A stretch of DNA of 64,000 nucleotides from Blattabacterium cuenoti (lineage in GTDB: Bacteria > Bacteroidota > Bacteroidia > Flavobacteriales > Blattabacteriaceae). Location of the stretch: the NCBI RefSeq assembly GCF_014251275.1, contig NZ_CP059183.1:397001-461000 (forward strand), given 5' to 3'. The notes under the pieces are model-generated. The model saw only the letters and a program-made list of their open reading frames with translations, did no database searches and was not told the origin of the DNA. The translations under genes were made by a program, and so were the position numbers. This document shows, one piece after another, positions 1 to 64,000 of the stretch. The stretch's first letter is position 1. Every line of letters starts with the position of its first letter.

Positions 1-1504
1 TCATTTGTTCTGGAGTAGTTAATTGTCTTTCTTCCGGTAAATACCATGCAGATCCTAAAGATTTTCCTCTTGGAACTATTGTAACTTTTACTAAAGGAGA
101 TGCATGTTCTAATAACCAACTTATAGTAGCATGTCCAGCTTCATGATATGCAATTCTTTTTTTTTCATTTGGTTTTATAATTTTATTTTTTTTCTCTAAT
201 CCTCCTACAATACGATCTATTGCATCTAGAAAATCTTTGCTTACTATTTTTTCTCTATTTTTCCTTGCTGCAATAAGAGCAGATTCATTACAAACATTTG
301 CTATATCAGCTCCACTAAAACCAGGAGTTTGTCTAGCTAAAAAATCAATGTCTACTTTATTAGACAAAACTAAATTTTTTAAATGGACACGGAATATTTC
401 TTTTCTTTCATTCAATTCTGGAGAATCAACTGATATAGTTCTATCAAAACGACCTGGTCTAAGTAAAGCTTTGTCTAAAATATCTGATCTGTTTGTTGCA
501 GCTAAAACAATGACATTTGTATTTGTTCCAAATCCATCCATTTCTGTTAATAGTTGATTAAGTGTATTTTCCCTCTCATCATTTGATCCAGCAATACTAC
601 TTTTTCCCCTTGCTCTTCCTATTGCATCAATTTCATCAATAAATATTATACATGGTGATTTTTCTTTTGCTTTTTCAAACAAATCTCTAACTCTAGAAGC
701 TCCAACTCCTACAAACATTTCTACAAAATCTGATCCTGATAAAGAAAAAAAAGGAACTTTTGCCTCTCCAGCTACTGCTTTTGCAAGTAAAGTTTTTCCG
801 GTCCCAGGAGGTCCTATTAATAATGCTCCTTTTGGAATTTTTCCTCCAAGTTTAGTATATTTATTAGGATCTCTTAAAAATTCAACTATTTCTTGAACCT
901 CTTCTTTAGCCCCTTCTAATCCAGCTACATCTTTAAAAGTAATTTTTATATTATCATTTTCATCAAATAGTCTAGCTTTTGATTTTCCAATATTAAATAT
1001 TTGACCACCTGCTCCACTAGCGTGTGTCCCAATTCTTCTGAAAAGAAATATCCAAAAAATAATTAATAATATAAAAAAAATTCCGTAATCAAAGAAAAAT
1101 TTTGTTATTGTATATTCTTGTTGATTTTTAAATTCAATAAGAGTATTTAAATTATATTTTTCTTTATATTTTTCAAATTTTTTTTGAAAGAATTGTAAAT
1201 CTCCTATTTCAAATTCGTATTTTAATGGATTAACACGGAATTTATTATCATCTAAAAAATTATGATTACTTTTTATTATATTTTTTGGAAATAATTCTTT
1301 ATTTAAATAAACATGTACTATCTCTCTATGTTGAACAATAATTTTTTTTATTAACCTTTTTGATAAAAGATTAAAAAAAGTATCCTGATCTATTTTTCTA
1401 TAGTTGGAAAATGTAGATTTAAAAAAAAAGATTCCAATAAATATTACAAATATAACTGCATAAATCCAAAAAAAATTGTTCTTTTTTTTTACTTTTTTTT
1501 TCAT
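1..1504 (-). CDS. ftsH: ATP-dependent zinc metalloprotease FtsH (C-terminus cut by window edge)
   Basis: Membrane-bound AAA+ protease that extracts and degrades membrane and short-lived proteins. About 501 codons are visible, from ATG at 1504 to the window edge. In order there is a lysine-rich N-terminus, a first membrane segment (about residues 12-27), a periplasmic region, a second membrane segment ending before [12 protein letters not shown], the AAA module with Walker A GPPGTGKT and Walker [12 protein letters not shown], and the zinc motif HEAGH. The missing part is the end of the peptidase domain. It lies just downstream of rsfS on the same strand, the usual flavobacterial order. No unusual residues were seen in the motifs. 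Confidence 0.97.
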
Positions 1505-1567
1505 ATCATATACATATAGTAGTAGTAAGTTTCTTCATTAAATTATAATTTTATAAATAAAATTATT

Positions 1568-1879
1568 TTATTTCCAAATTCTATCTATATCATAATACAA
1601 TCTTTTTTCTTCTTGAAAAACATGAACAATAATAGATATATAATCTACTAATATCCATTCTTTATTTTTTAGTCCTTCTATATGAAAAGGTTTTTTATTA
1701 AAATTTTTTATTACATGTTTTTTTATAGATTGATATATTGCAAATACTTGATTATTAGAATTACCATTGCAAATTACAAAATAATCACATAAAAAATTTT
1801 TTTTACTTTCTAAATTTAAGATGGAAATTTTTGTACCATTAACTGATTCAATTCCTTCTATAATTTTCTTTAATAACAA
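1568..1879 (-). CDS. rsfS: Ribosomal silencing factor RsfS (Iojap/YbeB family)
   Basis: Binds L14 of the large ribosomal subunit and blocks subunit joining when nutrients are scarce. At 103 aa it is slightly shorter than the usual 110-125. The family core is visible: DYFVICNGNSNNQVFAI, HIEGLKNKEWILVDY and a C-terminal VHVFQEEKRLYYDIDRIW. It sits between ftsH and the divergent birA, an arrangement conserved in Flavobacteriia. It is probably co-transcribed with ftsH, since only about 60 bases separate them. Confidence 0.92.
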   Translation of the reverse strand: MLLKKIIEGIESVNGTKISILNLESKKNFLCDYFVICNGNSNNQVFAIYQSIKKHVIKNFNKKPFHIEGLKNKEWILVDYISIIVHVFQEEKRLYYDIDRIWK

Positions 1880-1965
1880 AATAATAGTTATATTATAATT
1901 TTACAATATTAAATTAAGCAAAAATAAGATATTCACCTTAAAGAAATTGAATTTATCAATATAAA

Positions 1966-2745
1966 ATGTTTTTGAAAAAATTTATTTTTCCTGTGAATTT
2001 AATATATGTTGAAAAAATAAATTCTACAAATGAATATGCAAAAAAATATTGTTTAAATTATTTTCATCATAATAAAAACAAAAATTGGATAATTATTTCA
2101 TCTGGATATCAAACTAATGGATTAGGAACAAGAGGTAATTTCTGGTATTCAACAAATAATAAGAACTTAATTTGTAGCATAATTATATTTCATACTAATA
2201 AAAATTTTTATATAAAAAGAAAATATATAATAAATGTTATTATTAGTAATGCAATACACAAAGTTTTAAAAAAAATCTCTAACAAAAAGTTTTTTTGGAT
2301 AAAATGGCCTAATGATATTTTCATAGAAAATAAAAAAATAGGAGGTATTTTGATAGAAAATTACGTTTTTTTTAATACAATAAATACTTCTATTATTGGA
2401 ATAGGTTTAAATATTAATCAAATAGAATTCGATGATAAGCTTAATGCTACTTCTTTGAAAAAAATTTTTAAAAATAACTTTAAAATAAAAAATATATTTT
2501 TTGATATTATTTTTTCTATACAAACGGAATATTTATATTTTATAAAATATGGAGAAAAATTAATAAGAAAATATTATATAAAAAATTTATACTTAAAAAA
2601 TAAAAAGTCTTTGTTTTATATTTGTAAAATAAAAAATATAATATATGGTATTATAAGGTCTGTAAATAAACAAGGTTTATTAATACTAGAAATAAAAAAT
2701 AAATTATATTTTTTTCATCAAAAAGACATAATATTTATATTTTAA
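1966..2745 (+). CDS. birA: Biotin--[acetyl-CoA-carboxylase] ligase
   Basis: Attaches biotin through biotinyl-AMP to the carboxyl carrier protein of acetyl-CoA carboxylase. At 259 aa it is the short monofunctional form with no N-terminal DNA-binding domain, so it is not expected to be a repressor. The adenylation signature GTRGNFW is near residues 54-60, KWPNDIF near 113-119, and KIGGILIEN follows. It is divergent from rsfS and its stop lies one base from the end of convergent yidC, so no terminator fits between them. Confidence 0.93.
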   Translation: MFLKKFIFPVNLIYVEKINSTNEYAKKYCLNYFHHNKNKNWIIISSGYQTNGLGTRGNFWYSTNNKNLICSIIIFHTNKNFYIKRKYIINVIISNAIHKVLKKISNKKFFWIKWPNDIFIENKKIGGILIENYVFFNTINTSIIGIGLNINQIEFDDKLNATSLKKIFKNNFKIKNIFFDIIFSIQTEYLYFIKYGEKLIRKYYIKNLYLKNKKSLFYICKIKNIIYGIIRSVNKQGLLILEIKNKLYFFHQKDIIFIF

Positions 2746-2746
2746 A

Positions 2747-4465
2747 TTAAATATTACATTTTTGTATTTTTTCTAAAATTTTTTCTTCATTTAAGAAAAA
2801 TTTTTTAATTAAAAATAGAAATATTATGTTAATAATATTTGAAACAAAATAATATAAAGATAATGCAGAAGCATAACTATTTATAAATAATAACATTATA
2901 AACGGCATAATATACAATAAAAAATTCATTTTTGGCATAAAATCCTCATTTTTAGATGATAATTCATTTTCGTTATTACTAAATTTAGTATATAAAAACA
3001 AGGCAAGTGCATATAATAAAGTAAGTAAACTAACGTGATCCCCATAAAATGGAATGAAAAAAGGTAATTTTAAAATAGAATCATAAGAAGTTAAATCATC
3101 TACCCACAAAAAATGTTTTCCCCTTAAATTAATAAGAGTTGGAAAAAATTTAAATAATGAATAAAAAATAGGAATTTGCAATAATGCTGATATACATCCT
3201 GACATTGGATGTATTCCTACCTTTTTATATAATTCCATTATTTTCCTTTGTTTTACCATAACTTCTTCATTTTTATATTTATTATTTAACTCTTCTATAT
3301 ATGGACGAATTATTCTCATTACTGCACTTAGTTTATATTGTTTATAAATTATAGGAGATAAAATTAATTTTACTACTATTGTCATTAGAATTACAATAAT
3401 TCCATAATTCAAATTTGTTTTTTCCAAAAATTTAAAAATTGTTAGAAAAAAATATTTATTAATATAATTCAAAAAACCCCATCCAAATGGAATAATATTT
3501 TCAAATCCATTTTTATATTGTTTTAATAATTTAAAATCTATAGGACCAAAATACAAACTAAATGAAAAATTTATATCTAATCCTTTGTTTTTCATATAAG
3601 AATGAATATAAATTTTTTTTAAAAAATCTCCTGAAGAATAATTTTCCGAAAAAATATAAACATTTTTCAATATTTTATCCGGAATAATAATAGTTGAAAA
3701 GAATTGTTGTTTACAAGATATCCAATTTACATTATTGATGTATTTTTTTTCTGAATTTCTTTCAGATAAATACTTTATAGATGAATTTGTATAATTAGGT
3801 TTTGTATAAGAATAAAAAACCTGTGTATAAGAATTTTCCCAATTTCTATCTTTTTCCAATGGAAAAAGATTTTGTTCAAAATCTATTGTAAAAAATTCAT
3901 TATATAAATTAATATCTTTTGTTTTTACATTAAATTTTATATCATACTTATTCTCCCCCTCAATTTTATAGTTATAATATAAAAATCCTTTTCCAAAAGG
4001 ATTTTTTGCTTTCATAGTAACATAACAATTTTTTTCATTTTTTTTTTTAAAAAAAACAGGAATAAAATATAAATTACTTGTATTTAATTTTTTCTTTTTT
4101 GTAAAAGTTATATTATATAAAAAACTAGAATTATTTACTAAATAAAGATTTTTTTTATTTTTATGAGAAAAAGAATTTAAGTCGTAAGTTTTATACTTTT
4201 TTAAATAAACTTCACTTATAATTCCTCCTATGTTAGATATTTTTATTCTTAAAACATTATTTTCTAATGTTACAAAATCTTCTACTTTACCTTCATTATC
4301 TTTTCGTAAGGTAATAATACTTTTTTTGTTTGAAATAATTTTTTTTAAATTTTTATTTACACCTGTATTTAAATTTAGGTTGTATGTAAAAATTGAAAAA
4401 ACTAATAGTATAAGAAATAATCCTATTATATAATTATAATCTAAATTTTTTTCCATCTTTTTCAT
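2747..4465 (-). CDS. yidC: Membrane protein insertase YidC
   Basis: Inserts and folds inner-membrane proteins, alone or with SecYEG. The 572 aa show an N-terminal membrane anchor (about residues 13-31), a large periplasmic beta domain typical of Gram-negative YidC, and a C-terminal Oxa1-like domain with several membrane helices from about residue 340 (KLSAVMRIIRPYIEELNNKY; HPMSGCISALLQIPIFYSLF). It overlaps the stop of pyrG by ATGA (4462-4465), suggesting translational coupling. Two perfect small-loop inverted repeats lie inside the gene (3848-3870 and 3981-4006). Confidence 0.96.
   Translation of the reverse strand: MKKMEKNLDYNYIIGLFLILLVFSIFTYNLNLNTGVNKNLKKIISNKKSIITLRKDNEGKVEDFVTLENNVLRIKISNIGGIISEVYLKKYKTYDLNSFSHKNKKNLYLVNNSSFLYNITFTKKKKLNTSNLYFIPVFFKKKNEKNCYVTMKAKNPFGKGFLYYNYKIEGENKYDIKFNVKTKDINLYNEFFTIDFEQNLFPLEKDRNWENSYTQVFYSYTKPNYTNSSIKYLSERNSEKKYINNVNWISCKQQFFSTIIIPDKILKNVYIFSENYSSGDFLKKIYIHSYMKNKGLDINFSFSLYFGPIDFKLLKQYKNGFENIIPFGWGFLNYINKYFFLTIFKFLEKTNLNYGIIVILMTIVVKLILSPIIYKQYKLSAVMRIIRPYIEELNNKYKNEEVMVKQRKIMELYKKVGIHPMSGCISALLQIPIFYSLFKFFPTLINLRGKHFLWVDDLTSYDSILKLPFFIPFYGDHVSLLTLLYALALFLYTKFSNNENELSSKNEDFMPKMNFLLYIMPFIMLLFINSYASALSLYYFVSNIINIIFLFLIKKFFLNEEKILEKIQKCNI
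3848..3870. repeat. Perfect inverted repeat, 11-bp arms, inside yidC
   Basis: Left arm ATCTTTTTCCA (3848-3858), one central base, right arm TGGAAAAAGAT (3860-3870). It lies in the periplasmic-domain coding region. About one such match is expected by chance in DNA of this composition, so alone it is weak. Confidence 0.8.
3981..4006. repeat. Perfect inverted repeat, 12-bp arms, inside yidC
   Basis: Left arm AAAAATCCTTTT (3981-3992), two-base centre CC, right arm AAAAGGATTTTT (3995-4006). It encodes part of the segment KNPFGKGF. The arms match perfectly and no canonical function is evident. Confidence 0.8.
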
Positions 4466-6099
4466 ATTTGATAGAAATTATTTGGACTAAAAGATTTGTA
4501 ATTTTTAGAAATTTTAACAAAATTAATAAATAATGGATGAGGATTTATAACTGTACTTTTATATTCAGGATGATATTGTACACATAAAAAAAATATATGG
4601 TCTTTTAATTCAAATGCTTCTACTAATCCTGTATCTGGATTAATTCCAGTAGCATTCATTCCTGCATTAGAAAAAAATTTTAAATAATCATTGTTAAATT
4701 CATATCTATGTCTATGTCTTTCATATACTTCTTTTTTTCTATTATAAATATAAAATAATTTTGATCCTTCAATAAAAGAACACTTCCAATCACCTAAACG
4801 CATAGTTCCTCCTTTATAAATAACTTTTTTTTGTTGTTCCATAATATTTATTACTGGATGAGATGTTAATGGATTAATTTCATAACTGTTTGCATTTTTT
4901 AAACCTAATACATTTCTGGCAAATTCTATAACTGCAATTTGCATTCCTAAACATATTCCAAGAAAAGGAATCATGTTTTCTCTAGCATATTTTGCAGCTA
5001 AAATTTTTCCTTCTATTCCTCTATTTCCAAATCCAGGAGCTATTAAAATACCTGATATCCCACTAAAAAATTTTTTTACATTTTCATTATTTATTGTTTC
5101 AGAACATATCCACTTTATTTTAACATAAATTTCATTTTTTGTACCAGCATGTATTAAAGATTCTTCTATGGATTTATAAGCATCATGCAATTTTATATAT
5201 TTTCCTACTAAAGCTATCTTAACTTTATATTTAGGATTTCTATATTTATTTATGAAAATATTCCATTTTGAAAAATTTGGTCTATTAAATGTTTTTAAAT
5301 TTAAATGATCTAAAACTATTTTATCAAATTTTTGTAAATTAAGTAAACATGGGATTTCGTATATAATTTCAGTATCAATTGCTTCTATTACATTATTTAA
5401 ATTTACATTACAAAATAATGCCAATTTTTTTTTTATTTCTTTAGAAATATGTTTTTTTGTTCTACATATAATAATATCAGCTTGTATCCCATTTTCCATT
5501 AACTTACGTACAGAATGTTGTGTAGGTTTAGTTTTTATCTCTCCAGTAGAAGATATATATGGTAGCAATGTTAAATGAATAATTATTACATTAAATTTTC
5601 CTAATTCCCATTTTAATTGACGAACTGATTCAACATATGGTAATATTTCTATATCACCTACTGTTCCTCCTATTTCTGTAATAATTATATCATAATTATT
5701 AGATTTTTCAAAAATTTTTATCCTTCTTTTAATTTCATTAGTTATATGTGGAATTACTTGTACAGTTTTTCCTAAATAATTGCCTTTTCTTTCATTATCT
5801 ATTACTGTTTTATAAATCAATCCAGATGTAATACTATTTTTTTTAGTTGTATTCTGATTTAAAAAACGCTCGTAATGACCTAAATCTAAATCTGTTTCGG
5901 CTCCATCTGTGGTAACAAAACACTCTCCATGTTCATATGGATTCATTGTGCCAGGATCTATATTTAAATAAGGATCCATTTTTAATATAGTTACTCTATA
6001 TCCACTATATTTCAATAACATTCCTAATGACGCTGATACTATACCTTTTCCTAAAGAAGATGTGACTCCACCAGTAATAAATATGTATTTTTTATTCAT
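4462..6099 (-). CDS. pyrG: CTP synthase
   Basis: Makes CTP from UTP, ATP and glutamine, the last step of de novo pyrimidine nucleotide synthesis. The 545 aa match family length. The N-terminal synthase domain starts ITGGVTSSLGKGI. The C-terminal class I glutamine amidotransferase has the nucleophile cysteine in FLGICLGMQ and the His/Glu pair in YHPEYKS. It is followed by yidC with a 4-base overlap, the flavobacterial order. Nothing unusual was seen. Confidence 0.97.
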   Translation of the reverse strand: MNKKYIFITGGVTSSLGKGIVSASLGMLLKYSGYRVTILKMDPYLNIDPGTMNPYEHGECFVTTDGAETDLDLGHYERFLNQNTTKKNSITSGLIYKTVIDNERKGNYLGKTVQVIPHITNEIKRRIKIFEKSNNYDIIITEIGGTVGDIEILPYVESVRQLKWELGKFNVIIIHLTLLPYISSTGEIKTKPTQHSVRKLMENGIQADIIICRTKKHISKEIKKKLALFCNVNLNNVIEAIDTEIIYEIPCLLNLQKFDKIVLDHLNLKTFNRPNFSKWNIFINKYRNPKYKVKIALVGKYIKLHDAYKSIEESLIHAGTKNEIYVKIKWICSETINNENVKKFFSGISGILIAPGFGNRGIEGKILAAKYARENMIPFLGICLGMQIAVIEFARNVLGLKNANSYEINPLTSHPVINIMEQQKKVIYKGGTMRLGDWKCSFIEGSKLFYIYNRKKEVYERHRHRYEFNNDYLKFFSNAGMNATGINPDTGLVEAFELKDHIFFLCVQYHPEYKSTVINPHPLFINFVKISKNYKSFSPNNFYQI

Positions 6100-6190
6100 T
6101 AAATAATTACAGTATAAAGTATAATTTATAATTATTAATTATTATAAAAAAAATAAAAATTTATAATTTTTTTTTATATTTACTAAATTT

Positions 6191-6298
6191 GGAGCAAGTA
6201 CTACACAATCTGCTCCCTGTTTAATTCCCTAGGATGGGAACATAGCAAGGATAAAATAGGTTGTAGCGATGTGTTGTAGGAGAGCTTGCTCCTTTTTT
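6191..6298 (+). ncRNA. ffs: Signal recognition particle 4.5S RNA with its U-run
   Basis: RNA of about 102 nt between the divergent pyrG and clpX. The terminal helix pairs GGAGCAAG (6191-6198) with CTTGCTCC (6285-6292), followed by six T's. The centre carries the SRP domain IV pattern: an internal loop with AGCAAGG opposite CTAGGAT, closed by a GGAA-type tetraloop (ATGGGAACAT). It is the only clearly GC-enriched non-tRNA stretch in this part of the window. It would bind Ffh for co-translational membrane targeting. Ends are set from the helix; the exact 5' end is not visible. Confidence 0.87.
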
Positions 6299-6338
6299 AC
6301 TATTACTATAATAATAATATGATATTAAAATAATCTTT

Positions 6339-7598
6339 ATGAAAGATTTACTTAAATGTAATTTTTGTGGAAAAAATAAAAATAATATAAATCTTTTAAT
6401 ATCAGGTATTAACAGTTATATATGTGATTATTGCGTAAAAAAAACATACTCAATTATTAACAGTAATAAAAATAATAATGAATTATACGAGACATGTAAT
6501 AATACAAAAAATTTAAAAATAAAAGATTACAAAAACAAAATTAAAGTAAAAAAACCTAAAGAAATTAAAAGTTTTTTAGATAAGTATATAATAGGTCATG
6601 AAATTACTAAAAAAATTTTATCAGTAGCCGTTTATAATCATTACAAAAGAATTTATAACAATAATAATAATTTATTTACAAATCAAAAAAAAGAAAAAGA
6701 AAAAGAAAATATACAAATAGACAAATCAAATATACTATTAATTGGAGATACTGGAACCGGAAAAACTTTATTAGCAAAAAGTATAGCTAAATTAATGAAT
6801 GTTCCATTTTCTATATCTGATTCTACTTCTTTAACAGAAGCAGGATATGTAGGAGAAGATGTAGAATCTATTTTAACAAGATTATTACAATCTGCAGATT
6901 ATCATATAAATTTTGCAGAAAAAGGAATTATTTTTATAGACGAAATTGATAAAATATCTAGAAAAAGTGCAAACCCATCTATTACTAGAGATGTTTCTGG
7001 AGAAGGAGTCCAACAAGCATTACTAAAAATATTAGAAGGTTCTATTGTTCATGTACCTCCTCAAGGAGGTAGAAAACATCCAGAACAAAAAATGATTCCA
7101 ATAAATACAGAAAATATATTATTTATAGCAGGTGGAACGTTTGATGGAATAAATAAAATAATTTCTGAAAGAAAACATTCTTCTACTATAGGATATTTTT
7201 ATAAAAAAAAACAATATAGAGATAATTTAAAAGAAGAAATACAATACGAAGATTTAAAAAAATTTGGATTAATTCCAGAACTAATAGGAAGGTTTCCTAT
7301 TGTAAATTATCTAAATCCATTAGATAAAATCCTTCTAAAAAGAATTTTAGTAGAACCAAAAAACTCTTTAATAAAACAATATAAAAGATTATTTTATTTG
7401 GATAAAATTTCATTAAATATAACAGATGATGCTTTAGATATTATTGTTAATGAATCATTTTATCTTGGTCTTGGAGCAAGAGGGCTACGTATATTTTGTG
7501 AAAAAATTTTTTTAGATTATCTATTTGATATAGAAAACACAAATACAATATTAAATATAGATAAAAATATAGTAGAACAAAAATTATTTCATTCTTGA
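6339..7598 (+). CDS. clpX: ATP-dependent Clp protease ATP-binding subunit ClpX
   Basis: Hexameric unfoldase that feeds substrates to ClpP. The 419 aa contain an N-terminal zinc-binding domain (Cys7, Cys10, Cys29, Cys32), Walker A GDTGTGKT at 136-143, the pore motif GYVGED, Walker B IIFIDEID, and sensor motifs including LIPELIGRFP. The linker before the AAA domain is enriched in Lys/Asn/Glu, probably compositional drift. The 3' end overlaps the end of convergent obg by 10 bases. No clpP is present in the window. Confidence 0.97.
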   Translation: MKDLLKCNFCGKNKNNINLLISGINSYICDYCVKKTYSIINSNKNNNELYETCNNTKNLKIKDYKNKIKVKKPKEIKSFLDKYIIGHEITKKILSVAVYNHYKRIYNNNNNLFTNQKKEKEKENIQIDKSNILLIGDTGTGKTLLAKSIAKLMNVPFSISDSTSLTEAGYVGEDVESILTRLLQSADYHINFAEKGIIFIDEIDKISRKSANPSITRDVSGEGVQQALLKILEGSIVHVPPQGGRKHPEQKMIPINTENILFIAGGTFDGINKIISERKHSSTIGYFYKKKQYRDNLKEEIQYEDLKKFGLIPELIGRFPIVNYLNPLDKILLKRILVEPKNSLIKQYKRLFYLDKISLNITDDALDIIVNESFYLGLGARGLRIFCEKIFLDYLFDIENTNTILNIDKNIVEQKLFHS

Positions 7599-8581
7599 AG
7601 TAATTTCCAAAGTCTTTGTTTCAATTCTAATAAACCACTTTTATTAAAAGAAGAAAAAAAAACAATATTTTTACCTAAATGAAAAAAATCTTTTTTAACC
7701 TTTTTTTTTATTTTATCATTAATCAAATCAGATTTTGAAATTGCTAACAATTGTTTTTTTCTTAATAATTTTATATTAAATTTACCTAATTCATTTAATA
7801 AATGAAAATATCTTTTTTTTTTATTTTTAAATTCTGAAGATATTAAAATTAATATAATTTTGTTTCTTTCTACATGTCTTAAAAATCTATATCCTAGACC
7901 TTTTCCCTTTGAAGAATTACGTATAATTCCAGGAATATCTGAGACTAAAAAAGAATCAAATCCTATATTAACTACACCAATATATGGTTTTTTGTTACTA
8001 AAAGAATAATTACCTATTATTGGTTTAGCATTAGTTATTGTAGAAAGTAAAGTTGATTTTCCTGAATTAGGAAATCCTACTATACCTACATCTGCTAATA
8101 TTTTTAATTCTAAAAATATCCAATAACCTTGTGTAATTTCTCCATTTTTTTCATTATTATAATAATACAATCTTTTATTTTTTTCTTTAAAAAAAGCATT
8201 TCCTTTACCGCCTTTTCCTCCTATAAACAAAACTTTTTTTATATAATTATCAGTTATTTCTGTTAAAATACTGTTTTTGCTATCACTTACTATAGTTCCT
8301 ATAGGAACTTCTATTAAAAAATCTTTTCCACTTTTTCCAGTTATTTTATTTCTCTTTCCTGAAGTTCCATCCATTGCAATACAATGTCTATTATATTTCA
8401 AATGTAAAAATGTATTAATGTTAGGATTCCCTTGTATAATTATATCACCTCCTTTTCCTCCTGATCCTCCATCAGCAATTTTTCTTTTCGCATAATTATT
8501 ATTGCAAAAATGAATACAACCAGAGCCTCCATTTCCACTTTTACAAAAAATTTTTATAAAATCCACGAAATATTCTTTCAT
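7589..8581 (-). CDS. obg: GTPase Obg/CgtA
   Basis: Essential GTPase of large-subunit assembly and stress control. The 330 aa match the flavobacterial length, without the long C-terminal tail of E. coli. The glycine-rich Obg fold is at the N-terminus (GNGGSG, DGGSGGKGGD), then the G domain with GFPNSGKST, the G3 motif DIPG and SKSD. It lies downstream of adk with an 18-base gap, a conserved flavobacterial pair, so it is probably an adk-obg operon. Confidence 0.96.
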   Translation of the reverse strand: MKEYFVDFIKIFCKSGNGGSGCIHFCNNNYAKRKIADGGSGGKGGDIIIQGNPNINTFLHLKYNRHCIAMDGTSGKRNKITGKSGKDFLIEVPIGTIVSDSKNSILTEITDNYIKKVLFIGGKGGKGNAFFKEKNKRLYYYNNEKNGEITQGYWIFLELKILADVGIVGFPNSGKSTLLSTITNAKPIIGNYSFSNKKPYIGVVNIGFDSFLVSDIPGIIRNSSKGKGLGYRFLRHVERNKIILILISSEFKNKKKRYFHLLNELGKFNIKLLRKKQLLAISKSDLINDKIKKKVKKDFFHLGKNIVFFSSFNKSGLLELKQRLWKLLQE

Positions 8582-8598
8582 AAAAGAAAGTATTGTTT

Positions 8599-9192
8599 TT
8601 AATAATATTTAGTATTCAATAATGTATAAATTTCTTTTTTTATAAAAAAAGATAATTTTTCTATAGAAAAATTAGCATCTAACATAATAATTTTTTTACC
8701 TAGTTCTAAATTTTTCCATATTAAAGAAATTTCTTTATCATACTCTTTTATTCTATTTTCAATTATTTTAATGTTTATATCATCTTTCCTATTTTCAGTT
8801 ATTTTTCTTTTTAATAATCTGTTAATTATTATGTCTTTATTAATAACAAAATAAAAAATTATATTTATTTTTCCCATTGAGAGCTTATTTAGTATTGTTT
8901 TTAGAAAAATTATTTGCTCCTTTGTTCTAGGATATCCATCATAAATAAAACCACTTGCATTTAAATTTTTCTTTATTTCTAAACTTATAATATTATTAGT
9001 TATAATATCAGGAACTAATTTACCTTGATTAACATAAAAACTTACATTTTTACCTAAACTAGTTTTTCTTTTAATATGATCTCTAAATATAATTCCAGTA
9101 GATAAATGAATAAATCTGAAATTATTTTCTATAATCTTAGCCTGAGTTCCTTTCCCACATCCAGGTGGCCCAAATAACACAATATTTATCAT
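8599..9192 (-). CDS. adk: Adenylate kinase
   Basis: Interconverts ATP + AMP and 2 ADP. At 197 aa it is the short form. The P-loop GPPGCGKGTQAK starts at about residue 8, the AMP-binding motif DGYPRT is present, and the LID region is short with no zinc cysteines, as usual in Bacteroidetes. It is first of the adk-obg pair. The 145-base upstream gap is A/T-rich with no clear promoter motif. Confidence 0.96.
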   Translation of the reverse strand: MINIVLFGPPGCGKGTQAKIIENNFRFIHLSTGIIFRDHIKRKTSLGKNVSFYVNQGKLVPDIITNNIISLEIKKNLNASGFIYDGYPRTKEQIIFLKTILNKLSMGKINIIFYFVINKDIIINRLLKRKITENRKDDINIKIIENRIKEYDKEISLIWKNLELGKKIIMLDANFSIEKLSFFIKKEIYTLLNTKYY

Positions 9193-9336
9193 AAAAAAAT
9201 AAAAGTTATAAATCTTGTATAGGAAAAAAAATACAAAATTTAATGTAAATAAAATAATATAATAGAATTGAGTAAAAAAAAAGGTGTATATAGTATAAAA
9301 ATTATAAAAAATAATTAATCTTTTACTTTTTTATAT

Positions 9337-10731
9337 TTAAAGATGAATAGCTTTTCCATAAGCTGAAGATATAGATTCAAAAATAGATGAACTTAATGAT
9401 GGATATGGATGAATAGTATTTAATATTTCATAACTAGTAGTTTCTAATTTTCTAGCAATAACAACTTCTGAAATTAAATCAATTACATTGTCTCCAATCA
9501 TATGACAACCCAACCATTCATCATATTTTTCATCAAAAATAACTTTAATAAAACCATTGTTCCCTTTATTAATACATCCCATAGATTTAAATGGAAATTT
9601 AAATATTTTTATTTTATAACCTCTTTCTTTAGATTCTTTTTCTGTATATCCTACAGTAGCTATTTCCGGTGAAGAATAAACACAAATTGGGACATTGTTA
9701 TAATCTATTTTTTGAGGATTTAATCCTTTTATATTCTCAACACAATTTATTGCTTCATGATAAGCTACATGTGAAAAAAAAGGTGTATTTATAACATCTC
9801 CAATAGCATAATATCCATCTACATTAGTTTTATAATTATCATCTACAATAATAAACTTTTTTTCAGTTTGAATTCCAATTTTTTCCAATCCAAGTGTATC
9901 TGTATCTGGAATTCCTATAGTTGAAAAAAGTATAAGATCAACTTCTAATCTAATTTTTTTATTCTTATTACAAGATGTTATAATATCAACAGTTAATTTA
10001 TTATTTTTCTTATATATATTCTTTATCAAAGAAAATAGAAATATACTTATACCCATTTTTTCAAATGAATATTTTAAATAATCAGATATATCATTATCTC
10101 CATTTGAAAAAATATTTTTGCTTTCTTCTATAAGAAAAACTTTAGTTCCCATACAATTGTAAAAGAAAGCTAATTCTATTCCAATTGATCCTCCTCCAAC
10201 AATTATAATTTTTTTAGGTACCTTTGATAGGTTAATAACTTCTTTGTATGTTATTATTTTTTCATTATCATAATAATTTTCTTTTATTTTTTTAGGTAAT
10301 CTACCAGTAGCAATAATTATATTTTTTGCTGAATATTCTTCTAATTTTTTTCCATTTTTTAAAATTTCAACTTTTTTTCCTTTCTTTAATCTTGCATTTC
10401 CATGAAAAACATGAACATTATTTTTTTTCATTAAATAGGAAATATTATGTTTTATATCTTTTGTTGTTTTTTTACTCTTTTCAATAATGTTAGAAAAATT
10501 TATTTTTAACATGTTATTATTAATTCCAAAAAATTCTCCATATTTTTTAAACATATTAAAAGTTTTTGCACTTTTCAAAATAGATTTTATAGAAATACAT
10601 CCATTATTTAAATAATTTCCACCAATTTCAGATTTTTCTACTATAGCTGTCTTCATTCCAAGTTGAGAAGATCTTATAGAAGCTACATACCCACCTGGCC
10701 CACTACCTAAAATAATAACATCAAAATGCAT
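9337..10731 (-). CDS. lpdA: Dihydrolipoyl dehydrogenase homologue with degenerate active site
   Basis: By overall sequence this is the E3 flavoenzyme of 2-oxoacid dehydrogenase and glycine cleavage complexes. At 464 aa it is full length and collinear with the family: FAD motif GSGPGGY (9-15), NAD motif GGGSIGIE, second FAD motif GYYAIGDV and a complete dimerisation domain. However the redox-active CxxxxC reads GGNYLNNGC, so the first cysteine is Tyr40 and only Cys45 remains. The C-terminal HPHPT..E motif reads HPYPSLSS, so the catalytic His is Tyr443 and its Glu partner is Ser448. All three changes were read directly from the nucleotides. It should not perform normal disulfide chemistry, yet the frame is intact. 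It may be a specialised paralogue, a structural subunit or an early decaying gene. The symbol reflects family only. Confidence 0.9.
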   Translation of the reverse strand: MHFDVIILGSGPGGYVASIRSSQLGMKTAIVEKSEIGGNYLNNGCISIKSILKSAKTFNMFKKYGEFFGINNNMLKINFSNIIEKSKKTTKDIKHNISYLMKKNNVHVFHGNARLKKGKKVEILKNGKKLEEYSAKNIIIATGRLPKKIKENYYDNEKIITYKEVINLSKVPKKIIIVGGGSIGIELAFFYNCMGTKVFLIEESKNIFSNGDNDISDYLKYSFEKMGISIFLFSLIKNIYKKNNKLTVDIITSCNKNKKIRLEVDLILFSTIGIPDTDTLGLEKIGIQTEKKFIIVDDNYKTNVDGYYAIGDVINTPFFSHVAYHEAINCVENIKGLNPQKIDYNNVPICVYSSPEIATVGYTEKESKERGYKIKIFKFPFKSMGCINKGNNGFIKVIFDEKYDEWLGCHMIGDNVIDLISEVVIARKLETTSYEILNTIHPYPSLSSSIFESISSAYGKAIHL

Positions 10732-10844
10732 AATTACTGATAAATAAATTTTTGTTATGTTAAATTACAAATTTTTACTAAAAAAAAACAAAAAAACTTT
10801 TGTAAAGTATAAATTGCGTTATAATAATGGTAATATGATTAAAA

Positions 10845-11507
10845 ATGAAATTTTTTATAGATACAGCTAATTTAAAAGAAATAAATGAAGCAAAATCAAT
10901 TGGGATCCTAGATGGAGTTACAACTAATCCATCTTTAATTGCAAAAGAAAACATTTACAATAAAAAAGATATTTTACAACACTATTTATCTATATGTAAT
11001 ATAGTAAAAGATAGAGGGAGGGTCAGTGCAGAAGTAATTAATACTAGTTATGACAAAATTATAAAAGAAGGAATGTATTTGGCTTCTATTCATCCAAGAA
11101 TTGTTGTAAAAATTCCTATGATTTTAGACGGAATAAAATCTATAAAATATTTTTCAGAAAAAAATATAAAAACTAATTGTACTTTAATATTTTCAGTTAG
11201 CCAAGCAATTTTAGCGGCTAAAGCAGGTGCTACTTATGTATCTCCATTTATTGGTAGAATAGATGATATACACTACAGTGGGTTGAACTTAATAAAAGAA
11301 ATTCAGTATGCATTTGATAAATATAAATTCAATACAAAAATAATAGCTGCATCTATAAGAAATACAATACATATTTTGGAATGTATTAAAATAGGAATTT
11401 TTGCAGTTACTTCTCCTTTAAATATTTTACATTCATTATATAAACATCCATTAACAGATATAGGTTTAAATAAATTTATAAAGGATTACAAAAGTAAAAT
11501 ATCTTAA
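10845..11507 (+). CDS. tal: Transaldolase / fructose-6-phosphate aldolase-like protein
   Basis: Small TIM-barrel aldolase of the TalC/FSA/transaldolase-3B type, 220 aa as expected for the short subfamily. It starts MKFFIDTANLKEI, followed by DGVTTNPSLIAKE, the Schiff-base lysine in VVKIPM, and NCTLIFSVSQAILAAKAGATYVSPFIGRIDD. In a reduced genome it most likely acts as the transaldolase of the non-oxidative pentose phosphate pathway; fructose-6-phosphate aldolase activity cannot be excluded from sequence. It stands alone, divergent from lpdA and convergent with rpoZ. Confidence 0.9.
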   Translation: MKFFIDTANLKEINEAKSIGILDGVTTNPSLIAKENIYNKKDILQHYLSICNIVKDRGRVSAEVINTSYDKIIKEGMYLASIHPRIVVKIPMILDGIKSIKYFSEKNIKTNCTLIFSVSQAILAAKAGATYVSPFIGRIDDIHYSGLNLIKEIQYAFDKYKFNTKIIAASIRNTIHILECIKIGIFAVTSPLNILHSLYKHPLTDIGLNKFIKDYKSKIS

Positions 11508-11511
11508 TTTA

Positions 11512-11826
11512 TTATCTTATTATTATTTTTATTTTGTTATTCAATAAATATTGAATAGATAAAGAAGTAGATTTAGGTAATTTTTCATAAAATTTAGAAA
11601 GTTCTATTTGTTCTTTATTTTCAATAACTTCTTCTAAATTATTTTTATTAAATAATTCAAAGTCTTCTAATTTTTTATCTAAATCTTTTTTTATTTTATT
11701 ATTTATAATTTTACTTAATTTATCTAATATGCAAATAGTTTGATATATATTTTTTCCAGATTTATTTTGCAAATTTATACAATCTACTGTTTCTATATCT
11801 ATTGGAGCATTTAAATCTAAATTCAT
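11512..11826 (-). CDS. rpoZ: RNA polymerase omega subunit, Bacteroidetes Rpb6 type
   Basis: Protein of 104 aa matching the flavobacterial omega/Rpb6 family: an N-terminal NAP-containing stretch, GKNIYQTICILDKLSKIIN, and the conserved tail NKEQIELSKFYEKLPKSTS. Omega supports assembly of the RNA polymerase core. Its ATG overlaps the bamD stop by four bases (11823-11826), and bamD-rpoZ is the normal flavobacterial order, which supports both calls. The sequence is too divergent to resemble E. coli RpoZ. Confidence 0.82.
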   Translation of the reverse strand: MNLDLNAPIDIETVDCINLQNKSGKNIYQTICILDKLSKIINNKIKKDLDKKLEDFELFNKNNLEEVIENKEQIELSKFYEKLPKSTSLSIQYLLNNKIKIIIR

Positions 11827-12635
11827 TTAGTTTTCTTTTTACTAATTTTATATTTATTAGTTTTATTAGGTTTATTAGTTTTATTAGGTTTATTAGTTTT
11901 ATTAGGTTTATTAGTTTTATTAGGTTTATTAGTTTTATTAGTTTTATTAGTTTTATTAGTTTTATTAGTTTTATTAGTTTTATTAGTTTTATTAGTTTTA
12001 TTAGTTTTATTAGTTTTATTAGTTTTATTTTTCTTTATTATTTTAATAAATACATTCTTTTTACCTATAATAAAATATTCATACAACTTTTTTAATTCCT
12101 TTGCGTTTTTATATTTTGGAAATTCTTTAGTATATATTCTATATTCTCGAATGAAATTATTTTTTTTGTTTAGTTTAAACTCAGATAAGCATATTTTCCA
12201 TAATATTCTTTCTCTATAAATACTTATTGGAAATGTATTAATAAACTGATAAAATTGATCTAAAGCAATTTTATACTTACCTTCAAAAAAAAGATCTCTA
12301 GCAATTTCATATGCTTTATCTTCTTTACCTGAAGATATGTTATTTAAAAAATTAATTGTACTTGTTGTTATTGAACTATGTGGATGATCTACTAAATAAT
12401 AATTTAATTTTATAATATTTTTATTAATTCTTTCTTTATTAAAATCAATATTTAATTTAATATAATAATTGTTATTTATATCACTTTCTATATGGAAACT
12501 TTCGGAATATTTATCAAATTTAGTTAGTATATTACTAATATTTATTTTTACATTTTTTCCTTCTTTTGGCCATGGATAAAGAGTATAGCTTCCAAAAATT
12601 ACCATTATTACTATTAAAAAAAATTTAAAATTCAC
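11823..12635 (-). CDS. bamD: BamD-like outer-membrane assembly protein with tandem-repeat tail
   Basis: A 270-aa protein with an N-terminal hydrophobic segment (about residues 4-20) and TPR-like helices (YKIALDQFYQFINTFPIS, FPKYKNAKELKKLYEYF) resembling the last repeats of BamD. Position between ferritin/dapA and rpoZ is the flavobacterial bamD locus. Two features are abnormal. There is no lipobox cysteine after the hydrophobic segment, so it is not expected to be a lipoprotein. The last third is a Lys/Asn/Thr repeat (about 19 NKT or NKP units, coded by 11855-12028) ending in KYKISKKKTK. Similarity is weak and eroded; the call relies partly on gene order. Confidence 0.62.
   Translation of the reverse strand: MNFKFFLIVIMVIFGSYTLYPWPKEGKNVKINISNILTKFDKYSESFHIESDINNNYYIKLNIDFNKERINKNIIKLNYYLVDHPHSSITTSTINFLNNISSGKEDKAYEIARDLFFEGKYKIALDQFYQFINTFPISIYRERILWKICLSEFKLNKKNNFIREYRIYTKEFPKYKNAKELKKLYEYFIIGKKNVFIKIIKKNKTNKTNKTNKTNKTNKTNKTNKTNKTNKTNKTNKPNKTNKPNKTNKPNKTNKPNKTNKYKISKKKTK
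11855..12028. repeat. 9-bp tandem repeat array in the 3' part of bamD
   Basis: About 19 copies of a 9-base unit, reading AATAAAACT or AATAAACCT on the coding strand, encoding NKT and NKP. At the gene's 3' end the T and P units alternate; towards the start they are uniform NKT. This pattern suggests expansion by replication slippage. Unit length is a multiple of three, so copy changes keep the frame. Confidence 0.93.
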
Positions 12636-12641
12636 AACTTT

Positions 12642-13151
12642 TTATATTTTTGTGTGCTTTTTATTAAATTTTTTTAGTTCTTTATCAAATAAGTACAATC
12701 CTATATTATTATTTTCTAATAATGTTATTTTATCTAAAATACATTTGCTTAATGTTTCTTCTTCAATTTGTTCTGATACATACCATTGTAAAAAATTATA
12801 AGTAAAATAATCTTTAACTTCTAAAGAAAGTTCTACTAAAATATTAATTTCTTTAGAAATTTTCTTTTCATGACAAAATAATTCATAAAATATTTCTCTT
12901 AAAGAGAGGAATTTCCTCTCTTTAAGAGAAATATTTTTGTTTATTATAACTGTCCCACTTCTTTTATTAATATATTTTATAATATTAATCATATGTGATC
13001 TTTCCTCATTGGAATGATCATATAAAAATTTACTTACTCCATTAAAACCCTTACTTTCGGTTAATATCCCCATCATTAAATATAAGTGAGAAGATTCAAA
13101 TTCTCTATTTAATTGTTTATTTAATCCTTTTTGTATATTTTCATTGAACAT
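12642..13151 (-). CDS. ftnA: Bacterial non-haem ferritin
   Basis: Iron-storage protein forming a 24-subunit shell with a ferroxidase centre. The 169 aa match FtnA length. Visible ferroxidase and fold motifs are the first-helix Glu in NREFESSHLYL, the NEERSHM helix with its Glu/His pair, FLQWYVSEQIEEE and a C-terminal GLYLFDKELKKF. The loop between the second and third helices (about residues 72-89) is coded by a 51-bp perfect palindrome. It starts only 12 bases downstream of the dapA stop and is followed by bamD, so it is probably co-transcribed with both. Confidence 0.94.
   Translation of the reverse strand: MFNENIQKGLNKQLNREFESSHLYLMMGILTESKGFNGVSKFLYDHSNEERSHMINIIKYINKRSGTVIINKNISLKERKFLSLREIFYELFCHEKKISKEINILVELSLEVKDYFTYNFLQWYVSEQIEEETLSKCILDKITLLENNNIGLYLFDKELKKFNKKHTKI
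12887..12937. repeat. 51-bp perfect palindrome inside the ferritin gene
   Basis: Arms of 25 bp (12887-12911 and 12913-12937) are perfectly complementary around a single central base at 12912. The sequence is mixed rather than homopolymeric, with a CTCTC/GAGAG core, so this is not low-complexity chance. It encodes the loop ISLKERKFLSLREI. As RNA it would form a very stable hairpin. Confidence 0.97.
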
Positions 13152-13162
13152 AATAATAATTA

Positions 13163-14050
13163 CTAATAAACTTTTTTAAAAAAATCTTTTATTTTTCCTT
13201 CTAAAAAAAAACTTCCAGATAATAAAGGAAGTCTAACATATGAATTACAAATATTAATAGTTTTTAATAAAGTTTTTATTCCTACTGGATTTCCTTCTTC
13301 ATAAATAAGTTCTATTATTCTATAAACTTTATAAAAAATAGAAAAAGATTCTTTAACTTTGTTATTCATTGCTAATGAAATCATTTTAGAAATTTCATTC
13401 GGAATTCCTTGTGCAATTACAGAAATTGTTCCATCTCCTCCACCTAATAGAATTGGTAAAGTTATAAAATCATCTCCAGATATTAAACTAAAATTCTTAG
13501 GTTTTTTTTCCATAATTTTATAAGATTGCAAAATATTTCCAGAAGCTTCTTTTATTCCTATTATATTTTTGAAATTATTAGCTAATCTTAATACTGTATT
13601 TGGTAATATATTAGATCCAGTTCTTTTAGGTACATTATAAATAATTATTTTTATTTCTGTATTTGTATTGTTAATAATAGATTTGAAATGTTGATAAATT
13701 CCTTCTTGAGAAGGTCTATTATAGTAAGGACATACAGATAAAATTGCATGAAAATCAGATAAATTATTTATAGAATTTATTTGTTTTATAACACATTTTG
13801 TATTATTTCCCCCTAAACCAAGAATTAATGGTAATTTTTTATAATTTGAATACGAAATACATTCTATAATGTCTCTTTTTTCTTCTCTTTTTAAAGTAGA
13901 TGTTTCAGCAGTAGTTCCTAATGCTACTAAATAATTAACTCCATTATTTAAAACAAATTTAACAAGTTTTTCCAATCCATTAAAGTCTATTTCTCCATTA
14001 TTTTTAAAGGGAGTAACTAACGCTACACCTGTTCCAAGTAATTTTTTCAT
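13163..14050 (-). CDS. dapA: 4-hydroxy-tetrahydrodipicolinate synthase
   Basis: Condenses pyruvate and aspartate semialdehyde, the first committed step of lysine and diaminopimelate synthesis. The 295 aa match the family. The motifs are ALGTTAETSTL, the catalytic Tyr in IIYNVPKRTG and the Schiff-base Lys in GIKEASGN. Lysine supply is a typical nutritional role in an insect symbiont (inference). It is first in a dapA-ftnA-bamD-rpoZ run. The upstream 240 bases contain an 11-bp tandem repeat. Confidence 0.96.
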   Translation of the reverse strand: MKKLLGTGVALVTPFKNNGEIDFNGLEKLVKFVLNNGVNYLVALGTTAETSTLKREEKRDIIECISYSNYKKLPLILGLGGNNTKCVIKQINSINNLSDFHAILSVCPYYNRPSQEGIYQHFKSIINNTNTEIKIIIYNVPKRTGSNILPNTVLRLANNFKNIIGIKEASGNILQSYKIMEKKPKNFSLISGDDFITLPILLGGGDGTISVIAQGIPNEISKMISLAMNNKVKESFSIFYKVYRIIELIYEEGNPVGIKTLLKTINICNSYVRLPLLSGSFFLEGKIKDFFKKVY

Positions 14051-14289
14051 AGATTATTTTTCTATATATATATTACTATTATTAGTATTTAGTATTAGAA
14101 TTAGATTAGTATAGTATGTCTTATTTTATATTAAAATATTACAATTACATTACAATTACATCACAATTACATTACAATTAAAAAATTACAAAGTTAAATT
14201 TTTATTTTTTTAACATTTAACAGTTAAAACAGATGTTAGCGTATATTTACAAATTACAAATTGAGAATTAAATTGACCAACAGAAAAAA
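14051..14289. repeat. Intergenic region with an 11-bp tandem repeat
   Basis: No gene or RNA is visible between dapA and the RRM gene. Positions 14141-14180 hold about 3.6 copies of ACAATTACATT, with one C for T change in the second copy. Just before it, TTAGTAT-type words recur (14080-14118). The dapA promoter should be within this stretch, but no motif stands out. Confidence 0.8.
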
Positions 14290-14577
14290 TTAAAAATCTC
14301 TTCTAATTCTTGGTCTAGCTGCAGATACAATAATATTTCTTCCAGAAAATTCTATTCCATTTAATTTTTCTATAGCTTTTTTTGCATTTTCTTCACTAGA
14401 CATTTCCACAAAACCAAACCCTTTACTTCTTCTATTTGAAGTAGATTCGTCAAAAATAATTTTAACATTAATCACTTCTCCTATAGTTTCAAAATATTCC
14501 CTTAATTCTTGTTCTGTTACTTCATATGATAAATTTCCTACATATAATTTTGTATTATTAATATTGTTATTTTCCAT
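14290..14577 (-). CDS. RRM-domain RNA-binding protein
   Basis: A 95-aa single RNA recognition motif protein. RNP2 is LYVGNL (about residues 12-17) and RNP1 is KGFGFVEM (about 53-60), followed by the usual EENAKKAIEKLNG helix and a short arginine-rich tail (SAARPRIRRDF). Such Rbp proteins are abundant in Bacteroidetes and cyanobacteria and are thought to act in post-transcriptional control or cold response; the target here is unknown. It is monocistronic, with about 160 bases of A/T-rich DNA upstream. Confidence 0.93.
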   Translation of the reverse strand: MENNNINNTKLYVGNLSYEVTEQELREYFETIGEVINVKIIFDESTSNRRSKGFGFVEMSSEENAKKAIEKLNGIEFSGRNIIVSAARPRIRRDF

Positions 14578-14736
14578 AAGTAAATTGTTTTAAAAGCAAA
14601 TTTAGATAAATATTTTTTCTAAAAAAGAAAAATATATAAATACATAACTATAATTAATATAATATAATATTTTTAATATTAAAAATATTGTTAAAAAAAC
14701 AATATTTTTTTTTAATCATTTAAATAATGTTTATTC

Positions 14737-15915
14737 ATGAATAATTCTTGTGTTATTTCATCATTATTAGATAATGACTTTTACAAATTTACTATGCAAA
14801 ATGCAGTATTGAAATTATTTCCATCAGCAAAAGCTAAATACAAATTCATAAATAGAGGAAAACATCTTTTTCCAAAAAATTTTTCAAATATTTTAAAGGA
14901 AAATATTAATGAAATGGCTAATTTAAAATTATCAAGTGAAGAAAGAAATTACTTAGAAAAATATTGTCCATATTTAGATACTACTTATTTAGATTTTTTA
15001 AACAAATATAAATTCAATCCAAATGAAGTTAATATTCATCAATATGGACAAAATATTTTTATGGAAATAGAAGGATTATGGCATAGAACTATTTTATGGG
15101 AAGTTCCTATCTTAGCAATTATATCAGAATTATATTATAAACTAACTGGAACAAAAACAAATAGAATTTCAGATGATATAATAAAAATTATTACTAAAAA
15201 TAAAATAAATAAATATAAGAATTTAAAAGTAAAAGTAGGAGAATATGGAACTAGAAGAAGATTTTCTTATAAAGTACAAAAACTAGTTTTAAAAATTCTA
15301 ATTGAAAATGGAAATAAATTTTTTATTGGTAGTAGTAATGTCCATTTCTCTCATATTTTTTCTACAATACCTTTAGGGACTAAAGGCCATGAATGGATTA
15401 TGTTTCATGCTGCAAAATATGGATTTAAAATAGCTGATAAAATTGCTATGAAAAATTGGTTATATATTTATTCTGGTAACTTAGATATTGCTTTGTCTGA
15501 TACATATACTTCTTATATTTTCTTTAAAAATTTTAATAAAAAATTATCAAATATATTTAGTGGAATCAGACATGATAGTGGAGATCCTATTTCCTTTATA
15601 AAAAAAGCTATAAATCATTATGAAAAATTTGGAATTAATCCTAAAAAAAAAAAAATTGTATTTTCAGACAATTTAGATCCATATAAAGTAGAATATATTT
15701 CTTCTTTTTGCAAGAATAAAATAAATTCTTGTTTCGGAATAGGAACAAACTTTACTAATGATGTAGGATTACCAATTATGAATATTGTTATAAAAATGAT
15801 AAAAACATCTTTTAAAAAAAAATGGATATCAGTAGTAAAACTTTCAAATATAGAAAAAAAATCTACTGGAGAAAAAAATATGATTTTTTTGGCAAAAAAA
15901 ATACTTCATTTATAA
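14737..15915 (+). CDS. pncB: Nicotinate phosphoribosyltransferase
   Basis: Salvages nicotinate to nicotinate mononucleotide for NAD synthesis. The 392 aa match the E. coli-type enzyme: N-terminal SLLDNDFYKFTMQNAVL, the active-site GTRRRFS stretch, FSGIRHDSGDP, and FGIGTNFTNDVGLP near the C-terminus. Its presence suggests the cell relies on imported or recycled nicotinate (inference). A run of 13 A's (15643-15655) lies in frame as a lysine stretch and is a candidate slippage site. It is followed by miaB after 22 bases. Confidence 0.95.
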   Translation: MNNSCVISSLLDNDFYKFTMQNAVLKLFPSAKAKYKFINRGKHLFPKNFSNILKENINEMANLKLSSEERNYLEKYCPYLDTTYLDFLNKYKFNPNEVNIHQYGQNIFMEIEGLWHRTILWEVPILAIISELYYKLTGTKTNRISDDIIKIITKNKINKYKNLKVKVGEYGTRRRFSYKVQKLVLKILIENGNKFFIGSSNVHFSHIFSTIPLGTKGHEWIMFHAAKYGFKIADKIAMKNWLYIYSGNLDIALSDTYTSYIFFKNFNKKLSNIFSGIRHDSGDPISFIKKAINHYEKFGINPKKKKIVFSDNLDPYKVEYISSFCKNKINSCFGIGTNFTNDVGLPIMNIVIKMIKTSFKKKWISVVKLSNIEKKSTGEKNMIFLAKKILHL

Positions 15916-15937
15916 GTATAGTCATAGTACATAAATT

Positions 15938-17338
15938 ATGGCAGTAATAATGACACAAAAAAATTATATTATGAAAAAACAAATATTATTTAATTCAAAA
16001 AAATATTTTTACATAGAAAATTTTGGATGCCAGATGAATGTTTCAGATAGTGAAATAATTACTTCAATTTTACTAAGAAATGGATTTAACTTATCTAAAA
16101 GTTTAAAAGAAGCAAATATTATTTTATTAAACTCTTGTTCAATTCGAGAAAAAGCAGAAATAACTTTAAAAAATAGATTAAAAGAATTAAAAAACTTAAA
16201 AGATAAATATACTTTATTTGGAATTATAGGATGTATTACAAAACAAAAAATAAAATACTTTTTAAATAAACAAAAAGTAGATTTTTTTGCAAATCCAGAT
16301 TCTTATAAAGAAATACCAAAAATTATTTACTCTTGTATAAGAGGAGAAAAAATTATATATACTCCAAAAAAAAAAGAAACTTATTCAGATATAATTCCAT
16401 TTCATTTTTCAAAAAAAATAAAATCATTTTTAAGTATAACAAGAGGATGTGATAATATGTGTACTTTTTGTATAGTCCCTTTTACAAGAGGTAGAGAAGT
16501 AAGTAGAGATCCAAATTCTATTATTAAAGAAGCTCAATATTTATTTGAAAAAGGTTATAAAGAAATTACTCTATTGGGACAAAATGTAGATTCATATAAA
16601 TGGGAATCTAAATCTAATATAGATAAATATTATAAAAAACACAATAAAAAATACACAATAAACTTTTCTGAACTTTTAGAACTTATAGCAAAAAAAATAC
16701 CATTTATTAGGATAAGATTTTCCACTTCTAATCCACATGATATGTCTGATGAAGTTCTTAAAATTATTTCTAAATATAAAAATATATGTAAACACATTCA
16801 CTTACCAGTTCAATCTGGTAGCAATAAGATTTTGAAATTAATGAATAGAAAATACACTAGAGAAAAATACTTATCATTAATAAAACGTATTAAAACTATA
16901 GTTCCTGAATGTTCAATATCTCATGATATTATGACAGGTTTTTGTGAAGAAAATGAAAAAGATCACTTAGACACATTAAGCTTAATGAATGAAGTTAAAT
17001 ATAATTATGGATATATGTTTTCTTATTCACCTAGACCAGGAACATATGCATATAGAAATTTACCAAATAATGTTCCTAATGAAATTAAAAAAAAACGATT
17101 AATAGAAATAATAGAATTACAAAAACTGCATTCTATTATGAGAATGAAAGAATATTTAGGAAAAGAACAAGAAATATTAATAGAAGGAATATCAAAAAAA
17201 AGTTACAATTATTTATATGGTAGAAATTCACAAAATATAGTAGTTGTTTTTCCAAAAGGATTTTACAAAATAGGTGATATAGTAAAAGTTAAAATACAAA
17301 AAATAACTTCAGCAACATTAATAGGAAATCTATGTTAA
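15938..17338 (+). CDS. miaB: tRNA-2-methylthio-N6-dimethylallyladenosine synthase
   Basis: Radical-SAM enzyme that methylthiolates i6A37 in tRNA, acting after MiaA (also in this window, at 36 kb). The 466 aa contain the N-terminal cluster cysteines (NFGCQMNVSDSE, NSCSIREKAE), the radical-SAM CxxxCxxC in RGCDNMCTFCIVPFTRG, and a C-terminal TRAM domain. The start could be one of several nearby methionines (codons 1, 5 or 12); family N-termini do not decide it. The sigma-54 activator follows after 30 bases. Confidence 0.95.
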   Translation: MAVIMTQKNYIMKKQILFNSKKYFYIENFGCQMNVSDSEIITSILLRNGFNLSKSLKEANIILLNSCSIREKAEITLKNRLKELKNLKDKYTLFGIIGCITKQKIKYFLNKQKVDFFANPDSYKEIPKIIYSCIRGEKIIYTPKKKETYSDIIPFHFSKKIKSFLSITRGCDNMCTFCIVPFTRGREVSRDPNSIIKEAQYLFEKGYKEITLLGQNVDSYKWESKSNIDKYYKKHNKKYTINFSELLELIAKKIPFIRIRFSTSNPHDMSDEVLKIISKYKNICKHIHLPVQSGSNKILKLMNRKYTREKYLSLIKRIKTIVPECSISHDIMTGFCEENEKDHLDTLSLMNEVKYNYGYMFSYSPRPGTYAYRNLPNNVPNEIKKKRLIEIIELQKLHSIMRMKEYLGKEQEILIEGISKKSYNYLYGRNSQNIVVVFPKGFYKIGDIVKVKIQKITSATLIGNLC

Positions 17339-17368
17339 TGTTGATATATATTAAACTAAACATAAAAT

Positions 17369-18649
17369 ATGAAATCTATTAAAAACATAAAACAAAAATT
17401 TGGAATAGTTGGACATGATTATTCTCTTTTAAGAGCATTAGAAAAAACAATTCAAGTTTCTCCAACAGATATTTCTGTATTAGTACTTGGAGAAAGTGGA
17501 GTTGGTAAAGAATTTATTCCAAAAATAATTCATCAATATTCTTATAGAAAACATTCTCCTTATATTGCTGTTAATTGTGGAGCTATTCCAGAAGGGACAA
17601 TAGATAGTGAATTATTTGGTCATGAAAAAGGTTCTTTTACAGGAGCTACAAATATGAGAAAAGGATATTTTGAAGTTGCAAATGGCGGAACTATATTTCT
17701 AGATGAAGTTGGTGATTTACCTCTTACTACACAAGTACGTTTACTTAGAATTTTAGAATCAGGAGAGTATATTAAAGTAGGATCTTCAAAAATACAAAAA
17801 ACTAACATACGTATTGTTGCAGCTACAAACTTAAATATGATAGAATCTATAGAAAGTGGTAAATTCAGAGAAGATTTATATTATAGACTTAATACTGTTC
17901 AAATAGATGTTCCACCTTTACGTTTTCGTAAAAACGACATAAAATTTTTATTCAAAAAATTTTCTATAGATTTTGCAGAAAAATACAATATGCCACCTAT
18001 AATATTAACAGAACAATCTTTAAAATATTTAGAAAACTATCCTTGGCCAGGAAATATTAGACAATTAAAAAATTTTATAGAACAAGTATCAGTAGTAGAA
18101 ACTAATAGAGAAATTGATATTGAAAAATTAAAAGAATATCTTCCAAATAACATTCCATATAACATTCCATCATTATCTTTTTCAAGATTCAATTTTAGTA
18201 GTAAATCATTTATTAATAATTTATCTAATGATCGTGATTTTATATATAAAATTTTATTTGAAATGAAAAAAAATTTTAATGATTTAAAAAATATAACATA
18301 TAAGTTAATAAAAAACAACCAAAATATCAGATTTAATAGAGAAAATCAAAAAATTATATATGATTTTTTTGGAAAAGAAATTTCACATACTTCAAACAAA
18401 GAAGATTCATTATTTCAATTAGAAGTAGAAGGAACTACTAAATCCTCTTTGGAAGAAGATCTAGATTTAGATTATGAAGATATAGAAATAGATAAAGAAG
18501 AAATTTCTTCTTTATCTCTACAAAAACAAGAAATAAAATATATTCAAAAAGCTTTAAAAAAAAATAATGGAAAAAGAAAAAAAACTGCAAAAGAACTAGG
18601 AATTTCAGAAAGAACTTTATACAGAAAAATTAGACAATATGGTTTATGA
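17369..18649 (+). CDS. Sigma-54-dependent transcriptional activator without a sensor domain
   Basis: Enhancer-binding protein of 426 aa that would remodel sigma-54 RNA polymerase. The AAA+ domain starts almost at the N-terminus: Walker A GESGVGKE at 41-48, the sigma-54 contact loop GSFTGA at 88-93 (canonical GAFTGA) and Walker B GGTIFLDEVGDLP. An Asn/Asp/Glu-rich linker follows, then a Fis-type helix-turn-helix at the C-terminus (KTAKELGISERTLYRKI). There is no receiver, GAF or PAS domain, so it may be constitutively active or controlled by its level. It lies between miaB and secG-groESL, the conserved flavobacterial location. A sigma-54-type promoter is found before groES. Confidence 0.94.
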   Translation: MKSIKNIKQKFGIVGHDYSLLRALEKTIQVSPTDISVLVLGESGVGKEFIPKIIHQYSYRKHSPYIAVNCGAIPEGTIDSELFGHEKGSFTGATNMRKGYFEVANGGTIFLDEVGDLPLTTQVRLLRILESGEYIKVGSSKIQKTNIRIVAATNLNMIESIESGKFREDLYYRLNTVQIDVPPLRFRKNDIKFLFKKFSIDFAEKYNMPPIILTEQSLKYLENYPWPGNIRQLKNFIEQVSVVETNREIDIEKLKEYLPNNIPYNIPSLSFSRFNFSSKSFINNLSNDRDFIYKILFEMKKNFNDLKNITYKLIKNNQNIRFNRENQKIIYDFFGKEISHTSNKEDSLFQLEVEGTTKSSLEEDLDLDYEDIEIDKEEISSLSLQKQEIKYIQKALKKNNGKRKKTAKELGISERTLYRKIRQYGL

Positions 18650-18796
18650 TTATAAAATATAAAATATAAAATAAATATTGTACTTTAATTATTAAACTTA
18701 ATTTTTAACTTTAACTTTAAAATTAAAATTGAAAAATACAATAATACAATAAAAAATTAAAAAAATAAAAATATATATTAAAAATTTACATAAAAT

Positions 18797-19033
18797 ATGT
18801 ATATCACTGTATTGGGAATACTTATTTCAATTGTTAGTATTCTACTTATATTTGTTATTTTAATACAAAGTCCAAAAAAAGAAAGTATAAATCAATCTTT
18901 TATGGAAAAAAATTTTAGATTTTTTGGAATAAAAAGAACTAATACTTTTTTAGACAATATCACATGGTCATTATCAATTATAATATTGCTATTAATTTTA
19001 ATTTTCAATTATTTATTAAAATCAAGAAATTAA
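18797..19033 (+). CDS. secG: Preprotein translocase subunit SecG
   Basis: A 78-aa small accessory subunit of the SecYEG channel. Two hydrophobic helices (about residues 3-24 and 53-73) flank a polar loop containing the SecG-like FFGIKRTNTFLDNITW. It lies between the sigma-54 activator and groES as in free-living Flavobacteriia, but the genes usually found just before secG there (LptE-like protein) are absent and the 147-base gap holds no ORF. Confidence 0.87.
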   Translation: MYITVLGILISIVSILLIFVILIQSPKKESINQSFMEKNFRFFGIKRTNTFLDNITWSLSIIILLLILIFNYLLKSRN

Positions 19034-19042
19034 ATTATATTA

Positions 19043-19055
19043 TGTCATAATGACA
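19043..19055. promoter_or_regulatory. Candidate upstream activator site (palindrome)
   Basis: Perfect palindrome TGTCATAATGACA with a one-base centre, starting 10 bases after the secG stop and 45-57 bases upstream of the -24 element. Position and symmetry suit a binding site for a Fis-type activator dimer. No binding data; assignment is inference. Confidence 0.5.
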
Positions 19056-19099
19056 CTTAATATTGTTATAAACAAGTAAAAATTTAAATATTTTTTATT

Positions 19100-19115
19100 T
19101 GGCATGTTTTTGGCT
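19100..19115 (+). promoter_or_regulatory. Candidate sigma-54 (-24/-12) promoter for groESL
   Basis: TGGCATGTTTTTGGCT matches the sigma-54 consensus TGGCACG-N4-TTGCW: GG at 19101-19102 and GC at 19113-19114 have the diagnostic 10-base spacing, with C-to-T at position 6 and T-to-G at position 13. It is the most G/C-rich short segment in an otherwise A/T gap. Transcription would start near 19126, about 170 bases before groES. Confidence 0.65.
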
Positions 19116-19295
19116 TCATTAACTAATAAAAAGTAAAATTATATTATAATTATATAATATGATCTATAACTATAATAAAAATAAATAATAAAAAAAAATT
19201 AAAATTAAAAAACAAAAAAAACAATTGTAATTGTAAGTAAAATAAATTAAGTTAAAGTTAATACAAATACAAAAATTAAAATTAAAATATAAAAT

Positions 19296-19574
19296 ATGAT
19301 GGAAGTAAATATTAAACCATTATCAGACCGTGTACTTGTAAAACCTGACCCTGCTGAAACAAAAACTTCTTCAGGAATTATAATTCCTGATACTGCAAAA
19401 GAGAAACCACAAAAAGGAACTATAATGGCAGTAGGAAAAGGAAAAAAAAATGAACCAATGATTCTAAAAGAAGGAGATAGAGTTTTGTATGGTAAATATT
19501 CTGGAACAGAATTAAAATGGGAAAATGAGGAATATCTTATTATGAGAGAATCCGATGTAATTGCTATTATATAA
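19296..19574 (+). CDS. groS: Co-chaperonin GroES
   Basis: A 92-aa heptameric lid of the GroEL folding chamber. The mobile loop is [18 protein letters not shown] and the core includes [13 protein letters not shown] and [14 protein letters not shown]. The ORF starts with two ATG codons, and the second could serve equally. It is followed by groEL after 49 bases. A sigma-54-type promoter lies about 180-195 bases upstream. Confidence 0.97.
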
Positions 19575-19611
19575 CTACTATCATTATCATATTTATTAAA
19601 AAATTTTATAA

Positions 19612-21345
<1,734 letters not shown>

Positions 21346-21350
21346 TATGT

Positions 21351-21391
21351 AAAAAAAAATAGTGTCAATAATTTTGACACTATTTTTTTTT
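21351..21391. terminator. Bidirectional terminator between groEL and the kdsC-like gene
   Basis: Perfect 18-bp stem (21351-21368 with 21374-21391) and a 5-base loop. The arms start with nine A's and end with nine T's, so it can work as an intrinsic terminator on both strands between the two convergent genes. Confidence 0.92.
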
Positions 21392-21434
21392 ACATATACA
21401 TTATTATATTATATTTTATATAAATAATATTATA

Positions 21435-21938
21435 TTATAAATACCAATTATTTTGAATTTTTAAAGTTTTTTCAATAACATCTCTAACACATCCTCTACC
21501 TCCTTTTTTTGGAGAAATATACTTAGATATATCTCTTACTTCTTGTACTGCATCAATTGGGGAACTAGGTAGTGCTACAGATTTCATAATTTCTATATCA
21601 GGAATATCATCTCCCATGTATAACACTTTATTTTTTTCAATATTTAATACATCACAATATTCACATAAATATTTTTTTTTATCTATAACCCCTTGATAAA
21701 TATAACGGATATTTAATCCTCTTAATCGTCTAAAAACCGTTAAATCTCGCCCACTAGTAATAACACACAAATTATATCCATTTTTTATTGCTAGTTGTAT
21801 AGCATATCCATCCTTTGCAAACATATGTCTACCAAGATTTCCATTTGACAATAAACTTAAGGTACAATTGGTTAATACTCCGTCAACATCAAATATAAAA
21901 GTATTAATATTACGCATTATACACATGTAATTATCCAT
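21435..21938 (-). CDS. kdsC: KdsC/YrbI-type HAD phosphatase
   Basis: Small HAD-superfamily hydrolase without cap domain, 167 aa as in 3-deoxy-D-manno-octulosonate 8-phosphate phosphatase. Motif I is FDVDGVLTN, motif II lies in CVITSGR, and motif III/IV is YMGDDIPDIEIM; it ends with KGGRGCVRDVIEK, typical of KdsC. In Gram-negative bacteria this supplies Kdo for LPS. No other Kdo gene is in the window, so the physiological substrate is uncertain. Internal methionines at codons 5 and 8 could also start it, but the first fits family length. Confidence 0.85.
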   Translation of the reverse strand: MDNYMCIMRNINTFIFDVDGVLTNCTLSLLSNGNLGRHMFAKDGYAIQLAIKNGYNLCVITSGRDLTVFRRLRGLNIRYIYQGVIDKKKYLCEYCDVLNIEKNKVLYMGDDIPDIEIMKSVALPSSPIDAVQEVRDISKYISPKKGGRGCVRDVIEKTLKIQNNWYL

Positions 21939-22023
21939 GTAACAACTAAAATTTTTTACTAAAAAAACTACATCATTTTTTTATAATATAATATATATTG
22001 TATTTTGTATTTCATATAAATTA

Positions 22024-22347
22024 TTAATTATATGATGCATTATGATTTTTAAAATCTTTTTGATGACGTTCTGAAATTACTTCTTTTCCTTTTTCATTTA
22101 TTATAAATCTAATCATATCATCTAATATGCTCTGAAATTTAGAAAAATCTTCTTTATATAAATATATTTTATGTTTTTTATAAGTTATTTCTCCTGTCTC
22201 AGTAAAATTTTTTTTACTTTCAGTAATAGTTAGATAATAATCTCCTGCTCTTGTTTCTCTTGCATCAAAAAAATATGTACGACTACCAGTCTTTAGAGTT
22301 TTTGAACAAATTTCGTTTCTTTCTTTAATTTTTTCTTTTTCGTCCAT
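22024..22347 (-). CDS. PUR-alpha-like nucleic-acid-binding protein (DUF3276)
   Basis: A 107-aa protein of the Bacteroidetes DUF3276/PUR family. Recognisable segments are SRTYFFDARETRAGDYYLTI, ITESKKNFTETG and a second half IYLYKEDFSKFQSILDDMIRFI. PUR folds bind single-stranded DNA or RNA; the Borrelia homologue BpuR regulates expression, but the role in Bacteroidetes is unknown. It is upstream of nothing obvious and lies just before the ABC exporter's end in reverse order (exporter gene first, then a 64-base gap on the other side). Confidence 0.85.
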   Translation of the reverse strand: MDEKEKIKERNEICSKTLKTGSRTYFFDARETRAGDYYLTITESKKNFTETGEITYKKHKIYLYKEDFSKFQSILDDMIRFIINEKGKEVISERHQKDFKNHNASYN

Positions 22348-22410
22348 TTCAAAATATATTATAATCCTAACAAGACAAATCTAAATAAAAAAAATGGTCT
22401 ATACCTATTT

Positions 22411-24150
22411 TTAATTAATATTATTCATATTTTTCTTTTTCATTTTAAAAATGCTTCCATTTTTTAATATTATATGTAAATCAAAATTCTTTATATAAGA
22501 AATATCATGTGTAATAATAATCACAGTATTTCTATTTAAATACATATCTATATTAATATGATTAATAATAGATTTCCTAATTTTCTGATCTATAGCAGAA
22601 AAACTATCATCAAAAATAAGTATTTTAGGAGATCTGATCATTGCTCTAGCTATACATATTCTTTGTTTTTGCCCACCAGATAAATTAATACCATTTTCTC
22701 CAATAATTGTGTTATATCCATTTTTAAAACAAAGAATTTCCTGTTCTATCATTGCTTTTCTAGCTGCATCATAAACTTTATTTGGATGGACATTTCCAAT
22801 ACAACCTATAGCTATATTATTATAAATAGTATCTGAAAAAATAAAAGATTCTTGTGGAACATAACCTAAATTCATTCTAAATTTATGTAAATTATAATTT
22901 CTTAATGGAATATTATCTATAAGTATATTTCCTTTGCATGGATCATATAAACGGGATAATAATCTACATATAGTAGTTTTTCCAGATCCAGTATCTCCAG
23001 TTAACACTAAAATTTTTCCATTTATTAATGTAAATGATATTTTACTTATAATTTTTTTATTTTTATTATTGTTATTTATATAGGAAAAACTTACATTTTT
23101 AAATTGTATTTTTCCAGTAATATTAGTGTTATAATATTTTTTTTTACAAGTAATATCTGGTTTTACTTTTAAAAACTCATTAATACGTATTTGTGATATT
23201 TTTGCTCTTTCCAAAATAGAAATCACCCAACTTAACATAAGAAATGGAAATACTAAAATATTAATATATGTAAAAAACTCTGCAATAACACCTATTTCTT
23301 TTATTTCTCCATTTAAATATTTTTTTCCTCCAAAAAAAATAATTAAAAAATTACTTATTCCAATAAAAAATATTATTATAGAAGATAAAATAGTATCAAC
23401 AGTTGTTAGTTCTACATTTTTTTTTTTATATTTTTTTACTAAGTTTATATATTTATGCTTAAATGATTTCTCAGATACAAATGATTTTATAATATGAATT
23501 CCTGAAAATGTATCATGTATGAATGAACATAGAATAGATTGATATTTTTGTGCTTTTATACTTTTTTTAGAAATAAAAAAACTTATATAATAAATGAAAA
23601 TAAAAAGAATAGGAATTGGAAAAATAACATAAAAAGTTAATTCAATATTAATTTGTAACATTTTTATAAATACCATTAAAAAAAGAACTATAAGATTAAC
23701 TATATACATTATTCCAGGTCCTATATATTGTCTTATTAATGATACATCTTCCGTTAATCTATTCATAAGATCTCCAGTAGTATTATTTTTATAGAAAGAT
23801 GAACTTAATTTTTGATAATGTAAAAATATTTTGTTTTTAATATCAAATTCTATCATTCTAGATGTAGTTATTATACATTTTCTCATATGATATTTAACAT
23901 AGCCTCCTATAATTGGAACAATTATAATAATACTAGAATATATAAAAATATGTTTTTTTAAATATAAAATATTTTTTTTATTTGAAAAATCTGTAAACAA
24001 ATATTTTATAGTATTAATAGATTTTCCAATATAATAGATTGGAAATAAACTTAAAATATTTGATATTAAAATTAGAAAAAACCCTATAAACAATCTAATT
24101 TTATATTTTTTATAATATTTTTTACTGAAAACAAATAACCCATAATTCAT
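22411..24150 (-). CDS. ABC exporter, fused membrane and ATPase domains
   Basis: A 579-aa half-transporter of the MsbA/LmrA/YheI type. Six membrane helices occupy about residues 15-315, followed by the ATPase domain with Walker A GDTGSGKT, signature LSGGQKQR, Walker B ILIFDDS and a terminal switch His in ITHD. The residue after Walker B is Asp instead of the usual catalytic Glu, as in the weaker half of heterodimeric exporters; no partner gene is in the window. Substrate cannot be predicted; lipid or drug export are possibilities. Divergent from nusB, with about 100 bases between. Confidence 0.9.
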   Translation of the reverse strand: MNYGLFVFSKKYYKKYKIRLFIGFFLILISNILSLFPIYYIGKSINTIKYLFTDFSNKKNILYLKKHIFIYSSIIIIVPIIGGYVKYHMRKCIITTSRMIEFDIKNKIFLHYQKLSSSFYKNNTTGDLMNRLTEDVSLIRQYIGPGIMYIVNLIVLFLMVFIKMLQINIELTFYVIFPIPILFIFIYYISFFISKKSIKAQKYQSILCSFIHDTFSGIHIIKSFVSEKSFKHKYINLVKKYKKKNVELTTVDTILSSIIIFFIGISNFLIIFFGGKKYLNGEIKEIGVIAEFFTYINILVFPFLMLSWVISILERAKISQIRINEFLKVKPDITCKKKYYNTNITGKIQFKNVSFSYINNNNKNKKIISKISFTLINGKILVLTGDTGSGKTTICRLLSRLYDPCKGNILIDNIPLRNYNLHKFRMNLGYVPQESFIFSDTIYNNIAIGCIGNVHPNKVYDAARKAMIEQEILCFKNGYNTIIGENGINLSGGQKQRICIARAMIRSPKILIFDDSFSAIDQKIRKSIINHINIDMYLNRNTVIIITHDISYIKNFDLHIILKNGSIFKMKKKNMNNIN

Positions 24151-24254
24151 ATGGTATACAAAATTACCAAACTTTTTAAAGTTTATTTTTTATTTATATG
24201 TAATTTTTTTTATTATATTTAAAAAGTTTTTTATTATATTAAAAAAAAATAATA

Positions 24255-25241
24255 ATGTCAATTAGACGATACTTTAGAATAAAAAGTATGCAATTTTTAT
24301 ATGCTCAAAAACTATCTAAAGTAGATTTATATAAAGTTGAGTCTCTATTAATTAATAGTACTAAAAAATTAAGTGATTTGTATATTTATTTTCTTTGTTT
24401 AATTTTAAGGATCAGAAATCATGCTTTAAAATTATACGACGAATATAAACTTCGTTCTAAAAATAAAAATAAAGAAAATAATAATAATGAATTAAAAATA
24501 AATTTTATAAAAAATATTGCATACAATAATATAATAAAAATATTATCTACTAATGAAAGTTTAATAAAAGAATACAATTCTAAATCTAAAAAAGAATTAT
24601 TTAAAAAACAAGATAAATGGATATTTTCTTTTTTAAAAGAAATGGAAAAGACAAACGAAAAAACAATATATTTTCATGAACTTATTTCTTCTTTTGAAGA
24701 AGAAAAAAAATTTATTATAAAATATTACAAATTTTTTTTTCTTTTTAATGATAATCTTATAGAATACTTAAACTTAGAAAAATCATGTTTTCTTAATGAA
24801 GAAAGTAACTTAGATGTTGCTCATAAAATGGTATGTGAAACTTTTTTTTTAATAAAAAAAACTGACAAAGATAAAGATAAATATAAAAATAATTATATAT
24901 TATATAATACTAATAAAGAAAATAAAAAATTTTTTTTAAATTTATATAGGAACACAATTATTCATAAAGAAAAATTCAATAATATAATAAACAAAATATC
25001 TAATAATTGGAAAGTAAAAAGAATAGCAACTATAGATTTAATTATATTACAAATGGCTATTTGTGAATTTTTATATTTTCCAAATATTCCTCCAAAAGTT
25101 ACTATGAATGAATATATAGAAATCACAAAAATATTTTGTATGGAAAAAAGCAAAATTTTTATTAATGGAATACTAGATCAAACATTAAAACTTTTACAAA
25201 AAGAAAATAAGATATTTAAAATAGGTAAAGGATTAATGTAA
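24255..25241 (+). CDS. nusB: Transcription antitermination protein NusB (long flavobacterial form)
   Basis: The C-terminal 100 residues match NusB (KRIATIDLIILQMAICEF, IPPKVTMNEYIEI, FINGILDQ). The 328-aa length includes the long N-terminal and middle extension typical of Flavobacteriia; it starts SIRRYFRIKSMQFLYAQ. NusB with S10 binds boxA RNA to prevent termination in rRNA operons. The middle part is Lys/Asn-rich. It is first of nusB-yajC-coaE-THX, with a hairpin between nusB and yajC. Confidence 0.92.
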   Translation: MSIRRYFRIKSMQFLYAQKLSKVDLYKVESLLINSTKKLSDLYIYFLCLILRIRNHALKLYDEYKLRSKNKNKENNNNELKINFIKNIAYNNIIKILSTNESLIKEYNSKSKKELFKKQDKWIFSFLKEMEKTNEKTIYFHELISSFEEEKKFIIKYYKFFFLFNDNLIEYLNLEKSCFLNEESNLDVAHKMVCETFFLIKKTDKDKDKYKNNYILYNTNKENKKFFLNLYRNTIIHKEKFNNIINKISNNWKVKRIATIDLIILQMAICEFLYFPNIPPKVTMNEYIEITKIFCMEKSKIFINGILDQTLKLLQKENKIFKIGKGLM

Positions 25242-25244
25242 TTA

Positions 25245-25284
25245 AATTAGAAATTATAATAACTATAATTATAAATTTCTAATT
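25245..25284. repeat. Inverted repeat between nusB and yajC
   Basis: Arms 25245-25260 and 25268-25284 pair over 16 bp with one bulged base and a 7-base loop. It starts four bases after the nusB stop and ends 18 bases before yajC. No T-run follows, so an attenuator or mRNA-processing hairpin is as likely as a terminator. Confidence 0.7.
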
Positions 25285-25301
25285 AAAAAATATTTTATTT
25301 T

Positions 25302-25649
25302 ATGATTATAATTTTTTTTTCTTTATTATTACAACTACATCCTATTACAAATACTATTTGGATGTTTGCATTAATTTTTATCATATTCTACTTTTTTATG
25401 ATACGACCTCAAATAAATAAACAAAAAATAGAAAAAAATTTTCAAGAAAATTTGAAAAAAGGAAGAAATATAGTAACTAATTCAGGGTTACATGGAAAAA
25501 TTATAAATATTACAGATAATTTTTGTGTATTAGAAACAATATTAGGAAAAATAAAAATAGAAAAAAATACTATATCAAAAGATTCAACAAAACTTCGTTA
25601 TGGTTATGAATGGGAGGAAGAAAAAAAAAATAATCTAAAAAAATGTTAG
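25302..25649 (+). CDS. yajC: Sec translocon accessory protein YajC
   Basis: A 115-aa single-pass membrane protein associated with SecDF. The membrane helix is at about residues 19-35, followed by the family motif FFMIRPQINKQK and a small basic domain (GRNIVTNSGLHGKIINI). Its stop overlaps the start of coaE by seven bases. It is part of the nusB-yajC-coaE-THX run. Confidence 0.93.
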   Translation: MIIIFFSLLLQLHPITNTIWMFALIFIIFYFFMIRPQINKQKIEKNFQENLKKGRNIVTNSGLHGKIINITDNFCVLETILGKIKIEKNTISKDSTKLRYGYEWEEEKKNNLKKC

Positions 25650-26254
25650 TAGGAATTACAGGTAAAATAGGATCAGGTAAAAGTCTATTATCTTCATTTT
25701 TTAAAAAAAAAGGAATACCAATTTATTCATCAGATAATAGATCTAAAATTTTAATGAACAAAATAAGTTTTATAAAAAATAAAATAATAAAATATTTTGG
25801 AAAAGATTCTTATAAGAATGAAAAAGTAAATAAAAACTATTTATCTAATATTATATTTAATAATTATTTTGCATTAAAATTAATGTGTAAAATCGTCCAT
25901 CCTTGGATTAATTTAGATTTTAAAAAATGGATTTATACTATTTCAAAAAAAAAAAAAAATATATTATATGCAATAAAAGAATCAGCTATTTTATTTGAAA
26001 GTGGAAGTTATAAAAAATGTGATACTATAATAACGACTATATCTCCTATGGAAAACATGATAAAAAGAGTTATGAAAAGAGATAATATAACGTATATTGA
26101 TATTATTAACCGATTAAAAAATCAAATTTCTAATAAAAAAAGAAAAAAAAAATCTAATATTATAATTTATAATTATTCATCTAAAATAGATTTACAAGAA
26201 AAAGCAGAATTAATACACAATATGATAGTAAAAAAAATTAAAAAATATGGGTAA
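25643..26254 (+). CDS. coaE: Dephospho-CoA kinase
   Basis: Final step of coenzyme A synthesis. The 203 aa match the family, with the P-loop GITGKIGSGKS at residues 4-14, the HPW segment (VHPWINLDFKKW) and the C-terminal pattern RMKNQIS-like (INRLKNQIS). A run of 15 A's (25945-25959) lies in frame, coding lysines; it is a potential slippage site. It overlaps yajC by seven and the THX gene by eight bases. Confidence 0.94.
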   Translation: MLVGITGKIGSGKSLLSSFFKKKGIPIYSSDNRSKILMNKISFIKNKIIKYFGKDSYKNEKVNKNYLSNIIFNNYFALKLMCKIVHPWINLDFKKWIYTISKKKKNILYAIKESAILFESGSYKKCDTIITTISPMENMIKRVMKRDNITYIDIINRLKNQISNKKRKKKSNIIIYNYSSKIDLQEKAELIHNMIVKKIKKYG

Positions 26255-26348
26255 AGGAGATAAAAAAACTAGAAGAGGAAAAATAATAAATAAAACTTAT
26301 GGAAAACTTAGACCTAAACAGAAAAACAAAAAAAAGAAAAAAAAATAA
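26247..26348 (+). CDS. 30S ribosomal protein THX
   Basis: A 33-aa very basic protein starting MGKGDKKTRRGKII, then NKTYGKLRPKQK and a poly-lysine tail. This matches the Bacteroidetes form of the small ribosomal protein Thx that stabilises the 30S head. The ATG overlaps the coaE stop by eight bases, so it is probably translated by coupling. Its last 52 bases overlap the end of the convergent zinc peptidase gene on the other strand. Confidence 0.85.
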   Translation: MGKGDKKTRRGKIINKTYGKLRPKQKNKKKKKK

Positions 26349-27094
26349 TTTAGGAATCTCCTTCTTTTGTTTTTTATTTTTTCTGTAAAAAAAGAAAAAA
26401 TGTATAAAAATTGTACAGAAGAATAAATTAAAGATAAAATATAAGTAAAAATAGCTAACTTAAAATATCTTTTTATTTTATAAAAGTCTTTATAATAAAT
26501 TACATGTTGATTTCTAATCCATTTTATTGCTCTTTTATTTGCATCTAATTCTATAGAAAATGTAATAAATAAAAATATAATGTTAATGAAAAATAAAAAC
26601 ATTCCAGTCTTAAGTAAAAGTGAATATTTTCCATTACTACCATAAAATAATAAGATTCCAATTATCATTATAATATTTGTTGCTATAGAACAAAAATTTA
26701 AAATAAAAACTAATGCGTTTCTAATTTTTAACAAAGTATAATTAAAATTATGTTGCAATGCATGTGAAGTTTCATGTGCAGCAATAGCAATAGATATTAT
26801 ATCTTTATTATTAAATACATTCTCACTCAAGTTAATAGTTTTATCTAATGGATTATAATGATCTGTATATTTTCCTTTTATTGATAAAACATTTACATTA
26901 CGTATTCCAAAATCAAATAATATTTTTTCAGAGACTTCTTTCCCACTTATATTAGAGTAAAATTTAGATTGAGAATAATCCATTAATTTTTTTCTAAGAT
27001 ATCTGTTAAGAACAAAATTTACTAAAAAAAATATTAATATAATTAAATAGTAATTCATCCAAAAATGTATTTCACCGCCCAAGAAAACTACCAA
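26297..27094 (-). CDS. Zinc metallopeptidase, YugP family
   Basis: A 265-aa membrane protein of the neutral zinc metallopeptidase YugP type. The HExxH motif is in AAHETSHALQH, with several membrane helices before and after. Family members are usually about 225-235 aa. Here the last residues, rich in Phe and Leu (FFFFFLFF), are coded opposite the THX poly-lysine tail, so the C-terminus looks extended by loss of an earlier stop. Function is unknown; a membrane-protein quality-control role is possible. Confidence 0.85.
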   Translation of the reverse strand: MVVFLGGEIHFWMNYYLIILIFFLVNFVLNRYLRKKLMDYSQSKFYSNISGKEVSEKILFDFGIRNVNVLSIKGKYTDHYNPLDKTINLSENVFNNKDIISIAIAAHETSHALQHNFNYTLLKIRNALVFILNFCSIATNIIMIIGILLFYGSNGKYSLLLKTGMFLFFINIIFLFITFSIELDANKRAIKWIRNQHVIYYKDFYKIKRYFKLAIFTYILSLIYSSVQFLYIFSFFTEKIKNKRRRFLNYFFFFFLFFCLGLSFP

Positions 27095-27155
27095 ATTAAT
27101 TTATCATTATAACTGAAAATATACATAAATTAGACTGTGAATCAAATTTATAACC

Positions 27156-28466
27156 ATGAACATACCAAAAACAAAAAAGTTAAAAAGAGTTGTTGTTATT
27201 GGGGCAGGATTTGCAGGATTACAGGTAGCAAAAAAACTAAGAAAAGATAAGTTTCAGGTTATTCTTATAGATAAAAATAATTATCATACATTTCAACCAT
27301 TATTATATCAAGTTGCTACAGCTGGATTAGAACCTGATTCAATAGCACATTCAATTAGAAACATTATAAAAAACACAAAAAATTTCTTCTTTAGATTAGC
27401 AAATGTTATTTCAATAAATATAAATGAACAAAAAATTTATACTAATGTTGGTAATTTATATTATGATTATCTAATTGTAGCTACAGGATCTATTACAAAT
27501 TATTTTGGAAATAAAAACATAGAATTATATTCATTTCCAATGAAAACTATTCCAGAGGCATTGAATATAAGAAGCCTTATCCTTCAGAATTTTGAATCTG
27601 CACTATTAGTAAAAAATATTAAGGAAAAACAAAGACTTATGACTTTTGTAATTGTAGGTGGAGGACCTACAGGAGTAGAATTAGCAGGAGCATTAGCTGA
27701 AATGAAAAAATACGTGTTACCATCTGATTACCCAGATCTAGATATTCAACTTATGGAAATTTACTTATTACAAGCTTCTGAAAGATTACTGGACGGAATG
27801 TCTAAAGAATCTGCAAAACAAGCTTATAAAAATTTAGAGAAACTAGGTGTAAAAATTTGGTTAAATTGTTTAGTTAAAAATTATGATGGTGAAATAGTTT
27901 TTACGGAAAAAAAAACCGAAATAATAACTTATAATGTTATTTGGACTGCTGGAGTTAAAGGATCTATTATAAATGGTTTTTCTAAAGAAGATATAAAAGG
28001 AAATAGAATTCTAGTAAATACCTATCTTCAAACCATAAATTATAGTAATATTTTTGCTATAGGAGATGTAGCATATATGAAAATGAATGAAAAATATCCT
28101 AATGGACATCCTATGACAGCACAACCTGCCATGCAACAAGGAATTTATTTAGCAAATAATTTCAATAATGTAAATTTTTTTTCTAATAAAAAAAATATTC
28201 TTCCTTTTATTTATAAAAATTTTGGTTCTATGGCAACTATTGGAAGAAATAAAGCCGTATGTGATTTTACTTTTTTTAAATTAAAAGGATCTTTAGCATG
28301 GATAACTTGGATGTTTGTTCATTTAGTTAGTTTAGTAGGATTTAGAAACAGAGTAATAGCTTTAACAAATTGGATAATACAATACTTTAATTATCATAAA
28401 AGTGTACGATTAATTATCAGACCTTTTAAAAGAAAAAAAAAATCACCTAAAAAAAAATTTGGATAA
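27156..28466 (+). CDS. ndh: Type II NADH:quinone oxidoreductase
   Basis: Single-subunit, non-pumping NADH dehydrogenase passing electrons to menaquinone. The 436 aa contain the FAD motif VIGAGFAGLQVAKKL, NYHTFQPLLYQVATAGLEPDSIA characteristic of NDH-2, the NADH motif VGGGPTGVELAGAL, and FAIGDVAYM with the quinone-site AQPAMQQG. A C-terminal amphipathic/hydrophobic segment (about 375-405) probably anchors it to the membrane. The 3' end overlaps convergent menF by 24 bases. Confidence 0.95.
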   Translation: MNIPKTKKLKRVVVIGAGFAGLQVAKKLRKDKFQVILIDKNNYHTFQPLLYQVATAGLEPDSIAHSIRNIIKNTKNFFFRLANVISININEQKIYTNVGNLYYDYLIVATGSITNYFGNKNIELYSFPMKTIPEALNIRSLILQNFESALLVKNIKEKQRLMTFVIVGGGPTGVELAGALAEMKKYVLPSDYPDLDIQLMEIYLLQASERLLDGMSKESAKQAYKNLEKLGVKIWLNCLVKNYDGEIVFTEKKTEIITYNVIWTAGVKGSIINGFSKEDIKGNRILVNTYLQTINYSNIFAIGDVAYMKMNEKYPNGHPMTAQPAMQQGIYLANNFNNVNFFSNKKNILPFIYKNFGSMATIGRNKAVCDFTFFKLKGSLAWITWMFVHLVSLVGFRNRVIALTNWIIQYFNYHKSVRLIIRPFKRKKKSPKKKFG

Positions 28467-29513
28467 AATACTTTTTATTTTATTTTCTGTCTCTATATAT
28501 TCTTTTATAACACTGCTTTTTGCAGTTACCCCACTTCCTGCATAAAATATTATTTTTTTACTTGTAATAATTTTTGCACATCTTAAATTTATATATAATT
28601 CCATATCCATGTTTTTTTTATTTCCTATTCCTATAATTCCAGTATAAAAACTTCTATTATATTTTTCATTCATTTTAATATACTCTAGTGATTTAATTTT
28701 TGGATAGCCACATATAGAAGGAGTAGGATGTAATTTTTTTAATATTTTATAAAAATTAGGTTTCTTAAAAAAAGAAAAAGTTATAACAGTCTTTAAATGT
28801 TTTAAATTTCCTATTTTTATTGATTGTGTATTTTCTACATTTAGAATCCCTCTATAATTATAATATTTTCTAAAAAAAAAAACAATATATTTAACTACAA
28901 TATTGTGTTCTTCTATTTCCTTTATTGTCCACTTATTTGATTCTAAACAATTTATAGTCCCAGCTAATGCTTCAGTTATAATTTTTTTACCTACACATTT
29001 CATTAATAATTCTGGAGTACTTCCTATCCAAATTCCAAAATTAACATCATACCAAATACTTGTTAAAGTATTTGGATAAGAAAAAATTAACTTTTCAAAA
29101 GTTTCTTTAAAAGAAAAATTTTTAAATGGAATTTCTATATATCTAGATAGAACTACTTTTTCAAAAGATTGTATTTTTATTATATGTTTTATTGCATTTT
29201 CAAGTATCTTTTTGTATTTATAAGAATTATAAATTAAATGTGAATTTTTTTCCTGTTTCTCTAATAAATATAATGTGTTATATTGTATATCAATATAATA
29301 AATTTTTTCCGGAATAATTTCTATTGTAAAATTATTATAAAAATCTTGTATAAAAAAAAAGTTACTATATTTTTTTATTTTATATTTTTTACAATGAGAA
29401 TAAAAAAATATCTTATTATCATTTGGCATTCTAAAAACTACAAAACTATTGTTATTATAATAATTTTTAATTATTTTTTTATATAAAGAAAATGCATTTA
29501 TTTTTATTGACAT
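28443..29513 (-). CDS. menF: Isochorismate synthase (menaquinone pathway)
   Basis: Chorismate-binding enzyme of 356 aa, typical of short flavobacterial MenF. Motifs are GSTPELLMK, TEALAGTI, HPTPSICGYPK and FYTGIIG followed by the C-terminal RCAKI and FYAGSGVT. Isochorismate is the entry to menaquinone, which would serve NDH-2 encoded next door. Anthranilate or aminodeoxychorismate synthase are less likely because the MenF-type motifs fit better. It follows the broken thioesterase by six bases. Confidence 0.87.
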   Translation of the reverse strand: MSIKINAFSLYKKIIKNYYNNNSFVVFRMPNDNKIFFYSHCKKYKIKKYSNFFFIQDFYNNFTIEIIPEKIYYIDIQYNTLYLLEKQEKNSHLIYNSYKYKKILENAIKHIIKIQSFEKVVLSRYIEIPFKNFSFKETFEKLIFSYPNTLTSIWYDVNFGIWIGSTPELLMKCVGKKIITEALAGTINCLESNKWTIKEIEEHNIVVKYIVFFFRKYYNYRGILNVENTQSIKIGNLKHLKTVITFSFFKKPNFYKILKKLHPTPSICGYPKIKSLEYIKMNEKYNRSFYTGIIGIGNKKNMDMELYINLRCAKIITSKKIIFYAGSGVTAKSSVIKEYIETENKIKSILSKFFFR

Positions 29514-29519
29514 ATTTAT

Positions 29520-29949
29520 TTATTTTCTTATTATTATATTTGTCATCTTACAAAAACTTATGCTTTCATCTTTCTTATTAAAGATATGTATTCTAATAAA
29601 ATGTATTGTTTTTCCTTTATGAAGTATTTTAGCTTTTGCAAATAAAGTACCATTCTTAACATACTTAATATTATTTACAGATATTTCAATATTAAAAACA
29701 CTAATTTTTTTTTTTTTTATATCTTTTTAAATTTAAAAGTGATAATGAAGACCCTACACTTTCAGCTAAAGTTGCAGTTGCTCCACCATGTAAATATCCA
29801 AATGGTTGTAGAATTTTTTTAGTTACAGGCATTTTTGCTATTAAAACATCTAATTTATTAGATAAATAAATAAATTTTATTTGCATACTATCTAAAAAAG
29901 TATATTTTCCTATTTTATTTAACTCAAATAAAATATTTTTTACTTTCAT
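29520..29949 (-). pseudogene. Hotdog-fold acyl-CoA thioesterase, frameshifted at a 14-A tract
   Basis: The first 82 codons encode a PaaI/MenI-like start (MPVTKKILQPFGYLHGGATATLAES, shown as two parts: MPVTKK and PFGYLHGGATATLAES). Reading stops at 29701 just after 14 A's (29705-29718 on the coding strand). In another frame the C-terminal half continues with FNIEISVNNIKYVKNGTLF and CKMTNI to a stop at 29520-29522. Deleting one A joins both halves into about 142 aa, normal for the family. Position before menF suggests 1,4-dihydroxy-2-naphthoyl-CoA thioesterase. It is either an early pseudogene or rescued by slippage during transcription. Confidence 0.85.
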
Positions 29950-30016
29950 AATTTTTTTTATTTTGATATTTTTAAATTTATAAAAACTTATTTACTTAAA
30001 CTTATAGTAACCCGTT

Positions 30017-30571
30017 ATGTTGTATCCTATAACTATAAATGAAAAACATGAAGAAGATAATGATCTTATTCCTATAATTAATGAAAAAAAAGAAATTATT
30101 GGATTTGAAAAAAAAGAAATAATACACAAAAAAGGATTATTGCATAAAGCAGTTTCTATCTTCATATTCAATATGAAAAATCATTTAATGTTACAAAAAA
30201 GATCTGAAAAAAAAAATCATTCTTCTTTATTGTGGACTAATACATGTTGTAGTCATCCAATAAAAAATGAACCTGTAATTAATGCTGCACATCGTTGTTT
30301 AATAAATGAAATGGGATTCGATTGTTTTCTAGAGCAAAAATTCTGTTTTATATATAATAATTCTTTTAATAATGGATTAATAGAGAATGAATTAGATTAT
30401 GTATTTGTAGGTTATTACAATAAATTTCCAATTATAAATTCAGAAGAAGTTAATAATTGGAAATGGATATCATGGGATTCTTTAATTAAAAGTATAAAAT
30501 CACATCCAAATATATATACAGTATGGTTAAAAATAATTATAAAAAACCATTTTAAGAAATTATTTAAATAA
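30017..30571 (+). CDS. idi: Isopentenyl-diphosphate delta-isomerase, type I
   Basis: Nudix-fold enzyme interconverting IPP and DMAPP. At 184 aa it matches the family: HKAVSIFIFN, the active-site cysteine in TNTCCSHP, the Nudix-like segment AHRCLINEMGFDC and the metal/acid residues in ENELDYVFVGYY. It supports isoprenoids for quinone side chains, undecaprenol and the DMAPP used by MiaA. Monocistronic; a 12-bp inverted repeat lies downstream. Confidence 0.94.
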   Translation: MLYPITINEKHEEDNDLIPIINEKKEIIGFEKKEIIHKKGLLHKAVSIFIFNMKNHLMLQKRSEKKNHSSLLWTNTCCSHPIKNEPVINAAHRCLINEMGFDCFLEQKFCFIYNNSFNNGLIENELDYVFVGYYNKFPIINSEEVNNWKWISWDSLIKSIKSHPNIYTVWLKIIIKNHFKKLFK

Positions 30572-30695
30572 ATATTATGTATTATGAAAGTAACTATAAG
30601 TATAAAAATTTATTTTAGTTCTTACAATAAACTATAAACTATACAATAAAAATTGATAAAAAAATATATAAGTTTTTTTAAAGAATTTTCTTATA

Positions 30696-30729
30696 TTCTA
30701 TGGTAAATAGTTATATTTTTACCATAGAA
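30696..30729. repeat. 12-bp perfect inverted repeat between idi and gcvT
   Basis: Arms TTCTATGGTAAA (30696-30707) and TTTACCATAGAA (30718-30729) with a 10-base loop, in the 238-base gap. No T-run follows on the plus strand. It ends about 80 bases before the gcvT start, so it could be an operator or a weak terminator for idi. No other feature was seen in the gap. Confidence 0.75.
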
Positions 30730-30809
30730 AAAAATAAAACAAAATATTTTATATAATATAGATTTAAAAATAACTTTGTATGAAAAAAGAGATAATTTTG
30801 TAGAATATA

Positions 30810-31910
30810 ATGGAACAAAATAATTTAAAAAAAACTACTTTATACAAAAAACATGTTGAATTAGGAGCTAAAATGTGTGAATTTTCCGGATTCTTAATGC
30901 CTCTATACTATTCATCATCTGTAAATGAACATCTTTCTGTAAGAAAAAATGCTGGGATATTTGATGTAAGTCATATGGGAAAATTAGTTTTAAAAGGTAA
31001 ACAATCAAAAAAATTGATTCAATACTTAACAACTAATGATATATCTACAATAAAAACAGGACAGGCACAATATACTTGTCTAATTAATAAAAATGGAGGA
31101 ATAATTGATGATCTGGTAATTTACAAAATTAATGAAGAAGAATTTTTATTAATAGTTAATGCAATTAACATTGAAAAAAATAAAATCTGGATAAATGATC
31201 ACATAAAAAAATATCAAAAAATTGATCTAATAGATTTTTCTCAAGAATACTCTTTGTTATCTATACAAGGGCCATTATCTTTTTATTATCTTAAAAACAT
31301 AACAAAAATACATTTACATAAAATTTCTTACTACCATTTTACAATAGGAGAAATGTTTGGAATAAAAAATGTTCTAATATCTCGTACTGGATATACAGGG
31401 TCTCTAATAGGTATAGAAATTTATATTCCTAATAAAAATGTAGAAAAATTATGGAACAATATTTTGGAAATAGGTAATGAAAAAATTATTCCTTGTGGAA
31501 TTTCTAGTAGAAATACTTTAAGATTAGAAATGGGATATCGTTTATATGGAAAAGAAATTTCTGAAACTATTTCACCTATAGAATCTGGATTATCTTGGAT
31601 TGTAAAATTTAATAAAGAATTTATTGCAAAAAATATTTTAAAAAAACAAAAAATAAACAGAAATCATAAAAAATTTATATCTTTTTATATAAAAGAAGGT
31701 AGAATTATCCCTAGAGAAGGATATTTATTAATAAATAACGAAGGAAATGAAATTGGATATGTTACATCTGGTGGATATTCCCCAATATTAAAAAAAGGAA
31801 TAGGATTAGGATATATGTTACAAGATATACAAACAAATCATATTTTTTTGGAAATAAGAAAAAAAAAATTACCTGTTATAAAAAAAAAATTACCATTTAT
31901 TAAAATATAA
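30810..31910 (+). CDS. gcvT: Aminomethyltransferase (glycine cleavage T protein)
   Basis: Tetrahydrofolate-dependent component of glycine cleavage. The 366 aa match the family: HVELGAKMCEFSGFLMPLYY, FDVSHMGK, ARN-type folate contacts and the late GYVTSGGYSP motif. It cooperates with GcvP, GcvH and a dihydrolipoyl dehydrogenase; the only Lpd in the window (9.3-10.7 kb) has a degenerate active site. The C-terminus contains a short internal duplication (KKKLPVI, KKKLPFI). Confidence 0.95.
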   Translation: MEQNNLKKTTLYKKHVELGAKMCEFSGFLMPLYYSSSVNEHLSVRKNAGIFDVSHMGKLVLKGKQSKKLIQYLTTNDISTIKTGQAQYTCLINKNGGIIDDLVIYKINEEEFLLIVNAINIEKNKIWINDHIKKYQKIDLIDFSQEYSLLSIQGPLSFYYLKNITKIHLHKISYYHFTIGEMFGIKNVLISRTGYTGSLIGIEIYIPNKNVEKLWNNILEIGNEKIIPCGISSRNTLRLEMGYRLYGKEISETISPIESGLSWIVKFNKEFIAKNILKKQKINRNHKKFISFYIKEGRIIPREGYLLINNEGNEIGYVTSGGYSPILKKGIGLGYMLQDIQTNHIFLEIRKKKLPVIKKKLPFIKI

Positions 31911-31984
31911 TTCATTAAAATATAAATAAACAAATATTTATTTTTTTTCATTATCTATATAAATTATTAAAAAAAAATTTTTTT

Positions 31985-33334
31985 ATCAAAAAAAGAATAA
32001 CATACATACAACATTTAAAAAAAAACTTTCTGTTAGCTATTCCTATTTTTTTTTCTCAATTAGGGATAATTTCTGTAAATTTTTTTGATAATATAATGGT
32101 AGGTAATCTAGGAGATAAAGCCTTAGCTTCAACATCATTAGCTAATTCTATATTTTTTATATTGATAATTTTTGGATTAGGAATATCTAATGCAATTTCA
32201 TCTTTAATAGCATCTGTAGATGCTAAGAAAAAATATAAAGAAGGATATATAATTTTTTATCATGGATTTATATTGAACTTATTTTTATCTATATTAATGT
32301 ATGGACTAATCCATGTTTTCTTTTATATATTTCCATATTTAGGTCAGCCTAAAGAAATTTTAAACAATACTACTTCTTTTTTAAGAGTTATTGCTATTTC
32401 TTTTATTCCATGGATGTTATTCGAAGTTTTTAGAAAATTTTCAGAAGGTATATCTTTAACATATCCAAGTTTAATAATAACATGGAGTTCATCTATTATA
32501 AATGTACTGTTAAATTATATATTTATACATGGAAGTTTTGGTTTTCCAAAATTAGGACTTGTAGGTGTTGCTTATTCTACATTAATATCTCGTATTATAA
32601 TGTTAATAGGTATTTTTATACTATTACAAAAAAATAAAAAAATAAAAAATTATTATAATTATTATAAATTAATTTTTCTTAAAAAAAAATATTTTTACAA
32701 AATATTAAAAATTGGGATACCCTCTGGATTACATACATTTTTCGAAATAAGTACATTTGCAATTTCTTCTTTTATATCAGGAAAATGTGGAGTAAAAGTA
32801 TTAGCTGCACATCAAATAGTAATAAATTTAGCTTCATCAACTTATCTACTTATTGCTGGTCTTTCTATTACAGCAACAATTAGAATGAGTTCTCAACTAT
32901 CCTTAAAAAATTATTCTGAACTCAGAATTATTGGAAATTCTATTTTTTATATGGGTATTATATTCATGTTTATATGCAGTTTATTATTTATTATTTTTAA
33001 GGAACAAATTCCTTATATATATATGAAAAATGATAATGAAGTTTTTTATATAGCAAAAAAAATGATTGTCATTGCTAGTGTATTTCAAATATTTGATGGA
33101 TTACAGGGAATAATTTTAGGAGCATTAAGAGGCTTACAAGATGTAAAAATACCAATGTATATTAGTTTTTTTTCATATTGGATTATTTCTTTACCAACAT
33201 CTTGGTATTTATCAAAAAAAATAGGGGGAGTAGGCGTTTGGATAGGATTAGGTATAGGTATTGTAATTTCAGCAGTTTTGCTGTTTATTAGATATAATTT
33301 TGTAATGAATAATTTAATAAAAAAAAATAATTAA
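31985..33334 (+). CDS. MATE-family efflux transporter lacking a canonical start codon
   Basis: Multidrug/Na+ antiporter-like membrane protein with about 12 helices. The first ATG is at 32096, inside the conserved segment DNIMVGNLGDKALA, but the upstream frame is open from 31919 and codes the family N-terminus (FLLAIPIFFSQLGIISVNFF). No ATG, GTG or TTG occurs there; in-frame ATC (31985), ATA (31997), ATT (31940) or CTG are the only options. I place the start at ATC 31985 because it gives the usual short basic leader. Starting at 32096 would lose most of the first helix. Substrate is unknown. Confidence 0.85.
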   Translation: MKKRITYIQHLKKNFLLAIPIFFSQLGIISVNFFDNIMVGNLGDKALASTSLANSIFFILIIFGLGISNAISSLIASVDAKKKYKEGYIIFYHGFILNLFLSILMYGLIHVFFYIFPYLGQPKEILNNTTSFLRVIAISFIPWMLFEVFRKFSEGISLTYPSLIITWSSSIINVLLNYIFIHGSFGFPKLGLVGVAYSTLISRIIMLIGIFILLQKNKKIKNYYNYYKLIFLKKKYFYKILKIGIPSGLHTFFEISTFAISSFISGKCGVKVLAAHQIVINLASSTYLLIAGLSITATIRMSSQLSLKNYSELRIIGNSIFYMGIIFMFICSLLFIIFKEQIPYIYMKNDNEVFYIAKKMIVIASVFQIFDGLQGIILGALRGLQDVKIPMYISFFSYWIISLPTSWYLSKKIGGVGVWIGLGIGIVISAVLLFIRYNFVMNNLIKKNN

Positions 33335-33488
33335 AATATCTAATACATAATAATTTAAAATGAAAAAATAATTTATATGATAATTGATAAAATAGATATT
33401 TACATTTATATTGTGTTTATTTTATGTATTCATTATAAAAATGTAAAGTGGTAATATACAATATATTATATTTATTATAATTCATTTT

Positions 33489-34817
33489 ATGAAAATTAAA
33501 AAAACATTTAAAGAATATAATTTTTTTAACAATAATATTGTTAAAGCATTAAAGTTAATGGGATTTATATATCCTACTACTATTCAAAAAAAAGTAATAT
33601 CTTTCTTATTATCTTCAAAAAAAGACATAATTGCTTTATCTCAAACCGGAACTGGAAAAACTGCAGCTTTTGGTCTACCTATAATTCAAAATATTAATTA
33701 CGAATTAAAAAATCCTCAAGCTTTAATTTTATGCCCAACAAGAGAACTTTGTATGCAAATTACAAATGATCTTATTTTATTCTCAAAATTTTTATCATAT
33801 ATTAAAATAATTTCTTTATATGGAGGAGTAAGTTTAGATAGTCAAATTATAGCACTTAGAAAAAAAAATCATGTTATTGTAGGAACTCCTGGAAGAATTT
33901 TAGATCTAATAAGGAGAAAAAAATTACATTTTTTTGATGTAAAATACTTAGTGCTTGATGAAGCAGATGAAATGGTAAGTATGGGTTTTAAAGAGACATT
34001 AGATTATATAATAAAAGAATTACCAAAAAAAAAACAAAGTTTATTATTTTCTGCGACAATGTCTAAACACATTGAAAAAATTGCTAGAAAATATTTAATA
34101 GACCCTGAAAAAATAATTTCTGACAAAAAAAATATTATATGTGATGATATAAAACATATTTATTACATAGTAAATGGATTAAACAAAAAATATTCCGTTT
34201 TAAGGAGAATTGTAGATATAAATCCTGAAATTTATGGAATTATATTTTGCAGGACTAGAAAAATAACTAAAATGATAACTGAATTCTTAATAAAAGACGG
34301 GTACAATGCAGATGCTATACATGGGGATCTATCTCAGGCTCAAAGAGGTAATGTAATGCAAAAATTTAGAAATAAAAATTTACAATTTTTAGTAGCAACA
34401 GATGTTGCATCTAGAGGCTTAGATATCAACAATATTACACATATTATAAATTATAATATTCCTAAAGAAAGTGAAATTTATATACATAGAAGTGGTAGAA
34501 CTGGGAGAGCAGGAAAAAGAGGTATATCTGTATGCATAATAAATAATAAAGAGAAAAAAAAATTAAAAGAATTTGAAAAAAAAATTGGTAAATATTTTCA
34601 TTATATAATGGTTCCTACAGGTAAAGATATATTTGAAAAACAATTACTACATTTTGTTAGAAAAATAAAAGAAGTTATTGTAAAAGATGAAGATATAAAA
34701 AAAATTCTTCCTAAAATACAAAAAAAATTGAAATATATTGATAAAAATGAATTAATAAAACGTCTATCATATATAGAATTTAGTCGTTTAATTAATTACT
34801 ATAAAAATTATAATTAA
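33489..34817 (+). CDS. DEAD-box RNA helicase
   Basis: A 442-aa ATP-dependent RNA helicase of the DeaD/RhlE group. The Q motif is in PTTIQKKVI, motif I SQTGTGKT, motif II DEAD in VLDEADEM, motif III SAT, motif V ATDVASRGLDI, and motif VI HRSGRTGRAGK. The C-terminal region after the helicase core is short, without the usual basic tail, so subfamily is not fixed. Likely roles are ribosome assembly and mRNA decay. It stands alone. Confidence 0.94.
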   Translation: MKIKKTFKEYNFFNNNIVKALKLMGFIYPTTIQKKVISFLLSSKKDIIALSQTGTGKTAAFGLPIIQNINYELKNPQALILCPTRELCMQITNDLILFSKFLSYIKIISLYGGVSLDSQIIALRKKNHVIVGTPGRILDLIRRKKLHFFDVKYLVLDEADEMVSMGFKETLDYIIKELPKKKQSLLFSATMSKHIEKIARKYLIDPEKIISDKKNIICDDIKHIYYIVNGLNKKYSVLRRIVDINPEIYGIIFCRTRKITKMITEFLIKDGYNADAIHGDLSQAQRGNVMQKFRNKNLQFLVATDVASRGLDINNITHIINYNIPKESEIYIHRSGRTGRAGKRGISVCIINNKEKKKLKEFEKKIGKYFHYIMVPTGKDIFEKQLLHFVRKIKEVIVKDEDIKKILPKIQKKLKYIDKNELIKRLSYIEFSRLINYYKNYN

Positions 34818-34960
34818 AAATAATTTTACTTATTTTTAATAAAAGTAGTATAATATAAAAATGACTTAATTTTTAAGTAATAATAAATTTTTTTTGTACT
34901 GTATTATACTATACACACTATTAATTATTTTTATTATGGAAAATAAAACATTTTATATGT

Positions 34961-36049
34961 ATGTCAGGAAATATTTTTGGAAATTTATTTAGAGTAATTA
35001 CTTTTGGAGAAAGTCATGGAATGGCTTTAGGTGGGGTTATTGATGGATGTCCAGCAGGAGTTAAACTAAATATGGAAGAAATACAATATGAATTAAATAG
35101 AAGAAAACCCGGTCAGTCATCTATTGTAACACAAAGAAAAGAATTTGATAAAGTAGATTTTTTATCTGGAATTTTTGAAAATAAAACTACTGGAACTCCA
35201 ATTGGTTTTATTATTAGAAACAAAGATCAAAAGTCTGACGATTATTTACATATTAAAAATTCTTATAGACCTTCTCATTCAGATTTTACTTATGAAAAAA
35301 AATATGGTATAAGAGATTATAGAGGTGGAGGAAGATCTTCTGCAAGAGAAACAGTATGCAGAGTTGTTGCAGGTTCTATAGCAAAACAATTAATGAAAAA
35401 TGTAAAAATTATATCTTACGTTTCCAGTGTAGGAGATATTTCAATAAATAAACCTTATGATAAATTAGATTTATCTAGAGAATCTATAGAAAATAGTCCA
35501 GTTAGATGTCCTGATCCTAATATATCTAAAATGATGATATCTAAAATAAAAAAAATAAAGAATCAAGGAGATACAATAGGTGGGACAATTACTTGTATTA
35601 TTAAAAATCTTCCAATAGGAATAGGAGAACCAGTTTTTAACAAACTTCATGCTGAATTGGGAAAAGCAATGCTATCAATTAACGCGGTTAAAGGTTTTGA
35701 GTATGGTAGTGGATTTTATGGGACTAAATTAGTTGGATCTAAACATAATGATTTATTTAATTCAGATGAAACAACTAAAACAAATTTATCTGGAGGAATA
35801 CAAGGTGGAATATCAAATGGAATGGATATTTATTTTAAAATAGCTTTTAAACCTGTAGCAACAATAATGAAAAAACAAAAAACAATAGATAAAAATGGAA
35901 ATTTTATTTTTATAATAGGAAAAGGCAGACATGATCCTTGTGTATTACCACGAGCTATTCCAATAGTTGAATCTATGGCCGCTTTAGTATTAGTAGACTA
36001 TTGGATGTACGCAAAATTATCCAAATATTCATCATTTATACATATTTGA
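34961..36049 (+). CDS. aroC: Chorismate synthase
   Basis: Last shikimate-pathway step, 5-enolpyruvylshikimate-3-phosphate to chorismate, using reduced FMN. The 362 aa contain GESHG near the N-terminus, [33 protein letters not shown] and GIQGGISNG. It provides chorismate for aromatic amino acids and for MenF in this window. Its TGA stop (36047-36049) overlaps the TTG start of miaA. Confidence 0.97.
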
Positions 36050-36987
36050 AAAAAAAACTTATTATTCTTATATTGGGGCCTACTTGTGTAGGAAAAACAT
36101 TATTATCAATTTTTTTAGCTAAAAAATTAAATACTGAAATATTATCTATTGATTCTAGACAATTTTATAGAGAATTAAAGATAGGGAGTGGAATGCCAAC
36201 AAAAACAGAACTAAATACAATTCCTCATCACTTTATAGGACATTTATGTCTACATAAAAATTATAATGCAAAATTATTTGAAGTAGATTTCTATAAAAAA
36301 ATTTCAAATTTATTTATAAAATATTCAGTATTAATAGCTGTAGGAGGTTCAAGTTTATATGAAAAATCTATAACAGTAGGGTTATCAGAAATACCTAAAA
36401 TTGATACTACAATAATAAAAAAAGATTTAATTTTTAATTTTAAAAAATTTGGAATTGAATTTTTACAAAAAGAATTTGAAAAAATAAGAACAAAAAATGA
36501 TGTAATTGATATAAAAAATCCAAGACGTTTAATACGTTATTTAGAAATATTTAAATCTACTGGGAAAAATCCATCTTTTTTCTTCAAAAAAAAAATTAAA
36601 GAAAGATTTTTTAAAATTTTAAAAATTGGAATTTATTTATCAAAAAAAGAACATTTTATTAGAATAGATAATAGAGTAAATAATATGATAAAACAAGGAA
36701 TAATAGACGAAGCTATTCGTTTTTATCATTTTAGACATTTAAATAGTTTACAAACTATAGGTTATAAAGAATTATTTTCTTTTTTTAGTAAAAAAAAAGA
36801 GTATATAAATTTACAATTTACTATAGAAAAAATTAAAATAAATACTAGAAAATATGTAAAAAAACAAATTACATGGTATAAAAAAAGTAATGATATAAAA
36901 TGGTTTTATACAGAAAATAAAAATGAAATATTAGATTTTATACTAAAAAAAATAGAAAAATGGGCAATACTGGATTTGAACCAGTGA
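36046..36987 (+). CDS. miaA: tRNA dimethylallyltransferase
   Basis: Adds a dimethylallyl group to A37 of tRNAs reading UNN codons, the substrate for MiaB. The protein begins [17 protein letters not shown], with the P-loop and then [18 protein letters not shown]. The TTG at 36046 overlaps the aroC stop (TTGA) and gives the usual N-terminus, so I prefer it to an upstream TTG at 36001. About 313 aa. The last 27 bases, coding KWAILDLNQ, run antisense into the tRNA-Val gene. Confidence 0.94.
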
Positions 36988-37036
36988 CCTCCTGCTTGTA
37001 AAACAGATGCTCTAAACCTAGCTGAGCTAATTGCCC
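36961..37036 (-). tRNA. tRNA-Val (anticodon UAC)
   Basis: The acceptor stem GGGCAAT/ATTGCCC with discriminator A, D-arm GCTC/GAGC, anticodon loop TTTACAA, and T-arm with GGTTCAAATCC fold as a cloverleaf. CCA is not encoded. The 3' half overlaps the end of miaA on the opposite strand. Confidence 0.95.
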
Positions 37037-37068
37037 AATCTTCAAATTTAATAAAAAAAATAATTTAA

Positions 37069-38316
37069 TTATAATAATAATACTTCAGATACAACGAAAG
37101 TACTTCCGCACACCAAAATAAAATCGTTTTCTCCAGCTTTTTTTTTAGCATATAAAAATGCTTTTTTTGTAGATTTATAATAATTTATACAATAATCATT
37201 GTATAGTAATGAATCTTTAATTATTATTTTCAAATCATTTATAGGATATTTTCTATCTATATTTGGTTCACAAAAATAAAAACAAGATTTTTTAGGAAAA
37301 TATTTTAACATATTCATTATTCTCTTACCTTTTACAAAACCTAAAACTATATGTAATTTTTTATATATTTCTTTTCTAATTTGTAAGTTTATCATTTGTA
37401 TTCCTTCTTCATTGTGTGCTATATCACAAATAATTTTTGGATTTTTTTTTTTCAATATTTGCCATCTTCCTCTAAAATTTGTATTTTTTATCACATTTTT
37501 TAAACCTTTTTTAATTGAATAATTAGAAATAAATATATTTTTTCTTATATGTAATATTCTTACAATATTTAAAACTGTATTTTTATTTAAATATTGATAT
37601 TTTGTTTTAAAAGGAATTTTATATTCAACATCATATATATTTTTTTTTGAAAAATAAACTGGAGCGTTTTTTTTAAAAGCTTTTTTAAGAAAAAAAAATT
37701 TTATATTTTTTTCTATTTTTCTTCCAATTAAAATTGGAATATTATTTTTTATAATACCTGATTTTTCGTAAGCAATTCTATATTTACTTTTTCCAAGAAT
37801 ATCAGTATGATCTAAATTTACACTAGTAATTACAGATAATTCTGGAATAATAATATTTGTAGAATCCAATCTACCACCTAGGCCTACTTCAATTATTGCT
37901 ATATTAACCTTTTTTTCTTTAAAATATTGAAAAGCTAAAGCAGTATTCATTTCAAAAAATGAAATTTTTTCTTTTTCTATAAATTCGTAATTTTTTTCAA
38001 TGAAATCTATTATAAAATTTTTTTCTATTAATATTCCATTGCATCTTATTCTTTCTCTAAAATCAATTAAATGAGGAGAAGTAAACAGTCCAGTTATAAA
38101 TTTTTCTTCTTGAAAAATAGAAGACAACATATGTGATGTAGATCCTTTTCCATTAGTACCTCCTATATGAATGCTAGTAAAAAAATTCTGTGGATTACCT
38201 AAATAAGAACAAAATTTTTTTATTCTTTCTAATCCTGGTTTATATGATTTTTTTCCAATGTTTTGATAAATAGATAAACGTCTAAATATCCATTTTATAA
38301 CTTCTGAATAATTCAA
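37069..38316 (-). CDS. folC: Folylpolyglutamate / dihydrofolate synthase
   Basis: Adds glutamate to dihydropteroate and/or folates. The 415 aa contain the P-loop IGGTNGKGST, TSPHLIDFRERI, the Mur-ligase motif EVGLGGRLDSTN, VNLDHTDILG and ICDIAHNEEG, all in order. Folates are needed by GcvT. It is divergent from glnS, with about 85 bases between them. Confidence 0.95.
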   Translation of the reverse strand: MNYSEVIKWIFRRLSIYQNIGKKSYKPGLERIKKFCSYLGNPQNFFTSIHIGGTNGKGSTSHMLSSIFQEEKFITGLFTSPHLIDFRERIRCNGILIEKNFIIDFIEKNYEFIEKEKISFFEMNTALAFQYFKEKKVNIAIIEVGLGGRLDSTNIIIPELSVITSVNLDHTDILGKSKYRIAYEKSGIIKNNIPILIGRKIEKNIKFFFLKKAFKKNAPVYFSKKNIYDVEYKIPFKTKYQYLNKNTVLNIVRILHIRKNIFISNYSIKKGLKNVIKNTNFRGRWQILKKKNPKIICDIAHNEEGIQMINLQIRKEIYKKLHIVLGFVKGKRIMNMLKYFPKKSCFYFCEPNIDRKYPINDLKIIIKDSLLYNDYCINYYKSTKKAFLYAKKKAGENDFILVCGSTFVVSEVLLL

Positions 38317-38401
38317 TTTATATCAATTAAAATAAAAATATAATAAAAAATACTATTTTAAAAAAAATAACTATATTTAGTATTATTTTAATTTTACATT
38401 T

Positions 38402-40081
38402 ATTAAAATTAAATCAAATTTAAATTTTATTGAAAAGATTATAGAGAAAGAAATAAATAATGGATTTCCTATAAAAAAAATTAAATTCCGTTTTCCTCCT
38501 GAACCAAATGGTTATTTACATATAGGACATATTAAGGCTATATGTTTAAATTTTGAATTAGGTAAAAAGTATAATGCTCCAGTAAATCTAAGATTTGATG
38601 ATACTAATCCTACTACTGAAAATGATAAGTATGTAAGATCTATAAAAAATGATATTTTATTTTTGGGATTTAAATGGAATAAAGAAAGTTATGCTTCTGA
38701 TTATTTTGCTATACTTTATAAATTTGCTATAGAGTTAATAAAAAAAGGTTTTGCATATATAGATAATCAATCTAAATACATAATACAATCACAAAGAAAA
38801 ACTTCTTTTGAAATTGGAATAAACAGCATTAATAGAAATAGATCAATAGATGAAAATATAAAACTCTTTGAAAAAATGAAAAATGGGTTTTTCAAAGAAG
38901 GTACATGTGTTTTAAGAGCTAAAATAAATATGAATTCCTCTAATATGAATATGAGAGATCCAATTATGTATAGAATTTTATATAAAAAACATCATAAAAC
39001 TGGGTCTAAATGGTGTATTTATCCTACTTATGATTGGACACATGGACAATGTGATTATATAGAACAAATATCTCATTCTTTATGTTCATTAGAATTTGAA
39101 AATAAAAAACCATTATATAATTGGTTTTTAGACAAAATTCCTTATAATAAAAAAAAAATAAAACCAAAGCAAATAGAGTTTTCAAGATTAAACATAAGTA
39201 ATACAATAACAAGTAAAAGAAAAATTAAATATTTAATAGAAAAAAATATTATTGAATCATGGGATGATCCCAGAATATTAACAATACAAGGATTACGTAA
39301 AAAAGGATATACATCTAATTCTTTAAAAAATTTCATTCATAAAATAGGTATAACAAAAAGAAATAATATTATTGATACATCTTCATTAGAATATTATATA
39401 AGAAAAGATTTAAATAAAATATCTAGTAGATTAATGGTCGTTTTACATCCAATAAAATTAATTATAGATAATTACCCTTCAGATAATGTAGAATGGATAA
39501 AAATTAAAAATAATCCGGAAGATCCACATTCAAAATATAGAAAAGTTCCATTTTCAAAAACTTTATATATTGAAAAAACTGATTTTATAGAAAAAATAAA
39601 CGAAAAAAATTTTTTTCGTTTATACATTGGAAATAAAGTTAGATTAAAAGGAGCATATATAATAAAAGCTAATTTAGTTAAAAAAGATTATAAAGGAAAA
39701 ATAAAAGAAATACATTGTATATATTATCCCGATAGTAAATCGGGAACAAAAAAAATAGTTAATAAAAAAATGATAGTTAAAAGTACTTTGCATTGGGTCT
39801 CAACTAAATATTATTTTCCTGTAGAAGTAAATTTATATGACATATTGTTTTTAAAAAATGAAAATAATATTAATGATAAAAATAATTTCTATAAATATAT
39901 TAATCCAAAATCAAAAAATAAAATAATAGCTAAAGCTGAACCCCATATAAAAGAATCAAAAGTAGGAGATCATTTACAATTTCAAAGAATAGGATATTTT
40001 TATGTGGAAAAAATATATAAAAATAAAATTATTGTAAATGAAACAGTATCTATTAAAAATAAGTGGAATAAAAATAAATAA
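38402..40081 (+). CDS. glnS: Glutaminyl-tRNA synthetase with a non-ATG start
   Basis: Class I synthetase, about 559 aa. The N-terminal catalytic motif FPPEPNGYLHIGH and the block APVNLRFDDTNP lie upstream of the first ordinary start codon (TTG at 38663), so that start cannot be real. The frame is open back to a stop at 38378-38380 and contains no ATG, GTG or TTG. The best start is ATT at 38402, giving the usual short leader before NFIEKIIEKEI. KMSKS-like MSKRK appears as ITSKRKIKYLIE. A perfect 28-bp palindrome lies inside the gene (39596-39623). Confidence 0.93.
   Translation: MKIKSNLNFIEKIIEKEINNGFPIKKIKFRFPPEPNGYLHIGHIKAICLNFELGKKYNAPVNLRFDDTNPTTENDKYVRSIKNDILFLGFKWNKESYASDYFAILYKFAIELIKKGFAYIDNQSKYIIQSQRKTSFEIGINSINRNRSIDENIKLFEKMKNGFFKEGTCVLRAKINMNSSNMNMRDPIMYRILYKKHHKTGSKWCIYPTYDWTHGQCDYIEQISHSLCSLEFENKKPLYNWFLDKIPYNKKKIKPKQIEFSRLNISNTITSKRKIKYLIEKNIIESWDDPRILTIQGLRKKGYTSNSLKNFIHKIGITKRNNIIDTSSLEYYIRKDLNKISSRLMVVLHPIKLIIDNYPSDNVEWIKIKNNPEDPHSKYRKVPFSKTLYIEKTDFIEKINEKNFFRLYIGNKVRLKGAYIIKANLVKKDYKGKIKEIHCIYYPDSKSGTKKIVNKKMIVKSTLHWVSTKYYFPVEVNLYDILFLKNENNINDKNNFYKYINPKSKNKIIAKAEPHIKESKVGDHLQFQRIGYFYVEKIYKNKIIVNETVSIKNKWNKNK
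39596..39623. repeat. 28-bp perfect palindrome inside glnS
   Basis: ATAAACGAAAAAAA followed directly by its reverse complement, with no spacer. It codes INEKNFFRLY. Half of each arm is an A- or T-run, which raises chance likelihood, but the CG pair and outer ATAAA match too. Confidence 0.85.
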
Positions 40082-40099
40082 GTATAAAAAAATTTAATT

Positions 40100-43000
40100 T
40101 TATAAAATTTCTGGATAAATATTTTCATATTCCTTTAATCCAGTACCTGCTGGAATTTTATGTCCTACAATTACATTTTCTTTTAGTCCATGTAATTCAT
40201 CGGTCTTGCTACTAATAGCAGCTTCACTTAATACTTTAGTAGTTTCTTGAAATGATGCTGCAGATATAAAAGATTTTGTCTGTAATGCTGCTCTTGTTAT
40301 TCCCTGTAATATTGGTCTTCCAGTAGCATATAATGCATCTCTAACTTTCATTAGTTTTTTATTATTATATTTCAATATTGTATTTTCATTTATAAAATTA
40401 CTTTTACTTATAACATCTCCAATATTAAAAATAGTAGAATCTCCAGGAGATTCTACTACTTTCATTTGAAAAATTCTATCATTTTCTTCTATAAAATCAT
40501 CTTTGTATTCAATGTTTCCTTCTAAAAATTTAGTATCTCCAACATCTATTACCTCAATTTTCCTCATCATCTGTAATACAATTATCTCAAAATGTTTATC
40601 ATTGATTTTAACTCCTTGTAAACGATATACATCTTGTATTTCCCTTATTAAATATTCTTGAACTGATCTTGGTCCTTTTATATTTAGAATATCATTAGGA
40701 GTAACTGCTCCATCTGACAAAGCCATTCCTGCCTTTACGTAATCATTTTCTTGTACAAGAATTTGACTAGATAATTTTACTAAATATTTTCTAATTTCTC
40801 CTGTTTTAGATTCTACAATAATTTCTCTGTTTCCTCTTATTATTTTTCCATGACTAACTATTCCATCCATTTCTGAGACTACAGCTGGATTTGATGGATT
40901 TCGTGCTTCGAATAATTCAGATAATCTTGGTAGACCTCCAGTTATATCACCAGTTTTAGCAGTTTTTCTAGGAACTTTTACTAATATTTTTCCTTTATCT
41001 ATTTTTTCTCCATCTTCTACCATTAAATGTGCTCCTACTGGTAAGTTATAAAATTTTAATTCATTATCACTTTCATCAACAATTTTTAACATTGGAACTA
41101 TATTTTTATTTCTTACCTCTGTTATAACTTTTTCTTGAAATCCTGTTTGTTCATCTATTTCTATTTGATAAGATATACCTTGTTCTAAATATTGATAAGA
41201 TATATATCCGGAAAATTCAGAAATAATTACTGCATTATATAAATCCCATTTGCAAATAAGATCTCCTTTTTTTAATTTACTTCCATTTTTAACGTATAAT
41301 ATTGCTCCATAAGGAATATTACTTATCATCAAAATAGATGATTTTTTTTCATCTAATAATTTCATCTCAGAAGTACGAGAAACTACTATTCCTAATCCTA
41401 ATTCTATAGAATCGTCTTTTGTTTCTACAAATTTTAAATCATCAAATTCAATCCATCCATTATATCTTGCTTTTATTTGAGATGATTCTGTTATATTTAC
41501 TGCTGTTCCTCCAACATGAAAAGTACGTAAAGTTAATTGTGTTCCAGGCTCTCCAATAGACTGAGCTGCAATTACTCCTACAGCTTCTCCTTTTTGTGCA
41601 ATCATTCCTGTTGATAAATTTACCCCATAACATTTAGAACAAATACCTAATTTTGCTTCACATGTTAAAGGAGATCTAACTACTACCATTTCTATTCCAG
41701 AATTTTCAATAATATTACCTATTTTTTCATCTATAATTTCTCCAGAATTAATTATTACATTATTATTTTTTGGATTAAATATATCATTTAATGATGTTCT
41801 TCCTAAGATTCTTTCAAACAAGGTTTCTACTATTTCTTCATTTTTTTTTAATGCAAGCATTTCCAATCCTCGTAAAGTATTACAATCTTCTATTTTTATT
41901 ATTACATCTTGTGCAGCATCTACTAATCTTCTTGTTAAATATCCTGCATCTGCTGTTTTCAATGCAGTATCAGCTAAACCTTTTCGTGCTCCATGAGTAG
42001 AAATAAAATATTCTAAAATTGACAAACCTTCCCTAAAATTAGACAAAATAGGATTTTCTATTATTTCTCCTCCGGAAGAACCAGTTTTTTGTGGTTTTGC
42101 CATTAAACCTCTCATTCCAGAAAGTTGACGTATTTGTTCTTTAGAACCTCTAGCTCCAGAATCTAGCATCATATATACTGGATTAAATCCTTTCCTATCT
42201 TCAGACATGTATCTCATAACTTTTTCAGTAAGTATAGAATTAGTATTTGTCCAAATATCAATTACCTGATTATATCGTTCATTATTAGTTATCAATCCCA
42301 TATTATAATTTCCTTTAACTTGATCTACTTGTTTAATAGCATAATTTACCATATCTACTTTATTATCAGGGATAATTATATCCCCTAATCCAAATGATAA
42401 TCCTCCTTTAAAAGCATTATAAAACCCTAATTCTTTTATATCATCTAAAAAATTAGATGTAGTTGGGACGTCTGTAAGATATAATATTCTACCTATTATA
42501 TCTCTTAATGATTTTTTTGTAAGAGACTCATTTATATAACCTACTTTTTTAGGAACTACTTGATTAAACAAAACTCTGCCTACAGTTGTTTCAACTAACC
42601 TAGTAACAAATTTATTATCTTCTAATATATCTACCTTAACTTTTATAAGTGCATGTAAATTAACTATTTTTTGATTATATGCTATTACTACTTCTTCTGA
42701 AGAATAAAAAATCTTTCCTTCACCTTTTACATTATTATTTTCATCAGATAATAATGGTTTTGTCATATAATATAATCCTAATACCATGTCTTGAGAAGGA
42801 ACTGTAATAGGTGATCCATTTGCAGGATTTAAAATATTTTGGGATGCTAACATTAACAATTGAGCTTCTAATATTGCTGCATTAGATAATGGTAAATGCA
42901 CAGCCATTTGATCTCCATCAAAATCTGCATTAAAAGCAGAACAAACTAAAGGATGTAATTGAATAGCTTTTCCTTCTATTAATTTTGGTTGAAACGCTTG

Positions 43001-44332
43001 TATTCCTAATCTATGTAATGTAGGCGCTCTATTTAATAATACTGGATGTCCTCTTAAAACATTTTCTAAAATATCCCATATCATTTTATCTCTTTTATCA
43101 ATAATTTTTTTTGCAGATTTTACTGTTTTTACTATTCCTCTTTCTATCAATTTTCTTATAATAAAAGGTTTATATAATTCAGCAGCCATATCTTTGGGTA
43201 TTCCACACTCGTGTAATTTTAAATGTGGACCAACTACAATAACAGATCTTGCAGAATAATCTACTCTTTTACCAAGAAGATTTTGTCTAAATCTTCCTTG
43301 TTTTCCTTTCAAAGAATCTGATAAAGATTTTAATGGTCGATTTGCCTCAGATTTTACTGCTGATACTTTTCTTGAATTATCAAATAAAGAATCTACAGAT
43401 TCTTGTAACATTCTTTTTTCATTTCTAAGAATTACTTCCGGAGCTTTAATTTCTATCAATCGTTTTAAACGATTATTTCTTATTAATACACGTCTATACA
43501 AATCAGTCATATCTGAAGCTGCATATCTTCCACCATCTAAAGGAACTAATGGTCTTAATTCTGGAGGAATTACAGATAATACATGAACCACCATATATGA
43601 TGGATTACCTCCATTTTTTTTTCCTTCTCGGAAAGATTCTACTATTTTCAATCTTTTTAAAGCTTCTATTCTTCTTTGTTTTGATGTTTCATTCCTAGAT
43701 TGATTCCTTAATTCAATAGATAAAGAATCCAAATCAATTCTATTTAATAAATCCTCTATACATTCAGCACCCATTTTAGCTATGAACTTACTTGGATCAG
43801 AATCTTCTAAAATTTGATTATCTTTTGGAAGTTGACTTAATATAGATACATATTCCTCTTCTGTTAAAAAATCTCCTTTTTTCAATTCAACACTACTTAA
43901 ATTAACAGCTATTCCAATTTGAATTACTACATATCGTTCGTAATAAATAATCATTTCTAATTTTTTTGAGGGAATTCCTAATAAATACCCTATTTTATTA
44001 GGTGAAGATCTAAAACACCAAATATGTACTACAGGAACTACAAGATTAATATGACCCATTCGTTTTCTCCTAACTTTTTTTTCAGTCACTTCTACTCCAC
44101 ATCTATCACAAACAATTCCTTTATATCGTATTCTTTTATACTTGCCACAAGCACATTCGTAATCTTTTACTGGGCCAAAAATACGTTCACAAAATAAACC
44201 ATCTCTTTCCGGTTTATGAGTTCTATAATTTATAGTTTCTGGTTTTAAAACTTCTCCATGAGATTCTTTTAATATAACCTCAGGAGAAGCTAATCTAATG
44301 GTAATTTTTCTAAACTTGATATGTTTATTCAT
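40100..44332 (-). CDS. rpoC: RNA polymerase beta' subunit
   Basis: The 1410-aa catalytic subunit. N-terminal zinc cysteines are in [20 protein letters not shown], and the catalytic Asp triad in [12 protein letters not shown] lies about one third in; the bridge and trigger-loop regions ([10 protein letters not shown]) are intact. It follows rpoB after 13 bases at the end of the tRNA-tuf-secE-nusG-rpl-rpo cluster. A 27-bp palindrome lies near its 3' end (40432-40458). Confidence 0.99.
40432..40458. repeat. 27-bp perfect palindrome inside rpoC
   Basis: Arms TAGTAGAATCTCC (40432-40444) and GGAGATTCTACTA (40446-40458) around a single base. It codes VVESPGDST near the C-terminus of beta'. Mixed base composition makes chance less likely (about 0.1 expected per window by a simple estimate). 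Confidence 0.9.
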
Positions 44333-44345
44333 TTTTTACGAAAAT

Positions 44346-47300
44346 TCATTCCTCTAAATTAATATCTAATCCTAATCCTTTTAATTCATAACAAAGTACA
44401 TTAAATGATTCAGGATTATTAGGCTCAGGTAAATCTATTCCTTTTACTATAGATTCATATGTTTTTGCTCTTCCTATTACATCGTCTGATTTAACAGTTA
44501 AAATTTCACGTAGGATGTTAGAGGCTCCAAATGCTTCTAGAGCCCAAACTTCCATTTCACCGAATCTTTGTCCTCCAAATTGTGCTTTACCTCCTAAAGG
44601 TTGTTGAGTAATTAATGAATAAGGACCTATAGATCTAGAATGCATTTTATCATCTACCATGTGCCCTAATTTTAATATGTATATAAATCCAACTGTAGCA
44701 GGTTGATCAAATCTTTCACCTGTTCCTCCATCAAACAAATAAGTAGTCCCAAATTTTGGAATTCCAGCTTTTTCTGTATATTTTGATATTTCTTTTATTG
44801 TTGCCCCGTCAAATATAGGTGTTGAAAACTTTACATTTAGTTTTTTTCCAGCCCATCCTAATACAGTTTCATATATTTGTCCAATATTCATTCTAGAAGG
44901 GACCCCCAATGGATTCAATACAATATCTACTGGACTTCCATCTTCTAAAAATGGCATATCTTCTTCTCTTAAAATTCTAGCTACTACTCCTTTATTCCCA
45001 TGTCTACCTGCCATTTTATCCCCAACCTTTAACTTCCTTTTCTTTGCAACATAAACTTTTGCCATTTTGATAATTCCAGAAGGTAACTCATCTCCAACTG
45101 TAATAGAAAACTTTTTATGTTTAAAAATATTAGCGAGATTATTTACTGATAATTTATAATTATGTAAAATTTTATATATCAAATTATTTACATCATAATT
45201 TTCTGTCCAATTTTCTGTAGATATTTCTGTATAATCTATAATAGTATCAAAAAATTCTATATTAAATTTATCTCCTACTTTGATAATTTTTTTTCCTTTA
45301 TTATTAAAAACATCATTATTACATGTATAGTTATTTAAAAGATAATTTAACTTTTTTATTAAAATACTTTTTAGATTTAGCAAATCTTTTTCATGTTTTT
45401 TTTCTAAATTTTCTATTTCATTTTTATCTTTTATTCTAGATTCTTTATTTTTTATACTTCTTGTAAATAATTTAGTATCTATTACTACTCCAAATAAAGA
45501 AGGATCTGCTCTTAAAGATGCATCTTTTACATTTCCTGCTTTATCTCCAAAAATAGCTCTTAATAATTTTTCTTCTGGAGTTGGATCTGACTCCCCTTTT
45601 GGAGTTATTTTACCAATAAGAATATCTCCAGGTTTTACTTCTGCACCTACACGAATAATTCCATTTTCATCTAAATCTTTTGTCGCATCTTCACTGACAT
45701 TTGGAATATCATTAGTAAATTCTTCCATTCCTAATTTAGTATCTCTTACTTCTAAAGAATACTCATCTATATGTATAGATGTAAACCAATCTTGGTTTAC
45801 TACTTTCTCAGATATTAAAACTGCATCTTCAAAATTAAATCCATTACAAGGAATAAAAGCTGCTTTTAAATTTCTTCCTAATGCTAATTCTCCATTTTCT
45901 GTTGCATACCCTTCACATAATACTTGATCTTTTTTAACTTTCATTCCTTGTTTAACAATGGGTTTCAAATTAATACATGTATTCTGATTTGTCTTTCTAA
46001 ATTTTATAAGATTATAAACCTTTAAATCAGAATCAAAACTAACTAATGACTCTTCTTCTGTTCTATTATAATGAATTATTATCTTATTTGCATCTACATA
46101 TTCTACTATTCCATTTTTTTCCGCATTAATTAAAATTCTAGAATCCATTGCTACTCTTTTTTCTAGTCCAGTTCCTACAATAGGGGCCTCAGGTTGTAAT
46201 AATGGAACAGCTTGTCTCATCATATTAGAACCCATTAAAGCTCTATTAGCATCATCATGTTCTAAAAAAGGAATTAGAGAAGCTGAAATTGAAGCAATTT
46301 GATTAGGTGCTACATCTACATAATCTATTAGTTCAGGACTTACAACAGGAAAATCTCCATCTTTTCTAGATATAATCCTATTAGAAAAAAATTTTCCATG
46401 ACCGTCAATTGCATTAGATTGTGCTATAATTTTCCCTTCTTCTTCCTCCGCACTTAAATACTTTACTTTATATTTTAAATCTACTTTATTATTTTTTACT
46501 ATCCTATAAGGAGTTTCAACAAAACCCATATCGTTTATTTTTGCAAATACAGAAAGTGAAGAAATTAATCCTATATTTGGGCCTTCAGGAGTTTCTATAG
46601 GACATAATCTACCATAATGAGAATAATTTACATCCCTTACTTCAAAACCAGCTCTTTCTCTTGATAAACCACCAGGGCCTAATGCTGATAATCTTCTTTT
46701 ATGAGTCATTTCAGATAAAGGATTAGTTTGATCCATAAATTGAGATAATTGATTAGTTCCAAAAAAAGTATTTATAACAGAAGAAAGAGTTTTAGCATTA
46801 ATAAGATCTACTGGCATAAACACTTCATTATCACGAACATTCATTCTTTCTTTTATAGTTCTTGCCATTCTTGATAGTCCAATACTAAATTGAGTATATA
46901 ATTGTTCACCCACAGTTCTTACTCGTCTATTAGATAAATGATCAATATCGTCTACTTCCCTTTTAGAATTTGATAATGCATTTAAATGTTCTACTATTGC
47001 AATTATATCTTTTTTTGTTAGAACTAAATGATTTGAATCAATACTCAGACCAAGTCTTTTATTTAAACGATATCTCCCTACAGGACCTAAACTATATCTA
47101 GTATCAGAAAAAAATAATTTATCTATAATTCCTTTAGCAGTTTCTTCATCAGGTGGTTCAGTATTTCTTAATTGTCTATAAATATATTCAACAGCTTCTT
47201 TTTCAGAATTTGTAGAATCTTTGTGTAAAGTATTGTAAATAATAGAGTAATCTTTCTTTATTCCACTTTTTTTATGTACAATAATACTTTTTATTTCTTG

Positions 47301-48149
47301 ATTATTTAAAATATCTATATGTTCTTTTTGTAAAAGTACATTTCTATCTATAAGTATTTCATTCTTTTCTATTGAAATTACTTCTCCTGTATCTTCATCT
47401 ACAAAATCTTCATGCCAAACTTTTAATATTCTTTCTGCTAGAGTCCTATCTAAAATGTTTTTATAATTATTTTTTGTAACCTTTATCTCATCTCCTAAAT
47501 CAAATATTTCTAATATATCTTTATCCCTTTCATATCCTATAGCACGTAATAAAGTAGTCATAGGTAATTTTTTCTTACGATCTATATAAGCATACATTAC
47601 GTTATTAATATCAGTAGCAAATTCTATCCAAGATCCTTTAAAAGGAATAATTCTAGCAGAATAAAGCTTAGTTCCATTTGAATGATGTGATTGACTAAAA
47701 AACACTCCTGGAGAACGATGCAATTGTGAAACAATAACTCTTTCTGATCCATTAAATATAAAAGTTCCAGATGGAGTCATATATGGATATGTTCCTAAAT
47801 AAACATTTTGATAAACAGTTTCAAAATCTTCGTGGTCAGGATCAGTACAATATAACTTTAATTCCGCTTTTAAAGGGACACTATAAGTTAATCCTCTTTC
47901 AAGACATTCTCCTATAGAATATCTAGGAGAATCTATAGAATATCCTTTAAACTCTAAAACAAAAGAATTTCTCCCATCAGAAATTGGAAAATTTTCAGAA
48001 AAGGCTTTAAACAATCCTTCATTTTTTCTATTTTCCGATTTTGTTTCTAGTTGAAAAAACTCTTTAAAAGATTTAATTTGAATTTCTAAAAAATCAGGAT
48101 ATTCTTTCTTTTTTTCTACTGAAGCAAATGTAATTCTTTTTGTATTCAC
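44346..48149 (-). CDS. rpoB: RNA polymerase beta subunit
   Basis: The 1267-aa subunit with the rifampicin region ([25 protein letters not shown]), [14 protein letters not shown] and the C-terminal [18 protein letters not shown] Lys/Asn-rich stretch at about residues 900-980 corresponds to the variable insertion of Bacteroidetes beta. It lies between rplL and rpoC. A 9-bp inverted repeat with a 2-base loop is at 45781-45800. Confidence 0.99.
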
Positions 48150-48222
48150 TAATATTAGTTTATTGTGGTAATTTAAAAAAATAACATAAATATTTTATTT
48201 CTTATATTGTTAATTTGAATTT

Positions 48223-48594
48223 TTACTTCAATTCTACCTCTGCACCAATTTCCTCAAATTTACTTTTTAAAACATCTGCTTCTTTTTTATCTACTGATTC
48301 CTTAATAATACTTGGTATTTTATCTACCAAATCTTTAGAATCTTTTAGGCCTTTTCCAGTTATTTCTTTAACTAATTTAACTACTGATAATTTAGAATTA
48401 CCAGAAGATTTTAAAATTATATTAAATATACTCTTATTAATTTCTTTTTTAGATTTAGATTCTTTATTAATAGTATCAAGATTAACTAAATTTTGCTTAG
48501 GTATTATTCCATATTTTTCCTTTAAAACAGTTGATAATTCAGATACTTGTTTTACTGTTAAATTAACTAATTGTTCTGCTAATTTTTCTATCAT
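48223..48594 (-). CDS. rplL: 50S ribosomal protein L7/L12
   Basis: A 123-aa stalk protein recruiting translation factors. The N-terminal dimer domain (EKLAEQLVNLTVKQVSEL), a short hinge and the C-terminal factor-binding domain KLSVVKLVKEITGKGLKDSKDLVDKIP are present. It follows rplJ after about 50 bases. The hinge is Ser/Lys/Asn-rich rather than Ala-rich. Confidence 0.96.
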   Translation of the reverse strand: MIEKLAEQLVNLTVKQVSELSTVLKEKYGIIPKQNLVNLDTINKESKSKKEINKSIFNIILKSSGNSKLSVVKLVKEITGKGLKDSKDLVDKIPSIIKESVDKKEADVLKSKFEEIGAEVELK

Positions 48595-48642
48595 ATTTTT
48601 ACTTGTTATTTATTACTCTTTATCCTCATTTATAAATTTAAA

Positions 48643-49194
48643 TTATTTAGAAGACAAAACATTTAATATTTTGCATATTTTGTTTTCTGTATAATCTAAC
48701 AAAGAAATTATAACACAATTCATTTGTTCTAATAACATATTTAAAATACTAATAATAATATCTTCTTTTGATTTAAGATTTATAAGAATATCTAAACTTT
48801 CTCTTCCAAAATAAAAGGTATCCTGTACATAAGCTGATTTTAAGTATGGTTTTTCAATATTTTCTTCATAATAAAATTTTTTTATGGTCATAGCTATAAA
48901 TTTAGATACATCACTATTTGAAAATAATAAAGTTATATTTCCATTTAAAATAGATAATAAAGAAATAAATATATCTTTTTTTATTTTATTTATTTTTTCT
49001 ATAGCGATTTTTAACATAGTATTTTTTGTCATTTTAATTCTAATATCATATTTATAAAAATCCTTTTTTAAAAAAAATACTTGATTAGAATTTAATCCGG
49101 AAACATCAATAAAATATATTACTTTATGATTAGATAATATATCTATTAAATTTAATACTTCTTTTTTCTTATTATTCCTATTATTATTATTCAT
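48643..49194 (-). CDS. rplJ: 50S ribosomal protein L10
   Basis: Stalk base protein binding 23S rRNA and L7/L12 dimers. It is 183 aa from the ATG at 49194 (MNNNNRNNKKKEV), which lies just after the rplA stop; a longer frame would start inside rplA and is not needed. Typical N-terminal segments are YFIDVSGLNSNQVFFLKKDF and KMTKNTMLKIAI. Sequence is divergent but position between rplA and rplL is decisive. Confidence 0.94.
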   Translation of the reverse strand: MNNNNRNNKKKEVLNLIDILSNHKVIYFIDVSGLNSNQVFFLKKDFYKYDIRIKMTKNTMLKIAIEKINKIKKDIFISLLSILNGNITLLFSNSDVSKFIAMTIKKFYYEENIEKPYLKSAYVQDTFYFGRESLDILINLKSKEDIIISILNMLLEQMNCVIISLLDYTENKICKILNVLSSK

Positions 49195-49199
49195 AATAT

Positions 49200-49898
49200 T
49201 TAAAAAAAACTTTTTGTATCTATAGATACTGAACAACTCATTGTTGTAGACAAAAAAATACTTTTTAAATAAGTTCCTTTTGAGTTATTAGGTTTACTAC
49301 GAATAATTTTTTTCATAAATTCTTTAATATTATCTGATAAATAAGCATTAGAAAACGAAATTCTTCCTACAGAAGAATGAATTATTCCAAATTTATCCAT
49401 TTTAAAAAAAATTCTACCTGATTTAATTTCTTTTATAATATTTTCTGGGACAATAGATATTGTATCCATTTTAACATTTGGTATTAAACCCTTAGGACCT
49501 AATATTTTTCCTAAAACAACTAATTTATTCATAATAGAGGGCATAGTTACAATTATATCTATATCAGTCCATCCAGATTTTATTTTTTCAATATAATTCA
49601 TTCCTACATAATCAGCTCCAGCATTCATACATGCTGATTCTTTATCCTTTGATACAAATGCTAAAATACGAACTTTTTTACCAGTACTATGTGGCAAAAA
49701 TACAGTTCCCATTATTATTTCTTTAGACGATTTATAATTTATTCCTAGATTAACAGAAATATCTAAAGATTCGTCAAATTTAACAAAACTTACTTTTTTT
49801 AAAATAGATAATGCATCTTCTAAAGAATATTTTTTACTATGAATTATATCTACAATTTTTTTTATACTTTTTTTATTCTTAGTTAATTTTTTAGACAT
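49200..49898 (-). CDS. rplA: 50S ribosomal protein L1
   Basis: L1 stalk protein of 232 aa, which controls exit of deacylated tRNA. Motifs include FDESLDISVNLGIN, the RNA-binding GTVFLPHSTGKKVR, MPSIMNKLVVLGKILGPKGLIPN and the C-terminal SKGTYLKSIFLSTTM. It lies between rplK and rplJ, in an operon where L1 is a known autoregulator in other bacteria; no leader structure was recognised here. Confidence 0.96.
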   Translation of the reverse strand: MSKKLTKNKKSIKKIVDIIHSKKYSLEDALSILKKVSFVKFDESLDISVNLGINYKSSKEIIMGTVFLPHSTGKKVRILAFVSKDKESACMNAGADYVGMNYIEKIKSGWTDIDIIVTMPSIMNKLVVLGKILGPKGLIPNVKMDTISIVPENIIKEIKSGRIFFKMDKFGIIHSSVGRISFSNAYLSDNIKEFMKKIIRSKPNNSKGTYLKSIFLSTTMSCSVSIDTKSFF

Positions 49899-49908
49899 AT
49901 TAATTAAA

Positions 49909-50337
49909 TTAACTTACTATTTCTATTCCAATTGATCTTGCAGTTCCAGACACCATAGAAATTGCAGATTCAATTGAAAAACAATTCAAATCTTCCATTT
50001 TATTTTCTGCAATATTTTTAATTTCGTCTAAACTTATTTTTCCAACTTTATAACGGTTAGATTCTTTTGATCCTTTTTCTTTTTTTATTTTTTTTAATAA
50101 CATAGTAGTTACTGGAGGTTTTTTTATAAAAAAAGAAAAAGATTTATCTTCATATACTGTAATTACAACTGGACAAAGTTCCCCAACTCTGTTCTTAGTT
50201 TTTGAATTATATTGTTTGCAAAATTCCATTATATTAACACCAGAACTACCCAATATTGGTCCAATAGGTGGAGATGGATTAGCTTTCCCTCCATTTATAT
50301 TTTTAATTTTTATTTTTTTTATTATATTTTTTTTCAT
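49909..50337 (-). CDS. rplK: 50S ribosomal protein L11
   Basis: A 142-aa protein at the GTPase-associated centre. It shows GGKANPSPPIGPILGSSGVNIMEFCKQ at the N-terminus (GKANPSPPIGP, then VNIMEFCKQ) and the RNA-binding SGTARSIGIEI at the C-terminus. I take the ATG at 50337, which matches family length; a TTG 18 bases upstream is also in frame. It follows nusG after 14 bases. Confidence 0.96.
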   Translation of the reverse strand: MKKNIIKKIKIKNINGGKANPSPPIGPILGSSGVNIMEFCKQYNSKTKNRVGELCPVVITVYEDKSFSFFIKKPPVTTMLLKKIKKEKGSKESNRYKVGKISLDEIKNIAENKMEDLNCFSIESAISMVSGTARSIGIEIVS

Positions 50338-50351
50338 TAAATATTTATAAT

Positions 50352-50897
50352 TCAAATTTTTTCTATTTGTGTAAAATTCAATTCCAATGGAGTTTTTCTA
50401 CCAAAAATTAACACAGATAATTCCAATTTTTTTTTTTCTTCATTTATTTTTTCAATTGTTCCATTAAATCCGTTAAATGGCCCATCTATAACTTTAATTG
50501 TTTCTCCTATAACATATGGAATATGTAAATTCTCATTTATTTCATAAAGTTTATCTATTTTTCCCAATATTTTATTAACTTCATCTTTTCTCATAGGAAC
50601 AGGATATGTTGAATTTCCTTTTCTATCACTTAAAAAAGTAATAACTCCAGGTACATTTCGTATTTTATGATATGCATCTCCATCTAAATTAGCTTCAATC
50701 ATAACATATCCAGGATAATGAACTTTATCCCTATAAATTTTTTTACCTTTTCTAATTTGCACCATTCTTTCTATAGGGACCAAAACTCTTCCTATATAAT
50801 CCTGATATCCATTATTTTTAATTTCTTCTTCAATATAAGATTTTACCTTATTTTCTTTTCCACTAAGAATTTTTATAACATACCATTTTTTTTCCAT
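50352..50897 (-). CDS. nusG: Transcription termination/antitermination protein NusG
   Basis: A 181-aa elongation factor coupling RNA polymerase to ribosome or Rho. The NGN domain begins KKWYVIKILSGKENKVKSYIE and includes YPGYVMIEA and RNVPGVITFLS. The KOW domain has VIDGPFNGFNGTIEKINEEKKKLELSVLIFGR (VIDGPFNGFNGTIEKI, LSVLIFGRKTP). It lies between secE and rplK. Confidence 0.97.
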   Translation of the reverse strand: MEKKWYVIKILSGKENKVKSYIEEEIKNNGYQDYIGRVLVPIERMVQIRKGKKIYRDKVHYPGYVMIEANLDGDAYHKIRNVPGVITFLSDRKGNSTYPVPMRKDEVNKILGKIDKLYEINENLHIPYVIGETIKVIDGPFNGFNGTIEKINEEKKKLELSVLIFGRKTPLELNFTQIEKI

Positions 50898-50898
50898 A

Positions 50899-51084
50899 TC
50901 ATATAGAAAATAATTTTTTTATCATAAAAACAAAACATTTATCTATTACATACAAGAATATTGAAAAAAATATAGAAAAAACAAATACTAAAGTTGTAGT
51001 TTTTTGTAATTCTCTCCATTTTGTCCAACTTATGCAATAAAAAAATTCATTATACATTTCCAATAAAAAATCATTTATTTTCAT
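50899..51084 (-). CDS. secE: Preprotein translocase subunit SecE
   Basis: A 61-aa single-helix SecE. The amphipathic segment WTKWRELQKTTTLVFVFS is characteristic, followed by one membrane helix (about residues 32-52). Its stop precedes the nusG ATG by one base. It lies downstream of tRNA-Trp, the usual tuf-trnW-secE-nusG order. Confidence 0.93.
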   Translation of the reverse strand: MKINDFLLEMYNEFFYCISWTKWRELQKTTTLVFVFSIFFSIFLYVIDKCFVFMIKKLFSI

Positions 51085-51098
51085 ATTTTTTATTTAAA

Positions 51099-51172
51099 CA
51101 CGGATGGTAAGGCTCGAACTTACGACCTTCGGTTTTGGAGACCGACACTCTACCAAACTGAGCTACATCCGT
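51099..51172 (-). tRNA. tRNA-Trp (anticodon CCA)
   Basis: Acceptor ACGGATG/CATCCGT with discriminator G, anticodon loop CTCCAAA and T-loop GTTCGAGCC. Lies between tuf and secE. CCA is not encoded. Confidence 0.97.
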
Positions 51173-51230
51173 TTTATTTTTATTTTATATTATAATATAA
51201 TATAATAAAAAATTAACTATTAAAATTTAA

Positions 51231-52418
51231 CTAAATTATTATGGATATTACTTGCCCTGCTCCCACAGTTTTACCTCCTTCACGTATAGCAAAACGTAAA
51301 TTTTCACTCAACGCAATAGGATAATGTAATTCTACTTCCATAGAAACATTATCACCTGGCATTACCATTTCTATTCCTTTTGATAAATGAATTTCACCTG
51401 TAACATCAGTAGTCCTCAAGTAAAATTGAGGACGATATTTATTATGAAATGGAGTATGCCTCCCACCTTCTTCTTTTGTTAAAATATAAACTTCTGCTTT
51501 AAACTTTTTATGAGATTTTACAGTACCTGGTTGAGAAATTACCATTCCTCTTCTAATATCTTTCTTTTCTATACCTCTTAATAAAAGCCCTACATTATCA
51601 CCAGCTTGCCCTCTATCTAAAATTTTTCTAAACATTTCTACGCCAGTAATAGTAGATGATAACTTTTTTTCTCCCATTCCTATAATATCTACTGTATCAC
51701 CAGTATTAATACATCCACTTTCTATACGCCCAGTTGCTACTGTACCTCTTCCTGTTATAGTAAATACATCTTCTACAGGCATCAAAAAAGATTTTTCTAT
51801 ATCTCTAATTGGATCAGGAATGTAATCATCTAAAACATTCATCAATTCTTTAATTTTTTCTATCCATTTTTCTTCTCCATTTAAAGCTCCTAAAGCAGAT
51901 CCTCTTATAACCGGTATTTTATCTCCATCATATTCATATTTTGAAAGTAGTTCACGTATTTCCATTTCTACTAAATCCAATAACTCTTTATCTTCTACTT
52001 GATCTACTTTATTCATAAAAACAACTATTTTTGGAACTCCTACTTGTCGTGCTAATAGAATATGTTCTCTAGTTTGAGGCATTGGCCCATCTGTTGCTGC
52101 AACAACTAAAATAGCCCCGTCCATTTGTGCTGCACCTGTTATCATATTTTTAATATAATCTGCATGACCAGGACAATCCACATGTGCATAATGTCTTTTT
52201 ACTGTTTCATATTCTACATGAGAAGTATTTATAGTTATACCTCTAGCTTTTTCTTCTGGAGCATTATCTATTGCATCAAAACTCTTTTCTTCAGCTAACC
52301 CAATTCCTGCTAATACTTTTGTTATAGCAGCAGTCAATGTAGTCTTTCCATGATCAACATGACCAGTTGTTCCTATATTTAAATGTGGTTTATCTCTCTT
52401 AAATTTTTCTTTTGCCAT
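51231..52418 (-). CDS. tuf: Elongation factor Tu
   Basis: GTPase delivering aminoacyl-tRNA, 395 aa. The start [17 protein letters not shown] is chosen at 52418; the open frame runs further up into tRNA-Thr but that part is not coding. The P-loop is [13 protein letters not shown] is G3 and NKVD is G4. Like groEL it is less A/T-biased than its neighbours. Preceded by four tRNAs and followed by tRNA-Trp. Confidence 0.99.
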
Positions 52419-52454
52419 GATAAATTTATTAAAATATTGATTCCCTAAAAAAAA

Positions 52455-52526
52455 AGCCAACGACGGGACTTGAACCCGTGACCACTTTCTTACCAAGAAA
52501 GTACTCTTCCACTGAGCTACATTGGC
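52455..52526 (-). tRNA. tRNA-Thr (anticodon GGU)
   Basis: Acceptor GCCAATG/CGTTGGC (one G-U pair), anticodon loop TTGGTAA, T-arm ACGGGTTCAAGTCCCGT. 37 bases upstream of the tuf start. CCA not encoded. Confidence 0.96.
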
Positions 52527-52533
52527 ACAATAG

Positions 52534-52606
52534 AGCGGAAGACGGGATTTGAACCCGCGACATTCAACTTGGAAGGCTGATGCTCTACCAACTGAGCTAC
52601 TCCCGC
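52534..52606 (-). tRNA. tRNA-Gly (anticodon UCC)
   Basis: Acceptor GCGGGAG/CTTCCGC, anticodon loop CTTCCAA, T-arm GCGGGTTCAAATCCCGT. Second of a four-tRNA cluster counted from tuf. Confidence 0.96.
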
Positions 52607-52624
52607 TTTCTTATCTTAACATAA

Positions 52625-52708
52625 TGGGGAGAGCAGGATTCGAACCTGCGAAGGCAATGCCAACAGATTTACAGTCTGTCCTCGTTAACCGAACTTGAGT
52701 ATCTCCCC
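52625..52708 (-). tRNA. tRNA-Tyr (anticodon GUA)
   Basis: Class II tRNA of 84 nt with a long variable arm. Acceptor GGGGAGA/TCTCCCC, anticodon loop CTGTAAA, T-arm GCAGGTTCGAATCCTGC. Confidence 0.96.
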
Positions 52709-52720
52709 TCCCAAAAAAAA

Positions 52721-52794
52721 AGCCGGTGGTGGGATTCGAACCCACGACCCCGAGATTACAAATCACGTGCTCTGACCATCTGAGCTACGCCGGC
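52721..52794 (-). tRNA. tRNA-Thr (anticodon UGU)
   Basis: Acceptor GCCGGCG/CACCGGC, anticodon loop TTTGTAA, T-arm GTGGGTTCGAATCCCAC. First in the tRNA-tuf transcription unit. Confidence 0.96.
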
Positions 52795-52883
52795 TTATAT
52801 TTAATTTGTAACAAACTATGAAAACCAGCATGATACAAATCTATAGAGATTTTTTATAATTCTCAAAAAAATAATAAAGTGTA

Positions 52884-53537
52884 TTAAAAAACTTTTATAT
52901 TTTTTATTTTATTTTTAAATATAAAAAATGAAAAAATACCAAAAAATATTACTATATCAGATAAATTAAATACAGATTGAAAAAATTTTAAACAATATTC
53001 ACCAAAAAAAGGAAAATATTTAGGAATATTTTTATTAAAAATAGGAAAATAAAACATGTCTACAACACATCCTTCCATTATTGGTGCATAACCTTTATAA
53101 TTATGAGTAAAAAAACTTATTTTTGATATTCCAGAATAAGGAATCCATTTTTGATATTTATCATTAAAAATTGTACCTTTATCAAATATTAATCCATATA
53201 AAATACAATCTAAAAAATTTCCTATTGCTCCTGATAAAACTAAACTACTAGGAATAATTAAAAAATTTGTTAATTTTTGTTTTATACATCTATAATGGAT
53301 AAAAAATATAAAAATAATCAATAAAAAACGGATAACACTCAATAATATTTTTCCAGTATGTCCATTATAGATAGATAGTCCATATGCCATTCCTGGGTTT
53401 TCTACAAAATATATCCAAAAAAAAGGAAATATTTGTATACTAGTTCCTAATGAAAAATGAGTTTTTACATAAAATTTTAAAAAATGATCTATAAATAAAA
53501 TGGAAAAAACAATTAAAAAAGTTTTCTTCAAATTCAA
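52884..53537 (-). CDS. lspA: Lipoprotein signal peptidase (signal peptidase II)
   Basis: Membrane aspartyl protease that cleaves lipoprotein signal peptides. The 217 aa have four hydrophobic segments and both catalytic aspartates: GAIGNFLDCILYG and FNLSDIVIF. A longer loop between helices is typical of Bacteroidetes. Its retention implies mature lipoproteins, such as the one at 61.6 kb. The gene usually between it and ileS in Flavobacteriia (a DksA/TraR-like protein) is absent; 85 bases separate them. Confidence 0.94.
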   Translation of the reverse strand: MNLKKTFLIVFSILFIDHFLKFYVKTHFSLGTSIQIFPFFWIYFVENPGMAYGLSIYNGHTGKILLSVIRFLLIIFIFFIHYRCIKQKLTNFLIIPSSLVLSGAIGNFLDCILYGLIFDKGTIFNDKYQKWIPYSGISKISFFTHNYKGYAPIMEGCVVDMFYFPIFNKNIPKYFPFFGEYCLKFFQSVFNLSDIVIFFGIFSFFIFKNKIKNIKVF

Positions 53538-53622
53538 ATAAATATTATTTTTTTTATTAAAAACTACAATATACCTAATATCACTTTATATATTACAATA
53601 ATTTTATTACAAAAATATTATT

Positions 53623-56600
53623 TTATTTGTTTTTTTTTATTTGTAAATATGCTATTTCATTTTTATTAAGAAATATCTTTTTACCTTTTTTATTTTTACA
53701 TAAAAAAATATTTAAAGAAAGAGTAGAATTGCAAATATTATTTATATTTTTTTTTATAATATTTTGTATTTTTTCAGAAGTTTTTATAAAAACTAATATT
53801 TTTTCAGTAATATAACAATGATTAAATTTCCTCAATGTTTGTATATTTCTTATAATTTCTCTAGTTATTCCCTCTTCTAAAAGTGTATCCGTAATACGGA
53901 TATCCAAAGCAACAGTTAATTCTTTATCAATTAACATCTTCCAACCATGAACAGATTCTGTATTAATAATAACATCTTCTACAGAAATAGAAAATTGTTC
54001 TTTTTCTATAAAAATATTTATTTTTTTTTCATTTTCTATCTTTTCTATATCTTTATTTGTAAATTTTTTAATAATATCGGAAATTTTATTAGTTTTTTTT
54101 CCAAATTTAGGTCCTAATAATTTATAATTAGGCTTAATATATTTTATCAATTTCAATTCTTCTTCTTTCTTATAAGAAGAAAATTTTATTTCTTTAATAT
54201 TAGCTTCTTTTAAAATTAAATAATATAACTTTTTAAGTTTAAAATCCTTTTTATTATTATCAAGAAAAACAAAAGCTTTTTGTAGTGGTTGACGAATTTT
54301 TATATTATTTTTTTTTCTAATAGAAAAAATCATAGCAACTATTTTTTGTATTAATAACATTCTATTTTCTAGATCACTATCAATAAATTTAATTTCTAAT
54401 TTTGGAAAATTAGTTAAATGAATACTTTTTATTTTATTTTCATATGAAAATTTATTAAGATCTATATACATTCTATCTGAAAAAAATGGAATTATTGGAG
54501 AAGCTAGTTTAGCCATAACTATCAGGCATTTATAGACTATTTCATAAGCTAAATTTTTATCATTAGAATATTCTTTTTTCCAAAATCTTTTCCTACATAA
54601 TCTTATATACCAATTACTTAACTTATCTAAAATAAAAGAATAAATTAAACGAGAAACCTTGTTTGGATTAAAATTTGAATAGTATTTATCTGATTTTTTT
54701 ATAGTTGTATTTAATTCTGAAACAATCCATAAATCTAATTCAGTACAATCTTTTACAGTAAAATCTACATTATTATTTTTATTTACATAAAAACCATCTA
54801 TGTTAGCATAAATAGCAAAAAAAGAATAAATATTATACCAAGTACTAAAAAACTTGTTTGTTATAGTACTAATTCCACTTATATCAAATTTTAAATTATC
54901 CCATGGATTAGAATTATTGAATATAATATACCAACGTATTGCATCCGGTCCATATTTTTCAATTAAATCAAAAGGATCTATAACATTTCCTTTACTTTTT
55001 GACATTTTTTGTCCATATTTATCTAAAATTAAACCAGTGGTTATAACATTTTTATATGATATATAATTACTTATCATACTACTAATAACATGTAAAGTAA
55101 AAAACCATCCTCTAGTTTGATCAATTCCTTCTGATATAAAATCCGAAGGATATAATATTTTTTTATCTATAAAATTTTTATTTTCAAATGGATAATGAAA
55201 TTGTGCATATGTAACTGCTCCAGAATCAAACCATACATCTACTAAATCTAATTCCCTTTTCATTCGTTTACCTTTAGATGAAACTAAAATAATTTTATCT
55301 AAAAAATGTTTATGTAAATCTAAATTTTCATAGTTATCATTACTCATATCATCAACATTAAAATTATTTAATAGATTATAAGACATAAATCCATGATTTA
55401 TAGATTTTTGTATTTCTAAAAATAATTCTTTTATAGACCCAATAACAATTTGTTCATCTCCATTATCAGTTCTCCAAATAGGTAATGGAGTCCCCCAATA
55501 TCTAGTACGTGATAAATTCCAATCTTTTATATTTTTTAACCAAGATCCAAAACGTTTATTTCCTATAGTATCTGGATACCATTTTATTTTTTTATTTAAA
55601 CAAATCATTTTTTCTTTAAATTCAGTAGTTTTTATAAACCAAGAATCTAAAGGATAATAAAGTATTGGTTTATCAGTCCTCCAACAATGAGGGTAATAAT
55701 GAAAATATTTTTCTTTTTTAAATATTTTCCCTTCTTTTTCTAAAAAAAGAATAATATTTTCATCTACGGAAAAATTTTTATTTCCATTTTTATTTAAATT
55801 CCATTCATTTTTTATATATTTTCCACCGAATCCATTTGGAAATGTATCTAAAAATCTTCCTTGTAAATCAACTAATGGAACTAAATTATTTTTTTCATTT
55901 AATACTAACATTGGAGGAATATTATATTTCATGGAAATTATAAAATCTTCTGTACCAAAAGTTGGAGAAATATGTACTATTCCTGTCCCTTCTTCTACAT
56001 TTACGTATTCACTTTCTATTATTTTAAAAGCATTACTAGCATTATAAAATGGTTTAAACCAAGGAATTAACTGCTCATATTTACTATCTATTAAATCTAT
56101 TCCTTTAAATCTTTTTATTATCATATAAGGTATCTTCCCATTTTTATAAGAAAAATTATCTAAATCACTTTCATTATTAGTTATATAATACTTACTAGTA
56201 TTCAATACTTTATTTATCAATTTATCAGAAAGAATAATACATTCCTTTAAACAATTATATATATTATAAATTTTTATTACAACGTAATTTATATCATATT
56301 TAACTGCTAAAGCTGTATTAGAAGGTAATGTCCAAGGTGTAGTTGTCCATACTAAAAAATAAATTTCTTCTAATATATTACTAAATTTTTTTGATAATGT
56401 AGTTTTTATAGATCTAAATTTTAAAAAAGGAGAAATTTGTTCTATTTTTTTATAAGTACCTGGCATATTTAATTCATGATAACTTAACCCTGTACCAGCT
56501 GCTGGAGAATAAGGTTGTATAGTATATCCCTTATAAATAAGATTATTATTGTATAATTTTTTAATTAACCACCATACACTTTCTATATATTTTGCATTAC

Positions 56601-57063
56601 AAGTTATAAATGAATTTTCTATATCTATCCAATAACCTATTTTTTTTGTAAAAATTATCCATTTTTTTAAAGATTTTTTAACAAGGTTCTTACAAGACTT
56701 ATTATATTCTTCTACACTAATCTTTTTGCCAATATCATCCTTAGTTATTCCTAGTTTTTTTTCTACAGCAAGTTCAACTGGAAGCCCATGAGTATCCCAT
56801 CCTGCTCTTCTGAAAACTTTCTTTCCTTTAAGAGAATAATATCTACAAAAAATATCTTTAATAGTTCTAGTTAAAACATGATGAATTCCTGGATTACCAT
56901 TTAAAGAGGGAGGGCCTTCATAAAGAACATAAAATTTTTCCTTGTTATCAGAAAAATTTTTTAAACTCGTTTCTATAATATTATGTTTTTCCCAGTGTTT
57001 AGTAATTTCTTTCGTGATCTTTATGAGATCCATTTTTTTATATTCTCTAAATCTTTTTGACAT
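53623..57063 (-). CDS. ileS: Isoleucyl-tRNA synthetase
   Basis: Class I synthetase of 1146 aa, the long Bacteroidetes/eukaryote-like form. GPPSLNGNPGIHH is the HIGH-type motif, KMSKSKGNVIDP the KMSKS motif; the editing domain includes TTPWTLPSNTALAV. The start MSKRFREYKKMDL matches flavobacterial homologues. Divergent from mutS. Confidence 0.97.
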   Translation of the reverse strand: MSKRFREYKKMDLIKITKEITKHWEKHNIIETSLKNFSDNKEKFYVLYEGPPSLNGNPGIHHVLTRTIKDIFCRYYSLKGKKVFRRAGWDTHGLPVELAVEKKLGITKDDIGKKISVEEYNKSCKNLVKKSLKKWIIFTKKIGYWIDIENSFITCNAKYIESVWWLIKKLYNNNLIYKGYTIQPYSPAAGTGLSYHELNMPGTYKKIEQISPFLKFRSIKTTLSKKFSNILEEIYFLVWTTTPWTLPSNTALAVKYDINYVVIKIYNIYNCLKECIILSDKLINKVLNTSKYYITNNESDLDNFSYKNGKIPYMIIKRFKGIDLIDSKYEQLIPWFKPFYNASNAFKIIESEYVNVEEGTGIVHISPTFGTEDFIISMKYNIPPMLVLNEKNNLVPLVDLQGRFLDTFPNGFGGKYIKNEWNLNKNGNKNFSVDENIILFLEKEGKIFKKEKYFHYYPHCWRTDKPILYYPLDSWFIKTTEFKEKMICLNKKIKWYPDTIGNKRFGSWLKNIKDWNLSRTRYWGTPLPIWRTDNGDEQIVIGSIKELFLEIQKSINHGFMSYNLLNNFNVDDMSNDNYENLDLHKHFLDKIILVSSKGKRMKRELDLVDVWFDSGAVTYAQFHYPFENKNFIDKKILYPSDFISEGIDQTRGWFFTLHVISSMISNYISYKNVITTGLILDKYGQKMSKSKGNVIDPFDLIEKYGPDAIRWYIIFNNSNPWDNLKFDISGISTITNKFFSTWYNIYSFFAIYANIDGFYVNKNNNVDFTVKDCTELDLWIVSELNTTIKKSDKYYSNFNPNKVSRLIYSFILDKLSNWYIRLCRKRFWKKEYSNDKNLAYEIVYKCLIVMAKLASPIIPFFSDRMYIDLNKFSYENKIKSIHLTNFPKLEIKFIDSDLENRMLLIQKIVAMIFSIRKKNNIKIRQPLQKAFVFLDNNKKDFKLKKLYYLILKEANIKEIKFSSYKKEEELKLIKYIKPNYKLLGPKFGKKTNKISDIIKKFTNKDIEKIENEKKINIFIEKEQFSISVEDVIINTESVHGWKMLIDKELTVALDIRITDTLLEEGITREIIRNIQTLRKFNHCYITEKILVFIKTSEKIQNIIKKNINNICNSTLSLNIFLCKNKKGKKIFLNKNEIAYLQIKKNK

Positions 57064-57130
57064 AATAATTTATTATTGTAATAATTAAATTTTTCTAATT
57101 TAGAAAAACAATTTCATTGATCATAATAAC

Positions 57131-59674
57131 ATGAATAAAAAGTATTTTTGCAGAAAAAAAGAAGATACCCCATTAATTAAACAATATAATGATATAAAAT
57201 CTAAGTATCCTGGTACTATATTACTATTTCAAGTAGGAGACTTTTATGAAATTTTTGGTAAAGATGCTATAATATGCTCTAATATATTAAACATTGTATT
57301 AACAAAACGGTTGAATAACATTAATTTAGCTGGATTTCCCTGTCATTCTTTAAACACACATTTACCAAAAATAGTAAATTCTGGATTTCGTGTAGCTATT
57401 TGCAATCAGTTAGAAATATCACAAAAGAAAGAAAAAAATATTATAAAAAGAGGAATAGTAGAAATAATAACTCCAGGTGTTACTATAAATGAAAGTATAA
57501 TAAAAACTAAAGAAAACAATTTTCTAATTTCTATTTATATAGAATATAAACGTATAGGGGTAAGTATGTTAGATATATCTACTGGAGAATTTTTTACAAC
57601 TGAAGATTATAAAAATAATTTACTACAATATATTAAACATTTTAATCCTAGTGAAATACTAATTCAAAAAAAGGAAAAAGAATTTTTCTACAAATTATTA
57701 AAAAATAAATATTATACTTTCTTAATAGAAGATTGGATATTTGATTATCTATTTTCATATGAAAAACTAACATCACATTTTAAAACAAATTCATTAAAAG
57801 GATTTGGTATTAATGACCTAAAATTAGGTATTATTTCTTCAGGAGTTATCCTATATTACTTACATGATAATCATCATTTTAAAATAAAACATATATCAAA
57901 TATTCATAGAATAAATAAAGAAGAATACATATGGATAGATGACTATACTTTTAAAAATTTAGAAATATTTAAACCCTTTAACAAAGAAGGTATTTCTTTG
58001 TTAGATGTATTAGATAATACAAGTACTACAATGGGGTCAAGATTATTGAAAAATTGGATACTTTTCCCATCATTAAAAATATCTATTATAGAAAAACGTC
58101 ATAAAATAATAGAAGAGTTATGTTATGATAATACTTTACGAAATTTCATAAAAGAAAATCTAAAAAAAATTTGTGATATAGAAAGAATTACTGCTAAAAT
58201 AGCAATGGAAAAGATTTCTCCCAGAGAAATATATACATTACACAGAACTATACTTTTAACTGAAGAAATAAAAAATAATATTATTTCTAAAAAAATAAAA
58301 AATAATATTACTTTAATTGCTAAATCAATTTTAGATTGTAAATATATATCTGAAAAAATTGTTAATATAATACAAGAAAATCCTCCATTTCAAATTGAAA
58401 AAGGAAAAGGAAATGTAATAAAAAGTGGAATATCTAAAGATTTAGATGAAATAAGAGCATTGTATTTTTCTCAAAAAGAACATCTAGAAAAATTATGTTA
58501 TACAGAAAAATCTAATACAAAAATATCAAATTTGAAAATAGGTTATAACAATATATTCGGATATTACTTTGAAATAAAAAAAAGAGAAGAAAATAAGGTC
58601 CCAAACTATTGGATTCGCAAACAATCATTATCAAATTCCAATAAAATTAGATATGTTACAGAAACATTAAAAAATTATGAATTGAAAATATTGAATGCTG
58701 AACAAAAAATATTTTCTATGGAAAAAGAAATATTTCATAAACTTATTCAATATTTAATAAAAAATATAAAAGAATTACAAATAAATTCAAAAATTTTTGC
58801 AGAATTAGATGTTTTGTGTACTTTTTCTTTTATAGCCTTAGAAAATAATTACACAAAACCAGAAATGAATAATTCTGGAAAAATATCAATTTTAGATGGA
58901 AGACATCCAGTAATTGAAAAAAAATTTATATCTAAAAGTTCGTATATTCCTAATGACGTATTTCTTGATAAAAAATCACAACAAATTATAATTATAACTG
59001 GCCCTAACATGTCAGGAAAATCTGCTGTTTTACGTCAAACAGCTATTATTATTTTAATGGCACACGTTGGATGTTTCATTCCAGCTAAATCTGCTAAAAT
59101 AGGTCTAGTAGATAAAATATTCAGTAGAATTGGCGCATATGATAATATTTCTATAGGAGAATCTACTTTTATGGTAGAAATGAATGAAACAGCAAATATA
59201 TTAAATAATATAACTGAAAAAAGTTTTATCATATTAGACGAAGTAGGAAGAGGGACTAGTACAAATGATGGAGTTTCTATATCAAAAGCAATTATAGAAT
59301 TTTTACATAAACATAAATTCCGCCCATTAACTTTATTTGCTACTCATTATCATGAATTAAAAGAAATAAGTTTTTCGTTAAAAAGAGTAAAAAATTTTCA
59401 AGTTTATGTAAAAAAAATTAATGATGATATAATTTTCATGTATAAATTGATTTTAGGAAATAATAAAAATAGTTTTGGTATTAACGTAGCAAAAATGGCA
59501 GGAATTCCTATGGAAATAATTTATAGAGCAAAAGAAATATTAAAAATATTAGAAAAAAACGAAAAAAACCACTATGAAGATGAATACATATTTTTTTTAA
59601 AAAAATTAATTTTTTATTTAAAAAAGATAGAAAAAATATCTTATTCATTAACAAACATTAACAAAATAAATTAA
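57131..59674 (+). CDS. mutS: DNA mismatch repair protein MutS
   Basis: An 847-aa mismatch sensor. The N-terminal mismatch-binding Phe-x-Glu is in FQVGDFYEIFG, the P-loop is GPNMSGKSAVLRQ, Walker B IILDEVGRGTSTNDG and the ATPase dimer motif ATHYHELKE. C-terminal tail is short, so the tetramerisation region is reduced. Retained repair is notable in a genome full of homopolymer tracts. Confidence 0.97.
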   Translation: MNKKYFCRKKEDTPLIKQYNDIKSKYPGTILLFQVGDFYEIFGKDAIICSNILNIVLTKRLNNINLAGFPCHSLNTHLPKIVNSGFRVAICNQLEISQKKEKNIIKRGIVEIITPGVTINESIIKTKENNFLISIYIEYKRIGVSMLDISTGEFFTTEDYKNNLLQYIKHFNPSEILIQKKEKEFFYKLLKNKYYTFLIEDWIFDYLFSYEKLTSHFKTNSLKGFGINDLKLGIISSGVILYYLHDNHHFKIKHISNIHRINKEEYIWIDDYTFKNLEIFKPFNKEGISLLDVLDNTSTTMGSRLLKNWILFPSLKISIIEKRHKIIEELCYDNTLRNFIKENLKKICDIERITAKIAMEKISPREIYTLHRTILLTEEIKNNIISKKIKNNITLIAKSILDCKYISEKIVNIIQENPPFQIEKGKGNVIKSGISKDLDEIRALYFSQKEHLEKLCYTEKSNTKISNLKIGYNNIFGYYFEIKKREENKVPNYWIRKQSLSNSNKIRYVTETLKNYELKILNAEQKIFSMEKEIFHKLIQYLIKNIKELQINSKIFAELDVLCTFSFIALENNYTKPEMNNSGKISILDGRHPVIEKKFISKSSYIPNDVFLDKKSQQIIIITGPNMSGKSAVLRQTAIIILMAHVGCFIPAKSAKIGLVDKIFSRIGAYDNISIGESTFMVEMNETANILNNITEKSFIILDEVGRGTSTNDGVSISKAIIEFLHKHKFRPLTLFATHYHELKEISFSLKRVKNFQVYVKKINDDIIFMYKLILGNNKNSFGINVAKMAGIPMEIIYRAKEILKILEKNEKNHYEDEYIFFLKKLIFYLKKIEKISYSLTNINKIN

Positions 59675-59701
59675 TAATTTATTGTATTTTATACTAAAAA
59701 G

Positions 59702-59719
59702 TATTCTAAATTTAGAATA
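59702..59719. repeat. 18-bp perfect palindrome between mutS and tRNA-Gly
   Basis: TATTCTAAATTTAGAATA has no spacer. It starts 28 bases after the mutS stop and ends 10 bases before tRNA-Gly. No T-run follows. It could be a binding site for the tRNA promoter or a weak hairpin. Confidence 0.75.
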
Positions 59720-59728
59720 ATTATCATT

Positions 59729-59801
59729 GCGAGAATAGCTCAGTTGGTAGAGTACAACCTTGCCAAGGTTGTTGTCACGGGTTCGATCCCCGTTTCTCGC
59801 T
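59729..59801 (+). tRNA. tRNA-Gly (anticodon GCC)
   Basis: Acceptor GCGAGAA/TTCTCGC with discriminator T, anticodon loop TTGCCAA, T-arm ACGGGTTCGATCCCCGT (one G-U). Seven bases before tRNA-Leu. Confidence 0.96.
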
Positions 59802-59808
59802 TATTGTA

Positions 59809-59893
59809 ATCCGGGTGGTGGAATAGGTAGACACACAGGACTTAAAATCCTGTGATCATTTTGATCGTACGGGTTCAAATCCCGTCCCGGGTA
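59809..59893 (+). tRNA. tRNA-Leu (anticodon UAA)
   Basis: Class II tRNA of 85 nt. Acceptor ATCCGGG/CCCGGGT (one T-G wobble), anticodon loop CTTAAAA, variable arm TGATCATTTTGATCGT, T-arm ACGGGTTCAAATCCCGT. It reads UUA, the main leucine codon in such A/T-rich DNA, and should be a MiaA/MiaB substrate. Confidence 0.95.
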
Positions 59894-59903
59894 TTTATAT
59901 TTT

Positions 59904-61367
59904 TTATTTACTAAAATAATTAGGAGATTCTTTTATTATATTTACACTGTGTGGATGATTTTCTCTCAATCCTGAATTTGTAATTCTTACAAATTTTCCT
60001 AAATTAATTAATTCTTCTATGTTAGAAACTCCACAATATCCCATTCCTGATCTAATTCCTCCACAAATTTGATAAATAACATCTTTCATTGTTCCCTTAT
60101 AAGGAACTATTGCTTCTATTCCTTCTGGTACTGTTTTGCTTTCATTAAATTGAAAATAACGATCTTTACTGCCTCTTTTCATAGATATTAACGAGCCCAT
60201 ACCTACATAACTTTTAAATTTTCTCCCCTGATAAATAACTTCTTCTCCAGGAGATTCGTCAGTTCCAGCAAATAATCCTCCAATCATAACAGAACTAGCT
60301 CCAGCAGCAATAGCTTTTACAATATCTCCTGAATATCTTATTCCTCCATCAGAAATTACTTTAACATTTTTTGTTTTAGCATATTCATATACATCATTTA
60401 TAGCAGTAATTTGAGGCATACCTACCCCAGCTATTACTCTAGTTGTACAAATTGAACCTGATCCTATTCCTACTTTAAGTATATTTGATCCGGCATCTAT
60501 TAAATCTTTTGCTCCTCTTTTTGTTACTATATTTCCAACTAATAAAGTTATTTTTGGAAAAGAGTTACGTATAGATTTTACAATATCTATAATTTTATAA
60601 GAATGTCCATGAGCAGAATCTATTGTAATAATATCTACTCCTACTTTACATAAAGATTCAACTCTATCTAAAATTTCTTTATCTATTCCTACTGCAGCCC
60701 CTACTCTAAGTCGTCCTTTAGAATCCTTACAAGAATTAGGATATTCAATTAAGTTATCAATATCTCTAATAGTTATTAATCCTACTAGTTTATACCCATC
60801 ATCTACAATAGGTAATTTTTCAATTCTCTCTTTTAATAATATATCCTTTGCTTTTTCCATAGTTATGTTTCTTTTAGAAGTAATCAATTTATCTTTAGTC
60901 ATTACTTCTTCAACTAAAGAATTTAAATCCAAACGATATTTTATGTCTCTTTTTGTAATAATTCCTACTAACGTTTTATCTTTTTCTATTACAGGTAGTC
61001 CTGATATTTTATATTTTTTCATAAGATTTTGAGCATGCCTAAGATTAGAATCTCTAGAAAGAGTTATAGGATCATCTATAACTCCACTTTCACTTCTTTT
61101 AACTCTTTTTACTTCATCAGTTTGACTTTTTATGTTCATATTTTTATGAATAATACCCATTCCACCTTCTCTTGCTATAGAAATTGCTAATGAAGATTCA
61201 GTAACTGTATCCATAGCTGCACTTAATATTGGAATATTTAGAGTTATGTCAAATGTTAGTGAAATTTTTAGAGATACTTCATATGGTAATACAGAAGAAT
61301 AACCTGGAACTAACAAAACGTCATCAAAAGTTAGAGCTTCCTTTGTAATTTTTCCATTTAAAAACAT
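59904..61367 (-). CDS. guaB: Inosine-5'-monophosphate dehydrogenase
   Basis: Oxidises IMP to XMP, the committed step to GMP. The 487 aa contain the N-terminal [13 protein letters not shown], two CBS domains (about residues 95-205) and the catalytic Cys in GSGSICTTR, then the flap RYFQ region. Convergent with the tRNA-Gly/Leu pair. No terminator was recognised between them. Confidence 0.97.
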
Positions 61368-61596
61368 AATTTTTTTTTTAAACTTAATTTTATTAAATTT
61401 AATAGAATTAAATTTTTTTTGTAAAAAAAAATATAAATTGTAATATTCTTATTTTCAAACTAAAAAGAGATAATGTTATCTATTTTATTTTACTATTATA
61501 AAATACAGATAATGATATATTTTTTCATTCAAAATTTTTATATAAATTTGTCCAAAATAAAGTATGAACAATCAATAATTAAAATACTATTTTATT
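61368..61596. other. Non-coding gap between guaB and the lipoprotein gene
   Basis: A 229-base A/T-rich gap between divergent genes. A 62-aa frame at 61473-61661 has no resemblance to any family and overlaps the lipoprotein start, so I do not call it. No RNA fold or promoter motif was recognised. Confidence 0.6.
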
Positions 61597-61929
61597 ATGA
61601 TGAAAAAACTAAGATTCGCAGTTTCTACAATTTTATTAGCAATATTTTTGTTTACTGTTAGTTGCAATAATAAAAATAAAGGAGAAAATAATTCATCTTC
61701 TGCTTCTACAACAGAAGAAGAAAAAACAACTAATGCTAATAGTAGTATAAACAACAACGAAGGACAAACTGATACTACTACAACAACTACTCCTCCTACA
61801 ACTTCTTCTTCCTCAAATTCAAACGAAGATAATTCAAAAAATAATGAGGGTAATAATACATCTGATAAAGATAAAGAAAAAGGAAGTCATGGAGAAAAAA
61901 CTACTACTACTAATACTAATAGTAAGTAA
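61597..61929 (+). CDS. Low-complexity putative lipoprotein
   Basis: Unrecognised 110-aa protein. An N-terminal signal peptide (about residues 1-22) ends with a lipobox-like TVSC at 20-23; after Cys23 almost all residues are Asn, Ser, Thr, Glu, Lys or Gly, with TTTTTTPPTTSSSS in the middle. There is no folded domain visible. It is probably processed by LspA and exposed at the cell envelope. The coding DNA has many ACT/ACA and AAT triplet runs, so length may vary between strains. The second ATG may be the real start. Confidence 0.72.
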   Translation: MMKKLRFAVSTILLAIFLFTVSCNNKNKGENNSSSASTTEEEKTTNANSSINNNEGQTDTTTTTTPPTTSSSSNSNEDNSKNNEGNNTSDKDKEKGSHGEKTTTTNTNSK

Positions 61930-61997
61930 ATGTAATGTTAATATAACTTAAGTATCAAGTATAAGTTATAAGTTTTATAAGTTATAAGGTAAAAAAG

Positions 61998-62040
61998 AAA
62001 GAAAAAATTATAATTATAATATGCAAATAATTTTTTCTTT
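61998..62040. terminator. Bidirectional terminator between the lipoprotein gene and rplS
   Basis: Perfect 14-bp arms AAAGAAAAAATTAT (61998-62011) and ATAATTTTTTCTTT (62027-62040), 15-base loop, further T's to 62045. Lies between convergent genes. Just before it (61950-61988) TATAAGTT-type words are repeated. Confidence 0.75.
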
Positions 62041-62048
62041 TTTTTACT

Positions 62049-62399
62049 TTAACTTTTTATTTTTGCTTTTTTACCTTTTAAAAATCTAAAATAATATATT
62101 TTAGATCTTCTAACTTTTCCTTTTTTATTAATCTCTATTTTTTTTATATTAGGTTGATTAAAATTAAATATACGTTCTACCCCAATTCCAGAACTAATTT
62201 TTCTAACAGTAAATGTTTTCATAAAATTTTTTCCTTGTTTTTTTATTACTACTCCTTTAAAAGACTGAATTCTTTTTTTATCTCCTTCTTTAATTTCAAA
62301 AAAAATATTAATTGTATCTCCAGCTTTAAAATTAGGGTAAATATTTTCTTTTTTTTCAAAAAAAGTATTTTCTACGTATTTAACAATACTTTGTAACAT
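62049..62399 (-). CDS. rplS: 50S ribosomal protein L19
   Basis: A 116-aa protein at the subunit interface. Matches the family with FKAGDTINIFFEIKEGDKKRIQSFKGVVI (FKAGDTI, IQSFKGVVIKKQG), TFTVRKISSGIGVERIF and KGKVRRSKIYYFR. Lies downstream of glmM on the same strand. Confidence 0.96.
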   Translation of the reverse strand: MLQSIVKYVENTFFEKKENIYPNFKAGDTINIFFEIKEGDKKRIQSFKGVVIKKQGKNFMKTFTVRKISSGIGVERIFNFNQPNIKKIEINKKGKVRRSKIYYFRFLKGKKAKIKS

Positions 62400-62450
62400 A
62401 AATTATTCTTTATTTTTTATCATGTAAATGTAAATGAAATAACTTTTTTT

Positions 62451-63830
62451 TTATAATTCAGATAAAATTTCTTTTATCAAAAAATCTGATTTTTTTCTTG
62501 AAAAACTTTCTGAACATATTCTAATAATATTTTCAGTTTTTGATTTTCTTATATGAATCCATTCATTTTCTGATAAATATATTTTAATTCCATCACGAAA
62601 ATCCATTTTTTTACCTTTATATTTTTTTCGTATTTTTTTATAAAATATTTTATTTGCATAAACAGAATACCTAATTTTTCTTTTTGACATAAAATAATTA
62701 GAATATTTTTTTTTTAACACTGATAACGAAATTTTCAATTTTGCAATTTGTGTTAAAAATAACGAAATTCCTAATAATGCATCTCTTCCATAACGAAGTT
62801 TTGGATAAATAATCCCACCATTACCTTCTCCACCAATAACTGCATTAACTTCTTTCATTTTTTTTATAACGTTAACTTCTCCAACAGGAGTTGAATAAAA
62901 AGATACTCCCTTTTTAATTGATAGGTCTCTTAATGCATGAGAAGAAGATAATGTTGTTACAACTGGTCCATGTTCATTTTTCAATATATAATCAGCTATA
63001 GATACTAGAGTATATTCTTCACCAAAAAAATCACCATTTTCACATATAAAAACTACACGATCAACATCAGGATCTACAGATATTCCTAAATTTGCTTTTA
63101 CTTCTGGAACTTTTTTTATAATATCCTTTAAATTATTTTTATTAGGTTCTGGATTATGTGAAAAATTTCCATTAGGATTACAATACATTTTTATAGTATA
63201 TACTCCTAAATATTTTAATAACATAGGAACTGCTATTCCACCTGTAGAATTTATTCCGTCAACTACAATTTTTAATTTTGCTTTACGTATAACATTTTGA
63301 TCTATTATAGGAAGTGAAATAATTTTTTCTATATGATTTTGAATATAATTGTTTTTACAAAACAATGTTCCTAAATTTTTAGAAGATGAAAAATCATAAT
63401 AGTTATGTTTTTTATCAGAAAAATAGAATAAATCTTTAAACTCTTTTTCAGTTAAAAATTCCCCAAAAGAATTAAACATTTTTAATCCATTCCAATTTTT
63501 AGGATTATGACTAGCTGTCAACATGATTCCTCCATCAGCCTTTTCATTTATAATAGTTAAACCCAACGTAGGTGTAGTTGATAATCCAATATCTATTACA
63601 TCTACTCCAAAACTCTGAAAAATACTTATTAATAATTTTTGATATAATCTAGACGTAATCCTCCCATCTCTTCCAGATATAATAAAATATCTATCATTTT
63701 TATTATGATTTTTTTTCATCCAATAAACATATCCAGATGAGAATCTTATTACTTCTATAGGAGTAAACCCATTACCTGTTTTTCCACCTAAAGTACCTCT
63801 AATTCCAGACGAAGATTTTACAAGTGTCAA
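62451..63830 (-). CDS. glmM: Phosphoglucosamine mutase / phosphohexomutase
   Basis: Alpha-D-phosphohexomutase of 459 aa. The catalytic phosphoserine is in TASHNPKNWNGLK, metal-binding is DPDVDRVVF, and the sugar-binding motif is GGEGNGGI. Flavobacterial GlmM has this form; it would convert glucosamine-6-phosphate to the 1-phosphate for peptidoglycan. Phosphomannomutase activity is a possible alternative. About 50 bases precede rplS. Confidence 0.88.
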   Translation of the reverse strand: MTLVKSSSGIRGTLGGKTGNGFTPIEVIRFSSGYVYWMKKNHNKNDRYFIISGRDGRITSRLYQKLLISIFQSFGVDVIDIGLSTTPTLGLTIINEKADGGIMLTASHNPKNWNGLKMFNSFGEFLTEKEFKDLFYFSDKKHNYYDFSSSKNLGTLFCKNNYIQNHIEKIISLPIIDQNVIRKAKLKIVVDGINSTGGIAVPMLLKYLGVYTIKMYCNPNGNFSHNPEPNKNNLKDIIKKVPEVKANLGISVDPDVDRVVFICENGDFFGEEYTLVSIADYILKNEHGPVVTTLSSSHALRDLSIKKGVSFYSTPVGEVNVIKKMKEVNAVIGGEGNGGIIYPKLRYGRDALLGISLFLTQIAKLKISLSVLKKKYSNYFMSKRKIRYSVYANKIFYKKIRKKYKGKKMDFRDGIKIYLSENEWIHIRKSKTENIIRICSESFSRKKSDFLIKEILSEL

Positions 63831-63897
63831 AAATAATTTATTTTTAATAAAATTAAATTACAAAAATACAAAATCAATTTTGCATTTTTGTTTTAAA

Positions 63898-64000
63898 TTA
63901 AAAATTTTTTTTGTCTAAAACATTTTTTCTATAATCCTCCTCCCATGCAAGTCTAATATGTTTTTTTTCTTCTAAATTATCAAACCTCGATTGATCACTT
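63898..64000 (-). CDS. C-terminal end of an unidentified gene (cut by window edge)
   Basis: An open frame enters from the right edge and stops at 63898-63900 (TAA). The last residues read FDNLEEKKHIRLAWEEDY and then RKNVLDKKNF. The mix of acidic and basic helical residues looks like true protein, and the gene runs in the same direction as glmM, 67 bases upstream of it. Too short to assign a family. Confidence 0.6.
   Translation of the reverse strand, partial: SDQSRFDNLEEKKHIRLAWEEDYRKNVLDKKNF

Follow-up and report, generated by a model that had tools for sequence, protein, structure and literature searches.

Sigma-54 and a dedicated activator appear to be kept in Blattabacterium almost only for GroESL, through a DNA code common to free-living Flavobacteria

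Results

Genes and elements at the groESL locus

The chaperonin locus of Blattabacterium cuenoti was analyzed within a window of 64,000 nt (the whole stretch of DNA studied here), which covers positions 397001-461000 of a one-contig genome and in which genes and elements follow one another on the + strand in the order miaB, EBP, secG, palindrome, -24/-12 element, groES, and groEL. As the initial annotation had laid out, the activator (EBP) reading frame lies two genes upstream of groES. The features, in window coordinates, are as follows:

15938-17338, + strand: miaB, which opens the presumed miaB-EBP operon (PF04055, PF00919, PF01938)
15944-15954, no strand: decayed operator copy GTAATAATGAC heading the miaB-EBP operon; most relatives have it intact
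17369-18649, + strand: sigma-54 activator (EBP) with AAA+ domain, lid, helix 280-315, linker, and Fis-type HTH (PF00158, PF25601, PF02954)
18797-19033, + strand: secG, between the activator and groESL (PF03840, 52.2 bits)
19043-19055, no strand: palindrome TGTCATAATGACA (consensus TGNCANNNTGNCA), putative operator for the EBP, with counterparts before grpE and miaB
19100-19115, + strand: sigma-54 (-24/-12) promoter TGGCATGTTTTTGGCT of groESL, assigned on conservation and spacing
19125-19127, + strand: predicted groES transcription start, placed by the usual -12 to +1 distance
19296-19574, + strand: groES, target gene (PF00166, 114.4 bits)
19624-21270, + strand: groEL, target gene (open reading frame; family orthologues 72-88% identical)

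The promoter element and the palindrome each occur once in the window, at exactly the positions and with the sequences first annotated. The promoter bases, TGGCATG-TTTT-TGGCT, resemble TGGCAY..TTGCW and have the GG-N10-GC spacing of a -24/-12 element (GG at 19101-19102 and GC at 19113-19114); the -12 portion, TGGCT, is one base off TTGCW, which counts against a sigma-54 promoter. Transcripts made with sigma-54 depend on rpoN and begin 11-12 bases past the -12 GC. The perfect palindrome occupies the bases 45-57 positions 5' of the promoter, so that it ends 44 bp before it, and the only zero-mismatch match to its 11-mer core, GTCATNATGAC, in the 594,902-bp genome is the groES site. When the 263-bp secG-groES gap was shuffled, the promoter alone was never recovered in 50,000 trials, nor was the composite of palindrome and promoter in 200,000. 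The CIRCE consensus before groESL reads TTAGCACTC-N9-GAGTGCTAA, and inspection by eye found no such HrcA/CIRCE repeat in the secG-groES gap. The groES leader (19116-19295) is ∼170 nt long here, whereas that of almost every relative measures ∼25-65 nt; a structured RNA in this AT-rich leader was considered and rejected, since its predicted fold is not unusual (z-score 0.03).

Conservation across 49 Blattabacterium genomes

The promoter TGGCATGTTTTTGGCT stands unchanged before groES in 45 of the 49 Blattabacterium genomes, and its GG and GC do not vary in any of the 49 aligned copies. Mean pairwise identity reaches 0.98 in the promoter, 0.86 in the palindrome, and 0.87 in the groES coding sequence, whereas four of five flanking 16-bp blocks show only 0.39-0.56; the A/T-rich 10 bp directly 5' of the promoter show 0.73. 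Both motifs are thus retained while most of their surroundings drift. The half-site bases of TGNCANNNTGNCA are matched at 7/8 or better in 48 of the 49 genomes, and in some species both half-sites are altered symmetrically (TGCCATNATGGCA, TGCCATAATGGCA, and TGCCATTATGGCA), as expected of a dimer site. The third base of the palindrome and its partner also vary freely, being complementary in 35 of 48 copies. Overall, groESL lies behind a sigma-54 promoter, in conserved or weakened form, in all 49 genomes, and grpE-dnaJ does so in most; a dnaK behind such a promoter was seen only in free-living relatives. In B. cuenoti EUPHYsp (G014, 511 kb), the palindrome is lost and the promoter weakened to TGGTATGTTATTAGCT, while rpoN and the EBP gene are intact; its groES control is possibly a circuit in mid-decay.

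Sigma-54 and its activator

The window's genome contains a complete rpoN, encoding the activator-interacting (AID), core-binding, and DNA-binding domains together with the RpoN box, and rpoN was found in all 49 Blattabacterium genomes, as was an EBP orthologue. PF00158 has one strong match in the window's genome, the EBP (216.8-219 bits, with the next protein at 37 bits). The EBP has the hallmarks of a bacterial enhancer-binding protein, namely GESGVGKE, the GSFTGA loop (GSFTGA or GAFTGA among the orthologues), and FLDEVGD. Its Fis-type HTH reads LGISERTLYRK, and the ISERTLYRK portion is almost unvarying across the phylum. Domain profiles show no N-terminal sensor, as had been annotated. Between the AAA+ domain and the HTH, a long helix is predicted at residues ∼280-315 (LYKVLFDMKKDxNDLK), which is present phylum-wide in Bacteroidota orthologues. 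The linker around it is otherwise poorly conserved and disordered (AlphaFold2 pTM 0.60, linker pLDDT <50), and the conserved helix may serve in dimerization or regulation. The EBP reaches none of the NCBIfam equivalog cut-offs, so its family carries no specific name in NCBIfam; its score as a PspF orthologue, for instance, is 273.2 bits against a cut-off of 443.55.

The EBP is likely to bind the groES palindrome via its HTH, a sequence-based assignment that draws on the co-conservation, phasing, and joint loss described here and below. Some free-living genomes have a second, NtrC-like activator near grpE, which was set aside as a palindrome binder because Blattabacterium holds a single true EBP.

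Operator copies at grpE-dnaJ and miaB-EBP

Scanning the genus with the operator pattern ATGNCATNATGNCAT returned three recurring places: groES, grpE-dnaJ, and the start of the miaB-EBP operon. In most Blattabacterium, grpE-dnaJ is preceded by a unit of palindrome and sigma-54 promoter, with a near-consensus promoter such as TGGCAAATCTTTTGCT ∼10-12 bp past the palindrome. This unit is gone in the window's genome, where groES alone keeps a full unit, and no recognizable grpE unit is left in the reduced genomes G009, G014, G022, G038, and G039 either. One genome carries the grpE operator-promoter unit in two copies ∼630 bp apart (G032:C1:87562-88236).

At miaB, the palindrome has no GG-N10-GC in the 87 bp after it and is often followed by sequences resembling TACCTTTA; we therefore infer autorepression of a primary-sigma promoter, which is probably the function of the palindrome at the head of the miaB-EBP operon, judged from these sequence features. 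In F. psychrophilum, the EBP gene likewise starts from a non-sigma-54 motif (PMC9723704).

For the window's genome as a whole, the statements made here are based on searches with patterns and profiles, together with the stretches of sequence inspected. A strict-pattern match present in most genomes of the genus, TGGCACGGAGTTTGC, is antisense to 16S rRNA and was set aside. The pattern TGGCAN6TNGCW has four further matches in the window's genome, of which one lies within a long sufS-like reading frame and was discarded along with two others that, by eye, fall in coding-like sequence; the 16-mer of the match at ∼52647 of the window recurs in another species. With the patterns used, no further conserved sigma-54 site was found in Blattabacterium.

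Operator-promoter spacing follows the helical repeat

The gaps between palindrome and promoter before Blattabacterium groES are 12, 32-35, or 42-46 bp. Across the order, the gaps fall at 12-13 (41 matches), 22-23, 31-34, 42-44, 54, and 65 bp, with one outlier at 26 bp, and a period of 10.5 bp gives them their highest resultant length, 0.89. The 16 genus-level gaps that do not belong to the 12/13 class are in phase with this period, which none of 100,000 random sets reproduced. Activators of this kind commonly occupy sites ∼100-150 bp upstream, from which they reach the promoter by looping (PMC7057263). The sites described here lie 12-46 bp away in the genus and up to 65 bp in the order, and the 10.5-bp ladder therefore indicates promoter-proximal, helically phased binding, unlike the usual arrangement. 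Moreover, a gap of 12 bp leaves no space for a loop, from which a direct, face-specific contact would follow.

These distances bear on the mode of action initially annotated, in which a permanently active EBP bound at a distance would loop to the promoter. Such a model draws on the missing N-terminal sensor, and it would suit the groESL overexpression reported for many insect symbionts, Blattabacterium included (PMC5592932). We nevertheless consider it unlikely: the phased sites at 12-65 bp do not agree with a distal enhancer at 100-150 bp (PMC7057263), and three further observations speak against permanent activity, namely (i) that the conserved helix between the AAA+ domain and the HTH may regulate the EBP, (ii) that PspF-type EBPs, which also lack sensors, are controlled in trans (PMC7057263), and (iii) that the sigma-54 chaperone promoters of F. 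psychrophilum are condition-dependent (PMC9723704).

The circuit in Flavobacteriales and its loss in the wider family

Of 196 genomes of the order, 86 contain the composite of a palindrome followed after 5-65 bp by a sigma-54 promoter, while a backward control pattern gave only a handful of matches. Twenty composite loci were read, and a chaperone gene follows in 19 of them (grpE in 14, groES in 3, and dnaK in 2). The remaining locus (in G082), the sole non-chaperone composite among the 20, has a very short reading frame downstream. One contig each from Flavobacteriales and Flammeovirgaceae carries TGNCANNNTGNCA both ahead of groES and ahead of the EBP gene or miaB. Of 18 genomes of the order that were tested, 17 have an EBP orthologue; the one without, G079, is 86% complete. 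Several free-living genomes have a groES operator that matches at just 7/8 and an imperfect -12. The conserved position of the activator beside groESL, which had been annotated for Flavobacteriia, is borne out by synteny that reaches from free-living members of the Flavobacteriales down to symbionts of 263 kb.

Six genera of the wider family have rpoN, and three lack it. In the rpoN-bearing genomes read from the six genera, the EBP gene is always upstream of groESL. Conversely, the 11 rpoN-less genomes with groEL showed no EBP motif over the ∼6 kb upstream, and both operator and promoter were missing before groES. The rpoN-less genera sit at three separate places on a GroEL+MiaB tree, so that rpoN, the adjacent EBP gene, and the groES motifs were apparently lost together about three times, a count kept tentative because of the long branches in this tree.

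This joint absence bears on a different assignment of the palindrome, according to which the -24/-12 element is real and driven by the EBP while the palindrome is the site of another regulator with the same targets, e.g., a stress repressor. The nearness of the palindrome to the promoter, as at many repressor sites, and its copy at miaB-EBP without a sigma-54 promoter would be in keeping with such a regulator. Nonetheless, operator, EBP, and rpoN are jointly absent beside groESL in three genera, phased gaps out to 65 bp fit an activator in contact with polymerase, and the palindrome also marks the operon of the EBP itself, whose HTH is almost unvarying in the phylum. A separate regulator is accordingly quite improbable in our assessment, and the EBP remains our preferred occupant of the palindrome.

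Erosion of the promoter is visible in some lineages. In small rpoN-bearing relatives, the -12 GC has decayed (g2, TGGCATATTTTTGGAT; g77, TGGCATATTTTTAGTA; g78, TGGCATTTTATTATAT), and the 309,299-bp genome G232 keeps rpoN and the EBP gene with no recognizable operator or sigma-54 promoter before groES; sigma-54 may have another target there. Together with the weakened promoter of G014, these cases could be taken to mean that the sigma-54 element is a fading relic and that groESL is transcribed from an ordinary primary-sigma promoter in the gap, a reading also fitted by the GroEL production of rpoN-less symbionts and by Sulcia, in which groESL ranks among the genes with the highest expression (PMC5592932). 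A relic, however, would not be expected to show 98% identity against 39-56% nearby, across 49 genomes with intact rpoN and EBP genes, and we regard this explanation as very improbable indeed.

Discussion

Taken together, our analyses very probably describe an ancestral EBP/sigma-54 circuit on groESL, shrunken along with the genome. Sigma-54 RNA polymerase would bind the -24/-12 element at 19100-19115, which is conserved and accompanied by an intact rpoN. An EBP dimer would sit on the palindrome at 19043-19055 through its Fis-type HTH, and its AAA+ ring would assemble beside the polymerase, always on one side of the helix, and would use ATP to open the complex for groESL transcription; co-conservation, phasing, and co-loss are the grounds on which these EBP steps are proposed. 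The ancestral sigma-54 chaperone circuit of Flavobacteriales (groES, grpE, and dnaK) would then have been reduced with the genome, most Blattabacterium retaining the groESL and grpE-dnaJ arms. The lineage of the window no longer has the grpE arm and retains little of the autoregulatory site; rpoN and the EBP therefore seem to persist there for essentially one promoter.

Two outcomes that would have contradicted the initial interpretation, a genome lacking rpoN and motifs not kept in close relatives, did not arise. Of this interpretation, the sigma-54 promoter, the symmetric operator, and the neighboring EBP as the protein likely to bind it are supported, whereas permanent activity, looping, and the replacement of a heat-shock sigma factor are not. 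The last of these had been proposed for the symbiont, but the arrangement is inherited from free-living ancestors. In F. psychrophilum, mapped starts with -24/-12 motifs are described for groESL, dnaK, grpE-dnaJ, htpG, lon, and clpB (PMC9723704), and sigma-54 transcription of groESL, being known in a free-living flavobacterium, is therefore no symbiont invention. That report leaves open which of three EBPs acts and, in the sections consulted, names no operator (PMC9723704). For these SM4 chaperone promoters, we propose one EBP and one operator, and in Blattabacterium just one or two promoters are left of the regulon. Promoter-matrix predictions of Flavobacteriia sigma-54 regulons are likewise enriched in chaperones (PMC12316311); the target class matches ours, and word searches of that paper turned up no analysis of operators or spacing, with Blattabacterium appearing only in a reference.

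Among known activators, the PspF/HrpRS type resembles the present EBP in combining an AAA+ domain and an HTH with no N-terminal sensor; the present EBP differs in being non-orthologous and in having an extra conserved helix, a disordered linker, and promoter-proximal sites. NorR operators have a GT-N7-AC core and lie further upstream, as triplets. Their symmetric half-sites, which serve an HTH_8 EBP, resemble the palindrome described here, but the score of the present EBP as NorR (277 bits, cut-off 476) does not support orthology.

That Blattabacterium, Walczuchella, and Uzinura retain RpoN has been described as unusual, with a role in nitrogen control suggested for Walczuchella (PMC3971599). 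Such a role may still apply. In the open-access literature, subscription papers aside, we found no report of the operator, its phasing, the EBP assignment, or a groESL-based reason for RpoN retention. What is new here is the assignment of activator and operator, the helical phasing, and the reason for rpoN retention. With moderate confidence, we propose that in the most reduced lineages the sigma factor and its activator survive for groESL alone; that they act through helix-phased proximal palindromes (a 10.5-bp ladder, 12-65 bp) and no distant looping enhancer; that this code is common to Flavobacteriales and appears in Flammeovirgaceae; and that chaperonin supply, not nitrogen control, explains why rpoN is kept in Blattabacterium and other tiny flavobacterial symbionts.

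The series described here offers natural sigma-54 promoters whose operator spacing changes in steps of one helical turn, which is useful for studying short-range activator action. For a large bacterial group, an activator and a DNA code are named for the sigma-54 chaperone response, and both can be tested in cultivable Flavobacterium. For insect symbionts of 260-640 kb, the evidence points to groESL instead of nitrogen as the reason for retaining rpoN, and it ties their known high chaperonin levels to a specific switch.
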